A DNA stretch of 45,907 nt from a virus. The stretch spans positions 1 to 45,907 of the IMG/VR virus record IMGVR_UViG_3300027742_000014; one strand, given 5' to 3'. Positions 1 through 45,907 of the stretch are shown in pieces (position 1 is the first letter of the stretch; every line of letters starts with the position of its first letter). Both the position numbers and the translations under genes were made by a program. The notes under the pieces were generated by a model. That model did not search any database and had not been told where the DNA came from. It worked only from the letters and a program-made list of their open reading frames with translations.

Positions 1-2
1 TT

Positions 3-719
3 GGGATAGAAGGGTCTCCGCCAACAGGCTTGCAGCCCAGCCCGTCACAGGCAACCCAGATGCTTCAGCAAGGGCAATATTCACAACTGGCAGGTGAACT
101 GATACGCAAGGGTGCCGATCCTATAAAAGCTATGGGAATAATACCAAAAGAAGCACAACCCAAATATGACATATTTGAAAAGGCAGGAGTTCAGAAATAT
201 ATTCAGAAGGGACAATCGATCCCACCTGGTTGGAGAGCATCAAAACCATCCGCTGTTAATATCGCAATAGGAGGCAAGCCTGCGTCTGCTTCTGAACGAA
301 CAGCAATAGTAGGAGCAAGAGCAAGTGAGCGTTCCCTGAATAACTTGAACTATTTATTCGATGCGAATTTTGTTGGGCCGATAACAGGAAGGGCTGGTAC
401 AGTTAAAGATATATTTGGAATGAATCCACAAAACCAATCTGAATTCAACGCCGCCACCTTTGCATTTAAAAATCAAATCATAAAACAGATAACTGGTGCT
501 CAGATGTCAGAACCAGAAGCCAAGCGTATCATGAAACAGGTTCCTGACGTAAATGACCCTCCGAGTGTCTGGAAGGCAAAATGGAAACAAAGTATGAATA
601 ATGTGAAGTTTCTTCAAGAAGAACAACTCAAGATTCTTAAAGAATCAGGATTAAAGGTTCCAGGCGGAATTACTGGTACTTCAAATGAAGAGTTAATCCG
701 TATTATTCAGGGAGAATAA
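3..719 (+). CDS. C-terminal part of a virion (ejection-type) protein, cut by the window edge
   Basis: This frame is open from the first bases to the TAA at 717-719, so the real start lies outside the window. The TTG at 30 is only the first start-like codon and has no ribosome binding site. The visible ~238 residues are hydrophilic and rich in Gln and Lys; I recognise no motif. The ribosome binding site of the next gene (GGAG, 711-714) lies in its last codons. Position between internal-virion-type genes suggests an ejection or internal virion protein (inference). The open frame at 45698-45907 may be the other end of the same gene. Confidence 0.7.
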   Translation, partial: GIEGSPPTGLQPSPSQATQMLQQGQYSQLAGELIRKGADPIKAMGIIPKEAQPKYDIFEKAGVQKYIQKGQSIPPGWRASKPSAVNIAIGGKPASASERTAIVGARASERSLNNLNYLFDANFVGPITGRAGTVKDIFGMNPQNQSEFNAATFAFKNQIIKQITGAQMSEPEAKRIMKQVPDVNDPPSVWKAKWKQSMNNVKFLQEEQLKILKESGLKVPGGITGTSNEELIRIIQGE

Positions 720-720
720 C

Positions 721-2490
721 ATGGCTATTACCAAGGAACAAGCAATGGCTGAGCTTCAAAGCAGGGGCATTGATACGTCTAAATATCTTACATCAAAACA
801 AATTACCCGGAGACAGGCACTTGATGAATTAAAAAGACGGGGTGTTGCTGTTCCCGATATTCAGAAGAAAATCCTTGAAGGCGGTGAAAGAGATCCTACG
901 TTTTGGGAGGGCCTAAGAAAGGAGCTTCCTGAGCTTATTGGTGGAGCCGCAGGGGGCATTATTGGTGCTTCGGGTGGGCCACTCACTGCAATAGGAATGG
1001 CTGGTCTTGGTGGTGCCGCTGGCAAATCATATCAGCAGATATACCAACACTTGATAGGCTCAGAAAAAGCCCCAAAAACATCTTCCGAGGCAACACAGGC
1101 TATTGGTAAGGCTGGCCTTACCCAAGCCGCTTATGAAGCTGGGGGACGTGGCATTATTGGTGCTGGTCAAAAGATATTAGCACCGGCCGGGAAAACAATT
1201 ATTCCAGAAGCGGCAGAGGCAGGCAAAATACTAAGACAATATGGTTCACACATGACACCCGCACAAAAAACCGAAAGTGGCCTTATTGATACAATTGAAG
1301 AAGTAGCTGAAGGTTCATTTTTTGGTAGAGGCCCAATAGGTAAGTTTAGGATAGGACAAAGAGAAGCATTTGGAAAATATATAGATGATACAGTAAAGAG
1401 TTTTGCTTCTAACTTAGACGCAAGATTATCTCCCGAGGAAATTGGGATTTTATATCAAGAGGCTTTTACTGCAAAAAATACAGTATTTAAAAAAGCAGCC
1501 GAAACCCTTTATAAAAAAGTAGATGATGCTACTGAGGGAGCTGTAGTATCCCTTGCACCATTGAAAGAATTTGCTAATAGAGCTCTCGCTCTTGCCAAGC
1601 AACGTAAAGGCATCGGGGCTACTCAGTCAGGAGATACTTTATTAAAAAAGGTCTTGGAATTAGACGATCTTGTTACCTTTAAAGAAGCACAAGCTATACG
1701 TTCAGGGTTGGGTGATGAGCTTTCAACAATGACAGTAACAAAAGACAAGGCAATGGGATTAGCTAAAAAGTTTTTTGGATTGACAAATGAAGCAATGGAA
1801 ACAGGGGCAAAAGAACTATCAGGCGATGCTTTAGAAACATGGAAATATGCTGATAAATTTTATAAGGCCGGTAAAGAAAGATTCTCTAATAAATTCATAA
1901 GAAGACTAACCGAAATATCAAAGGAACGACCTGAATTTGTAGTAAACTCTATTTTCAGAGACAAAGCAGTTACACAAATAAGACGTGTTAAGAAAGTAGT
2001 TGATAATAAAACGTGGATTACATTGAAACACTCTTACCTTGAAGGATTGATGGATTTGTCTAAAAGTGCAGAAGGTGAGCTCGTTGGGAAAAGTTTACTG
2101 GGCAGGTTAAGAAAAATGGGCGAGCCATCATTAAAACAAATCTTCAAACCAGAAGAACTCTCAAGAATAAGAAATATAGGCATTATGGGTGATTTGATAC
2201 AAAAATCAACCGGCGGAAGTGGTAAAATGCTTATTCAGCTTACGCAAGCACCAGCCATAGTAGGATTGGGTGGTATGTTTTTTGGCCAACCAGCAATAAC
2301 AGCAGGCGCCACTGGATTTATTATTACCCCCTATGCTTTGGCCCGAATGATAATTCATCCAACTTGGTCTAAATGGTTGGCTGAAGGAATAAGACTACCC
2401 AAAGGCACACCACATGCAGCAACTTTAGCAGCAAGAATAATTGGAACCGCAACAAAGATAGAACAACAAAGAACAGAAAGGGAGTTTTGA
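721..2490 (+). CDS. Large ejection/internal virion-type protein (589 aa)
   Basis: ATG one base after the previous stop, preceded by GGAG. The N-terminus carries two copies of a short motif (residues ~6-16 and ~30-41, pattern QAxxELxxRG), like small repeated domains in phage injection proteins. Residues ~68-105 and ~500-545 are Gly/Ala-rich and hydrophobic and could insert in membranes; the middle is charged and helical. Large size, membrane-active segments and location between the tail nozzle/internal core genes and the fibres suggest a DNA-ejection protein comparable in role to T7 gp16. No lytic transglycosylase motif was seen. The role is inferred from context. Confidence 0.6.
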   Translation: MAITKEQAMAELQSRGIDTSKYLTSKQITRRQALDELKRRGVAVPDIQKKILEGGERDPTFWEGLRKELPELIGGAAGGIIGASGGPLTAIGMAGLGGAAGKSYQQIYQHLIGSEKAPKTSSEATQAIGKAGLTQAAYEAGGRGIIGAGQKILAPAGKTIIPEAAEAGKILRQYGSHMTPAQKTESGLIDTIEEVAEGSFFGRGPIGKFRIGQREAFGKYIDDTVKSFASNLDARLSPEEIGILYQEAFTAKNTVFKKAAETLYKKVDDATEGAVVSLAPLKEFANRALALAKQRKGIGATQSGDTLLKKVLELDDLVTFKEAQAIRSGLGDELSTMTVTKDKAMGLAKKFFGLTNEAMETGAKELSGDALETWKYADKFYKAGKERFSNKFIRRLTEISKERPEFVVNSIFRDKAVTQIRRVKKVVDNKTWITLKHSYLEGLMDLSKSAEGELVGKSLLGRLRKMGEPSLKQIFKPEELSRIRNIGIMGDLIQKSTGGSGKMLIQLTQAPAIVGLGGMFFGQPAITAGATGFIITPYALARMIIHPTWSKWLAEGIRLPKGTPHAATLAARIIGTATKIEQQRTEREF

Positions 2491-2579
2491 TGGAATATTT
2501 ATATAATCATTTTTTTGAAGCATGTCTTATCTGGGCGTTTTGTTGTTATATTATCTATATATCCAAGGAAGTAAAGTAA
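2490..2579 (+). CDS. Single-span membrane mini-protein (29 aa)
   Basis: A short frame from the ATG at 2490 (ATGA overlap with the preceding stop) to TAA at 2577-2579, with GGGAG 5 bases upstream. It encodes one hydrophobic segment (residues ~10-24, with CLIWAFCCYIIYI) and a Lys-rich tail. Its stop overlaps the ATG of the fibre gene as TAATG, so it is translationally coupled on both sides. The good ribosome binding site and double overlap argue for a real gene; the function is unknown. Confidence 0.5.
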   Translation: MEYLYNHFFEACLIWAFCCYIIYISKEVK

Positions 2580-3994
2580 TGGCACAAGTACCATACCCAA
2601 TAAGCGGTGACACACAGGAAGACCTCAAGCGTCAGGTTTGGGAGCTTATTCGTGAACTTTATGAGGACAGGATTGCCGGGTTAAATATCGGAGACGTGTT
2701 CCGCGATATGGGGGATGTACTTAATCTTCGTCTTGCGACTAATCCCGGTCTTGAAAAGACAGGTTCGCCTTCAGGACTTCAGAATTATCATAAGTCTGAC
2801 GGTGGTTTGACAAAGGGATCAATGGGCAACTATGTCAAATGCAAGCCTTCTGGACATCTTGATACCGACTCTGAAGGTCTTTTCACTACCATGTCAATCA
2901 CAAAGGGCGGGCGTTCAGGTCTTGATCTTACAATAAAAGACACGGCTAATTTTTATTGTTCCGGCGGTTCCATTGAAATAAACGAAATGGTTTATGATGC
3001 CGAGGAACAACTTACGATTAACCTTGTCGGAGCTTTAGCCAACACGACTTATTATCTTTATGTTAGGGCGCCTGACACTGGTTCAATATTGACTGCAAGC
3101 GAGTTCACCGCTGAAACTGATGCTCCCACATGGGTCGATGCCAAGGGGGGTTATTATTTGCCCACCAGTGGAAATTATAGATATATTGGGGCGTGTGAGA
3201 TTGATGATACCCCCAAAATAAACGCAGTTTGGCAACCCAGAAAATTAGAAATTAAATACAGCACAGATAATGAACCTACTGACAAGTCAATGATTGTTTA
3301 TGATTCCACCAACAATTATTGGACGAATACCGTAGAATTAAAAGACTTAAAATTATCCAGCTTTTTTTGTGGAACGTATGATTTGTGGGGTGGGAATGTA
3401 GCAATTAATAATGTTGGTACCACAATAGTTTTAGGCAATTTAGATGGAACACCAAAAATAGCGTTAGGGGCTGGTGCTGATGCTTTGACTATAGGTGGAT
3501 CAGCCGCCGGATTCATAGCAGACGGGACTGGCAAGGTTTATTTCGGGGATGGATCGAATCAGTATTTTAAATTTAACGGTTCAAATATATCATGGAAGGG
3601 AACCAATACCGAGCTGACGGCAGAAGGAGAATTAACAGTCAGCAACATCAAAGCGACCGGTGGCACAATCGGTGGGTGGACACTTACGGCAACTACGTTG
3701 ACAGGAACAAAGATAGTAATTGATTCGGGCAATGATAAAATCATTGTTGACGGTATTACAATAGACGGCGCAAACAATCGAATCAGAAGTTCTAATTATG
3801 TCTCAGGAGTCTTCGGTGCGGGTTTTACGCTTGAACCTGATCTATTAGAAGTAGGGAATATTGCAGCACGTGGAATAATTAGAACAGCGGTCTTTCAGAA
3901 AGATGTTGTTTCAGCGGTGGGTGGGAATTTGGCAGTTTTACCCGCTGATCTTTTAAATGTCACAATGATCGCGGATGATAATCAAACTTTTTAA
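2579..3994 (+). CDS. Tail fibre-like protein, apparently truncated module (471 aa)
   Basis: An ATG exists at 2522, but the start chosen is the ATG at 2579: AAGGAAGT lies at 2565-2572 and the protein then begins MAQVPYPI. The N-terminus has a helical segment (~10-50), followed by beta-rich Thr/Gly/Asp sequence and, at ~330-380, a stretch with SNIKATGGTIGGWTL, a pattern common in phage central or side tail fibres. The protein ends in ADDNQTF followed by TAA. A closely matching word (EGNETFEIGD) continues as a full domain inside the fibre gene at 4580-6544, so this C-terminus looks like half of a domain. Likely virion fibre or baseplate-attached protein. Confidence 0.7.
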   Translation: MAQVPYPISGDTQEDLKRQVWELIRELYEDRIAGLNIGDVFRDMGDVLNLRLATNPGLEKTGSPSGLQNYHKSDGGLTKGSMGNYVKCKPSGHLDTDSEGLFTTMSITKGGRSGLDLTIKDTANFYCSGGSIEINEMVYDAEEQLTINLVGALANTTYYLYVRAPDTGSILTASEFTAETDAPTWVDAKGGYYLPTSGNYRYIGACEIDDTPKINAVWQPRKLEIKYSTDNEPTDKSMIVYDSTNNYWTNTVELKDLKLSSFFCGTYDLWGGNVAINNVGTTIVLGNLDGTPKIALGAGADALTIGGSAAGFIADGTGKVYFGDGSNQYFKFNGSNISWKGTNTELTAEGELTVSNIKATGGTIGGWTLTATTLTGTKIVIDSGNDKIIVDGITIDGANNRIRSSNYVSGVFGAGFTLEPDLLEVGNIAARGIIRTAVFQKDVVSAVGGNLAVLPADLLNVTMIADDNQTF

Positions 3995-4005
3995 GGAGGT
4001 ACAAA

Positions 4006-4569
4006 ATGGAAGCAAGAGCAAGTGACACAGTTTTAGGAAAGGTTACACGCCCTGCACGAACAGGGCATAACGTGGACATTAAAGTCCATTGGAACTGGGA
4101 ACATTTCAGGAAGGGCAAGTTGATTGATAAGTGGGAATATGATAATGTATGCACGAATGAAGGGCTCGATCACATGTTAGACGTTACTTTCCACGGAGTA
4201 ACGCCTATTAATCCGTGGTATGTAGAGATATTCGAGGATGATGTTACCCCGGATGGAAACACTACATACGCCGTTCCTGTTTATACGCCTTGCACGGATT
4301 ATGACGAACTCACTCGACCGGAATATAATGAAGCTGCCGCCTCAAATCAAGTAATCACAAATTCCGCGAACAAAGCTGTTTTCACTATCAGTGCCACGAA
4401 GACGATTTATGGTGCTTCACTTGTTGGTGGAGGATCAGCTGCTACTACTAAGGGTAATGTGTTAGGCGGCGGAACGCTTTTTAGCGGTAGTAAGTTCGCC
4501 GCTGCAAAAAATGTCGTTGATGACGATGTTCTGAATGTGACGATTGCGATCACATTAGCAGACAGCTAA
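4006..4569 (+). CDS. Conserved phage structural protein, unknown (187 aa)
   Basis: ATG preceded by AAGGAGGT (3992-3999). The protein is soluble and beta-rich with no signal or membrane segment. It starts with a short polar arm, has a central NTTYAVPVYTPC stretch (residues ~85-96) and ends in a Gly/Ala-rich section and a V-N-V-T-I-A-I strand typical of virion beta-sandwich proteins. It lies between two halves of what looks like one fibre domain architecture. I recognise the type from phage tail regions but cannot name a family. Confidence 0.6.
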   Translation: MEARASDTVLGKVTRPARTGHNVDIKVHWNWEHFRKGKLIDKWEYDNVCTNEGLDHMLDVTFHGVTPINPWYVEIFEDDVTPDGNTTYAVPVYTPCTDYDELTRPEYNEAAASNQVITNSANKAVFTISATKTIYGASLVGGGSAATTKGNVLGGGTLFSGSKFAAAKNVVDDDVLNVTIAITLADS

Positions 4570-4579
4570 AGAGTAAGGC

Positions 4580-6544
4580 ATGGCAATTCATGAAGGCATA
4601 ATAGCTTTTGTTAATCGGACTACTGAAGCCGGATATGTGCGTATAACCGAAGATGGGAATACGCGCATTGGCGAACAGTGGGGCCCAGAATCTATTGTTG
4701 TAAGTGATGCCGAATCAATACAATGGGCAATTCAAGGGATTATTGCAGAATCAAGCGTAGCTAATGATGCCCTTGCTGTAATTACCGAAACCACAATATT
4801 GGAATCCTCGGGAGTTTCCGACACTTTATTAACACTATGGGCGGCGCAAGCAGTTGTTTCTGAATCCTGTTGGGTAAGTGATGTTTTATTGGCTCTTTGG
4901 AATGCGCAATGTGCTATTTCAGAATCATCCAGCGCCGGTGATGCGGTTTTGGCTCTTTGGAATATGCAATGTGCCCTTGCTGAATCACTCATTACGAGTG
5001 ATGCGTATGTACTTACGAGAATTTATGATAAGACGCTGAATGAGTCTGTCTCTGTATCAGGTTCTGTTTTCATATCAGGCATTTTAGCTGGTTGCTGGCT
5101 TGCTATCGAAGGTAATGAAACCTTTGAAATTGGTGACATTCTGCATATTAAAGAAGGATCCGATGCTGAATGGATGGAGGTGACAAATGTAACATTTGCT
5201 CCTATATATCGGGTCATCAGAGATAAAGCCGGAGATTATGCAGACGGATCAAATCCTGAATGGACGAAGGGAGCTTCTGTAGTAAATTATGGTCAATCAG
5301 GAGATGGGGGTATTTATCTCACTGCTTCCGATACCAACGCTCCACACTTGTCAATTTTTACCCATGCGGGGGAACCCTGGAATACAATCACAACCCATAT
5401 CAGAGAGGGCAATCTCAACGGTTATGCTGGATATTCATCTGACATTTACGGCTGGGCAAGCTATATCGACGCAAATAATTACATCAAGATCGACCCCACA
5501 AACGGCATTAGGATGTCAGGTTCAATCAATATTACTGGTGGTTCAGGAATAGCTCAATTATCCGACGCGGGTGCCTTAGCAACACAAGATGACGTTGCCG
5601 AAGGAGATTTGCAGAGTGGCGTTACTGACAGGATGTTCCTCGACGCTGCTACAAAGGCAAATATCGAGGCATGGCGAAAAGCGGGATCACCAACGTATAT
5701 GGACGGAGCCTGCATCTATGCCAAATCCATTACGGCTGATAAATTCATCTCAACCCTTTACGGCGATCTAAACCAGGCAATGGATTACGTAAAGACTGTT
5801 TTGAGTGCGGGGGATGAATATGAATATGATTTGACGGCTACGGATTTAAGTAATGGGGGTGAAACAAACGGAGATGCTGGTACACATTTCGATTATGGGA
5901 TCTCAGTAAGAATATCCACTGCCAAGGAATGGGATGACGGCGGTGTTTGGGATACAGAAATGTGGGACGAACCAACAGATGCTTCAGGTAGTTGGACATC
6001 TGCTTCAATGGATTTGGGAAGTTCAGCAACCCTTCAATTAGCATTGAGGTACACTCGTGTTGAAGAAACATCCGCATCAACTACGGAAACAATTAAACTC
6101 CAGTACTCAACAGATAATGTAAACTTCGGGGCAAATTCTCCTACATTTAATGACGGTCTTTGGGAAACAGCCGCTATAAACAAGATTACGGGAGATATTT
6201 ATAAAGCAACGGGGGCATTATCCACTTTTAGATATTTTAAGGTTAAGATTGAACTTACAACCACTGTTACGACAGATAGAATCATTCTTCATACGATGAC
6301 TTATCTGGGAAATGTGGTCAATCTATTTGGGCAAGAAGTTAATAAAACAATAGCAAATGGCGGGACGGCAATTAGTTTAAATGGATTTAATGCGACTCCG
6401 GCGATTACAGTTACACCAGTGGGTTCTACGCCACTCGTACCTATAATTACAGCTCAGTCTTCATCCAGCATTACGGTGAAATTGTATAACTTGGCGGGGA
6501 ATGACGTTGGTGGACATGCAAATATTAATTTAATTGGAGTATAG
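4580..6544 (+). CDS. Tail fibre with 20-residue tandem repeats (654 aa)
   Basis: ATG 10 bases after the previous stop. Residues ~37-167 are about seven tandem copies of a 20-residue unit (ESxxxSDxxLxLWxxQxxx). Residues ~170-310 form a compact domain beginning EGNETFEIGD and continuing with a jelly-roll-like Gly/Tyr-rich sequence. Residues ~340-400 include YAKSITADKF, a motif typical of siphovirus/podovirus central fibres. The C-terminal ~250 residues are beta-rich and probably receptor-binding. The repeats may act as an extendable stalk. It is part of a run of fibre genes. Confidence 0.75.
   Translation: MAIHEGIIAFVNRTTEAGYVRITEDGNTRIGEQWGPESIVVSDAESIQWAIQGIIAESSVANDALAVITETTILESSGVSDTLLTLWAAQAVVSESCWVSDVLLALWNAQCAISESSSAGDAVLALWNMQCALAESLITSDAYVLTRIYDKTLNESVSVSGSVFISGILAGCWLAIEGNETFEIGDILHIKEGSDAEWMEVTNVTFAPIYRVIRDKAGDYADGSNPEWTKGASVVNYGQSGDGGIYLTASDTNAPHLSIFTHAGEPWNTITTHIREGNLNGYAGYSSDIYGWASYIDANNYIKIDPTNGIRMSGSINITGGSGIAQLSDAGALATQDDVAEGDLQSGVTDRMFLDAATKANIEAWRKAGSPTYMDGACIYAKSITADKFISTLYGDLNQAMDYVKTVLSAGDEYEYDLTATDLSNGGETNGDAGTHFDYGISVRISTAKEWDDGGVWDTEMWDEPTDASGSWTSASMDLGSSATLQLALRYTRVEETSASTTETIKLQYSTDNVNFGANSPTFNDGLWETAAINKITGDIYKATGALSTFRYFKVKIELTTTVTTDRIILHTMTYLGNVVNLFGQEVNKTIANGGTAISLNGFNATPAITVTPVGSTPLVPIITAQSSSSITVKLYNLAGNDVGGHANINLIGV
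4688..5080 (+). repeat. In-frame tandem repeats coding the fibre stalk
   Basis: About seven copies of a 60-base coding unit. Two adjacent copies (around 4890-4980) remain nearly identical at DNA level, sharing TTGGCTCTTTGGAAT, so they duplicated recently. Copies 1, 2 and 6 have diverged and one is 18 rather than 20 residues long. Confidence 0.75.
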
Positions 6545-6555
6545 GGGGATACAAA

Positions 6556-7191
6556 ATGGCATATGATGGAAACAAACCCGTAACAGGGGGTTCTTTAGTA
6601 GCGGCGGATATGCGGGAGAATTTCAGGGCATTGAAGGAAGACGATATTGTTGACGGAATTACACGAAGCGTAATAGCAGGCACCGGCCTTTCTGGCGGCG
6701 GACGGATGAATGCCAATAGAACAATTAACCATAACGCCCACACAGGAGATGTGACAGGTAGCACTGTATTAACGATTGGTAATGATAAAGTTACTGCGGC
6801 CCAGCTGTATGCCGGAAAAACTATGGCTCCTTCTGTTCCCGCGACAGCAATTCTTCAGGCAGCGGCTGATACAGAAAGAGGTACCACTTCCCTCTCTTAT
6901 ACAAAATTAAAAGAAATCAAGATTCCGAAGGGTGGGACGCTCTATGTATACTTTGAGATGTACGCTGGTGGTGGCCCTAATGCTTATGGCCGTATCTACC
7001 GCAATGGCATTGCCGTAGGTACGCAACGAATCACCGGCTCTTCAGCCCCCCAGCCATACGGCCAATTAATAGCTGGTTGGTCTGAAAATGATTTATGTCA
7101 ACTATATGTTCATATTGAATACGGTACGGCTACAGCATTTGTTCTAAACTTCAGGATTTATGCGTCGGATTTTATTGTCAATATTGATTAA
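6556..7191 (+). CDS. Tail fibre/receptor-binding protein (211 aa)
   Basis: ATG after a weak GGGGGAT site. The first ~85 residues carry the GTGLSGGG...RTINHN and GDVTGSTVLTIGND patterns seen in many phage tail fibre N-terminal modules. The last ~100 residues (SYTKLKEIKIPKGGTLYVYF onward) form a beta-sandwich-like tip. It is probably a trimeric short fibre or an adhesin module. It stands second in a series of four fibre-type genes that look like interchangeable receptor-binding modules. Confidence 0.7.
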   Translation: MAYDGNKPVTGGSLVAADMRENFRALKEDDIVDGITRSVIAGTGLSGGGRMNANRTINHNAHTGDVTGSTVLTIGNDKVTAAQLYAGKTMAPSVPATAILQAAADTERGTTSLSYTKLKEIKIPKGGTLYVYFEMYAGGGPNAYGRIYRNGIAVGTQRITGSSAPQPYGQLIAGWSENDLCQLYVHIEYGTATAFVLNFRIYASDFIVNID

Positions 7192-7248
7192 GAGGCACAT
7201 CAAACCGGACTATGTAATTTGTAAATTATTAAAAAAGAAGGTGAAAAA

Positions 7249-7383
7249 ATGAATAATCAATCCATAACCCCGGAACAGCTTTTCCAGATAATCGGCGAAT
7301 TAACCGTTGAGAATCGAATATTGCGAATGGAACTGGCGAAGCACCAAAAGGAGGTCAAAAATGTCGAACAAGAAAATCACTGA
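7249..7383 (+). CDS. Small coiled-coil protein (44 aa)
   Basis: Frame from ATG 7249 to TGA 7381-7383 with AAGAAGGTG upstream. The protein is one amphipathic helix (LFQIIGELTVENRILRMEL), a likely leucine-zipper-like coiled coil. It overlaps the next fibre gene by 23 bases and carries that gene's AAGGAGGT site inside its codons. Similar small helical proteins occur next to phage tail genes; its role (chaperone or assembly factor) is unknown. Confidence 0.6.
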   Translation: MNNQSITPEQLFQIIGELTVENRILRMELAKHQKEVKNVEQENH

Positions 7384-7969
7384 TTTAGACGCAATCGCAT
7401 CTTTAGCGGATGCGGATTTGATAGAAGTGGTTGATGATGTTGCGGGGACGCCCACATCAAAGAAATCCACCTGGACGACTATCAAGGCGTTTCTCATCTC
7501 CGATACAGCCTATGACGAATCTACATGGGATGGAGTTACTGATATAGCTCCAAGCCAGAATGCGGCGAGGGATGAGTTTGAAAAGAAGCTTGCTAATGTT
7601 GTAGAAGATACTACTCCAGAACTTGGTGGTGAGATGGACTGCGGTGCACACTCAATAGGATTTACACAACAAGCAGCTACAGGAGACGGTACTACTACGA
7701 TAGATTGGAAACTTGGTAATAAGTTTAAATTTACCTTTGGAGCACAGGATGAAACATTTACTTTTACAGCACCATCTAACCAATGCAATCTTCTTTTAAC
7801 GATGCTTCAGGATAGTACAGGTGGTAGAGATGCAACTTGGCCTGCGACAGTAAAATGGTTGGGAGCTGAACCAAATTGGTCTTTGGGTGGAGCGAGCAAA
7901 ACAATCTTAGTTTCATTCTATTATGATGGCGTCAGTTTTTGGGGCCAAGCTACGCCGTGGGAAACTTAG
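7361..7969 (+). CDS. Tail fibre/receptor-binding protein (202 aa)
   Basis: Start set at the ATG at 7361 because of the perfect AAGGAGGT at 7349-7356. The N-terminal 50 residues (KITDLDAIASLADADLIEVV) are a known kind of fibre attachment module. The C-terminal half, with LLLTMLQDSTGGRDATWP followed by a YYDGVSFWGQ strand, is the beta-rich tip found in many phage fibres. It is followed by an HNH homing endonuclease, a common genomic arrangement where fibre genes recombine. Confidence 0.75.
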   Translation: MSNKKITDLDAIASLADADLIEVVDDVAGTPTSKKSTWTTIKAFLISDTAYDESTWDGVTDIAPSQNAARDEFEKKLANVVEDTTPELGGEMDCGAHSIGFTQQAATGDGTTTIDWKLGNKFKFTFGAQDETFTFTAPSNQCNLLLTMLQDSTGGRDATWPATVKWLGAEPNWSLGGASKTILVSFYYDGVSFWGQATPWET

Positions 7970-7984
7970 GGAAAGGGTTAAATT

Positions 7985-8680
7985 GTGGAAGTTAATGGAA
8001 ATGATTCTGGGGAAAAGTATGTTTCAGAAGAAACAAAAATGAAAATAAGTCTTGCAAAAAAAGGAACAGTCCCTTGGAATAAAGGATTAAAAAATTGTTA
8101 TTCTGAAGAAACAAGGGCTAAAATGAGTGCTGGACAAAAAGGCAGAGTTGCTTGGAATAAAGATAAAAAAGGATGTGTTAATAACGGTGGTTTTAAAAAG
8201 GGGCGCAAAAGCGTTAAATATTGGCTTGGTAAAAAAAGAAGTGAAGAGACAAAAAGAAAGATAAGTGAAAGTCATAAGGGTAAAAGTAGTTGGAATAAAG
8301 GATTAAATAAATTAATAGATAAAAGATTGAATTTTTATCGTCCAACACAATTTAAGTCACAAGGAAAATGTGATTTCAAAGAAATACTTAGACATAATCT
8401 AATTTACAAGGAATGGGTTAAAACTATTTTTGAAAAAAATAACTATATCTGCCAAAAATGTGGGGAACGTGGTGGGAAGTTAAACGCACACCATATAAAA
8501 CCTTTATCTTTAATTATAAGCGAAAATAATATCACTAATCTTGAGGAAGCATTACACTGTAATAAGTTGTGGGATATTAATAATGGCATTACTTTATGCA
8601 AAAGTTGTCATAAAAAAACAGAAACCTATTTGTCAAGATGGGCTGGCAGGATTTATTTAGCCTCTTCCTGGGAGATATAA
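7985..8680 (+). CDS. NUMOD3-HNH homing endonuclease, free-standing (231 aa)
   Basis: The start is GTG (7985) behind GGAAAGGG; the first ATG in frame is at 8039. Residues ~12-110 hold three to four NUMOD3 DNA-binding repeats (SEETKxKISxxxKG...WNKG). Residues ~150-215 form an HNH nuclease with two zinc-knuckle pairs (CQKC, CKSC) around AHHIKP. It should cut a specific DNA site and spread itself by repair. The gene is unusually A-rich compared with its neighbours, fitting recent arrival. No intron boundary is visible, so it sits between fibre genes rather than within one. Confidence 0.9.
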   Translation: MEVNGNDSGEKYVSEETKMKISLAKKGTVPWNKGLKNCYSEETRAKMSAGQKGRVAWNKDKKGCVNNGGFKKGRKSVKYWLGKKRSEETKRKISESHKGKSSWNKGLNKLIDKRLNFYRPTQFKSQGKCDFKEILRHNLIYKEWVKTIFEKNNYICQKCGERGGKLNAHHIKPLSLIISENNITNLEEALHCNKLWDINNGITLCKSCHKKTETYLSRWAGRIYLASSWEI

Positions 8681-8681
8681 A

Positions 8682-9719
8682 ATGGCACTTGTAGGATATT
8701 GGCCTTTAGATGAAACATCAGGAACGAATGCACCTGATGAATCAGGCAACGACAATGATGGTACGCTCAACGGATTTCCTGTATCTGATACACACGAATT
8801 AAATGAATTCGAGAATTCGTCTGATGGGTTTACAGGAAAGTATCTTACAATTACAGAAAATGCAGATTCTATTACAATAACACCGGATGGAAGTGATCCA
8901 CAACTAATAAAATCTTCAATGTCAATAGTAGGTGAAAATTATTTTATCATTACTGTTAGGATAAAAAGAACAGCTGGTAGCGTGTGGCAGGGGGTTCTTT
9001 ATTATACTACTAGCGGCCATAGTTATAGCGAAAATTACAGGAAAGCAGTATCAGAACCGTCTAATTTTTCCGAATACCAAATAATAGAATTTGACATGCG
9101 GCATTTGACAGCAGGCGGCTCAGATTGGGTTGATAACACTATAACTGCAATACGATTTGATTTTGGTGATAGTGCTGATGACGAGTTTGAAATTGATTAT
9201 ATAAAGATCGGCCGAGATATATGGGCTGATGGAGTTGTAGGGAAGTGTTTGAGCTTTAATGGGGTGGACGAATATGTAAGTATTCCTTTTGCATATAATT
9301 TTACAGCTTATACTTTTTCTTTTTGGCAAGACGCCTGTGCTTTAAAAATGGCGCTTGGTTCAGCAGATGATACTTTTTATAAGTATGGAGAGGCATCTTG
9401 GCACGATCCGATAGATGAATGGTATCATGGCGTAGATAGTTATATGACAGGGAGATATCTGTTTACCGTTACCTGGGATGGTGCAACTCAAAAAATATAT
9501 GTAAATGGAGTGGAGAGAGCTTCACGATCACATAGTGGCACTTGCAATTTCAATTCTACTTTATATTTAGGCAAATACGCCGTGGCCGGACATGAATATA
9601 CCGGCCTCATCGACGAAGTCCGTATTTATAATACAGCCCTAACAGCCTCAGAAGCTGAAGCACTATTTCGTAATCCTTCTGGTGCAGGGCCGGCAATAAG
9701 TTTCGGAGCTAATTTTTAA
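8682..9719 (+). CDS. LamG/concanavalin-like lectin fibre protein with inserted domain (345 aa)
   Basis: ATG two bases after the endonuclease stop, with GGGAG upstream inside that gene. Residues 1-33 (VGYWPLDETSG...DGTLNG) and ~180-335 (GVVGKCLSFNGVDEYVSIP ... LIDEVRIYNTALTASE) are the two parts of one LamG-like jelly roll. They are separated by a ~145-residue beta-rich insert resembling a carbohydrate-binding module. It is probably a sugar-binding appendage on the tail. Final residues are Gly-rich (AISFGANF). Confidence 0.8.
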   Translation: MALVGYWPLDETSGTNAPDESGNDNDGTLNGFPVSDTHELNEFENSSDGFTGKYLTITENADSITITPDGSDPQLIKSSMSIVGENYFIITVRIKRTAGSVWQGVLYYTTSGHSYSENYRKAVSEPSNFSEYQIIEFDMRHLTAGGSDWVDNTITAIRFDFGDSADDEFEIDYIKIGRDIWADGVVGKCLSFNGVDEYVSIPFAYNFTAYTFSFWQDACALKMALGSADDTFYKYGEASWHDPIDEWYHGVDSYMTGRYLFTVTWDGATQKIYVNGVERASRSHSGTCNFNSTLYLGKYAVAGHEYTGLIDEVRIYNTALTASEAEALFRNPSGAGPAISFGANF

Positions 9720-9746
9720 TTTTAAATAGAAACAAGGAGAAAGTAA

Positions 9747-10031
9747 ATGGAAATAACTCTATCAGGAATTGTAATGAGTGGCATGGGTATGTTAATGGGT
9801 TGGTTTATGTGGGATTGGCGGAGCTTCAAGAAGGACTGGAAGAATTGTCTTGACGGTAAAATTGACAAGATTGAATCAGAAAATGACTGTCTTGAACGCC
9901 GCACAAACATGGCACGGAAAATACACGAAGAAGACGCCAAGATAAAAATACAAGTTGATGCGAATGGAAAGAATATAGAAAAACTCTGGACGCACAAACA
10001 CGCTGAAGATGGTGGGGTCTATTCACCATGA
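9747..10031 (+). CDS. Small membrane-anchored protein, possible holin-like (94 aa)
   Basis: ATG behind AAGGAGAAAG. One N-terminal hydrophobic span (residues ~4-22, rich in Met and Gly) is followed by a charged, probably coiled-coil tail with DGKIDKIESENDCLERR. The stop overlaps the endopeptidase ATG (ATGA). The topology and place directly before an endolysin suggest a holin or a lysis accessory protein; sequence alone does not settle which. Confidence 0.6.
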   Translation: MEITLSGIVMSGMGMLMGWFMWDWRSFKKDWKNCLDGKIDKIESENDCLERRTNMARKIHEEDAKIKIQVDANGKNIEKLWTHKHAEDGGVYSP

Positions 10032-10402
10032 CAAGTAATATGATTTCTAAATTCTTCTCCTTTTCAGAAATGCAGTGTCCATGCTGTGGACGTTGCAATA
10101 TGGATAAACATTTCATGCGGAAAGCTAACCTTGCAAGGGAAATAGCAGGCATCCCGTTTTACGTTACAAGTGGGTTTCGATGCTGGGAGCACAATAGGGA
10201 AATAGGTTCTACCTCAGACAACCATCCCCTTGGGTTCGCAATGGACGTGAGGGCGGATAATAGCCGACAGAGGTTCATAATCCTTGAGGCTCTGATTAAA
10301 GCTGGATTTAAGCGGATCGGGATTCACAAAACATTTATACATTTTGATGATAATCCAGATGGTACACCAGAGGTAATATGGCTTTATGGAAACAAGAGTT
10401 GA
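10028..10402 (+). CDS. Zinc peptidase M15-type endolysin (124 aa)
   Basis: Cell-wall peptidase of the M15A (D-Ala-D-Ala carboxypeptidase/endopeptidase) fold. The signature appears as TSGFRC (47-52), then H66xxGxAxD73 in NHPLGFAMD and a final zinc ligand H105 in FIHFDD. All three metal ligands are present. Four extra cysteines near the N-terminus (CPCCGRC, 17-23) could bind a second metal and are common in small phage members. Length is normal for the family. It should cleave peptidoglycan peptides during lysis; there is no signal peptide, so a holin is needed. Confidence 0.88.
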   Translation: MTSNMISKFFSFSEMQCPCCGRCNMDKHFMRKANLAREIAGIPFYVTSGFRCWEHNREIGSTSDNHPLGFAMDVRADNSRQRFIILEALIKAGFKRIGIHKTFIHFDDNPDGTPEVIWLYGNKS

Positions 10403-10553
10403 CGCAGAAATTGAAAGGCTTGAAAAAAAGATGACCGAACTAAGAAAATCCTTTGGAATCCTGTATACGATGGAAATGTATGAAATCAACGCACAAATTG
10501 CGATTTTGTATAAATTAAAAAGGAAACCTGTTGACATAGATGATACAATTTAA
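10386..10553 (+). CDS. Small helical protein in the lysis cassette (55 aa)
   Basis: ATG at 10386, overlapping the endolysin by 17 bases; AGAGGT lies about 11 bases upstream. The sequence is one long charged helix (IERLEKKMTELR) with a short hydrophobic patch and an acidic end. No signal or membrane span. It could be a lysis regulator or spanin-like partner, but there is no motif to prove it. Confidence 0.5.
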   Translation: METRVDAEIERLEKKMTELRKSFGILYTMEMYEINAQIAILYKLKRKPVDIDDTI

Positions 10554-10571
10554 CTGAGGGAGGATAGAACA

Positions 10572-11078
10572 GTGAAACTCGAAAAAGGCGACATATTCTG
10601 TACTCGTAACCCCATGATGTTAGGACGCGCGATTAACGGAGTTCAAAGGTTTTGGTCAAAGGACAATAAGAGCAAATATTCTCATTCGGGTTTCTTAATT
10701 CAAGGCGGAGATAAGCCTGTTAGTTTTGAAGCACTTTGGACAAATAAAACACAAGACTTTTACAAGGCTTATCGGGGGACTCAAGTGCTAATCGGTCGGC
10801 ACAAGGATATGGATTATAAGACCTTTATAAAAGGATGGAAAGACGTACAGCATCATCTCGGTAAAGCATACGCCGGGCATAGGCTCCTCTTTTTTCTGAT
10901 ACCTCCGCTTGCGAAATACCTCAACTTTGGGCTTGTGGTTTGTTCGGAAATGACAATGAAATTCTTGTTTAAGGCTGGTTTGGTGGAAGCTTGGAAGGGT
11001 TGGAATCCCGATGATATCTCAGACATGATACATCGATGGAAAGATTACGAAGTGATCTTTGAGGGGGTATTATTATGA
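10572..11078 (+). CDS. Permuted NlpC/P60-like cysteine hydrolase (YiiX/YebB type, 168 aa)
   Basis: GTG start behind AGGGAGGAT. The first part, GDIFCTRNPMMLGRAINGVQ, and the pair H38 (KYSHSGF) and C124 (LVVCSEM) match the circularly permuted papain-like fold of YiiX/YebB-type proteins, in which His precedes the catalytic Cys. A hydrophobic stretch (~103-122) precedes the cysteine. Family members hydrolyse amide or thioester bonds, often in cell-wall peptides or lipids; in this cassette a second wall-active enzyme is plausible. Stop and next start overlap (ATGA). Confidence 0.75.
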   Translation: MKLEKGDIFCTRNPMMLGRAINGVQRFWSKDNKSKYSHSGFLIQGGDKPVSFEALWTNKTQDFYKAYRGTQVLIGRHKDMDYKTFIKGWKDVQHHLGKAYAGHRLLFFLIPPLAKYLNFGLVVCSEMTMKFLFKAGLVEAWKGWNPDDISDMIHRWKDYEVIFEGVLL

Positions 11079-11251
11079 CAGACTTTATGCTTTGGCTAAC
11101 TAACCCGGGAACTAACGAAACCCTGAAACAATTCTTTTGGAACAACATCTATATCTTTATGGGATTAGGCGTTTATCTCACAATGAAATATCCGAAGTTT
11201 TTTCAGAAGTTAATTGCAACCGTCAAGAAGTTTCGGGTGAAGATGATTTAA
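11075..11251 (+). CDS. Small single-span membrane protein (58 aa)
   Basis: ATG 11075 overlaps the previous stop (ATGA) and follows GAGGGGG. One transmembrane helix (residues ~17-36, FWNNIYIFMGLGVYL) is followed by a basic tail with many Lys. It is the last plus-strand gene before the convergent early operon. The basic cytoplasmic tail and lysis context fit a small holin or pinholin-type protein, but this is inference. Confidence 0.55.
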   Translation: MTDFMLWLTNPGTNETLKQFFWNNIYIFMGLGVYLTMKYPKFFQKLIATVKKFRVKMI

Positions 11252-11264
11252 ATCAGTCATCTTC
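11239..11264. terminator. Inverted repeat across the convergent gene ends
   Basis: GAAGATGA (11239-11246) is perfectly repeated inverted as TCATCTTC (11257-11264). The stop codons of both converging operons lie in or next to it, and TGATTTAAATCA in the centre is itself palindromic. There is no good U-run on either side, so it may be a weak bidirectional terminator or an RNA end-protecting hairpin. Confidence 0.4.
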
Positions 11265-11526
11265 CTTCTCCCTTCTGCCATAACAATGCCTCAGCTACTG
11301 TGATTTTAGGGTCAGTATTTTTAAATACTTTGTCCTCTTGCCAGAAAATAAGACGAAATTTTTTTGATCTCTCTTCTCCAAAAAGACTCATTCCAACTTC
11401 CAATATTCCATAGTTTCCCTCCAGCATATTAAGAAGTTCCTCAAGTGTTGGAGCCGGAACGCCTTTAAATTCAATTCCCGCTGTCTTCAACTTCTTGGAC
11501 CATTCAAGGTCGAGATATATGCTCAT
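11257..11526 (-). CDS. Early protein, unknown (89 aa)
   Basis: ATG at 11526 behind AAAGGAGGAATT. A soluble acidic protein starting MSIYLDLEWSKKLKTAG and containing a GNYGILEVGM strand region and an ITVAEALLW helix. Phage proteins of this size and layout are common in recombination operons but I recognise no domain. It is the last gene of the minus-strand early operon. Confidence 0.65.
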   Translation of the reverse strand: MSIYLDLEWSKKLKTAGIEFKGVPAPTLEELLNMLEGNYGILEVGMSLFGEERSKKFRLIFWQEDKVFKNTDPKITVAEALLWQKGEGR

Positions 11527-11545
11527 AATTCCTCCTTTATGCGGA

Positions 11546-11607
11546 GGCCTTCAGGGAAGGAGAGTAAAAAACCCAAAAGCCCCCGACTTGCCCTCCTTGG
11601 GAAGGCC
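11546..11607 (-). promoter_or_regulatory. Structured leader between two early genes
   Basis: GGCCTTC (11546-11552) pairs with GAAGGCC (11601-11607), and inside it AAGGAG (11557-11562) pairs with CTCCTT (11593-11598), giving a 13-bp stem with a small internal loop. It fills almost the whole 83-base gap between two minus-strand genes, just upstream of the ribosome binding site of the 89-residue gene. It is probably a leader or processing hairpin; no U-run follows. Confidence 0.4.
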
Positions 11608-11609
11608 GG

Positions 11610-11801
11610 TTAAAAGGGTGGGTTATCTACGGAACAGTCATCTCCACCAACAAATTTCCTGATTTCGTCAATGTGTTCGAGAATCGCTTGAGCTTTCTTT
11701 TTGCCGAACGAAATGCCATAAGTTTTCTTACCGTCTTTACTTTCGCCCGTCACTATTTTCATAATCGGGTTGCCTTCGTATTCGTAGTATTCTATTTCCA
11801 T
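11610..11801 (-). CDS. Small early protein, possibly PC4-like ssDNA-binding (63 aa)
   Basis: ATG at 11801 behind AAAAGGAGACTTAA. The order of strands and C-terminal helix (ISFGKKKAQAILEHIDEIR, ~30-48) resembles the PC4/p15 single-strand DNA-binding fold, in which basic strands precede one helix. The resemblance is by eye and weak. The recombination/replication operon context would suit an ssDNA-binding function. Confidence 0.6.
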   Translation of the reverse strand: MEIEYYEYEGNPIMKIVTGESKDGKKTYGISFGKKKAQAILEHIDEIRKFVGGDDCSVDNPPF

Positions 11802-11922
11802 TTAAGTCTCCTTTTTCTGTTTTAGACACATCGGGACGTATATCTCAGCATCTATTACAAGCTCTTTAGTTATTGCTTGTTTCGATTGAGCATGAACAAA
11901 AGAAAGCTACTTCGTCAGTATG

Positions 11923-12294
11923 CTAAAGAAAACACCATCGCTTTATGAACCGCCTCGTATCGTGAAGCCACCCCGCCCAGCTTGTCCCTTTAGGTCTGGA
12001 ACAAAACCCACCAATGCACTCTAAAGCATATGGTTTTAACAGATGCAGTTTATAAGATTCTTTTATCGGCTTAGCCGTAGTCGTCCCGTTGAACTCGGTC
12101 AGGTGTTTTACTTTGATGAGTAGTCCCTCTATCGACCATTGTGGTATGCTCAGGATAGGCACTAATTGAACTGGCATTTGGCAATAAAAAAGCCCTATGC
12201 ACCGGGAAGGAAGCAGGTGACATGGCCTGCCCATAATATCGCTATCATGGAACCCGGTGCATAAAGCTCTTATATTGTTAATTGAAGTGTTCAT
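11923..12294 (-). CDS. Doubtful open frame running through the structured RNA (123 aa)
   Basis: From the ATG at 12294, which has AAGGAAA 6 bases upstream, the frame is open to 11923. Codons ~9-36 lie in the three-way-junction RNA described at 12186-12307 and give a Cys-rich, unlikely-looking sequence. The later part (KHLTEFNGTTTAKPIKESY) looks more protein-like. It may be a real gene, a leader peptide followed by chance coding, or a decayed gene. No family recognised. Confidence 0.3.
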   Translation of the reverse strand: MNTSINNIRALCTGFHDSDIMGRPCHLLPSRCIGLFYCQMPVQLVPILSIPQWSIEGLLIKVKHLTEFNGTTTAKPIKESYKLHLLKPYALECIGGFCSRPKGTSWAGWLHDTRRFIKRWCFL

Positions 12295-12307
12295 GTCATG
12301 TTTCCTT
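12186..12307 (-). ncRNA. Candidate structured small RNA: three-way junction with terminator-like end
   Basis: On the minus strand an outer 16-bp stem (12253-12268 with 12191-12206) encloses two hairpins. One is an 8-bp stem (12243-12250 with 12231-12238) capped by the GNRA tetraloop GCGA. The other is a 5-bp stem GCAGG/CCTGC (12226-12230 with 12213-12217) with an 8-base loop. Two U-G pairs in the outer stem and one in the first hairpin pair only in the minus-strand transcript, which fixes the strand. Six U follow the outer stem (12191-12186). A sigma70-like promoter lies just upstream. It is not a tRNA or any riboswitch class I recognise. Confidence 0.6.
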
Positions 12308-12313
12308 AAAATA

Positions 12314-12343
12314 AGCATAACCACAATGATTTCTTTTTGTCAA
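12314..12343 (-). promoter_or_regulatory. Sigma70-like promoter for the structured RNA
   Basis: Minus strand: TTGACA (12343-12338) and TATGCT (12319-12314) with an 18-base spacer (TTATGC would give 17). The predicted transcript would start near 12307, only about 40 bases before the RNA's outer stem. Confidence 0.55.
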
Positions 12344-12348
12344 GTTAT

Positions 12349-12738
12349 TTATTCAGGATCGGGGATATAACATCCTATTTCTGCTCCCCATCGTTGTATT
12401 TTCTCTATAAACTCATTCATCTCAAGCGTATCAACCTGTCTTGCTATGGTTGAAAGGCTTTTCACGTACGTATATCCGTCATCGTTGGTAGCCCGGAGAA
12501 ACTTATACTTCAGAATAGCATGGACTTCGTCTTCTTCATAGCCTGTATGCTGAGATAAAAGCCTCACACATACACCCCAATAGTATTTCAGTTGCGGCGG
12601 CGTCCTGTCCTTGCGAAATCTTTTCACGGATAAGACAACTCGTTTGTCTTCGAGAGTTATCAACCAACGGTCATAAGACGGTTGCATGTCAAGATGGAGC
12701 TTGCCCTTGGTTACAGTTCCTACGAATGTCGGGATCAT
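12349..12738 (-). CDS. NinB-like recombination protein (129 aa)
   Basis: The sequence has the layout of NinB/Orf-family phage recombination mediators: N-terminal beta strands, then RTPPQLKYYWGVCVRLLSQH (~45-64), a GYEEDEVHAILKYKF helix and a C-terminal LEMNEFIEKIQRWGAE helix ending IPDP. Orf-type proteins bind ssDNA and help load recombinase. Its start overlaps the end of the exonuclease gene (ATGA-type overlap), and Bet lies next upstream, consistent with a Red-like module. Confidence 0.7.
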   Translation of the reverse strand: MIPTFVGTVTKGKLHLDMQPSYDRWLITLEDKRVVLSVKRFRKDRTPPQLKYYWGVCVRLLSQHTGYEEDEVHAILKYKFLRATNDDGYTYVKSLSTIARQVDTLEMNEFIEKIQRWGAEIGCYIPDPE

Positions 12739-13349
12739 GCCATCTCCTTTAATTTCTTTATTATGAAAATTAACTTTTCTACGAACTTTTCAAGCTCGGC
12801 TTCTAACTTCCCAATGAAAACATTGTCCCGTTCAATTTTAAGAATCAATGGAAGAAGCCCGGGGCAGTAACTCATAAAATACCAAAACTCCCTTTCACAA
12901 ACATATAAAGACATTTGAACTTGAGAAAAATAATCAGTTGGCAATCTGTTTTCAAGTAAGTATTTTACATGTGTTTTCATCATAGGGCATTTTACTTCAA
13001 TCCCTGCATTGTCTCCTATCAGCCCATCTGGACTTACATGAAACTTTTTTTGTGCATCTTTGTAAACCAGCGCAACTTGTTGGATGTTGACATCATATAT
13101 TAATTCAAAAAGCGTCCTCGCTTCGTTCTCCCTTTGTAATCCTTTTTCCATGTGAATTGACTGGAATGTTTCCTCGCATTGCCCGGTAATAATTTCGCCT
13201 GCAAGTTGTCTCATATAATCATCGGCCTGTTTTGAGGGATCACCTTTGTTTGTTATGATTTTGGAAACATTACTTGCACCAGGATTGCCTAATCGCAAGG
13301 CGTGCCATTCAGGAGTGCCTTGCTCTATGTCATTAATAATTATCGGCAT
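12735..13349 (-). CDS. YqaJ-type viral recombinase/exonuclease (204 aa)
   Basis: Lambda-exonuclease-like 5'-3' dsDNA exonuclease partner of RecT/Bet. Signature elements: GTPEWHALRLG (11-21), Glu-rich helix with QRENEAR (72-78), catalytic SPDG with D108, and IEVK with E118 and K120. Length is normal. It should resect DNA ends so Bet can anneal ssDNA. It lies two bases downstream of bet in the same operon. Confidence 0.9.
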   Translation of the reverse strand: MPIIINDIEQGTPEWHALRLGNPGASNVSKIITNKGDPSKQADDYMRQLAGEIITGQCEETFQSIHMEKGLQRENEARTLFELIYDVNIQQVALVYKDAQKKFHVSPDGLIGDNAGIEVKCPMMKTHVKYLLENRLPTDYFSQVQMSLYVCEREFWYFMSYCPGLLPLILKIERDNVFIGKLEAELEKFVEKLIFIIKKLKEMA

Positions 13350-13350
13350 A

Positions 13351-14112
13351 TTATCCCTCCTGCCCAGGGACTCTTTCTGCCTTCCTTTTAGCCTTCAGAG
13401 AAGCGATTGCCTTATTATAATCACTTGCCGGGATTGTTTCGAGCGACTCAGCTTTCATGAAGGCAAGGAATTTAACTTTGTCAACACTTTTATCGTCAAT
13501 CATAGTAGTGATATCTGAAGCCTGCTTTTCGGTAATGTAGACAGTCTCGCTTCCCGCTTTGTCTCCAGTAGTATCAATTACTTCTGTGGATAATGGTATG
13601 TCGATAGTATTAATCTCTTCTTGTGAATACATCCCCCCAAAAGTTTCAGGGAATGCTTCTCGAAGTGCTTGGACAAGTGCGACCTTTTTGAGCATTGTGT
13701 TAGGCTTCGCCGCCCACATTCGATTTACTGTTCCATCCCTTTTTTTGCCAACATATTCAGCATAATCCACTTCACACCGAATTGGCACTTGGTAATCCTC
13801 GACATACACTTCAGCCCAAGCTATTTGCCCATCTTCACTAATCCCTGTCTTATGTCCTTGATACTTGGGATGCCGGTATGCACGCTTTAAAAAGGTTTCC
13901 TTTCCTGTTACCATTGTAGCCGGATCACTTCCGTACTTTATGAGGTATACTTCTCGCAAGAACGGATTTAGCTTTTGGTATTCGCAGAGTTTTAGAAACA
14001 TCATTACTTCTTGATCTGTGATTTTACCTTGTCCTGATACCAAATATTTGCGTACTGTGTCAGGATTTAATTCTACGGTGTTGTCTCCTGCTTGGTATTT
14101 TACTGTTTCCAT
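13351..14112 (-). CDS. bet: Phage recombination protein Bet (RecT/Red-beta family, 253 aa)
   Basis: ssDNA-annealing protein. Recognisable family stretches include MFLKLCEYQKLNPFLREVYL (~38-57), MVTGKETFLKRAYRHP (~67-82) and AAKPNTMLKKVALVQALREA (~134-153). The length is typical, and the C-terminus is a charged, variable tail. It works with the YqaJ exonuclease encoded next to it. Its start overlaps the preceding gene's stop. Confidence 0.93.
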   Translation of the reverse strand: METVKYQAGDNTVELNPDTVRKYLVSGQGKITDQEVMMFLKLCEYQKLNPFLREVYLIKYGSDPATMVTGKETFLKRAYRHPKYQGHKTGISEDGQIAWAEVYVEDYQVPIRCEVDYAEYVGKKRDGTVNRMWAAKPNTMLKKVALVQALREAFPETFGGMYSQEEINTIDIPLSTEVIDTTGDKAGSETVYITEKQASDITTMIDDKSVDKVKFLAFMKAESLETIPASDYNKAIASLKAKRKAERVPGQEG

Positions 14113-15092
14113 TACATTTCCTCCAAATGTTCTATGATGTTGTCGGATACTTGAATCAGTTGCCGTTGAGCAACATTAATTATTCGCTTTGCTGTTTCGC
14201 TTTCGACTTCTGGTGGCCAAATCTCGGTAATACGCTTGGCAAAATCAATCAACTTGTCACGATCCGGTTTCAAAGCCTCTTGCCGGGCAACTTCCGTTTT
14301 CTCTGCCTCTTCACGTTCCGCTTTTTCTTTTGCCTCTCGCTCAACTTTTTCTTTCATATACGTTTCTGCCTGAATCTTTGCCTTTTCTTCAGCTTCTTTC
14401 TCAAATACTTCCCTGTTTTTTCGTTCAATCTCCGCCTTTTTCTCTGCCTCAAGCTTCAAGCGTTCTGCCTCTAGGGCATCTTCCTTTTCTTGCAATGCCT
14501 TAGCCTTTGCTTCCTGTTCCTCTCGAATACGGACATTCTCAGCCTTCTCAGCGGCAATTCTGGCATCTTCCGCTTCTCTCTCGGCCTTCTCTTTTGCAAG
14601 ACGTTCTTCTTCAGCTTCAAACGTTGACTTTGCCTCTGCCAGTTTTGCTTCAAATTCTTCTTCGGTCATTGCGGCAACATCGAAAAATGGTAGCATGATC
14701 TGATATTTCCCAAGGGCATCAATCCGGGCTTGGAGCATTTCTTTTTCAAGTCGTGCTTCTTCAGCTTTGATGCGTTCTTGTTCCTGGATGACTTTATCCT
14801 CTTCTCCTTGTAAGTGCTCTTCAATCGGCATGCTTTTATTCAATAGAGTTTTTGCCGCCGCATCCACATCACGCTTATATTGCAACGCGGTTGCGCCTTG
14901 TGCTTTGCGTGCCTTCTCGATAGTAGTTCTTACTTTCACCATAACCATTCTACCGCCATGTACAGCGTCAAATTGATCTTTATCGGTTAGGTCTGTAATT
15001 ACAAGCGGCATATACTGTTCTTCAAGTTTTGCTATTTGTGCTAAATTAACATCATAAATTATCGGCGGTAATGCTTCATATGTCTTTTCCAT
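14112..15092 (-). CDS. Long coiled-coil protein of the Red operon (326 aa)
   Basis: ATG at 15092. Residues ~1-60 look globular (ALPPIIYDVN, then GRMVMVKVRTTIEKARK). Residues ~95-275 are one long Glu/Lys/Ala-rich coiled coil, and a short globular helix bundle (DKLIDFAKRITEIWPPEV) closes the protein. Proteins of this architecture are frequent directly upstream of bet/recT in phages; their role is unknown but recombination-associated. It overlaps bet by one base. Confidence 0.75.
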   Translation of the reverse strand: MEKTYEALPPIIYDVNLAQIAKLEEQYMPLVITDLTDKDQFDAVHGGRMVMVKVRTTIEKARKAQGATALQYKRDVDAAAKTLLNKSMPIEEHLQGEEDKVIQEQERIKAEEARLEKEMLQARIDALGKYQIMLPFFDVAAMTEEEFEAKLAEAKSTFEAEEERLAKEKAEREAEDARIAAEKAENVRIREEQEAKAKALQEKEDALEAERLKLEAEKKAEIERKNREVFEKEAEEKAKIQAETYMKEKVEREAKEKAEREEAEKTEVARQEALKPDRDKLIDFAKRITEIWPPEVESETAKRIINVAQRQLIQVSDNIIEHLEEM

Positions 15093-15101
15093 TTCTCCCC
15101 C

Positions 15102-15323
15102 CTATCCTTCAATATCCGGCGTTTCTTCGAGTTTGTTTTCAAGTTGCGCGAAACACGCTTCAAATGTGGATGCTGTAACATTTTGGAAGGGTTTACCTCC
15201 TATGTATAGTCTGCATTGTGTCTTTTGCTTGCCATCGCTATACTCTGTTAAGCTGTATTCAATATTGTGATATTCTCCCTTAGCCAGCCCTTTCAATCTC
15301 TTTTTCGCTTCTGTAAACTTCAC
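15102..15323 (-). CDS. Small early protein, unknown (73 aa)
   Basis: Begins MKFTEAKKRLKGLAKG at 15323 behind AAAGGAGGGCAACCG, four bases inside the previous gene. Amphipathic N-terminal helix, three-strand sheet (YSLTEYSDGKQKTQCRLYIG) and a C-terminal acidic helix. No recognised family. Confidence 0.65.
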   Translation of the reverse strand: MKFTEAKKRLKGLAKGEYHNIEYSLTEYSDGKQKTQCRLYIGGKPFQNVTASTFEACFAQLENKLEETPDIEG

Positions 15324-15529
15324 GGTTGCCCTCCTTTCTGGATTCCGTCTGCATATCCTTTATCATATCCCATCTCATGTCCTTCGTTATAAGCATCGTT
15401 TAAACAGTCCTCACATGGCTCAATTATTACTTTAAATACACCGCTTGCATTCTCTGCCATAGCATTTCTACTTAAATCGCTGCCGCATCTTTCACATATT
15501 ACATCAAAATCTAAATCAAAATTTGGCAT
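15320..15529 (-). CDS. Small zinc-ribbon-like protein (69 aa)
   Basis: Two cysteine pairs, CERC (12-15) and CEDC (39-42), suggest a zinc ribbon. A charged Gly/Asp/Lys-rich tail (GHEMGYDKGYADGIQKG) follows. AAGGAGGGAGAA precedes the ATG. It may bind DNA or a protein partner; the specific role is unknown. Confidence 0.65.
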   Translation of the reverse strand: MPNFDLDFDVICERCGSDLSRNAMAENASGVFKVIIEPCEDCLNDAYNEGHEMGYDKGYADGIQKGGQP

Positions 15530-15539
15530 TTCTCCCTCC

Positions 15540-15743
15540 TTATTTAATCATCCAATAAAAAAATAATCCTATGAACAAGGCAAACAGGAACAAACAAAAT
15601 CCTGTTGAAACTTTGTCCGCTTTCTGGTTGCATTTCTTCAGCCGATATTCTGTCGCATTTTTCATGCGTTCCTTTGTCGTTAATGGCGGCGTATAAAATT
15701 CCTCGTGTTCATAAAAAAAATCATCCTCAATTAATTGGTTCAT
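15540..15743 (-). CDS. Tail-anchored membrane protein (67 aa)
   Basis: The start at 15743 follows GGAGGGAGAG; an in-frame ATG further upstream at 15821 lacks such support and would overlap the next small gene. The N-terminal ~40 residues are soluble and acidic, and a single hydrophobic span (FCLFLFALFIGLFFYW) sits at the very C-terminus. This is a tail-anchor topology facing the cytoplasm; function unknown. Confidence 0.65.
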   Translation of the reverse strand: MNQLIEDDFFYEHEEFYTPPLTTKERMKNATEYRLKKCNQKADKVSTGFCLFLFALFIGLFFYWMIK

Positions 15744-15885
15744 CTCTCCCTCCATTCTCAATGATCTCGTCATAATTGTCGTTATAAACATCATCTTCCG
15801 GGTCTTCATCTTCCCGGTCAAGGCTATCGAGATATTTGTTTAATTGCCGATTTTCCCATTGTCTGGATTTTTCTTTGAAGTTCAT
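15727..15885 (-). CDS. Small acidic protein (52 aa)
   Basis: ATG at 15885 preceded by GAGGATGAA; TGA at 15729-15727, 17 bases inside the downstream membrane protein gene. The N-terminus is basic/amphipathic (KEKSRQWENRQLNKYL) and the rest is Asp/Glu-rich (DREDEDPEDD). Strong acidity resembles DNA-mimic or host-interaction proteins, but this is only a charge pattern. Confidence 0.5.
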   Translation of the reverse strand: MNFKEKSRQWENRQLNKYLDSLDREDEDPEDDVYNDNYDEIIENGGRDEPIN

Positions 15886-15897
15886 TTCATCCTCTCT

Positions 15898-16092
15898 TTA
15901 GTCTGGGAATGCCATCCATCTTTTTATTGGCACTTCACAAGAGAAGATATGCGGAGTCGCGAAATCCCAATGATCACCTTGCCATGACGCAATCCATTTG
16001 CGGCCGTCCTGAAACTCCACAATAGCGTCAAAGTCATAACTCGGGGTTATTCCTGGGAAACTGTTCCAACCCGTGAATGTATCATTCTCCAT
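15898..16092 (-). CDS. DUF551-like small protein, first gene of the early operon (64 aa)
   Basis: Start at 16092 (MENDTFTGWNSFPG) behind AAAAGGAGAG. A C-terminal IKRWMAFPD after a TPHIFSCEVP turn matches the ending of DUF551 proteins, short phage proteins of unknown function. Longer in-frame starts up to 16299 would read through the leader hairpin and have unlikely composition. Confidence 0.6.
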   Translation of the reverse strand: MENDTFTGWNSFPGITPSYDFDAIVEFQDGRKWIASWQGDHWDFATPHIFSCEVPIKRWMAFPD

Positions 16093-16111
16093 TCTTCTTC
16101 TCTCCTTTTCC

Positions 16112-16133
16112 GGGGGAGGCTCCAACCTCCCCC
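16112..16133 (-). promoter_or_regulatory. GC-rich hairpin beside the first ribosome binding site
   Basis: GGGGGAGG (16112-16119) and CCTCCCCC (16126-16133) form an 8-bp stem with a 6-base loop. On the minus transcript it ends two or three bases before AAAAGGAGAG of the first gene. No U-run follows, so translation control or RNA stability is likelier than termination. Confidence 0.5.
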
Positions 16134-16360
16134 AAAAAGTTATACATATCAACTGCCGCTTCTCTTTAAAGGGGAGAATGACCCTGTTAATGGACGGGAA
16201 CCTGTCTAATACTGACCAGGACTTTTTACCCCGCCCAAGTTGTAAAGTAGTTACCAAAGAACTATACCGCCATGTCCATTGCGGAATCCTTATGGCCATG
16301 CTCCATCGTTTGGAATGGCTCTGAAGGATTTGTCAGGGCAGTTACCTTAATTTCGAGTCA

Positions 16361-16389
16361 AAAATATCATAGGTGAAATGGTTTGTCAA
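16361..16389 (-). promoter_or_regulatory. Promoter of the minus-strand early operon
   Basis: TTGACA (16389-16384) and TATTTT (16366-16361) with a 17-base spacer, reading leftward. It is the only good promoter found upstream of the nine-gene recombination operon. Confidence 0.7.
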
Positions 16390-16397
16390 GAAATTTC

Positions 16398-16453
16398 TGC
16401 AATCTGTTCATTTTTTTGTTCAATTATTTTCTTCTTGACATTGCAATCAGTTC
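16398..16453. promoter_or_regulatory. Pair of operator-like direct repeats
   Basis: TGCAATCTGTTC (16398-16409) and TGCAATCAGTTC (16442-16453) differ at one base. One copy is just upstream of the leftward -35 box and the other overlaps the rightward promoter, so one protein could act on both. The HTH protein encoded at 16471 is the obvious candidate. Confidence 0.5.
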
Positions 16454-16463
16454 GTGATAGTGT
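16435..16463 (+). promoter_or_regulatory. Rightward promoter before the HTH regulator
   Basis: TTGACA (16435-16440), then TAGTGT (16458-16463) after 17 bases, or GATAGT after 15. The -10 match is imperfect. Transcription would start at or within a few bases of the ATG at 16471, so the mRNA may be leaderless, as known for some phage repressors. Confidence 0.5.
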
Positions 16464-16470
16464 TTTGAAC

Positions 16471-16656
16471 ATGAAGAAAATAACTGTGAAAAGCTACATA
16501 GGCAAGCTGCTCCGACGATATGATCATAAAACTCGTTATATTGACGTAGCACGAGAATTGGGGATTACTCCGCGGTATGTGCGTCATCTTGAAAAAGGTG
16601 AACGGACTCCAAGCAATCACTTACGGAAATTAATTAAGTTGATATTGGGGAAATAG
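16471..16656 (+). CDS. Small helix-turn-helix regulator (61 aa)
   Basis: Start placed at ATG 16471; the frame is open upstream to 16378 but that part lies in the promoter. Residues ~20-58 are an XRE/Cro-like HTH (YIDVARELGITPRYVRHLEK). No dimerisation domain beyond it, so it resembles Cro-sized regulators. It is the first gene of the rightward operon and probably binds the repeats just upstream. A closely related HTH is fused to the next gene product. Confidence 0.75.
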   Translation: MKKITVKSYIGKLLRRYDHKTRYIDVARELGITPRYVRHLEKGERTPSNHLRKLIKLILGK

Positions 16657-16663
16657 GTATATT

Positions 16664-17113
16664 GTGATTTATTTTATAAAATCCGAAAGTGGACATGTAA
16701 AAATAGGATGCTCCAAAAATGATATAAACATAAGGATTGCGGCCCTACAGTGTGCATCCCCGTTCAAGTTGACCCTTTTAAAGACTATCCCTGGAGATTA
16801 CGAACAAGAAAATCTGATTCACAAGAAATTCAAGAAATATAGATTTAGGGGAGAATGGTTTATTCTCACTGCTGACATTATAGAATTTATTGACAATCCA
16901 TATATTCTCAAAAAACCGCTCAAGCCCATTAAAAAAATAATTGAGATAAAAACAGAACCTCAACAATCAATCTATAATTTAGTTAAAAGAGAAGGCGGAA
17001 AAAAAGAAGTTGCACACCTTCTTGGCATAACTCCCCGTTATGTAAAAATGCTTCTTGCGGGACAGGTCCCAAGCGACCATTTACGCAAGTTGATAAAGAT
17101 GGTGCTGAAATGA
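16664..17113 (+). CDS. T5orf172/GIY-YIG-like domain fused to a helix-turn-helix (149 aa)
   Basis: GTG start (16664) behind GGGGAAATAGGT. Residues ~1-75 match the T5orf172/Mug113 branch of the GIY-YIG fold: IYFIKSESGHVKIGCSKN, then LQCASPFKLTLLKTIPG, E47 and GEWF. Residues ~108-149 repeat the neighbouring regulator's HTH (LGITPRYVKMLLAG, HLRKLIK). The pair suggests a nuclease-fold protein targeted to the same DNA site as the regulator, or a second regulator. Overlaps the next gene (ATGA). Confidence 0.75.
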   Translation: MIYFIKSESGHVKIGCSKNDINIRIAALQCASPFKLTLLKTIPGDYEQENLIHKKFKKYRFRGEWFILTADIIEFIDNPYILKKPLKPIKKIIEIKTEPQQSIYNLVKREGGKKEVAHLLGITPRYVKMLLAGQVPSDHLRKLIKMVLK

Positions 17114-17895
17114 TCCGAGTATTTCCGACAAGAAATAAATGGACACCAACAGATGAACTTGCGTTTATTGGTGATCCTCCGTTGTTCCGCCCGCCAGAAC
17201 AATCCGTTTATGTCTCGGTTGTTTTCACTTGGGACATCCAAGAGGGGTTGAGATTGCAACGAGCTTGGAGTGAGTTTTATTCGGATGTTAAGGTAGGCGG
17301 CCCTGCCTTTGATGACCCAGGCGGTGAATTTATGCCCGGAAGATTCATTAAAGAAGGAGTTATTTTCACGAGTCGGGGTTGTCCTTTTAAATGTCCTTGG
17401 TGTTTTGTGCCAAAAAGAGAAGGTAAAATCAGGGAATTTGAAATCAAGGAAGGGCATATTATTCAAGACAATAATCTTCTTGCTTGTTCAAAAGATCATT
17501 TGGTAAAAGTGTTTGATATGCTCCAAGGCCAAAAGGGAATTAAATTTTCAGGTGGCCTTGATGCTCAATTATTGAGTACGTGGCACGTTGATCAATTTAA
17601 GAAATTGTCAATAAATGAAATGTGGTTTGCCTGTGATCACAAGGGGGCATTAAAACATCTTGAAAGGGTTGCTGATTTAACTTCTGATTTTTCGGTTAAC
17701 AAGAAGCGGTGCTATGTCTTGATCGGGTTTAATGGTGAAAATATTTTAGATGCCGAAACCCGCCTTGAATCGGTTTACAAGTTAGGATTTTTGCCTTTCG
17801 CTCAACTTTACAGAAATGAGAATCCCATGAATTGGTCAAAAGAGTGGAAAAAGCTAAACAGGAAATGGTCAAGACCTGCAGCATATAGAAAATGA
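17110..17895 (+). CDS. Radical SAM protein of phage type (261 aa)
   Basis: The iron-sulfur motif is C91xxxC95xxC98 in SRGCPFKCPWCFVP. GGPAFDDPGGEF (~63-74) and the long N-terminus before the cluster are features I associate with a family seen in phages and prophages. SAM-binding GG (FSGGLD) follows. There is no auxiliary cluster motif. Substrate unknown; nearby genes deal with DNA binding and translation, giving no firm clue. Overlaps the preceding gene by four bases. Confidence 0.8.
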   Translation: MIRVFPTRNKWTPTDELAFIGDPPLFRPPEQSVYVSVVFTWDIQEGLRLQRAWSEFYSDVKVGGPAFDDPGGEFMPGRFIKEGVIFTSRGCPFKCPWCFVPKREGKIREFEIKEGHIIQDNNLLACSKDHLVKVFDMLQGQKGIKFSGGLDAQLLSTWHVDQFKKLSINEMWFACDHKGALKHLERVADLTSDFSVNKKRCYVLIGFNGENILDAETRLESVYKLGFLPFAQLYRNENPMNWSKEWKKLNRKWSRPAAYRK

Positions 17896-17907
17896 GAGGA
17901 AAAGGAA

Positions 17908-18099
17908 ATGAAAAAGCCGGTAATAGCCTTACAGAGACATTCAGGGGAAATTTCGGTAGATGGATATAAGACCAGAATAAACCTCCCCAAAGGATGTACA
18001 GGCTTGTTGTTTATTTTTGAGAGCAAAGTATCTGCTTACAGATATTGGGGTAAAAATACAGAATTGCAAGAAATTGAACTGGAGGACTCTGATGGTTGA
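17908..18099 (+). CDS. Small protein, unknown (63 aa)
   Basis: ATG behind GAGGAAAAGGAA. A compact beta-rich sequence (VIALQRHSGEISVDGYKTRI) ending in an acidic tail. It overlaps the next gene's start by eight bases. No family recognised. Confidence 0.6.
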   Translation: MKKPVIALQRHSGEISVDGYKTRINLPKGCTGLLFIFESKVSAYRYWGKNTELQEIELEDSDG

Positions 18100-18466
18100 C
18101 TGGCCTGAAGATAAAGTGTTTCTAAAAGCGTATAGAATGTTTAGTGCTGAAGAACTGGCGAAATCCTGTGGTACTCACCGGGAAGCTGTTTACAATCACT
18201 ACAACCAACTCACAAAATATCGAACGGTAAACAAGAACGGCAACATTGTTACAAAAGAAAGAACCTTCCCTTACTTAAACTATCTCCGCTTGGTTCTGAA
18301 AGGAATTAGGCGGGAAACTCATTCTTTGGGCTTAAATTTGAACGAAAAGGACTTCAAGGCATGGTTGGGTACAAAAAAGGGACAATGGCTTCTACGGCAA
18401 TTCTCAGCGGCCAGAGAGGGTGGTACGCAAAATGACTATGAGTTCGGGGGAACTGAGGGATTATGA
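18092..18466 (+). CDS. Putative helix-turn-helix early protein (124 aa)
   Basis: Start at ATG 18092, supported by GGAGG at 18081-18085; an in-frame ATG at 18017 lies in the previous gene without support. Residues ~17-40 (FSAEELAKSCGTHREAVYNH) look like an HTH. Helical, basic C-terminal half (LVLKGIRRETHSLGL). Probably DNA-binding; role unknown. Confidence 0.55.
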   Translation: MVDWPEDKVFLKAYRMFSAEELAKSCGTHREAVYNHYNQLTKYRTVNKNGNIVTKERTFPYLNYLRLVLKGIRRETHSLGLNLNEKDFKAWLGTKKGQWLLRQFSAAREGGTQNDYEFGGTEGL

Positions 18467-18825
18467 AAGAGTTACTTTTCTCGGTTACAAAAAAAGATTT
18501 AGATATCAGCTACTTTTCGGGTAGTGGGGCTGGCGGACAGCATAGAAACAGACATATGAATTGTGTTCGGATATATCATAAAGATTCGGGGGCAAGAACT
18601 ACTGGACAATCTCATAAAGAGAAAATCGCCAATACTAAAGAAGCGTTTAGAAATCTGAACAAGCATCCCAAATTTAAAATATGGATGAATAAAAGAATAA
18701 GCGAAATCAAAAAAGGAAAATCTCTTGAAAAAGAAGTAGATGAAATGATGATTGAAAGCAATTTAAAAATCGAGTTCAAGGAAAACGGCAAATGGGTTTC
18801 TACTGAGTTCGGGGAGAGAATGTGA
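18463..18825 (+). CDS. Release-factor-like GGQ protein (120 aa)
   Basis: Residues ~12-70 match the catalytic domain of class I release factors and ArfB-type rescue hydrolases: SGSGAGGQHRNRH with G24-G25-Q26, then CVRIYHKDSG and TGQSHKEKIANTKEA. GGQ is intact, so hydrolysis of peptidyl-tRNA on the ribosome is plausible. There is no codon-recognition domain. The C-terminal ~45 residues are basic then acidic, unlike RF2, and may act as an anchoring tail. Related stand-alone proteins occur in phages; their job is not established. Confidence 0.8.
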   Translation: MKELLFSVTKKDLDISYFSGSGAGGQHRNRHMNCVRIYHKDSGARTTGQSHKEKIANTKEAFRNLNKHPKFKIWMNKRISEIKKGKSLEKEVDEMMIESNLKIEFKENGKWVSTEFGERM

Positions 18826-19016
18826 AAACAATCCTATTCATCATATTTTTACTATTGATTCCATCCTTCCTGTCAATCCCCAGGTGGGATACTAGCCTGC
18901 ACGAAAAGTACATCCGTGATTATCATGGCCACTATATAGCCATCAAAACAGACTTTACGGAGTTTATTCGTCCGGATGGAGAAGTGTGTAGACTAACAAT
19001 GAAAAGGAGAAAATAA
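18822..19016 (+). CDS. Small exported or membrane-anchored protein (64 aa)
   Basis: GTG start overlapping the previous stop (GTGA). The first ~19 residues form a hydrophobic helix (TILFIIFLLLIPSFLS), a signal peptide or N-terminal anchor. The rest is basic and beta-like. No recognised domain. Confidence 0.55.
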   Translation: MKTILFIIFLLLIPSFLSIPRWDTSLHEKYIRDYHGHYIAIKTDFTEFIRPDGEVCRLTMKRRK

Positions 19017-19402
19017 TGGAAATCAAAGAAACTGAACGGAAAAAGTTAGAAAGGGCGCTTGACACCCTATGGTCAAATTGTATACGGATGAGAGATAAAA
19101 CTTGTCGAGTATGCAATCATGATGGCCGACTCGAAGCGCATCACATTATGGGGCGAAGGCACAAAAGCACCCGTTGGGATCTCGACAACGGAATTTTGCT
19201 CTGTTGGAATCATCACGTTAAATATGGACATGCTGATCCTGAAACACTTAGGGACAATGTCATTGAGTGTATCGGTGCCAAGAAATATAATGCCCTGAAG
19301 GAAAAATCACGAAATAAAGGAAAAGCTTACAAAATGAGTATGTCAGACCTTGAAGATATTAAAGCTGGGCTAAAAATAAAGCTAAGTGATTGGGGGGAAT
19401 AA
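19016..19402 (+). CDS. NinG-like HNH protein (128 aa)
   Basis: A one-zinc HNH fold: CRVC (31-34), AHHIMGRR (42-49), TRWDLDNGILLCWNHH (53-68). The arrangement RWDxxNGxxLCxxxH matches phage NinG-type recombination nucleases rather than homing enzymes. It may process recombination or replication intermediates. It overlaps neighbours by one base on both sides (TAATG). Confidence 0.75.
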   Translation: MEIKETERKKLERALDTLWSNCIRMRDKTCRVCNHDGRLEAHHIMGRRHKSTRWDLDNGILLCWNHHVKYGHADPETLRDNVIECIGAKKYNALKEKSRNKGKAYKMSMSDLEDIKAGLKIKLSDWGE

Positions 19403-19449
19403 TGAATGAGCAAAGCCTACAGGCATTATTGGATAGTTTGCCAGATGAT
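19393..19449 (+). repeat. Direct repeat, copy A (gene start module)
   Basis: 57 bases covering ribosome binding site, start and first 15 codons; matches 19679-19735 with about four substitutions. Confidence 0.85.
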
Positions 19450-19695
19450 AAAACCGAATGGCGAGAGGATACTTTAAAAAACGGATTAATCTTGGCTAAT
19501 GCTAAACTCGGAGCCATAGAAATGCTTTTAAACGGCGAAGAAGTATCGGATTTCATGTTGAGTTTTGGGGTTGTAATGAGAGTAGCAGACGCCCTTAACC
19601 AAATAAATCTGCTGATTAATTTCATCCCTGAAGGATGGGAAATGCCTTTGGGGTGGGCTGAATTAGTGAAGCAAATAAGGGGGAATAATGAATGA
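19402..19695 (+). CDS. Small early protein with duplicated N-terminus, copy A (97 aa)
   Basis: Start at the ATG 19402 (TAATG overlap), shared with the copy at 19688; the ATG at 19390 lies in the upstream gene. N-terminal NEQSLQALLDSLPDD is repeated in the next gene. The rest is an amphipathic helical protein ending with a GWAELVKQIRG segment. Function unknown. Confidence 0.6.
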   Translation: MNEQSLQALLDSLPDDKTEWREDTLKNGLILANAKLGAIEMLLNGEEVSDFMLSFGVVMRVADALNQINLLINFIPEGWEMPLGWAELVKQIRGNNE

Positions 19696-19735
19696 GCAAA
19701 GCCTACGGGCATTGTTGGATAGTTTACCAGACGAT
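19679..19735 (+). repeat. Direct repeat, copy B (gene start module)
   Basis: Second copy of the 57-base module; changes are mostly silent third-position changes, so both copies appear to be kept as coding sequence. Confidence 0.85.
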
Positions 19736-19882
19736 TGGGACAAAGAAGACCAAACACTAAAACTAAAAAATGCTTTACGGTTTTACGCAAATCCTCACAA
19801 TTACGGAATTGGTGGAGGAAGTTCAAATAAAATTCTCAAGGATGCCGGGAAGATAGCAAAAAGGGCATTAGGGAGGGACTAA
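19688..19882 (+). CDS. Small early protein with duplicated N-terminus, copy B (64 aa)
   Basis: Begins NEQSLRALLDSLPDD like the upstream gene, then diverges into a short sequence with GIGGGSSNKILKDAGK and a basic end. Overlaps copy A by eight bases. Unknown function; may bind the same partner through the shared N-terminus. Confidence 0.6.
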   Translation: MNEQSLRALLDSLPDDWDKEDQTLKLKNALRFYANPHNYGIGGGSSNKILKDAGKIAKRALGRD

Positions 19883-19959
19883 TGCGATACGCAATCAGCT
19901 TCTTGTTCATGTTTCTGGTTGTTTGCGCCGGGATCGGATTCTGCAAGCTGCTTCTGTAG
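19882..19959 (+). CDS. Single-span membrane mini-protein (25 aa)
   Basis: ATG 19882 overlaps the previous TAA, with GGGAGGG upstream. The peptide is essentially one transmembrane helix (ISFLFMFLVVCAGIGF) with a Lys near the end. Short coupled hydrophobic frames of this kind occur in phage early operons; function unknown. Confidence 0.45.
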   Translation: MRYAISFLFMFLVVCAGIGFCKLLL

Positions 19960-20001
19960 GGAGTAGAATTCTTGAGGTGGGTGTTTTGAAGGGAGGAAAA
20001 A

Positions 20002-20151
20002 ATGAAGAGTAACTGGAAAATTTCAATAAATGACGGTTATTGTGAGTATCAATATCGTATTCAGATCAGTGACGACGAATCAGTTGATTCTGTTTATGAA
20101 AAAATCAGAAAGTTATTTAGGGCAAGAAAGCGGGTGGGTGTTCTGAGATGA
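20002..20151 (+). CDS. Small basic protein (49 aa), frame continues past its TGA
   Basis: ATG behind GGGAGGAAAAA. Beta-strand region (SNWKISINDGYCEYQYRIQI) followed by a basic helix, stop TGA 20149-20151. The same frame stays open for 39 more codons and reads like protein, so this may be the first part of a gene interrupted by one stop. Confidence 0.5.
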   Translation: MKSNWKISINDGYCEYQYRIQISDDESVDSVYEKIRKLFRARKRVGVLR

Positions 20152-20271
20152 AGCCAGGCTTACCACGGATGCGTGTATGAAGATTCGGGGAAGAAACAAC
20201 TTGACAAACTGATTAGATTATGCGTAGATAAGATTAAGGTGAAGGATGAAAATAATAAACTTGAAAACTAA
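20152..20271 (+). other. In-frame continuation after TGA
   Basis: Codons after the TGA at 20149-20151 run open to TAA 20269-20271 and read as an amphipathic helix (KKQLDKLIRLCVDKIK). A GTG at 20175 has no ribosome binding site. Either a decayed second half, a readthrough extension or chance. Confidence 0.3.
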
Positions 20272-20366
20272 GAAGGTTCATTCATGGGTTGTCGTTAAGT
20301 CGGCCAGGGTTTCATCCCCCTGTACCTGCCTATGGGTGAGCCTTTTTTATTGTCAAGGGTGGTATT

Positions 20367-20816
20367 ATGAAATATTTAGAAAAAATAAAAGACCCACGGT
20401 GGCAGAAGAAAAGATTGGAAGTTTTGGAAAGAGATGACTGGCAATGTCAGAAATGCGGGGATAAAGAAACTACTCTTCATGTTCATCATTTGCGTTACAT
20501 TCCCAATAAAGCACCTTGGGAATATAAAAATTATAATCTATTAACGCTATGTTCTAATTGCCATGAATATGAAACAGAGATTCGTAAGGAATGTGAGTCT
20601 CAACTTCTCGATATGCTCCGTGCTAAGCAGTTTTTGGCTGATGACGTTTTGTGTATTCAAGATTTCCTTTTTTCAGCATCTAATCTTTACCACCCACAGC
20701 ATTTATCAGACGCCCTAAGATGGAATTTATGTAATTCAATCGGAGTTGAGCGGGGGTATTATCTTTTAGAACAATTAATTAAGAATTTCGAATATCAAGG
20801 AAAGTTTGATGGCTAA
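20367..20816 (+). CDS. HNH endonuclease family protein (149 aa)
   Basis: ATG behind AAGGGTGG. Residues ~10-70 contain the classic HNH with zinc pairs: WQKKRLEVLERDDWQCQKCG, VHHLRY and LCSNCHEYE. The C-terminal ~75 residues are helical and not recognised. Placed directly upstream of the replication organiser gene with an eight-base overlap. Could be a homing endonuclease or a packaging/recombination HNH. Confidence 0.8.
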   Translation: MKYLEKIKDPRWQKKRLEVLERDDWQCQKCGDKETTLHVHHLRYIPNKAPWEYKNYNLLTLCSNCHEYETEIRKECESQLLDMLRAKQFLADDVLCIQDFLFSASNLYHPQHLSDALRWNLCNSIGVERGYYLLEQLIKNFEYQGKFDG

Positions 20817-21534
20817 ATACCGCTCAATTCTATGTGCAATATGGGATGATCCTGATTTTCAAGATTATTCGCCAGATGCCAAGCTTCTGTTTCTTTATCT
20901 TTGTACCAATAGACGAACCACCGAATCAGGTATTTATCCAATTACCACAAAGACAATCCAAAATGAAACTTGTATTAAAAAAGAAACCGTTAAGAAACTG
21001 TTAAGTAACGATTTAAAAAATGTTTCCTATGACTTCGATAATTCCTTTGTATTTGTCCACAGGTTCATGAATTACAATTCCGGAGGTAGACCCGAAAGAA
21101 TAGAATCGGGAATCAGGTCAGATAATCAAAATTACCAAACTCCACTTTGGAATATTTTTATGGAGCAATATCCGTATTTAAAAAGTGGCTTTGAAACAAA
21201 GAATCTTACTATTTATAATACTAATTCTATAACTAATTCTAATACTATTACTAATGAACCGTTACAAAACGGTTACAAAACCGTTACTAAACCGTTAAAA
21301 AAAGTTGCTAAAAACAAATACTTAGATAGTGTCTTCTTATCAGATGAAGAATATCAGAAATTAGACAAAGCGTTAGGAAGGGAAACTTTAATTATAGGAA
21401 TAGAAAAAGTAGATTATTCAATTACCGTTAAGGGTGAGAAATATAATGATCACTATAAAACTTTATTAAATTGGCATAAACGGGGATTTTTAATAGGAGC
21501 GAACCATGAAGATCCTTATGCAAAAAGTTTGTAA
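20809..21534 (+). CDS. Phage replication organiser, DnaD/O-like (241 aa)
   Basis: Start at ATG 20809 (MAKYRSILC) behind AAGGAAA. The N-terminal ~110 residues (IWDDPDFQDYSPDAKLLFLY, GIYPITTKTIQNETCIKKE) form a winged-helix layout shared by phage initiator proteins. The middle is a Thr/Asn-rich linker (NTNSITNSNTITNE). The C-terminal ~75 residues (YLDSVFLSDEEYQKL) form a small domain often found with it. It probably binds the origin and loads the helicase encoded next. Confidence 0.7.
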   Translation: MAKYRSILCAIWDDPDFQDYSPDAKLLFLYLCTNRRTTESGIYPITTKTIQNETCIKKETVKKLLSNDLKNVSYDFDNSFVFVHRFMNYNSGGRPERIESGIRSDNQNYQTPLWNIFMEQYPYLKSGFETKNLTIYNTNSITNSNTITNEPLQNGYKTVTKPLKKVAKNKYLDSVFLSDEEYQKLDKALGRETLIIGIEKVDYSITVKGEKYNDHYKTLLNWHKRGFLIGANHEDPYAKSL

Positions 21535-21625
21535 AAAAATAATCATATATTTAAACTTACATGGCTTATTGACTCAACGTCTTACGGTTAAACTCTTTAA
21601 GTTATTTAATTTAAAGGAAATCTAA
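21506..21625 (+). CDS. Small basic hydrophobic protein (39 aa)
   Basis: ATG 21506 with TAGGAGC upstream; stop overlaps the primase-helicase start (TAATG). Lys/Leu/Ile-rich, amphipathic (QKVCKKIIIYLNLHG). It may mainly couple translation of the next gene; no domain recognised. Confidence 0.45.
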   Translation: MKILMQKVCKKIIIYLNLHGLLTQRLTVKLFKLFNLKEI

Positions 21626-23280
21626 TGCAGATACGGGAATATCTGTCTGAAAAAGGATTTAAGTGGCAAGAGAAGAATCGCAACGGAAAAACAGAAGCGG
21701 TTATGAACTGCCCTTTCTGCGATGACACTCAAAAGAAGTTCGCCATTAACTTAACAACCGGAGCTTTCAAGTGTTTGCACGAAAATTCTTGCGGTGTCAG
21801 GGGGTCATGGTGGGATTTTCAACGAGACTTGGGAGATGAGCCAAAACATCTTGACAGCGAAAAAGCATTTTATAATTACACAAAACCGACATATCAAAAG
21901 CCGAAACCAAAAACTCAAAAGCTGGAAAATGCAGTTGTTGAATATCTCAAAGGAAGGAGGTTTACGGATGAAACTATTAACTATTTCAAAATAGGGCAGT
22001 ACAACGGGAACACGGTAATGATCCCATTTTTCAAAGATGGTGAAATGGTCAATGTGAAATATCGGAGCATTGAAAAAAAAGATATGTGGACAGAGAAAAA
22101 TGCTGAACCCGTGTTATTTAACCGGGACAACATTAAAACGAATGAGCTGATAATCACAGAAGGCGAGTATGATTGTATGGCATTACATCAATATGGGGTC
22201 CCTTCTGTGTCTGTTCCTAACGGCGTTAATGATTTTCGATGGCTGGAAAACGAATGGGAATGGTTGGAAAAATACACAACGATTTATATTTGCTTTGATA
22301 ATGACACGGCAGGGCGGAAAGGGCTGCATGAAATAGTCCAAAGGTTAGGACTTTGGCGGTGTAAGGCAGTCACCTTCCCCCGAAAGGATGCGAATGAATG
22401 CCTGAAGTCCAACATTCCGAAAAGCGAAATGTATGATTGTATAGCAATGGCACAGGACTTTAAACCAGCTATATTAGTAAGCCCTTCTGAATTTATTGAT
22501 GAGGTTAGTTCTCTTTTCAGTTACCCCGATCAACTTAAAGGAATATCAACAGGATGGCAAAAACTGGATAAATTATTGGGTGGTTGGCGTGAATCCGAAT
22601 TGACAGTCTGGAGTGGTCGGAACAGCGCTGGGAAATCCACTATATTGAACCAGGTCTTTTTAAACCTGGCAAAAAGAGACGTTAAAAGTTGTATCGCTTC
22701 GCTTGAAATGAGAGTACCAAAATATTTAAGGTGGGCAGTAATGCAACACACTGGGAAGTCTTTTTTATACCGGAACGATATTAAAAAAGCCCTCGAATGG
22801 ATGACAGGAAAAATTTTCTTAATTAATACCTTGGATGCCCTTAATCCAGAGTCTATACTTGATATATTTGAATATGCCGCCCGGAAATATGGAGTCAAGC
22901 ATTTTTTAATTGACAGCCTCATGAAACTCGACTTTCCAGAAAAAGACGAACTGAAGGAACATAAAAAATTTATTAATCAATTAACCGCCTTCGGTGATAA
23001 ATTCAGGTGTCATATTCACTTAGTAGCCCATCCCCGGAAGGGAATGAAAGACAGCGACAGACCCGGCAAAGTGGATATAATGGGAACGGGACATATAACG
23101 AATTTAGCCCACAATGTATTGATTATGCACCGGCCCGGGGAAGAAGAAGTTGAAGCAGGAGAAAAAAATGGGAAACAAATTCCTGATGCGGTTTTGTATG
23201 TTAAGAAAAACAGAGAGATGGGAACAGAAGGAAGTCTAAAATTAAGGTTTGATCCCGAAACTAAGAAGTTTTACGAGTGA
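21625..23280 (+). CDS. Bifunctional primase-helicase, T7 gp4 type (551 aa)
   Basis: Three domains. Zinc-binding primase module with C29, C32, C50 and C56 (CPFC ... CLHENSC). TOPRIM polymerase with E180 (ITEGEYD) and D226-N-D228 (CFDNDTAGRKG). RecA-like DnaB-family helicase with Walker A GRNSAGKST (332-340) and Walker B FLIDSLMKLD. The size is close to T7 gp4. It makes primers and unwinds DNA at the fork. No DNA polymerase gene was recognised in this window, so the host polymerase is probably used. Confidence 0.93.
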   Translation: MQIREYLSEKGFKWQEKNRNGKTEAVMNCPFCDDTQKKFAINLTTGAFKCLHENSCGVRGSWWDFQRDLGDEPKHLDSEKAFYNYTKPTYQKPKPKTQKLENAVVEYLKGRRFTDETINYFKIGQYNGNTVMIPFFKDGEMVNVKYRSIEKKDMWTEKNAEPVLFNRDNIKTNELIITEGEYDCMALHQYGVPSVSVPNGVNDFRWLENEWEWLEKYTTIYICFDNDTAGRKGLHEIVQRLGLWRCKAVTFPRKDANECLKSNIPKSEMYDCIAMAQDFKPAILVSPSEFIDEVSSLFSYPDQLKGISTGWQKLDKLLGGWRESELTVWSGRNSAGKSTILNQVFLNLAKRDVKSCIASLEMRVPKYLRWAVMQHTGKSFLYRNDIKKALEWMTGKIFLINTLDALNPESILDIFEYAARKYGVKHFLIDSLMKLDFPEKDELKEHKKFINQLTAFGDKFRCHIHLVAHPRKGMKDSDRPGKVDIMGTGHITNLAHNVLIMHRPGEEEVEAGEKNGKQIPDAVLYVKKNREMGTEGSLKLRFDPETKKFYE

Positions 23281-23284
23281 GACA

Positions 23285-23485
23285 ATGAAGATATTATTTA
23301 CAGGCACATTTAATTATCATGGAGAGGTCTCAGTTGTTTACCGTTACGCTAAAACAGAACGGCAAGCATGGGGTTTGATGTGCAGGAGGTTAGCTAAGAA
23401 ATACAGAGTCTTGCCAAGCGTAACAACAGGCTATTTTAACGGAAGCCAGGATAATTTTAAAATAAAAAAAGAGGTGAAGAGATGA
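23285..23485 (+). CDS. Small protein, unknown (66 aa)
   Basis: Start at ATG 23285 just after the helicase stop; an in-frame ATG at 23249 lies within the helicase gene. Beta-alpha-beta-like sequence (ILFTGTFNYHGEVSVVYRYA ... QAWGLMCRRLAKK). Overlaps the methyltransferase by four bases. No family recognised. Confidence 0.6.
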   Translation: MKILFTGTFNYHGEVSVVYRYAKTERQAWGLMCRRLAKKYRVLPSVTTGYFNGSQDNFKIKKEVKR

Positions 23486-24195
23486 TAATAAAAACCGATG
23501 TTGCTAACATTTTAGGAAATTCAGAAATAGTAGGGAACAGGCTTTATTTACCACCCGAGAAGCTTGAAAGAAAAGTATATTTAGCCGTGAATAAAACGCT
23601 TGAGGCTGTTGGTGGTAAATGGAACAGAAAATATAAGGCGCATGTTTTCTTAGATTCTCCTGAAGAAATAATAGAAGAAATCCTTTTAGCGGAAGAATAT
23701 ACGGATAGTAAAAAAGAATATCAATTTTTTGAAACGCCGGAACATATTGCAAAACAACTCGTTGAAATGGCTGGTATTAAATATAATGATAAAGTATTAG
23801 AACCAAGTGCGGGGAGAGGAGCAATCGCAAGATACATTCCATACTGTGATTGTGTGGAATTAAATCCGGATAATAGACAATATTTATTAGATACCGGTTT
23901 TAATGTACGGGGGGAAGATTTTTTAACGTATGATGAAAAATACAATGTAATCGTCGCAAATCCTCCATTCACAAAACAACAAGACATAGATCACGTGAAC
24001 CACATGCTTGATCTTGCCCCGAGAGTTGTTTCGATTATGTCCAGTAGTGTCATGTTCAGGACTAATAAAAAAACAGAACAATTTAGAGATAAAATAACTA
24101 AACTTAATGGGAAATTTATTAAATTGCCAGAGAAATCTTTTAAAGAAAGTGGAACAAACGTAAATACTTGTATTGTTTATGTTGATAAAAGTTAA
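23482..24195 (+). CDS. DNA N6-adenine (or N4-cytosine) methyltransferase (237 aa)
   Basis: SAM-binding motif I VLEPSAGRGAI (105-115) and catalytic motif IV NPPF (160-163) are intact, in the order of amino-methyltransferases with an N-terminal ~80-residue extension. The end of the protein (NTCIVYVDK) fits the family's last strand. It probably protects phage DNA from host restriction or marks replicated DNA. No restriction enzyme gene is adjacent. Confidence 0.87.
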   Translation: MIIKTDVANILGNSEIVGNRLYLPPEKLERKVYLAVNKTLEAVGGKWNRKYKAHVFLDSPEEIIEEILLAEEYTDSKKEYQFFETPEHIAKQLVEMAGIKYNDKVLEPSAGRGAIARYIPYCDCVELNPDNRQYLLDTGFNVRGEDFLTYDEKYNVIVANPPFTKQQDIDHVNHMLDLAPRVVSIMSSSVMFRTNKKTEQFRDKITKLNGKFIKLPEKSFKESGTNVNTCIVYVDKS

Positions 24196-24219
24196 CAAAA
24201 TCAGAAAGGAGGTGAAGAA

Positions 24220-24561
24220 ATGAAAAAGCAAACAGATTATTTAATAGTGGCAATGACGATATATGCGATTCTTGTTTTATGTGTTGGGGGAGCATATTCA
24301 GGACAACGCTACAATCCTATGTCAGGCAGATTCGAAACTGTGTCGCCGGGGGATAGTCTTCAGTATAATGCTATGGAAAATCAATTCCAATATGCCCCTC
24401 AAAATAGTTTAAACAGATATAATGCCATGGAAGATCGTTTCGAGCTTGCGCCTGATAGTTCTGCGCTGCGATATAACACTATGGAAGACGAATGGAGTTA
24501 TGAAAGACCGGGCAGTGATCTGAAATTCAACCCATTTAATAACAGATTTGAGTATGAATAA
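24220..24561 (+). CDS. Exported or membrane-anchored repeat protein (113 aa)
   Basis: ATG behind AAAGGAGGTGAAG. A hydrophobic helix at residues ~7-27 (LIVAMTIYAILVLCVGGAYS) is a signal peptide or anchor. From residue 30 on, the protein is five tandem units of ~17 residues, pattern (R/Q)YNxMExxFxxxPxxS. The repeats are aromatic and acidic and would lie outside the cytoplasmic membrane. Possible superinfection exclusion or envelope-binding protein; this is inference. Confidence 0.75.
   Translation: MKKQTDYLIVAMTIYAILVLCVGGAYSGQRYNPMSGRFETVSPGDSLQYNAMENQFQYAPQNSLNRYNAMEDRFELAPDSSALRYNTMEDEWSYERPGSDLKFNPFNNRFEYE
24307..24558 (+). repeat. Coding tandem repeats of the exported protein
   Basis: Five units of about 51-54 bases; the protein pattern is strongly kept (YN, M, F/W, P, S positions) while DNA has diverged, implying selection on the protein. 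Confidence 0.75.
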
Positions 24562-24587
24562 AAAAGCCGGGAGTCGAAACCCCCGGC
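24560..24587 (-). terminator. Rho-independent terminator for the leftward small-gene operon
   Basis: On the minus strand an 8-bp GC-rich stem (24587-24580 with 24573-24566, one G-U pair that works only on this strand) with a 6-base loop is followed by six T (24565-24560). It lies eight bases after the stop of the 49-residue gene. It overlaps the 3' end of the repeat protein gene region. Confidence 0.85.
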
Positions 24588-24595
24588 CATGTAAA

Positions 24596-24745
24596 TTAAC
24601 GCTGCTCCTTTTCGATCGTTATTACTTCCCCCGGCTGCAAATTAACAACCAGTTTGAAGACATGCTTAGCAAATCTGAAGTTACCCTTTTTTATCAGAGC
24701 AATAAACCAGGTACTTTCACCGTTTCGTTTCGTGATTCTCCACAT
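24596..24745 (-). CDS. Small protein, unknown (49 aa)
   Basis: Start at 24745 (MWRITKRNGESTWF), chosen because AGGAGGT lies 6-7 bases upstream; an in-frame ATG at 24784 has no such site. Basic, beta-rich (FRFAKHVFKLVVNLQPGEVI). Last gene of a leftward four-gene operon. Confidence 0.6.
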   Translation of the reverse strand: MWRITKRNGESTWFIALIKKGNFRFAKHVFKLVVNLQPGEVITIEKEQR

Positions 24746-24746
24746 C

Positions 24747-24974
24747 TTATACCTCCTGTTTTCCGAATCCGCAAAGCCATTCAATTACTGTGCCTCGTGG
24801 GACTAATTCATTGATTTTGATTACCGGTCTCACTTCATCAGGATCAAACGGACAAGGTTTTGTCATTTTCGCAAGTTCGGAGCGCTTATTTGCAGTCAAG
24901 AACTTGGCATAAAAATCAATTTGTTCCTTTTGTATTTCGATAGCTTCACTATATGTCATCTTAAACATTTTCAT
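24747..24974 (-). CDS. Small protein, unknown (75 aa)
   Basis: ATG 24974 overlaps the preceding TGA (ATGA); a second ATG at 24968 is better spaced from AGGAGGT. The N-terminal helix is acidic (SEAIEIQKEQIDFYAKFL) and the second half has VRPVIKINELVPRGTVIEW. No domain recognised. Confidence 0.6.
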   Translation of the reverse strand: MKMFKMTYSEAIEIQKEQIDFYAKFLTANKRSELAKMTKPCPFDPDEVRPVIKINELVPRGTVIEWLCGFGKQEV

Positions 24975-25117
24975 ACCTCCTCTTTAAATTCTATTTTCAG
25001 AAAACAACTTGCCCGGCCAAACAAAAACTTAACTTTTTTGCTGGCCGCTTTTTGCGTGCTTGCAACCACAGTTCTTATAGTCTCGTTGTCTGCATTTATT
25101 ACGTTGTAGCGTTTCAT
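24971..25117 (-). CDS. Small basic protein (48 aa)
   Basis: ATG at 25117 behind GGGGGAAAG. Begins MKRYNVINADNETIRTVVAS, then a basic stretch (KAASKKVKFLFGR). Its last codons contain the ribosome binding site of the next gene. Unknown function. Confidence 0.5.
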   Translation of the reverse strand: MKRYNVINADNETIRTVVASTQKAASKKVKFLFGRASCFLKIEFKEEV

Positions 25118-25129
25118 TTTCTTTCCCCC

Positions 25130-25291
25130 TTATGATTTAAATGTTTTATTGTGAATATCCCATAACTGCGTGATTTTTATGTTTGATATGGGGCGGTATT
25201 TGGTGTTGACTACATTGTAAAGAATTGCCGCCCGGATTTTCTTTTCATTTTTCTCATAGGCTTCATAAATCCTTTTGTATAGATATTGCAT
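25130..25291 (-). CDS. Small helical basic protein (53 aa)
   Basis: Start at 25291 (MQYLYKRIYEAYEKNE) with GGAG 8 bases upstream; the in-frame ATG at 25318 overlaps the rightward promoter and is unlikely. First gene of the leftward small operon. No domain recognised. Confidence 0.5.
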   Translation of the reverse strand: MQYLYKRIYEAYEKNEKKIRAAILYNVVNTKYRPISNIKITQLWDIHNKTFKS

Positions 25292-25311
25292 TTTTATATC
25301 TCCGTTTTTTC

Positions 25312-25339
25312 TTGACATTTCTGTCAGTTAGTGTATAGT
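25312..25339 (+). promoter_or_regulatory. Strong rightward promoter
   Basis: TTGACA (25312-25317) and TATAGT (25334-25339) with 16 bases between. TGACATTTCTGTCA at 25313-25326 is dyad-symmetric (TGACA ... TGTCA). The TCAGTT.GTG word is shared with the promoter at 16435, suggesting common control. Confidence 0.7.
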
Positions 25340-25381
25340 TATGTTATGACATCTTTAAAACATCGGTAAATCTATTCCAGG

Positions 25382-25624
25382 ATGAAAGCCCGCAAGAAAA
25401 TTAAAGAGGTTATACTTGGGTTAACTTGGAATGATGTTGTCCATCACATTGATGGGGATCCCTTTAACAACGATATTAATAACCTTGCCGTTATGGAAAG
25501 GGATGAACATATAAAATACCATAGTAAAATAAGTGAAGCGTGGGGCCCATCTGAAAAATCCATTACTCAACGTTTCAAAGAACTAAATAGCCTGCTTGTT
25601 TTATACAATGACGGTTTAATATAA
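25382..25624 (+). CDS. Small HNH_3-type endonuclease-like protein (80 aa)
   Basis: First gene after the 25312 promoter. VVHHIDGDPFNNDINNLAVM (19-38) and HIKYH are the core of HNH_3 homing endonucleases. There is no attached DNA-binding domain (NUMOD or AP2), so it is either a minimal nuclease or a remnant of a longer one. The ribosome binding site is weak (CCAGG). Confidence 0.65.
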   Translation: MKARKKIKEVILGLTWNDVVHHIDGDPFNNDINNLAVMERDEHIKYHSKISEAWGPSEKSITQRFKELNSLLVLYNDGLI

Positions 25625-26001
25625 TTACATTTATTGTGCCAGGAACTCAAAAAAACAATAAATCTAAAAAGTGTAATAATAACATAAACATAAAGGTGAA
25701 AAGAAAAAACTTGACATTATAAATCAATAGGGTAAAATGCTAAAAAGTGGTGATATTCATAGGTGAGAAAATCAGAATCAGCCGGAAACGCAGTAAATAA
25801 AACAGAAGATCGAGTCAAAGTTTACATAACGTCCCCGGAATAGTCAATGAAATCAATGCAACGATACGAAAACAGGCAAAATAACGGTGAAAACGTGAAA
25901 ATAACCACAAATAGTCTAAAACTCAAAACTGCGGATAAAACAGTTGATAGACCAGGAAGCAATCTCAATTAATGTAGTGATATTAACCGCAAAGGTGTAT
26001 C
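25625..26001 (+). other. A-rich noncoding stretch with promoter
   Basis: 377 bases with no convincing gene. The plus strand is very A-rich and T-poor, with repeated short words (GAAAACGTGAAAATAAC, AAACAGGCAAAATAAC, GGATAAAACAG). A 26-codon GTG frame begins near 25762 without a good ribosome binding site. It may be a long untranslated leader for the terminase small subunit gene or a replication or packaging element. Confidence 0.5.
25711..25738 (+). promoter_or_regulatory. Strong promoter upstream of the packaging genes
   Basis: TTGACA (25711-25716) and TAAAAT (25733-25738), spacer 16. This is the last good rightward promoter found before the small terminase, portal and capsid genes. Confidence 0.7.
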
Positions 26002-26532
26002 ATGGCAATAAGTAAAACAAACCCAACCAAGAAATCCAATAAGTCAAACAATCGCCCAGAATCATACATAAACACAGAAAACGGCCAGATTAGATTAATA
26101 TCTATAATTGACCCACTTGACGCTAATAACAAAGGGATTGATGTTAAAAAAGCCTTAGAACTAAGACAACAGGGCGTTACCTATACAGACATAGGCAAAG
26201 TATTCAATGTAAGTAAACAAGCTGTAGAACAAGCATTGAGACCGTATAAAGGTAAGTTCCGGCAGTTAGAGCAATATAAAGTCAATAGAGCCGATATATT
26301 AGCGGAGATACAACTGGAGATATTAAAGAGTCTTGACTGCGACTCAATTAAAAAGGCTTCGGCCTATCAACGTATTGGAATGTATGGCATTTTGTATGAT
26401 AAGGAGCGACTCGAAAGAGGAGAATCCACGGAGAATGTAAGTGTAATAGTGGGTGCAATCCAGGAATTGAGGGATAAGCGGCGAACCGTAACTGTGGATA
26501 AGTCTGTGGATAAGTCCAGGGATAGCACATGA
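26002..26532 (+). CDS. Terminase small subunit-like protein (176 aa)
   Basis: ATG behind AAAGGTG. A polar N-terminal arm (~1-40), then an HTH (KKALELRQQGVTYTDIGKVF, ~49-68) and a helical region (RADILAEIQLEILKSL, then YGILYDKERLERGES) similar to phage small terminases, which recognise packaging sites and recruit the large subunit. The C-terminus (TVTVDKSVDKSRDST) is coded by DnaA-box DNA. The large subunit is 1.8 kb downstream. Confidence 0.65.
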   Translation: MAISKTNPTKKSNKSNNRPESYINTENGQIRLISIIDPLDANNKGIDVKKALELRQQGVTYTDIGKVFNVSKQAVEQALRPYKGKFRQLEQYKVNRADILAEIQLEILKSLDCDSIKKASAYQRIGMYGILYDKERLERGESTENVSVIVGAIQELRDKRRTVTVDKSVDKSRDST

Positions 26533-26720
26533 TAATTATGTTGATAACTAATAGTCAGGGTTCCGGGGGGTTACATTTAATGGAATGTCCGATAAGCTTC
26601 TTTATGTAAACTTTGCTGTGGATAAGGTAATAAGCATGCTTATCTGTGAGGAAGGGCCGAGGGGGGGTGGAGGGGGTTCGAATATATGTTATATCCCCTC
26701 GATTAACTGGAAAAACAAAA
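26493..26720. other. Candidate replication origin: DnaA-box cluster, palindrome, G-rich tract
   Basis: TGTGGATAA, the complement of the perfect DnaA box TTATCCACA, occurs at 26493-26501, 26505-26513 and 26617-26625. Next come a 14-bp palindrome ATAAGCATGCTTAT (26630-26643), a G-rich tract able to form a G-quadruplex (26654-26676, four runs of at least three G), and AT-rich DNA (26681-26694). Bases 26533-26764 hold no supported gene. Host DnaA binding is likely; origin function is inferred. Confidence 0.55.
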
Positions 26721-26764
26721 AGTTTGTCCTATAGGCTTAGCTATATTACGACAAAAAGGTAAAT

Positions 26765-26983
26765 ATGGGTCAATTTAAAGGATATGGCATGGGTTTTAAG
26801 GTGGGAGACAACAGGATACAGGGTCTTCCAAGACCAAGGTTTGTACTCACGATTAAGTTGGGAGATATAGCTGAGGCAAGAGGGTGTTCTACGAGGACGG
26901 TAAAGCGTGCGATAGAGTCTGGTGATTTGGATGTGTATGATTTAAAGTCGTTAGCGAGGTATATATTAAGATGGGATCAGTAA
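26765..26983 (+). CDS. Small HTH (AlpA/MerR-like) DNA-binding protein (72 aa)
   Basis: ATG behind AAAGGTAAAT. Residues ~30-55 (IKLGDIAEARGCSTRTVKRA) form an HTH of the excisionase/MerR type, with a short C-terminal basic helix. It follows the candidate origin, so it may bind there; role unknown. Confidence 0.65.
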   Translation: MGQFKGYGMGFKVGDNRIQGLPRPRFVLTIKLGDIAEARGCSTRTVKRAIESGDLDVYDLKSLARYILRWDQ

Positions 26984-27135
26984 TGGGGCCAGTAGACGGG
27001 TCATTAGAGAAATTGTTTGCTAATACATGGAATAAAAACGATATGGGGCAACCACGCCGGACAGAGACGGAAAAGACCCAAGCATACGTTCCCCGCGTTC
27101 GAGTAAGCGACGAGGAGGAAAATAGGCGGCTGTAA
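26971..27135 (+). CDS. Small charged protein (54 or 50 aa)
   Basis: ATG 26971 or, more compactly, ATG 26983 overlapping the previous stop (TAATG). Polar N-terminus (GPVDGSLEKLFANTWNKND) and an Arg/Glu-rich end (RVRVSDEEENRRL). No domain recognised. Confidence 0.45.
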   Translation: MGSVMGPVDGSLEKLFANTWNKNDMGQPRRTETEKTQAYVPRVRVSDEEENRRL

Positions 27136-27152
27136 GCCGGAGAAGAAGTAAA

Positions 27153-27329
27153 ATGATAAAAAGACTAAAAATAGGGGAAGATATAAAAGTATTTTTGAAA
27201 GGTGAAAGTCCTTGGGGAGTTATTATAAAGATTATTGACAAGACCCATATTGAAGCAAGAATTAATAACCATCTTGTAAACACCCAAGAACATGGGGCGT
27301 CTTATGGAGATGTGGGGCTTCTTTTATAG
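27153..27329 (+). CDS. Small beta-rich protein (58 aa)
   Basis: ATG behind GGAGAAGAAG. Reads as a small beta-barrel (KIGEDIKVFLKGESPWGVII) with a short C-terminal part (EHGASYGDVGLLL). Size and pattern resemble small RNA/DNA-binding barrels, without proof. Confidence 0.55.
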   Translation: MIKRLKIGEDIKVFLKGESPWGVIIKIIDKTHIEARINNHLVNTQEHGASYGDVGLLL

Positions 27330-27351
27330 CACATATTTGGAATAAGGAATA

Positions 27352-27690
27352 ATGAAGATACCGGAGCAGTTGAAAATAGGTGGGCACACATTTAAAATAG
27401 AATATCCGTATTTCTTTTTAGAGCGAAGTGATATAGATGGGCATACTGATTTTTGTGCTGATAAAATTTTTATTTCAAATGTAAACAGTGCTGGCATAGA
27501 GAATCATCCTGATTATGTAGAGCAAGTCTTTTGGCATGAGATTTTTCATGTGATAAATCAAGTATATTGTTGCAATGGTATTGAAAATTCAACTAATAAC
27601 GGAGAATTCATGATGGATGGTTTGGCACAAGGATTATTACAGGTTTTGAAGGACAATTTTAAAGAGTTGGAGATAAAAGATGAGTTGTGA
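27352..27690 (+). CDS. Small zinc metallopeptidase-like protein (112 aa)
   Basis: Contains HExxH as WHEIFHVIN (~61-69), preceded by an edge strand (ADKIFISN) and followed by a helix with a possible third ligand (GEFMMDGLAQ). This matches the compact minigluzincin/SprT-ImmA-like phage proteins. It may cleave a repressor or virion protein, or simply bind zinc. Overlaps the next gene by 11 bases. Confidence 0.7.
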   Translation: MKIPEQLKIGGHTFKIEYPYFFLERSDIDGHTDFCADKIFISNVNSAGIENHPDYVEQVFWHEIFHVINQVYCCNGIENSTNNGEFMMDGLAQGLLQVLKDNFKELEIKDEL

Positions 27691-27913
27691 GCTTTGTGAG
27701 ACGGTTTTTGAAAGAGACCTGGGAGATTTTTATATACTCACATGCAGAACATGTAAAGTGCCTATGATCGTTTTAAAAGAACATCGGACTATTTTAACGA
27801 AGGAAGAGGAAATTGAAGTTGAGAATATTCGTAAGTCTTTGTTTCCTGATAAAGTTTTTCGCGATATTGGTATGAGAAGCCAGCCGGATCACTGGCATGA
27901 ACACTTAATATAG
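27680..27913 (+). CDS. Small two-cysteine-pair protein (77 aa)
   Basis: Cysteine pairs CELC (3-6) and CRTC (22-25) suggest a zinc knuckle, followed by an acidic helix and a C-terminal PDHWHEHLI, a His-rich ending I recognise from short phage proteins near the packaging genes. Function unknown. Confidence 0.65.
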   Translation: MSCELCETVFERDLGDFYILTCRTCKVPMIVLKEHRTILTKEEEIEVENIRKSLFPDKVFRDIGMRSQPDHWHEHLI

Positions 27914-27923
27914 GAGGCGAACA

Positions 27924-28067
27924 ATGCCGTTACCCCGACGCAGGAAAAATGAGAAGCGTTCCGAGTTTATTTCCAGGTTTATGGAGAACAAACGGATGCG
28001 GGAAGAGTTTCACAGCCAAAAACAGCGTTTAGCAGTGGCTTACAGTACTTGGAGGAAGAAGAAATGA
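27924..28067 (+). CDS. Small basic phage protein (47 aa)
   Basis: ATG behind TAGGAGGCG. Ends QKQRLAVAYSTWRKKK, a C-terminal motif common in short phage proteins next to terminase and head genes. Very basic (RRRKNEKR). Start of the next gene overlaps its stop (ATGA). May bind DNA or capsid parts. Confidence 0.65.
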   Translation: MPLPRRRKNEKRSEFISRFMENKRMREEFHSQKQRLAVAYSTWRKKK

Positions 28068-28300
28068 ACAAACCAAACATTTCAAGACCGACTTTAAAAT
28101 TAGATGAAAAATTTTGGCGAGAAGCCAGAACAAGATTAAAATTTGCTGAAGACTTTTCAGTAAAGAAGTTAGAACAGAAAATAAGACAAATGTTTGATGA
28201 AACAAACGCACGTTTTGTTTATAATGAGGGCAGTCTTTATTATATTGACCCCAAAGACGTTAAGGTAAAGGAAGTAAAGCGGGAAGAATGGCAGAAATGA
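28064..28300 (+). CDS. Small protein before the terminase (78 aa)
   Basis: Start at ATG 28064 (ATGA overlap; an in-frame ATG at 28049 lies within the upstream gene). Helical and charged (FWREARTRLKFAEDFSVKKL) with a short beta hairpin (RFVYNEGSLYYIDPKDV). Overlaps the terminase gene by 13 bases. Function unknown. Confidence 0.6.
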   Translation: MNKPNISRPTLKLDEKFWREARTRLKFAEDFSVKKLEQKIRQMFDETNARFVYNEGSLYYIDPKDVKVKEVKREEWQK

Positions 28301-29811
28301 ACCAGGAAGAGCTTGAGGCGAAGTTAATTGAGGAATATCCGCTGTTTTTTTTAGAGATGAACCGGGCGCAGGAGCTGTTTATCCGGTGCAAGAACATTAA
28401 TGGGGAGACACCGAGGACGAGATTGTTTGAGGCGGGCAACAAAATCGGGAAATGCACGTCATTTCAAGCACTTATAAGCACTCCATCTGGAGAGTTTAAG
28501 GTGGGCGAGTTGTATAAAAAAGGCAAACCGTTCGATGTTTACGCATGGGATGGGAATAAAAAAGTAATTGCGAAGGCCCACGCTCCGTTCAAGAAAGAAG
28601 GCCTCCACAAGTGTTATCGGATAGAAATGAGTGATGGTCGTGTTATAGAAGCGGCTGATGAACACCTGGTTTTGACTTCCTCCGGATGTTACAGCTTTGT
28701 TCACGACATTTACGAAGCCTTTCAAGCCCATCGGGAGTCCAATTCGGGCACTTTCCCGTCAGTTCCTCTTTTAAATGCTCCCCGTTTGAAGCAAAGAGAA
28801 CAAGATTCTCGATATGATTGTTTGATGGATTGCGATCAAGATGGTGAACAACTTCTCCGGGAAGTACGTAACGACCAGTTTTCTGTTCCATCACGAGATG
28901 GCTCTCAAGAACGTAATTTTGTGTTGCGTAAGGGTGGTTATAGGAGTAAATATATGGGTATTTTCCGACCATTTTTCTCCCACCTTTCCAATTTGTGTGA
29001 CCTTCCCCGTTACGAGGTCCTGTCCGTTGAGTCTTTAGTCCAAGACGCCTACAGGTTCTTTCTACGGTGCATTGGTGGATCCCCAGCTTTTCAGCAATTA
29101 GCCTTTGCTGGAGACATTCAACCTCAACCATGTTCCGAATTTTCTCAATCATTTCTTTCGGGATCCCCTTTGAGTGGTACGGTGATTTCTTCATATAATC
29201 CTCCTTTAGTTGATGGTAATCATATTATAAATATTAATCCTATTGATGTCAAGCAAGAAGTTTACGATTTTACAGTAGAAAAATACCACAATTATTTTGC
29301 CGGGGGGTTAATACATCATAATACGCACGGGGGAATAGCAGAGGATATAGCCCATTCGATGGGATTCAGGCCGTGGTTGTACGAGGATGACCCCGACTAC
29401 AAGATAAAGATAAAAATTCCTAATCAGGGGTTAATTGCGTGTGAGACGATGATGCATTCTGTACCGGAGAAGATTGATCCCACGTTAAGGCTGTTAATTC
29501 CCAAGACCTGTAAGCCCAAATTTAAACCCGGCCCGACAGGAATAACGATTCGTGTCACCTTACCTTATGATTGTAACGGGAAGAAGTGTGGTTCGGTAAT
29601 TCATATTCGCTCTTATGACCAGCAGGCGGATTCATTTGAGGGGATTGATTATGATTGGGTGCATTATGATGAGCCGCCGCCGGAGGAGACATATAAGGCG
29701 GTTGAAAGAGGGAAGGTGGTAACCAATGCTCCAACGTGGTTTACAATGACACCATTGAAAGAAGCATGGGTTTACGATATCCTTAGTTTAAAGGCGAGTG
29801 TAGTGGTATGA
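28288..29811 (+). CDS. Terminase large subunit, ATPase half, interrupted by an intein (507 aa)
   Basis: The exteins are residues 1-55 and 346-507 (217 residues after splicing): phage DNA-packaging ATPase. The Walker A loop AGNKIGK (49-55) is rejoined to T346 by removal of the intein at 56-345. Walker B with the catalytic acid is DWVHYDE (456-462), followed by a TMTP coupling motif (FTMTPLKEAW). The protein stops right after this, where large terminases usually continue into the nuclease domain; that domain is the next gene, overlapping by ATGA. So the precursor must splice and then act with a separate nuclease polypeptide, or the split is a recent change. Confidence 0.88.
   Translation: MAEMNQEELEAKLIEEYPLFFLEMNRAQELFIRCKNINGETPRTRLFEAGNKIGKCTSFQALISTPSGEFKVGELYKKGKPFDVYAWDGNKKVIAKAHAPFKKEGLHKCYRIEMSDGRVIEAADEHLVLTSSGCYSFVHDIYEAFQAHRESNSGTFPSVPLLNAPRLKQREQDSRYDCLMDCDQDGEQLLREVRNDQFSVPSRDGSQERNFVLRKGGYRSKYMGIFRPFFSHLSNLCDLPRYEVLSVESLVQDAYRFFLRCIGGSPAFQQLAFAGDIQPQPCSEFSQSFLSGSPLSGTVISSYNPPLVDGNHIININPIDVKQEVYDFTVEKYHNYFAGGLIHHNTHGGIAEDIAHSMGFRPWLYEDDPDYKIKIKIPNQGLIACETMMHSVPEKIDPTLRLLIPKTCKPKFKPGPTGITIRVTLPYDCNGKKCGSVIHIRSYDQQADSFEGIDYDWVHYDEPPPEETYKAVERGKVVTNAPTWFTMTPLKEAWVYDILSLKASVVV
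28643..29194 (-). CDS. HNH homing endonuclease gene antisense to the intein (183 aa)
   Basis: ATG at 29194 behind AAAGGAGG (29207-29200) and a consensus promoter. Residues ~11-55 form an HTH (EMIEKIRNMVEVECLQQRL, EKLGIHQCTVERTCRRLGL). Residues ~60-150 are an HNH_3 domain: NGEGHTNWKGG, ESHLVMEQKTGRYVLPGEVV, HHLDRNPSNNHIENL, NGEHLKEELTGKCPNW. The last ~25 residues run antisense to intein block B. The whole gene lies inside the intein codons. It probably cuts intein-less terminase genes and so spreads the intein. Confidence 0.92.
   Translation of the reverse strand: MKKSPYHSKGIPKEMIEKIRNMVEVECLQQRLIAEKLGIHQCTVERTCRRLGLKTQRTGPRNGEGHTNWKGGRKMVGKYPYIYSYNHPYATQNYVLESHLVMEQKTGRYVLPGEVVHHLDRNPSNNHIENLVLFASNGEHLKEELTGKCPNWTPDGLERLRKCREQSCNIRRKSKPGVHQPLL
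29224..29252 (-). promoter_or_regulatory. Consensus sigma70 promoter inside the intein's C-terminal codons
   Basis: Reading leftward, TTGACA (29252-29247), a 17-base spacer and TATAAT (29229-29224). It is a full match to the sigma70 consensus, yet these bases also encode intein residues between the linker and block F. Predicted start near 29217, ten bases before the endonuclease ribosome binding site. Confidence 0.85.
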
Positions 29812-30788
29812 GTGAGTTTGATCCCGAAATAGCCGTTATACGTGGTGAAATCTGGGATAATTGCATGGATTGGTGTCATACGTGTGACGTACTCGTTCCT
29901 GAGAACTTTATAAACGAAGACGGCAAGGTTATACGGGGAATTCCGCATTGTCCGAAATGCGGGCGTGTAATGGGGTTTATACCGAAGGCGGGGATAGAAG
30001 AATACCTTAAAAAGCTGGACCCGGAAGAGAGGGAAGCCAGGGAAAAAGGGATATGGTTACATTTAAGTGGTCTGGTTTACAAGGTACTCAGCCGCGAGAA
30101 ACATATTTATGAAGATTTTTCCATTCCTAAAGACTGGATGTTTGTTGAGGGGATAGACCCACATGATGCACGTCCGACACATTGGGGATTTGGTGCGGTA
30201 AGCCCGGAAGAAATAGAAATTTACGACAAAAAGCGTAACAGGATTTACTGGTATGACCAACTACTTTTAAAAGATGGCGATATTAAAGATTTTGTCCGGC
30301 AGATAGAAGCGAGAAGGGCGTTACACGGCTACAAGCAACCCAAAGTAGTTGTGTTGGATGCTAAATTCGGAGCTAAGACAGAATTTGAGCGGAAGACATG
30401 GCAGGGGGAATTGGAGAAAAACGGTATTAAACATATAACTTTGTCACATTCCGCGCCGGGTGATGTGGAATTGGGGCACAAAATAGTAAAAGAATATCTG
30501 AAACTCCAATTTTCTACCTTACATGGTGAAGCAAGGCCGGGAATGGTGTTTGCGAAGGACGGATGCGGAGGTACAGACGGAATTATTCATTCAATGTTCA
30601 ATTATCAGTACAAAGATGACGGCAGGGGCAAACCTGTGGAAAAATATAAGGATTGGAGTGATGTTGTCAGGTATGTAGCAATGGAACAGCCCAAATACCG
30701 AAGCCCGCAGGAAGAAAAGGATAGAGTAACCTATCTTGAAGACAGATTGGGAACAGCGATGAGGCAGCGAAGACACAGTTATGCCTAA
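29808..30788 (+). CDS. Terminase large subunit, nuclease half (326 aa)
   Basis: Begins by ATGA overlap where the ATPase half ends. DPEIAVIRGEIWDN (5-18) is the usual link after the ATPase, a zinc knuckle is inserted (CHTC, CPKC, ~24-52), and the RNase-H-like nuclease follows, with acidic residues in VEGIDPHDARPTHW (first metal ligand region), VVVLDAKFG (second) and a late Asp in KYKDWSDVVRY (third). It cuts concatemers during packaging. As a separate polypeptide it must associate with the ATPase half. Confidence 0.85.
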   Translation: MSEFDPEIAVIRGEIWDNCMDWCHTCDVLVPENFINEDGKVIRGIPHCPKCGRVMGFIPKAGIEEYLKKLDPEEREAREKGIWLHLSGLVYKVLSREKHIYEDFSIPKDWMFVEGIDPHDARPTHWGFGAVSPEEIEIYDKKRNRIYWYDQLLLKDGDIKDFVRQIEARRALHGYKQPKVVVLDAKFGAKTEFERKTWQGELEKNGIKHITLSHSAPGDVELGHKIVKEYLKLQFSTLHGEARPGMVFAKDGCGGTDGIIHSMFNYQYKDDGRGKPVEKYKDWSDVVRYVAMEQPKYRSPQEEKDRVTYLEDRLGTAMRQRRHSYA

Positions 30789-30897
30789 TGAAGATAAAAT
30801 AAAAATGATTGTGCTGATTGTACGGCATATCAAGGGAGTCACCAGCGCTCTTGAAAAACTTATAGAGGTACTGAGGAAAGAAGATGCAAAGTCCTGA
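30781..30897 (+). CDS. Small helical protein between terminase and portal (38 aa)
   Basis: ATG 30781 overlaps the terminase end by eight bases; stop TGA 30895-30897 lies inside the portal start. Helical with a hydrophobic patch (KMIVLIVRHIKGV). It carries the portal's ribosome binding site (GAGGAAAG). Weak start signal of its own. Confidence 0.35.
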   Translation: MPNEDKIKMIVLIVRHIKGVTSALEKLIEVLRKEDAKS

Positions 30898-32692
30898 GCG
30901 AATAGCAACACTGAAATGGTTACTTGATAAACTCAGCAAGGCAGAAGATCACTGTAAGCCTTATTTTGACCGGGCAAAACGATTTTACCGGCTATACAGG
31001 TTCGGGTCTGCTATTGATGATGATGACTGGCCTTATATAAATCGTACCCGGACAAGAGACATCTTCGCTTTTGTCGAAGATTCAACAGCCAATATGGTTC
31101 AGACGCTACTTGGAACCATGCCGTTTTTTTCCGTAATTCCCCGTAAGACTTCTCAGTTAATGCAACAGCATCAACAGATAGACCCCATAAAAATAGGCAA
31201 ACAGATTGAAGTCTGCCTTGATCAGCAGATAAGCCATGAGGATACAGAATTCTTTGAAGAGATAACGGATTATTTTAAAGATGGAGGTATCTTTGGAAAT
31301 GCCTACCTGGGTGTTTATCCAAAGATTGGTGGCAACAGGTATCTTGGCCCGCTTCTCAAAACAGTAGGGTTTTGGGATGTACTTCCGGTTACAAGCGTAA
31401 GGCGGCTATCAAGGGCAAAAGGGGTCTTTGTAAGGGAGTTCATGGGAAAAGACGAAGCAATGGAGCTTGCGGAAACAGTAGGGCTTGAAGGAGCGCTAAC
31501 GGAATTAGGGTCTTTTGCTGGAGGTGGTAGCGTAGAGAAGAAATGGCATGAAGACCTTCTCGCGGAAGTCGGGATTAAAAATTACAACCCTTCGGATGAC
31601 GATATAGAAATTCTACATTATTTCAGTGGCGGTCATGTGATCACAATAGCCAATCGAGCGGTCATTATTCGTGACAGCCGGGAACCGATCCAGAATGCCC
31701 TTGGAGAGCCGATGGTTATAAAACCCTTCCCTTATGATCAACCGATAGTTCAATATAAATACATTCCAGTTCCAGGTGAATTTTTCGGCATGGGAATACC
31801 TGAATCCCTTGAAGTTTTGCAGGAGGACAAAAATCTTATTCGTAGCGCGAGGCGTGACAATATTGATCTTGTAATCCATAAAATACTGAAGGCACGAGCG
31901 GGTGCGGATATAAATTACGATCTTATCCAGTATTATGCCGGAGCTATCTGGCCTATGGAAAACTTAACCGATATCGAAGTCCTCGACCAACCGGATGTTT
32001 CAGCATCGGCCTATAATGAAGAAGACAAGATTCAGTTTGACATGGAAAATGCTTTATCGATGTTTGGGTATGCAAGGGGAATGACACCCACCCATGAAGA
32101 ACGTCCCACTACAGTAATAAAACTTCAGCAGGCGGCGATGAATCGTCTTGACCTCGCGATAAAACTCGCTGAGTTTGGCGTACTTCAAAATATCGCAACG
32201 AGAATAATTCTACTCACAAGACGATATATGTCACAACAGGAATATGAAGCAATAATCGGTGATCGGGACGCCGGGTTCTATCAGTTATCTGAAGCGGATA
32301 TCAGAAGATTTTATCTCTTTAAACCGATGGGGTCAAGCGTAACCCATGTAAAGGAGATTCGGCAACAGCAAATCGCGGCGGCCTCAGCGATACTTGAAAG
32401 GGTGGCTCCGGTGGCAATGTCAGGCCCGGAACCGTTTGTTATTAACTGGTATGAAGCAGCAAGAGCGGGACTTGAAACGCTTGATATAAAGAACATCGAA
32501 CAAATTATTATTAAAATCGAACAGCAGCAGGCAGATGCCATCCTTGACGAGCAGGAAAGGAAGGAAATGCAGATGATAGCCTATGGCGAGGATACGAAAA
32601 ACGTGGCGAAGGCAAAGCTCGAAGGCGCGAAGACAGAAGGTAAGATAATGCTTGAAAGGGTAAAGCAGGAAGGGGACAAAAAAAATGAATAG
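30884..32692 (+). CDS. Portal (head-tail connector) protein (602 aa)
   Basis: ATG behind GAGGAAAG. Podovirus-type portal layout: helical N-terminus (ATLKWLLDKLSKAEDHCKPY), wing with repeated aromatic/acidic segments, conserved middle (VQYKYIPVPGEFFGMGIPES), stem and a long Gln-rich helical crown (RQQQIAAASAILERVAPVA), then a C-terminal Lys/Glu coiled coil. It forms the 12-mer ring for DNA entry and tail attachment. The order terminase-portal-scaffold-capsid is standard. Confidence 0.85.
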   Translation: MQSPERIATLKWLLDKLSKAEDHCKPYFDRAKRFYRLYRFGSAIDDDDWPYINRTRTRDIFAFVEDSTANMVQTLLGTMPFFSVIPRKTSQLMQQHQQIDPIKIGKQIEVCLDQQISHEDTEFFEEITDYFKDGGIFGNAYLGVYPKIGGNRYLGPLLKTVGFWDVLPVTSVRRLSRAKGVFVREFMGKDEAMELAETVGLEGALTELGSFAGGGSVEKKWHEDLLAEVGIKNYNPSDDDIEILHYFSGGHVITIANRAVIIRDSREPIQNALGEPMVIKPFPYDQPIVQYKYIPVPGEFFGMGIPESLEVLQEDKNLIRSARRDNIDLVIHKILKARAGADINYDLIQYYAGAIWPMENLTDIEVLDQPDVSASAYNEEDKIQFDMENALSMFGYARGMTPTHEERPTTVIKLQQAAMNRLDLAIKLAEFGVLQNIATRIILLTRRYMSQQEYEAIIGDRDAGFYQLSEADIRRFYLFKPMGSSVTHVKEIRQQQIAAASAILERVAPVAMSGPEPFVINWYEAARAGLETLDIKNIEQIIIKIEQQQADAILDEQERKEMQMIAYGEDTKNVAKAKLEGAKTEGKIMLERVKQEGDKKNE

Positions 32693-33011
32693 TGCCGATA
32701 TAAAGCGTCAGATTCTTGAAAGCAGTGATGTGACAGGAATTCGTAAGAAAATGCAGACCCCGGAATTCGGACTGAACAATGACGAAATAGTCGAAATGGC
32801 ATATTGCTTTGAGGAAATGGTAAAGACTAAGGGGTGGGTATATATAGAAGCCTATATTCTAAAGAACAGTAATCCCGTAGGTCTTTTATTCGATGATGAC
32901 AATCCTATACGAAAAGGAGAGGCAAGAGCGTTAGTAAAAATTATGCAGTATGTAGATCAGGTGATCAAAGCAAAGAATGATATTTTGAGGCTGCAAGATG
33001 AAAAAGAGTGA
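32685..33011 (+). CDS. Head-region protein, unknown (108 aa)
   Basis: ATG 32685 overlaps the portal end by eight bases. Helical, acidic protein with MAYCFEEMVKTKGWVYIEAY and a charged C-terminal helix (ALVKIMQYVDQVIKAK). Placed where phages often have portal-associated proteins. No family recognised. Confidence 0.6.
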   Translation: MNSADIKRQILESSDVTGIRKKMQTPEFGLNNDEIVEMAYCFEEMVKTKGWVYIEAYILKNSNPVGLLFDDDNPIRKGEARALVKIMQYVDQVIKAKNDILRLQDEKE

Positions 33012-33198
33012 AATAAGGCGACCTCAGATTAGTATAGATGAAGTTATGGATGGCAAGCTGAGTCGAATCCTAAGTCGTATCGAGGATATTCTAAAACCCT
33101 ATCAGAGTTCCGTAGATATAGGGATAGAAAAAGTCAACGGTAAGGTTCTTGGCATTACACTGACAGCAAAAATCAAAGCACTTAATATCGGCTCATAA
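32998..33198 (+). CDS. Small head-region protein (66 aa)
   Basis: ATG 32998 overlaps the previous gene by 14 bases. N-terminal charged helix and a C-terminal strand pair (VNGKVLGITLTAKIKA). Function unknown. Confidence 0.55.
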   Translation: MKKSEIRRPQISIDEVMDGKLSRILSRIEDILKPYQSSVDIGIEKVNGKVLGITLTAKIKALNIGS

Positions 33199-33222
33199 AC
33201 CCGATACGAAAAGGAGCAAATC

Positions 33223-33972
33223 ATGAACGATCTCCCAAATGTGGAAGGACTTGAGAATATAGTCGACCCACCGGACAAAGATCAAGAACCACCGGAAAAA
33301 CCACCGGAGCAAGAAGGCGTTTTCAAAACACTCGAAGACGCAAATGTTGGTTACAAAAATGTGCAAGGTGCATACACTAAATCAACGCAGGAAAATAAGG
33401 AATTACGGGAACAACTGGCAGGTATTCAGGAACAGATAGAGCTCATGAGAATTGGTGGTCAGAATCAACCAGCACCTCAACAGCAGGATTTTGATACTCG
33501 GTACATGGAAAATCCTCAAGAGGCGATACAAACTGTGGTTGATCAAAGAGTCCAGCAACAGGTGCAAGAAGCACAGGTAGCCTCTGTTATCGAAGAAATG
33601 AATATCCAGAATCCAAATGAATTTCAGGAGCGTTACGCGTATGCCAAAATGCTGTCGAATCAGTATCCGCAACTTGTTACATCTCCCGCGGGAGTCAGAA
33701 AACTTTTCGCGTTAGGTGATAAACAAAGAGAATCGGATTTGCGACTCAATGCACAGAAGTCGGTAAATATGCTGTTCGGTGATATTGATATGGATAAATT
33801 AAAAGCTTTGGTTCAGAAATCACCCGGACAATCTTCAATAAACCAAAATGCCTATATGCCAGATACCGCTATCAGAACAGGAATTGAATCTGAGCCGGAT
33901 CATAAAGCCGATATGGAAAGAGCTGCGCAGGAAGGCAATGTAGATAAAGTTCTGGAGGAACTATTCAAATAG
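33223..33972 (+). CDS. Capsid scaffold protein (249 aa)
   Basis: ATG behind AAAAGGAGCAAA. Pro/Glu-rich disordered N-terminus (PPDKDQEPPEKPPEQEG), long Gln/Glu helical centre with coiled-coil character (TQENKELREQLAGIQEQIE) and acidic C-terminus (GNVDKVLEELFK). Composition, length and position just before the major capsid gene are typical for scaffolds. No protease motif. Confidence 0.8.
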   Translation: MNDLPNVEGLENIVDPPDKDQEPPEKPPEQEGVFKTLEDANVGYKNVQGAYTKSTQENKELREQLAGIQEQIELMRIGGQNQPAPQQQDFDTRYMENPQEAIQTVVDQRVQQQVQEAQVASVIEEMNIQNPNEFQERYAYAKMLSNQYPQLVTSPAGVRKLFALGDKQRESDLRLNAQKSVNMLFGDIDMDKLKALVQKSPGQSSINQNAYMPDTAIRTGIESEPDHKADMERAAQEGNVDKVLEELFK

Positions 33973-33995
33973 CCTCCAGAAGGAGGTAAACGATT

Positions 33996-35186
33996 ATGGC
34001 AATGACAAGTACACAATTTATGGCTGCTCCTGGTGGCTTTAGCGCGACCTTATCCAACAAACTGGACAAGATCGATTGCTCACAGGTATTAGCGGCTGTT
34101 TTAAACGCGGATACGGCCCTTCTGGGTCATATCAAAATGGGGGCTGTTGGACACAATATTGAGCATAACTGGATCGAAGATGGCCTTAATCCGGCTTATG
34201 TTCTCGCTTCCTGTACTTCGGTAGGGACGGTTGTATGTTCGACTTACACTACAGCGTCTCTCCAGCGAATCCTGCGGAAGAATGTTATTCTTAATCCGGC
34301 AGGAACCGAAATCAGGTGGCAGTGCGATACGTCTGTTACTTTAAACAGTATTTTTGGCGGTGTTTACGGTTCTACGACATGGGCGAGTTGGACAACGACA
34401 AAATGTTATATTGTCGGAATGCCCTATGCGGATATTGACGCGGCTTCAAGCGATATATCTGTGACGAGGACGAAACGCAGGAACTTTATGCAGGTCTTAG
34501 AAAGGGCGATTGAAATTACCCAAACCCGCTCGAATATGAATATGGAGGCAGTTACCAATGAACTCCAGACTCAAATCAAGCGTAGAACCCTTGAAATCAA
34601 AAGGGAACTCGATATGTCAGTTATCCGGGGGTATGCAAAGGCAACAGGTGCTAATACTTATTCTGGCGCTCATGAACTAAGGACAATGGCGGGTATCATT
34701 CAACTGATACGTGATCCAGACCTTGATTCAGACCCTTCCGATACGCTCGTCACTCAAGTAAGCGGGGCATTAACTATCGCGGGAGTTAATTCGCTGGTGC
34801 ATAAAATATTCGATGAAGGCGGACTGGATGAAGAGGCCTCCCCAATTATACTCGTTGGGGCGAAGCAGGCACGTGTAATAGCCTCGTGGGAAAAGGAACT
34901 GAGACGTGTCGAACAGGGTGAAAGGACAGTGGGGTATTATAGAAATATCTTCCTTTCTGATCTGGGTGTTGAATTTCCCATTGTTCTTGATAGGTGGATG
35001 CCGAATGACAAGTTAATCATACTTGATCGTTCCCGTGTCTCATTAAGTCACCTGGCTAATGACGCGTGGCACATGGAGAAAATGGCAAAGACAGGTCGTA
35101 ACCAGAAATGGCAGTTATCCGGGCAGTATACCCTCGAACTGAGGAATGCTAATGAATGCCACGGCATGCTTTATGATTTGACGTAG
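33996..35186 (+). CDS. Major capsid protein, SU10/HK97-like (396 aa)
   Basis: ATG behind AGAAGGAGGTAAACG. Family features include the N-arm, the central RRNFMQVLERAIEITQTRS and TQIKRRTLEIKRELDMSVIR segments (about residues 160-210), and a C-terminal strand region (AKTGRNQKWQLSGQYTLELR) typical of SU10-type capsid proteins. It builds the icosahedral head. The N-terminal third is rich in Ser, Thr and Cys, offering many possible modification sites near the sugar cassette that follows. Confidence 0.88.
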   Translation: MAMTSTQFMAAPGGFSATLSNKLDKIDCSQVLAAVLNADTALLGHIKMGAVGHNIEHNWIEDGLNPAYVLASCTSVGTVVCSTYTTASLQRILRKNVILNPAGTEIRWQCDTSVTLNSIFGGVYGSTTWASWTTTKCYIVGMPYADIDAASSDISVTRTKRRNFMQVLERAIEITQTRSNMNMEAVTNELQTQIKRRTLEIKRELDMSVIRGYAKATGANTYSGAHELRTMAGIIQLIRDPDLDSDPSDTLVTQVSGALTIAGVNSLVHKIFDEGGLDEEASPIILVGAKQARVIASWEKELRRVEQGERTVGYYRNIFLSDLGVEFPIVLDRWMPNDKLIILDRSRVSLSHLANDAWHMEKMAKTGRNQKWQLSGQYTLELRNANECHGMLYDLT

Positions 35187-35194
35187 GAATGAAA

Positions 35195-36199
35195 ATGGCT
35201 TTTGCGAACAGGCTTAATTACATCGCTGAGAATAAAGATTGGAACACTTTTACAACACAGGTTTCCCAAAATACAGGGAAACATTACGGCGAAGTATGGC
35301 GTGAAAACGCGAAGGCCAACAAAGCAAGAATAAAAGAATGTGGTTGGGCTGCGGAAGAATTGCAGGATGCTCATGAGGGCAAAACGGCAGTTCTTCTCGG
35401 AGCATCACCAGCCATATTAAAGCAGATGGATAAACTAAAGAGTTTGCAGTGGGATGCTGATTTTACCACAATCGGAGTTGCCTCTGGGATAAAAACGTTT
35501 TTTGAGCATGGGCTTATACCACGGTATTGCATGATAGCGGATGCTGATCCCGCGATTGTTCGATTCTGGAAAGATGTGGACATGAGGAAAACCAAGGATA
35601 TTACCTTGATTGCTAATATATGTGTTCATCCTTCATTATTGGATAAATGGCAGGGAGACATCAAGTTCCTTTCGATTCATGTTGGGGTTGAGAATCTTAT
35701 CCGTAAGTTTAAGAAGTGGTTTAAGGATATGAATGGATGTGGCGAATATTTTCCCGCGTTATCTTCACAGTATAACGAAGGTGTGGCTTTTGCCGCGTTA
35801 GTGTTCTGTTGTAAGGTGTTGATATTTGTAGGGAATGAGCTTTCGTTCCCAACACAAAAAGCAGAAGATACATATTATCCCGGGAGGAAGGATATCAAGG
35901 ATACAGTGCAAAGGAAACCGCACATAGACATATATGGAAACACTGTCTATACAAGCTATATGTTACTTTCACTGAAATTCGGACTTGAGGACTTCCTTGG
36001 TAAAATAGCAGACATTGGATGGTATTTAAACGCGACGGAAGCCGGAATATTCGGAGTCTCGGCACGATACGGAAACTTACCGTGGATACAGCAATTGAAT
36101 CTCGACAATGCCATCATGCAGGCAAGATACATAATGGAGAAGGGAGAACCTTTGACCTTTGCTAAACCTACATTAACAGAAACTGTACAGTACAGTTAG
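35195..36199 (+). CDS. Maf/DUF115-type glycosyltransferase-like protein (334 aa)
   Basis: ATG 35195 is preferred over 35189 because AGGA (35185-35188) is better spaced. Residues ~60-120 hold the DUF115 core: KTAVLLGASPAILKQMDKLK, TTIGVASGIKTFFEHGLIP, YCMIADADP. A later VFCCKVLIFVGNELSF strand region completes the fold. In bacteria this domain is found in Maf proteins that transfer nonulosonic acids to flagellin. Here it follows the capsid gene, so virion proteins are the likely acceptors (inference). Paralogous to the N-terminal half of the gene at 37379. Confidence 0.8.
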   Translation: MAFANRLNYIAENKDWNTFTTQVSQNTGKHYGEVWRENAKANKARIKECGWAAEELQDAHEGKTAVLLGASPAILKQMDKLKSLQWDADFTTIGVASGIKTFFEHGLIPRYCMIADADPAIVRFWKDVDMRKTKDITLIANICVHPSLLDKWQGDIKFLSIHVGVENLIRKFKKWFKDMNGCGEYFPALSSQYNEGVAFAALVFCCKVLIFVGNELSFPTQKAEDTYYPGRKDIKDTVQRKPHIDIYGNTVYTSYMLLSLKFGLEDFLGKIADIGWYLNATEAGIFGVSARYGNLPWIQQLNLDNAIMQARYIMEKGEPLTFAKPTLTETVQYS

Positions 36200-36208
36200 G
36201 AGGATATT

Positions 36209-36658
36209 ATGAGTGATTTTTCAAGTTTGTGCCCATTATTTAATACGGGTGTATATAACGAAATGACAATACCGTATATCACCTTTTCCGGGTGTTCCAC
36301 TACCATGAATGCCCTTGGTGGTATAAAAACACGGAAGGCATCGCCTGCTTCGGTTAAGTTCCAGCGGAGTGTTGTCGTGACCAAGATTTTTCATGCCAAG
36401 GTAGTGACACCGGGAACGGCAGCAATCTATTGTGCTATGAGGATGGTGACCTCCGCGACTGCGGCAATGACGGCGTTTGCTTCGCTTAAAACGTCTGCTA
36501 CGGCTACTGTATCGGCGTATCTGGTTAATCGGTACAGGGCGATGACTCAGGCGGCTAATCAGACATTCCTCGCGGCAGACGCCCTTGGATTCAGTTTGAA
36601 AACCAAGAAAACCAACGGCGGGATTGCTTCGTTCATTGTCAGATATAAGGAAAGATAA
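36209..36658 (+). CDS. Possible head decoration protein (149 aa)
   Basis: ATG behind TAGGAGG. Soluble Ala/Thr/Ser-rich protein (VTSATAAMTAFASLKTSATA) ending in KTNGGIASFIVRYKER. No signal or nuclease motif. Its place after the capsid protein and its composition fit a capsid decoration or stabilising protein. Its Thr/Ser-rich surface would be a natural substrate for the flanking glycosylation genes. Confidence 0.55.
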   Translation: MSDFSSLCPLFNTGVYNEMTIPYITFSGCSTTMNALGGIKTRKASPASVKFQRSVVVTKIFHAKVVTPGTAAIYCAMRMVTSATAAMTAFASLKTSATATVSAYLVNRYRAMTQAANQTFLAADALGFSLKTKKTNGGIASFIVRYKER

Positions 36659-36665
36659 ACTGACC

Positions 36666-36685
36666 GGGGGAGCAGAAACTCCCCC
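36666..36685 (+). terminator. GC-rich hairpin between decoration-like and NeuA-like genes
   Basis: GGGGGAG (36666-36672) and CTCCCCC (36679-36685) with loop CAGAAA. No long U-run follows (ACTTTACCCTTT), so it may act as a partial attenuator or RNA-processing stem that lowers expression of the sugar genes relative to capsid genes. Confidence 0.45.
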
Positions 36686-36708
36686 ACTTTACCCTTTAAG
36701 GAGGCTCT

Positions 36709-37398
36709 ATGAAAACCGTGGCATTTATCCCTGCCAGAAAAAACAGCAAGGGAATCCCCGGAAAGAATAAGAAGTTGTTTTGCGGGAAACCGTTGGTTCA
36801 ATGGTCGATCGAACAGGCTAAAGACTCAAAGGTTTTTGATAAAATAGTGGTGTCTTCCGATGATGATGATATTCTCAAACTTGCGGAGGAACTCGGCATT
36901 GAAACAATACTGCGTCAGGAAGAGCTTGCGGATGACGAAGCAAGTCTTGATGCTGTATTGTTTGATTACTTTTCCCGCGAAGAGAATGAATGTGATTATG
37001 TTTGTATGTTGCAACCAACTTCGCCTTTAAGGTCTGTAAAAGACATAAAAGAAGGATTCGAGCATATCAAGAAAAAAAAGATTGATAGCGTTGTCGGAGT
37101 TACGTGGAACCCTATTATGGGATGGGTAGAAAAAGTTGCCAAGGTCGGCATGATTCCAACAGCGTTTTGTTTGTATAAGATTGATGACAGACCCAACAGG
37201 CAGAATCGGGATGACTGGTATCTTGAAAATGGAGCATTATACTGGATGAAGCTTGAATCTCTTATGAATACGGGAAACAGAGTAGGAAATCCGATGAATG
37301 TGAAATTGCATCCCATGCCGCTGGAGCGAAGCCTTGAAGTAGATACTCTTTTCGACTGGTACATAGCGGAGGCGGCTTATGAATATGCACCAGTTTAA
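36709..37398 (+). CDS. CMP-nonulosonate cytidylyltransferase, NeuA-like (229 aa)
   Basis: ATG behind AAGGAGGCT. Family motifs: IPARKNSKGIPGKNKK (7-22, CTP-binding loop), LQPTSPLR (101-108) and a C-terminal EVDTLFDW. Length is typical for CMP-sialic/pseudaminic/legionaminic acid synthetases. It would activate the sugar made by the NeuB-like enzyme (40414) as a CMP-sugar donor for the DUF115 proteins. It overlaps the next gene by 20 bases, implying coupled expression. Confidence 0.9.
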   Translation: MKTVAFIPARKNSKGIPGKNKKLFCGKPLVQWSIEQAKDSKVFDKIVVSSDDDDILKLAEELGIETILRQEELADDEASLDAVLFDYFSREENECDYVCMLQPTSPLRSVKDIKEGFEHIKKKKIDSVVGVTWNPIMGWVEKVAKVGMIPTAFCLYKIDDRPNRQNRDDWYLENGALYWMKLESLMNTGNRVGNPMNVKLHPMPLERSLEVDTLFDWYIAEAAYEYAPV

Positions 37399-38998
37399 AC
37401 AATCAGTACAATTCTTTAATGATATGCACGATAAATATGGGAATCCTACTGAAATGTGGAGCGAGAATACTAAGAGAAATCTGCCCAGGATTCACCGTGA
37501 CAGATCAATCTGGAGATTTGAGGGGCTTTTAGAGGGAGAGAAAGAAAAGGCAGTTGTTTTAATCGGAGCATCCCCAAGCCTTAAAGAAAATATCGAAAAA
37601 CTTAAAGCTCTTGACGATAATTTTATCACTATTGTTGCCAACAGTGCGCTTAAATTCTTACTGGAAAACGGGATAAAGCCTGATTATGTAATAGCGATTG
37701 ATGGCGATAAAGGAAATCTTGTTGGGCATCTTGATTATTATCTTGGACAAACAGGTGATCTTGAAAGACATCTTAATTGTGATAATGATGACTTAACGCT
37801 CATATCAAGTAACGCTACAGCCCCTGAAGCGGTTGATGTATGGAAGGGCGATGTATATTGGCTTCCTTATTACGCGATTGATAAAGACCTGAAAAAGAAG
37901 GTTAGGCGCCGCTTGGGGAAAACTGTTCCGTGTGGCGGGAACACTATGACAACCGCGGCGGCAATGGCATATATGGTTTTTGGCGCGAGAACAATTATCT
38001 TTGTCGGGAACGAGTATTGTTATGATGAACAGTATTACGTGGATAAGGATAGCAAATGGGAAGACCCGCGAATTATGCACTTTAAAGTTTTTGATTCCAG
38101 GGGGCGGAAAAGGTATACAAACATTCCGTTACACTGTTACGCTCAATGGTTGGAGAAGATGGCGATTGACGGATATGATTGTAATATGATTGATACATCA
38201 TTCGGGATTCTGGGGACAAACGATAGTAAAATTATCGCGATGGATTTGTCCGAAGCGATTGAAAAAGTAAAAGAGAGTTTTAGAAAAAAGGAACTGGCGA
38301 AAACTGATTGGCGTGCCCGGGAACAACTCCGATACAATGCCGCGTATCAGACAGGTGATTACCTTGCCGATAATGGACGGTTAATTTGGAACCAGATTTT
38401 TGATATTTATGATCTTTCAAAGATAAAAACAGTTCTGGATGTTGGATGTGGACTGGGTGCTGGAGTAGCCATGTGTCGCAATGAGGGGATTGAGGCATAC
38501 GGAATAGACATAGCCGAACCCGCCAGGGAATATTGGGATATGGCGAATATCTCTCAATTCTGCCAGATAGCTTCAGCAGACGAAATGCCATTTCCTGATA
38601 ATAGGTTTGATTTTGTTATTTGTACCGAAGTTATGGAACACATACCCGAAGAGGGCGTTTTGGATGTCCTGAAAGAAATATATCGTGTTGGCAGAAACAC
38701 CTTCGTACTGACCATTTGTTTAAAGCCGGCAGTTTACAAAATGCCCCATGATGGAAGCGAGCCGCATATTTGCATTAAAAGTGTGGAGTGGTGGTATAAA
38801 AAAATAGAAGAAGCGGGGTTTAATGTAATTTTGCCTACTTTAGCCCGATCACAAGTAAATCTGATTATCATTGCCATGAAAGGGGAAAATGATGAAGGTA
38901 TTCTGTCCAGCAACGACATGTTCTTACAACCAAAACGAACAATGCACTCTCCCGGAGATCAGCTTAAAGTTCCGGGCAGCGTTAGACATACCGGGTAA
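37379..38998 (+). CDS. DUF115 (Maf-like) domain fused to a SAM methyltransferase (539 aa)
   Basis: Start 37379 behind GGAGG. Residues ~55-300 are a DUF115 domain (AVVLIGASPSLKENIEKLK, KFLLENGIKPDYVIAIDGD, CGGNTMT, TIIFVGNEY). Residues ~345-490 are a class I methyltransferase (VLDVGCGLGAG at 352-362, YGIDIAE, DEMPFPDNRFDFVICTEVME). Both halves have paralogs in this cassette. The last ~35 residues (505-539) are read in a different frame from a Cys-rich small gene that starts at 38889, so the original stop may have been lost. It probably transfers and methylates a sugar. Confidence 0.82.
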   Translation: MNMHQFKQSVQFFNDMHDKYGNPTEMWSENTKRNLPRIHRDRSIWRFEGLLEGEKEKAVVLIGASPSLKENIEKLKALDDNFITIVANSALKFLLENGIKPDYVIAIDGDKGNLVGHLDYYLGQTGDLERHLNCDNDDLTLISSNATAPEAVDVWKGDVYWLPYYAIDKDLKKKVRRRLGKTVPCGGNTMTTAAAMAYMVFGARTIIFVGNEYCYDEQYYVDKDSKWEDPRIMHFKVFDSRGRKRYTNIPLHCYAQWLEKMAIDGYDCNMIDTSFGILGTNDSKIIAMDLSEAIEKVKESFRKKELAKTDWRAREQLRYNAAYQTGDYLADNGRLIWNQIFDIYDLSKIKTVLDVGCGLGAGVAMCRNEGIEAYGIDIAEPAREYWDMANISQFCQIASADEMPFPDNRFDFVICTEVMEHIPEEGVLDVLKEIYRVGRNTFVLTICLKPAVYKMPHDGSEPHICIKSVEWWYKKIEEAGFNVILPTLARSQVNLIIIAMKGENDEGILSSNDMFLQPKRTMHSPGDQLKVPGSVRHTG

Positions 38999-39065
38999 GG
39001 GGACAGTCGTGTATTACGAATGTATGCAACAGGAATTACCACAGGATAGAGAAGGTGTTTCCTAA
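38889..39065 (+). CDS. Small Cys-rich (DUF1540-like) protein (58 aa)
   Basis: ATG 38889 (or 38892) behind AGGGGAAA. Four cysteines, C6, C11, C19 and C45 (FCPATTCSYNQNEQCTLPEI), match the DUF1540-like pattern of small metal-binding proteins. It overlaps the fused methyltransferase gene by 110 bases in another frame and the radical SAM gene by about 11. This frame looks more protein-like than the overlapping tail. Confidence 0.6.
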   Translation: MMKVFCPATTCSYNQNEQCTLPEISLKFRAALDIPGKGTVVYYECMQQELPQDREGVS

Positions 39066-39801
39066 AGAATTACATATTGATGTGACGAACCATTGCAATA
39101 AGGCATGTTCAATTTGTCCGATGAGGAACAGGTACAATGAAAATATCTTCCCATTGGGGTTCATGGACATGGAACTATTCAAGGATATAATTGATGAATG
39201 TAAGGCATATCTGGAAAGACCCGAATTGACATTACATAAAGACGGTGAACCATTACTTCACCCGCGGATAGCAGAGATGGTACGGTATGCCAAAGTCAAG
39301 GGATGCTTCACACACTTTGCGACTAACGGGATTCTCCTGGCAAAACGGAAAAGAGAAGTAATCGATTCAGGGTTGGATTTGCTTACAATTTCAATCACGG
39401 ACACAGTACCCGTTGAAAGCATAAAGGCATTTATGGATTATAAGGGTGACAGACTTCCCTTCACACAGATAAAGTCATTTAATGGCAGATCTGATTTTCC
39501 CAAAGTGGATAAAGTCATTCATAGTGAAATACACGAATGGACAGATTCACCATCAAGGGAAACAAGGATGCCGTGTTCAAAACTATTAACAAGCGCGGCA
39601 ATTACATGGGATGGATATTACTGTTTATGCTGTGTGGATTATAAGAGGGAAATGGCTCCGTTGAATATCAAGACCACTTCCATAAAAGAAGCATGGGAAT
39701 TCAGTAAGATGATTTATAAAGCGCAGAATGAAGGGATATTCTTTCCCCCCTGCAAAACGTGTAACTATTGGACGGAACATGAAAGAACTTTATCTGAATG
39801 A
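39055..39801 (+). CDS. Radical SAM/SPASM protein (248 aa)
   Basis: GTG start at 39055; codons upstream of it (back to a TAG at 38983-38985) also read like protein, so a non-ATG start further upstream is possible. Radical SAM cluster C14xxxC18xxC21 in NHCNKACSICP. A C-terminal SPASM-like set of cysteines (CSKLL, CLCCVDY, PCKTCNYW) can bind extra iron-sulfur clusters. Such enzymes modify peptides or sugars by radical chemistry. Between a methyltransferase and NeuB-like genes, sugar or acceptor-protein modification is plausible. Confidence 0.82.
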   Translation: MFPKELHIDVTNHCNKACSICPMRNRYNENIFPLGFMDMELFKDIIDECKAYLERPELTLHKDGEPLLHPRIAEMVRYAKVKGCFTHFATNGILLAKRKREVIDSGLDLLTISITDTVPVESIKAFMDYKGDRLPFTQIKSFNGRSDFPKVDKVIHSEIHEWTDSPSRETRMPCSKLLTSAAITWDGYYCLCCVDYKREMAPLNIKTTSIKEAWEFSKMIYKAQNEGIFFPPCKTCNYWTEHERTLSE

Positions 39802-40417
39802 TGTCATAAAAGACCGGCCGATTGAGGACACAAGATATATCCTTAAAAAGTTCTATGATGACGCTTATTCCAGTGGGATCTATAAGCCTGGTTGCGGAAA
39901 AATAACGTGGGAGCATATAGCCGGCAAAGTAAATGCTGAAGTGTTTGAGATAAACAAGTGTCTCGATGTCGGATGCGGTACTGGTACTGGAATAAAATAC
40001 GCGAGGGAACAGGGTTGGAATGTTTTTGGATGTGACATAGCAGACATCAGTATGCACTGGAAGAAAAACAATGTTGAGGATTATTGTACAGTGGCTTCAG
40101 CAATGGACTTACCCTACAAAGACGAGGAGTTTGATTTTGTAATGTGTAATGATGTTCTTGAGCATATTCATGAAGATGATATATTGCTTACACTTAAAGA
40201 AATCTTTCGTATCTGTAAGAGACTGGTCTTCTTGTCAATATGCCTTGTACATGAATGGCATCCGGTCAAGGGTTTTATTTTTTCACATATTTGTCTGAAA
40301 CCTGTTGATTGGTGGATACAGAAAATTCTCAAAGCGGGGTTTACCGATCTTCGTCCCTGGAATGGGGAACATCATTTAACGGTTTGGGGATATCGTCCCA
40401 GAAAGGAAGAAGCATGA
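39779..40417 (+). CDS. Class I SAM methyltransferase (212 aa)
   Basis: Start at ATG 39779; an in-frame ATG at 39728 lies in the previous gene. Motif I CLDVGCGTGTG (~60-70), then CDIADISMHW, SAMDLPYKDEEFDF and NDVLEHIHEDD. The ~45-residue N-terminal region and the C-terminal CLKPVDWWIQKI match the methyltransferase half of the gene at 37379, so the two are paralogs. Likely O-methylates a sugar or its carrier. Confidence 0.8.
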   Translation: MKELYLNDVIKDRPIEDTRYILKKFYDDAYSSGIYKPGCGKITWEHIAGKVNAEVFEINKCLDVGCGTGTGIKYAREQGWNVFGCDIADISMHWKKNNVEDYCTVASAMDLPYKDEEFDFVMCNDVLEHIHEDDILLTLKEIFRICKRLVFLSICLVHEWHPVKGFIFSHICLKPVDWWIQKILKAGFTDLRPWNGEHHLTVWGYRPRKEEA

Positions 40418-41241
40418 TTGAACTGATAGCCGAAGCAGGCATAAATCATAATGGAAACATGGACTTAGCTAAGAAGTTGATTGACGTGGCTTATTCGGCA
40501 GGATGCCATTACGTGAAGTTCCAAAAGCGTGACATTGATTTGGTTTACAGCAAGGAAGAACTCGATAAGCCAAGGGAGTCAGTTTGGGGAACGACTACAA
40601 GAGAACAGAAGGAAGGATTGGAATTTAGTTATGAAGAATACGAAGAGATAAAAAGGTATTGCGGCGACAGAATAGGATGGTTTGCCTCACCGTGGGATAT
40701 TAAAAGCCTTTATGATCTGATCCTGCTTAAAAGTAAATATATCAAAATTCCTTCCGCTCTTATTACAGACAAGGAATTATTAAGAAGTTGTGTTGATTAC
40801 GACTCGCAAGTGATCTTAAGTACGGGAATGTCAACCTTGTCTATGATTGATGAAGCGATAGAAATACTTGGCAAAGACAGGGTATCGTGCATCATGGCAT
40901 GCACGTCAACTTACCCGTCAAAGCCGGAAGAGCTTAACCTGAACTTCATCACAACACTGAAACAAAGATATCCATGGGTAAAGATAGGTTTTTCTAACCA
41001 TAATCCGGGAATAGTTTATATGGCGATTGCGGCAGCCTTGGGTGCTGAAATGATTGAGTTCCATATTACGTTGGACAGAGCAATGCCGGGAAGTGATCAA
41101 GCCTCATCTATCGAACCTGAAGGTGTCTTTAAACTCAGCAAATATATAAGAGGAATTGAGCAGGCAATGGGAGACGGGGTTAAAAAGATATATGATAGCG
41201 AAATTCCAATTATGAAAAAACTGAGAAAACAATATGAGTAG
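40414..41241 (+). CDS. NeuB-like N-acetylneuraminate/nonulosonate synthase (275 aa)
   Basis: ATG 40414 overlaps the previous stop (ATGA). NeuB barrel motifs: LIAEAGINHNGNMDLAK (4-20), HYVKFQKRD, WFASPWD, KIPSALIT, STGMSTL, GFSNHNPGIVY, then EFHITLDRAMPGSD. The barrel is complete, but the C-terminal SAF (antifreeze-like) domain, usual in ~340-residue NeuB proteins, is absent. It would condense phosphoenolpyruvate with a six-carbon amino sugar supplied by the host. Confidence 0.88.
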   Translation: MIELIAEAGINHNGNMDLAKKLIDVAYSAGCHYVKFQKRDIDLVYSKEELDKPRESVWGTTTREQKEGLEFSYEEYEEIKRYCGDRIGWFASPWDIKSLYDLILLKSKYIKIPSALITDKELLRSCVDYDSQVILSTGMSTLSMIDEAIEILGKDRVSCIMACTSTYPSKPEELNLNFITTLKQRYPWVKIGFSNHNPGIVYMAIAAALGAEMIEFHITLDRAMPGSDQASSIEPEGVFKLSKYIRGIEQAMGDGVKKIYDSEIPIMKKLRKQYE

Positions 41242-41247
41242 AACAAC

Positions 41248-41328
41248 ATGTCTTTCGATGAATTCATGGCATGGCTTGAAAGAATAGTAAAACATGCAGG
41301 AGAAATTATGAACAAGTTAAGAAAATAG
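41248..41328 (+). CDS. Very small protein (26 aa), doubtful
   Basis: ATG 41248 to TAG 41326-41328, helical (DEFMAWLERIVKHAGEIM). No good ribosome binding site; it fills the gap between the NeuB-like gene and the next head gene. Confidence 0.3.
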   Translation: MSFDEFMAWLERIVKHAGEIMNKLRK

Positions 41329-41338
41329 GAGGTCAATT

Positions 41339-41647
41339 ATGTATCCACTTTTATGTCCCGGGGGATATGGTATCCCAATGAAAAGAGGTAAATTCGAGAT
41401 TGTGAAGATTACGGCAGCATGTAATGATTCCGCTGCTGCTTCAAGATTACAGTTATGTGACAGCCCAAGAATATCACCCTCATCCAAAACCAGGGATGAA
41501 AAACTTGTTGTTGATTTGAAGCGGGTAGAAGCATGTAATGCGAACATAGATTTTGATTGCCCTGAACCGATAAAGATAAGAAATGCCCTTTCTCCATTAA
41601 CTCTTACAAACCTGGTTGTTGGTTCGGTGCTTGTTTATGTAAAGTAA
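41339..41647 (+). CDS. Small structural protein after the sugar cassette (102 aa)
   Basis: ATG behind AGGAGGTCAATT. Beta-rich with four Cys (CPGGYG, ITAACN, VEACNAN, FDCPE) and a final strand pair (LTNLVVGSVLVYVK). Comparable in place and style to the decoration-like gene at 36209. Perhaps a second capsid decoration or head-completion protein. Confidence 0.55.
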   Translation: MYPLLCPGGYGIPMKRGKFEIVKITAACNDSAAASRLQLCDSPRISPSSKTRDEKLVVDLKRVEACNANIDFDCPEPIKIRNALSPLTLTNLVVGSVLVYVK

Positions 41648-41657
41648 AGGGGGTGTT

Positions 41658-42527
41658 ATGTCTACTTATACATTGGCAGACCATCGTGCGCTCACCCTTA
41701 GAAGATTACGGCAGAGTGGCACGACAAGATTCTCCCCAACAAGCGGATCGTCAGATTATGAATGGATAGACGATTCAATTGAACGTGCAGAAGAAGAATT
41801 TGTCAGACTTACAAAATGTCTGAGGACTTATGCAATAATCCAACTGAAAACAAATATCAGGGTTTATCGTTTACCTGTAGACTTTATAGACCTGATGGCG
41901 GCGTATTATTACAGCGCATCAAGCACGTATGATGAGATGAAAATTACCACGCCTGAAAAACTCAATGATGAAATTTCCAACTGGAGAACCACTACTGGAA
42001 CTCCCAAAAGAGTATACATAGATAGAAAGCATGGCAAGGCCGAGGTCTTGGGGGTTTATGAAATCCCGTCTTCAGATGGTGCGGCAATCAGCTTTTCAAA
42101 TCCCAATGCTGCTGAGGTAACATGGATTTGTCCGCTTTATTCTGAAAGAACAGATTTCGGGCGAATCTTGAGATATGCCAGCGATGACACTTATGTTTTG
42201 TCTACGAGTGATACCGCTTTGGTAGATGCTGAGGTTTCCGCTGGGAACCTGTTGATAGAGTATTATCGCCTTCCTCACCAGAGAACAGAAATCCCCCCTG
42301 AATCAAACAAGGTTATCTCATCGTTTGCCGCGGCAGAACTCCTCTCTGATCTTCCAGAAGACAGCGCCGAGTTTAAACGCTCTCAGAGCCTCTACAAGGA
42401 GTTTTATGACGGAGCGCAGAAGTATATCAACCGAAGGAAAAGACCGCTCTCAGGGCAAAATTTGAGGGCTACACCTGCTGTTTGGGGCTGGATGCAGGGA
42501 TTTGATTATTATAAGGAACTCCCATGA
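41658..42527 (+). CDS. Head-tail adaptor-like protein (289 aa)
   Basis: ATG behind AAAGGGGGTG. Helical N-terminus (DHRALTLRRLRQSG, IDDSIERAEEEFVRLTK), central beta domain and a C-terminal helix bundle (SFAAAELLSDLPEDSAEFK). This is the architecture of adaptor/tail-tube-A-like proteins that sit under the portal of podoviruses. It overlaps the nozzle gene by four bases. Confidence 0.65.
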   Translation: MSTYTLADHRALTLRRLRQSGTTRFSPTSGSSDYEWIDDSIERAEEEFVRLTKCLRTYAIIQLKTNIRVYRLPVDFIDLMAAYYYSASSTYDEMKITTPEKLNDEISNWRTTTGTPKRVYIDRKHGKAEVLGVYEIPSSDGAAISFSNPNAAEVTWICPLYSERTDFGRILRYASDDTYVLSTSDTALVDAEVSAGNLLIEYYRLPHQRTEIPPESNKVISSFAAAELLSDLPEDSAEFKRSQSLYKEFYDGAQKYINRRKRPLSGQNLRATPAVWGWMQGFDYYKELP

Positions 42528-44230
42528 TAGAAATACTTAGTTTTGACAAGGGTGTGGTAACTCAAAGATCGCCGTTGCTTTTGAATGAAGGTGAGCTTAT
42601 ATCTTCAGAGGGGTTCAGCTATGAAGTTGATGGTGTTCTTGAGACAAGACAGGCAAAGTCTAAGGTGAATGCAACGGCGGTAAATTCAATCCACACAATC
42701 AAAAGATATATGAATAACGTGATTCTTGGGGATTCTAATCATGTTCGGATCAAATGGGATTTAGACGGATATTGTGATCTTTATACTCCCGTGGACGGAG
42801 ATTTTGCATCTCTGGGAATTCTTGGGTCTACAGCCAGATGGAAGACGGCTGATCATAGAGAATTTACGCTAATTATAAATGAGCACGATAAAAAGGCAAT
42901 CGCTGGAATCAATCTATACGAATGGGGGATTGATAATCCCATAACTGCGCCAATAGGAACAGCAGGGGCCACGGGGAACCCAAGTGATACTTACAGCCTT
43001 TACTATACGTATTATGTGAAGTTTCCAAATGGGAGAGTTTATGAAACAGGGCCTTCGCCTGCCGGAAGTGTAACTGTATCAAGCAAAAAGATAGAATGGT
43101 CAGGAATTGGGCTTTGTCCTTATTCGGGGACAGGGTTAAAGATATACAGAAAGCTCTATCGGTATTCAACAACTTTAATGGAAACATACCATGTTACGAC
43201 AATCAAAGATAATACGACAACGACATATTCGGATAATGCAACTGATGCGACTTTACTGCTGGACAATATTCTTAGCACAACAACATACGATTCACCGCCT
43301 GAAAATCTTGTTGATGTAACAGATTACCTCAATCGGATATTTACAATTAAGGGCAGTTATCTTTATTATTCGGAAAGCGGTATTCCGTTTGCCTTTCCAG
43401 CCGCCAATAGTATTCTCGTTTCAAGGATTGGAGAAGATTTGATTGGGCTTACAGCATGGGGAGACCAACTTTACATTGGGGATGAAAAGACCTGGTACCG
43501 GCTTCAGGGGACGGATTCTGATACATGGCAGATAAGACAGACATTTGCAGAACAGGGAATCATAAACAAACATACGCTTAAGGCAACAAAGTACGGAATA
43601 GTCGGGCAATGGTATGACGGGATTTATCTGTTTGATGGATCTCTGAGCAAGAACATCACCGAAAAGGTGTTAAAAGATTCATTTTTCAGTGATATGGGAA
43701 CCGAAAGTGCTTGTTATGCTGAATTTGATGGGCGCAGATACTATTTTATCTATCCGACTTCAGGAACTACGCTTGATAAATGTTTGATAATTGATTTTCT
43801 GTATTATCCTGAAATCAGAATATTCCACAGTGATTTCGTGCCAAACGCATATCAGTTTCACGCACCGACAGGCATAGAATACATGGGTAAATCGGATGGG
43901 TATCAATACGAGAATGGAACTTCGGAAACAATCGCCGTTACTTTGCAAACAGGAGACCGGGCGATGAAAGATATTTTCCATCAGAAGGAAACGGAATATC
44001 TCTATTATGACGCTAATACCGGAGGGAAGGATGTGACATTAATTATTTATGCTGATGGTGTGGCACAATCACCCATTATTATAATAAACGAAACATCAAG
44101 GAAGCGTGCGAGACTGGGGCTTCCGAAATTTCAAGGATATCATTTTTCCCTTAAAATAGACTGTGCTGATTCACAAAACCTTAAAATATACGAACCGTGG
44201 GCAATAAGCTTTACGCCTTTTGGAGATTAG
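42524..44230 (+). CDS. Tail nozzle/stabilisation-like protein (568 aa)
   Basis: Beta-propeller-like sequence of repeated short strands with Trp/Tyr and Asp-Gly turns (VVTQRSPLLLNEGELISSEG, YDGIYLFDGSLSKNI). Length, composition and position after the adaptor match podovirus nozzle or stabilisation proteins (P22 gp10 or T7 gp12 role). No catalytic motif. Forms part of the short tail. Confidence 0.7.
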   Translation: MIEILSFDKGVVTQRSPLLLNEGELISSEGFSYEVDGVLETRQAKSKVNATAVNSIHTIKRYMNNVILGDSNHVRIKWDLDGYCDLYTPVDGDFASLGILGSTARWKTADHREFTLIINEHDKKAIAGINLYEWGIDNPITAPIGTAGATGNPSDTYSLYYTYYVKFPNGRVYETGPSPAGSVTVSSKKIEWSGIGLCPYSGTGLKIYRKLYRYSTTLMETYHVTTIKDNTTTTYSDNATDATLLLDNILSTTTYDSPPENLVDVTDYLNRIFTIKGSYLYYSESGIPFAFPAANSILVSRIGEDLIGLTAWGDQLYIGDEKTWYRLQGTDSDTWQIRQTFAEQGIINKHTLKATKYGIVGQWYDGIYLFDGSLSKNITEKVLKDSFFSDMGTESACYAEFDGRRYYFIYPTSGTTLDKCLIIDFLYYPEIRIFHSDFVPNAYQFHAPTGIEYMGKSDGYQYENGTSETIAVTLQTGDRAMKDIFHQKETEYLYYDANTGGKDVTLIIYADGVAQSPIIIINETSRKRARLGLPKFQGYHFSLKIDCADSQNLKIYEPWAISFTPFGD

Positions 44231-44236
44231 GAGAAT

Positions 44237-44686
44237 ATGGAAGTTAGAGCCGTAACAGATATCACAGAAATAATGCGACTTATACCTTTTGAAGTCGAAA
44301 TCGCAAAGGGTGAGCCGGAAGGGTCAATCAGTATCAGGGACAGGATAAGCTGGATAGAAGCTGAAATAAACAATAGGCCTTTTGTTGAATACTATGATTT
44401 CAAGATTTTTATATTTTATGAGAATGGTGAGATTATCGGATATGCAATCGCATCTCTGACAAAAGCAACCATAAAATATTTCAATGAAATAAGGGTGTAC
44501 AGAGTATGGTATGATCATGAACATCCTGAATGTGTAGAGGAGTTTTGGAAAACAATAAAAGCATGGGCGAAGGAACATAAGGTACACATCTTGAGAGCAG
44601 ACGTTGATAGTGAGAAACTTCAGGAACATTTCAAGGAAAAGTACAAGATGACTCCCATTTCCGTTCTCATGGAGAGGAGGTTATAA
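44237..44686 (+). CDS. GNAT-like protein in the virion operon (149 aa)
   Basis: ATG behind TAGGAGAAT. The fold order (FIFYENGEIIGYAIASL, FNEIRVYRVWYDHEHP, FWKTIKAWAKEHKVHILRAD) fits a GNAT acetyltransferase. The acetyl-CoA loop (Q/R-x-x-G-x-G/A) is not clear. GNAT-like proteins occur at this position in podoviruses, sometimes as internal virion proteins. Stop overlaps the next ATG (TAATG). Confidence 0.65.
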   Translation: MEVRAVTDITEIMRLIPFEVEIAKGEPEGSISIRDRISWIEAEINNRPFVEYYDFKIFIFYENGEIIGYAIASLTKATIKYFNEIRVYRVWYDHEHPECVEEFWKTIKAWAKEHKVHILRADVDSEKLQEHFKEKYKMTPISVLMERRL

Positions 44687-45687
44687 TGGGAGGCACTGGA
44701 AGAAGTTTCATTCAGAAGACCGATTTAATCGGAAAGATATTGGCGAAAAACAAAGAGACACGTTATGCCGTGCCGATAGCAACTGGTATAGCCGGGGGAC
44801 TCTTGGGTCCCTATGGTGCAGCGGGTGGTGCTGCCCTTGGTGAAGGCATTATGTCTGCTCATGAAGGCAGAAGCAATAGGACGATTTTGGGCAGATCGGC
44901 GTTAGCCGGTGCGGCGGGGTATGCAGGTGCGACCGGATTGGAGAGTATGGGAGCCGGGGGTACTGCTGTTGGCGCCTCTGGCGCCTCTGGTACCGGAGCC
45001 GGTGTTGCTTTATCAAATGTCGGCGTAGCTCCAGGAGAAATGTTATTAGGTGCTGGTGGTGGGGGTATTACCGGAGGTCAGGCATTGGGTGGCATAATGG
45101 CTGCTAACGTGGCTTCGCAGTATTACGGGGCTAAACAGGAACAGGAAGCCGCTGAAGAAAGATATGAAGACCAACAAAGAGATATACTTGCCGCAGAAAG
45201 AAGACAACAGCAATACATAACTGAAGCCGAGCAACGCGAGATGGCTAATATTGGAGAAGCACAAAAGAGGGCTTCTGAAACATGGCAGGAAACGGGATTT
45301 CCACAGGAAGAAAAGATTGCAGCAGCTAAATCAGCTTCAATGGCAGATATTAATAGAAGGACTGAAGCGTCCAGACGCGCATTTATGGAAAGTATGGCGG
45401 CAAGGGGAATAACCGGAGGCGGAGTTCTTTCTGCTGGACTTGGAGACATCGAAAGAGAACGACAACGAAATTATGCCCAACTTGCAAGTGAACTAACACA
45501 ATTCCAAAATACACCTTATTCGGCACCACCTGTAATTACTGGTTATCCGGGTGAAGCATTTTCCCGCACAAGTTACGCAACACAACAACCTTATACTACA
45601 TTTGGACAGCGAATGGCGGATATGGGGGAAGACGTAACCGGGACTATGGGCGGCATATATGCTTATGACTGGTTGAGAAACAGGTAA
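44686..45687 (+). CDS. Internal virion protein, gp14-like by position (333 aa)
   Basis: Residues ~25-150 are Gly/Ala-rich and hydrophobic (PIATGIAGGLLGPYGAAGG, LAGAAGYAGATGLESMG), able to form a membrane channel. Residues ~150-270 are a Gln/Glu/Arg coiled coil (EQEAAEERYEDQQRD). The order nozzle, GNAT, Gly-rich internal protein, long ejection proteins matches the internal-core genes of podoviruses. Likely ejected to help DNA cross the cell envelope. Confidence 0.68.
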   Translation: MGGTGRSFIQKTDLIGKILAKNKETRYAVPIATGIAGGLLGPYGAAGGAALGEGIMSAHEGRSNRTILGRSALAGAAGYAGATGLESMGAGGTAVGASGASGTGAGVALSNVGVAPGEMLLGAGGGGITGGQALGGIMAANVASQYYGAKQEQEAAEERYEDQQRDILAAERRQQQYITEAEQREMANIGEAQKRASETWQETGFPQEEKIAAAKSASMADINRRTEASRRAFMESMAARGITGGGVLSAGLGDIERERQRNYAQLASELTQFQNTPYSAPPVITGYPGEAFSRTSYATQQPYTTFGQRMADMGEDVTGTMGGIYAYDWLRNR

Positions 45688-45697
45688 GGAGGACATC

Positions 45698-45907
45698 ATG
45701 GCACAAAGTTTTGCGGAATCCTTCTGGAGAGGAGCAAATTTAGCACATCAAATTGAAAGCGATAAACGGGCGCAACAGGTAGCCCAGCAACAGGCACAGA
45801 TTCACCAGATGCAGATGGCGGAATATGCAAGGGGATTGGAGCAGGAACAACGAGTGCGTCAAATGTTTCAGCCTGTAACTACGAATGCCCCTGTAGACCC
45901 GGCATTG
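45698..45907 (+). CDS. N-terminal part of the next virion protein, cut by the window end
   Basis: ATG behind AAGGAGGACATC. The 70 visible residues begin AQSFAESFWRGANLAHQIE and continue Gln-rich and helical (AQQVAQQQAQIHQMQMAEYA). The frame is open to the last base. It is probably the N-terminus of the protein whose C-terminus is at 3-719, although a direct join of the two ends does not keep the frame. Confidence 0.65.
   Translation, partial: MAQSFAESFWRGANLAHQIESDKRAQQVAQQQAQIHQMQMAEYARGLEQEQRVRQMFQPVTTNAPVDPAL

Follow-up and report, generated by a model that had tools for sequence, protein, structure and literature searches.

To our knowledge, the endonuclease of an intein is expected either to be encoded in frame or to have been lost. 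The terminase locus analysed here raises the question of whether an intein may instead carry this gene on its other strand. The window, by which we mean the whole stretch of DNA analysed (45,907 nucleotides), spans the entire IMG/VR virus record IMGVR_UViG_3300027742_000014, and an earlier examination of the letters alone (hereafter the sequence-only reading) had proposed that a terminase intein in this window has an antisense HNH gene in place of an in-frame endonuclease. We now consider it very probable that this element, inserted in the Walker A loop of a phage terminase, is a mobile intein whose homing endonuclease gene runs antisense inside the intein gene.

The motifs that had been noted in the intein are all present, namely the Hint blocks with Cys1, the block B histidine (H71), the terminal HHN and Thr at position +1. 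The insertion lies in the Walker A loop, as had been stated: Cys1 (28453) follows ...EAGNKIGK, and the terminal ...GGLIHHN, ending at 29322, is followed by Thr (Table 1). In profile searches, the intein matched TIGR01445 (intein_Nterm, 9e-7), TIGR01443 (intein_Cterm, 5e-5) and, above the cut-off, the Pfam family Intein_splicing (PF14890, 4e-10). Among 78 relatives, C1 was assigned in 77, and the final Asn and a Ser, Thr or Cys at +1 were found in all 78. An AlphaFold model based on a 41-sequence alignment contains two Hint halves with a pLDDT of about 97 and a loop of about 48, and its best Foldseek matches are the NpuDnaE, SspDnaE and SspDnaB inteins. The element is an in-frame insertion at a conserved site of an essential gene, of which intein-less homologues exist. 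Profile searches with the in-frame sense linker matched no endonuclease family. A canonical bifunctional intein with an in-frame endonuclease was rejected, because the linker is predicted to be disordered and the HNH gene is antisense; the proposal that this gene takes the place of an in-frame endonuclease is supported.

The gene opposite the linker is, as the sequence-only reading had reported, a complete HTH-HNH_3 gene of 183 residues with its own ribosome-binding site (AAAGGAGG). Its product matched Pfam HNH_3 (PF13392, 3.5e-9) and PHROG HNH endonucleases (1.5e-16), and H118, N126, N130 and H140 are among the HNH columns that are invariant in 41 relatives. The AlphaFold model, obtained from a 41-sequence alignment of the same depth as that of the intein, has a pLDDT of 88.5; a Foldseek search with this model returned HTH-type matches only, none at E <= 0.001. 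Just ahead of the HNH core, the window protein has E-S-H where the family has E-H-R, and this copy may therefore be weakened. A perfect consensus promoter (TTGACA-N17-TATAAT), which had been missed by the sequence-only reading, is located upstream of the gene. Over 51 loci, the best sigma-70 scores upstream of HNH starts were 8.43, compared with 7.17 in a null in which the Hint codons were synonymously resampled (p 6e-7). Shine-Dalgarno sequences in front of HNH starts showed a similar excess over the null, an enrichment that is partly circular because the starts were chosen partly by their Shine-Dalgarno score. An antisense promoter of its own would fit early or independent expression of the endonuclease.

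Table 1. Features of the terminase, intein and antisense HNH genes in the window
Feature	Coordinates	Strand	Basis
ORF of the terminase ATPase part, with the intein inside	28288-29811	+	Open reading frame
N-extein, terminase large subunit: ATPase domain start to ...EAGNKIGK of Walker A	28288-28452	+	Sequence; intein-less L180/L181
Intein, 290 aa, Cys1...HHN, Thr+1, between Walker A Lys and Thr	28453-29322	+	TIGR01445, TIGR01443, PF14890; Hint fold by AlphaFold and Foldseek
N-terminal Hint half, blocks A and B	28453-28728	+	AlphaFold pLDDT 95-98, residues 1-90; overlap geometry
Block B His71 codon, within the antisense HNH gene	28663-28665	+	Overlap geometry
Sense linker, open, predicted disordered	28729-29220	+	pLDDT about 45-53, residues 100-250
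C-terminal Hint half, blocks F and G, HHN	29221-29322	+	Intein profile matches; pLDDT 97-98 from residue 261
Antisense HTH-HNH_3 endonuclease gene, 183 aa, HH...N...N...H present	28643-29194	-	HNH_3 3.5e-9; pLDDT 88.5; invariant columns in 41 relatives
Shine-Dalgarno sequence AAAGGAGG preceding the HNH start codon	29200-29207	-	Sequence
Predicted promoter TTGACA-N17-TATAAT for the HNH gene, inside C-Hint coding DNA	29224-29252	-	12/12 consensus match
C-extein, remaining terminase ATPase domain	29323-29811	+	Terminase_6N, E 9e-4, under the Pfam cut-off
In-frame T TTA AAG heptamer, at which a -1 shift would join both terminase ORFs	29787-29793	+	Sequence, inference
Terminase nuclease domain, separate ORF, ATGA overlap, -1 frame	29808-30788	+	PHROG terminase large subunit 8e-7

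The sense frame of the window is open opposite all 183 HNH codons. The chance of such an opening had been put at about four in ten thousand for random codons, which is of the right order: with the HNH protein fixed and the window copy considered alone, we obtained about 0.001 when codons were permuted within the HNH gene and 0.012 when the codon usage of the C-terminal extein was applied. The register places the wobble base of HNH codons at the second base of sense codons and the sense wobble base at the second base of HNH codons, and a sense stop arises wherever an HNH codon ending in TT, CT or TC is followed by one starting with A. Over the whole HNH gene, 54 clusters contained no sense stop, where about 325 (synonymous shuffle) or 317 (extein codon usage) were expected; the other two antisense frames contained 6.7 and 10.4 stops on average. 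When only the HNH domain was considered, 92 clusters contained no stop compared with 469 expected from synonymous shuffles, as would follow from the sequence-only proposal that selection keeps both readings open. Free-standing HNH_3 genes used as controls showed no avoidance (44 stops observed, 46.2 expected), and none of 48 control HNH ORFs was open in that register. Chance opening of the register was rejected on the basis of these two control sets. The HNH proteins also lack Phe followed by Ile, Met, Thr, Asn or Lys (0 of 228; background 23%), pairs that cannot be encoded without a sense stop; their absence is predicted from the register and is not an independent test, because the open frame already entails it.

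A comparison of change on the two strands, as the sequence-only reading had suggested, gave divergences of 0.19, 0.14 and 0.41 at the three HNH codon positions and amino acid differences of 0.21 for the HNH protein and 0.49 for the sense reading. Between the isolated phages Koroua and Setonix, 140 of 157 changes in the exteins are at sense third positions, whereas 16 of 28 changes in the overlap are at sense second positions, which correspond to the HNH wobble base. The divergence at HNH third positions and this switch indicate that the HNH protein is the conserved product, and the sense reading of the linker is therefore selected almost only for freedom from stops. Both the stop-free sense frame and the HNH protein are kept by selection, as shown statistically. 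Where the 3' end of the HNH gene meets Hint block B, conserved protein is encoded on both strands. The HNH gene lies entirely inside the intein in 46 of 47 representatives, starting about 43 codons before the intein end and stopping about 55 codons after the intein start, and it includes the codon of the block B histidine in 44 of the 47; dual coding is therefore genuine for the C-terminus of the HNH protein and for a catalytic part of the splicing domain.

The intein and the HNH protein were searched for separately, and HNH profiles and an intein profile both recovered the same design. In viral contigs, the HNH protein alone identified one locus (L003) and a terminase query another (L004); in both, a terminase contains an intein within which an antisense HNH gene is nested. 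The first HNH profile scan yielded 80 viral-contig loci and 51 genome loci among the matches listed; the HNH gene is antisense within an intein in 80 of the 80 viral loci and in four genome loci, including Enterobacter cloacae and Acinetobacter contigs. With the intein profile only, 39 loci were among the matches listed, and nearly every complete intein contained an antisense HNH gene. Homologues with regular stops in the sense frame opposite the HNH gene, which the sequence-only reading had named as evidence against its proposal, were not encountered in a further HNH profile scan: 71 of 75 newly fetched loci had an intein reading through opposite the HNH gene, one (L231) had a single stop, one (L226) was apparently split, one (L186) was unclear and one (L220) had no recognised intein. 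In the non-redundant pool of distinct complete inteins from these three scans, two of which started from HNH profiles and one from the intein profile, 139 of 142 among the matches listed have an antisense HNH gene, all in the same register; the search patterns were degenerate, and the figures are counts of matches listed, not abundances. The remaining three comprise two short inteins that lack HNH and the second intein of L192.

Several loci deviate from this pattern. In L231 (1981-4152), the antisense HNH gene is retained opposite a sense frame with one in-frame stop, and in L226 (1-700, minus strand) the N-terminal half ends soon after block B and is followed by the antisense HNH gene; each may represent a split intein, decay or a sequencing error. 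L186 (2-1028) contains an N-Hint-like stretch beside the HNH gene, not around it, at a contig end. L192 (885-4569, minus strand) contains two nearby inteins; the first has its HNH gene antisense, and the weak HNH-like match in the second is on the intein's own strand but in a different frame.

The intact arrangement is found in nine isolated phages and in prophages. The former include Pectobacterium phage Koroua, whose precursor is annotated only as a hypothetical protein, and Pseudoalteromonas phage PHS3, in which it is annotated as a truncated terminase and an HNH gene. An unbroken precursor of 754 aa is present in eight Pectobacterium/Dickeya records, and the precursor is also unbroken in PHS3. 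Inteins of this build have mostly been overlooked so far.

In nearly all of the terminases, the insertion point is GNR^SGKT or NRxGK^T of Walker A. The same element is present in strawberry-notch-type helicases (L177 and L185), another helicase (L251) and an AAA_24 ATPase (L209). The P-loop continues directly in the intein-less L180 (GNKGGK^SEIG) and L181 (GNQTGK^SAIG), both near the window lineage, the former being an uninterrupted terminase that is about 64% identical over the nuclease part. Intein-less relatives of the Koroua terminase comprise over 800 phage TerL homologues, and the match begins at the +1 residue among the matches listed. In the HNH tree, sequences group by insertion site (7 changes compared with 16 when shuffled), which is consistent with target specificity. 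HNH genes can be 65-77% identical in terminases that are 24-40% identical, a difference that fits horizontal movement but would also fit stronger constraint on the HNH gene. We also found decay forms: a 222-aa intein with a shortened HNH gene (L064), a 148-aa intein that keeps an antisense HNH tail, NLKQELSGHVPNWTEAG (L162), and a 144-aa intein without HNH (L140). The HNH/intein pairs of L037 and L043 are closely related, and their insertion points in one and the same P-loop are three codons apart (GNQ^SGKT versus SGK^T), which suggests that the element can shift its site.

On the basis of these results, we propose the following cycle. The terminase precursor would be made from the sense strand, and the Hint halves would fold around the disordered loop, excise the intein and restore AGNKIGK-T; we infer this excision from the motifs, the fold and the viability of isolated phages with the same design. 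The HTH-HNH protein would be expressed from its own antisense promoter and ribosome-binding site, both of which are seen in the DNA, and its expression would therefore be uncoupled from that of the terminase. In co-infecting phages, it may cut or nick intein-less terminase alleles at or near the P-loop, whereupon repair would copy the intein together with the HNH gene into the cut allele. Selection would keep the HNH protein for mobility, and a sense frame free of stops because the essential terminase has to be produced. That all copies share one register suggests that the composite element arose once and later spread to several P-loop sites and gene families. Whether all copies descend from a single ancient composite element with a frozen register, forming a distinct class of mobile inteins across the P-loops of terminases, SF2 helicases and AAA ATPases of environmental phages, is less certain than the mobile intein itself, and we think it somewhat more probable than the contrary.

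Other readings of the locus account for parts of these data. The intein might splice while its antisense HNH gene no longer drives homing and only hitch-hikes, excludes competing phages or represses the terminase by convergent transcription. The occurrence of free-standing HNH relatives in phages (phiH, PSTNGR2lys and Jack) and the substitutions beside the HNH core of the window copy would agree with this, but the protein is conserved in 92 clusters with its catalytic residues kept, its phylogeny tracks the insertion site, the HNH genes are more alike than their host genes and loss of HNH yields mini-inteins, which together make a non-homing role improbable. The opposite emphasis, in which the sense linker is a functional domain and the antisense ORF a by-product of linker composition, has next to no chance of being correct. 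It could draw on the sense frame being open in 139 of 139 antisense-HNH inteins and on the DGEQL-type motifs that recur in sense linkers; however, DGEQL is the complement of the HNH active-site VVHH (in the window, DGEQLL is the complement of VVHHLD), residues of the sense reading change more than twice as frequently as those of the HNH protein, the linker is far below the HNH protein in pLDDT at equal alignment depth (about 48 versus 88.5) and the HNH_3 homology is significant.

The remaining two readings concern the integrity of the host gene. A free-standing HNH gene might have invaded and disabled both intein and terminase, leaving a pseudogene or an accidental overlap, as the two terminase ORFs of the window, the stop in L231 and the broken sense frame in L226 could suggest. 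We regard this as very unlikely, given the absence of stops where 469 were expected, the constant register, the intact precursors of isolated, propagating phages and the conservation of splicing residues in nearly all copies. The linker might also be a split point, with the halves acting as a split intein and the endonuclease gene lying separately, as in fractured genes; the structure of L226 and the single stop of L231 are compatible with such an arrangement, but no break interrupts the sense frame in the window or in the other antisense-HNH inteins that were counted, so that we give this reading hardly any credence. For the window itself, a split intein or fractured gene was rejected on account of its continuous sense ORF. 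An intein with an antisense homing endonuclease gene is accordingly the explanation that we retain.

The window terminase consists of two ORFs, for the ATPase and nuclease parts, whereas L180 and L181 have a single ORF. The split may reflect a damaged gene, a programmed -1 frameshift, a real split, or a misassembly or assembly indel. The general claim rests on the family and not on this copy.

The arrangement shares features with several known systems. In fractured genes with split inteins, which Dassa et al. are said to have described in 2009, a separate endonuclease gene reportedly lies between the intein halves and the host gene is broken in two; the window likewise has an endonuclease gene between intein halves, but its sense frame is continuous. 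The protein family of the antisense gene is that of HTH and HNH_3 phage endonucleases (PF13392; PHROG 10730, 7545 and 20891), of which the other members examined are free-standing genes, whereas the window member is nested antisense. P-loop inteins are known from mycobacteriophage TerL, with TerL1-a located between the Walker A Lys and Thr, and these encode active endonucleases; an antisense arrangement is not mentioned (Kelley et al. 2016, PMC5050341). The window intein resembles them in its phage terminase host, the same Lys^Thr point and the Hint motifs, and differs in that its endonuclease is an antisense HNH gene and its sense linker is predicted to be disordered.

Nuclear rDNA group I introns of Didymium are known to carry homing endonuclease genes in antisense orientation (PMC9548176), and they likewise place the gene on the strand opposite the host element with its own transcription (in the window, a predicted promoter). 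Their host, however, is an RNA intron of eukaryotic rDNA, where no sense protein has to be preserved, whereas the window has an intein with both strands coding over some 180 codons. A group I intron with an antisense endonuclease gene was rejected for the window, which has no Rfam match and in which the host frame is open across the element. In ShiLan-type insertions in phage methylases, a hidden HNH gene lies out of frame and no splicing domain was found (PMC11855218). The window similarly has an HNH gene out of the frame of the host gene and an insertion open in the host frame, but the ShiLan-type HNH gene is described as an alternate frame of the host transcript, whereas that of the window is antisense in a recognisable intein, with its own ribosome-binding site and promoter-like site; a ShiLan-type insertion was rejected because of the Hint halves and of the opposite-strand location of the HNH gene. 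We found no earlier account of an intein with an antisense endonuclease in the literature searched, which did not extend to a preprint on actinobacteriophage inteins of non-canonical architecture (10.1101/2025.01.02.630785), and priority is not proven.

In the proposed arrangement, protein splicing and mobility share the same DNA on opposite strands, and many phage intein linkers that look featureless would have to be annotated as shadows of endonuclease genes. The 92 clusters provide a replicated natural experiment on the upkeep of long antisense overlapping genes, in which amino acid constraints are clear, such as the lack of Phe ahead of residues with A-starting codons. The nearly free sequence of the sense linker is of practical interest for intein engineering. 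If a single ancient element is indeed the origin, it would constitute a large natural family of protein genes with long antisense overlaps, in which the timing of the endonuclease is set by its own antisense promoter and the HNH 3' end doubles, on the opposite strand, as coding sequence for conserved Hint residues. With the isolated Pectobacterium phages, splicing and homing can be tested directly. Elsewhere in the window, a short second HNH-like frame of 84 aa (25370-25621, plus strand) has weak similarity to the HNH protein of the intein.
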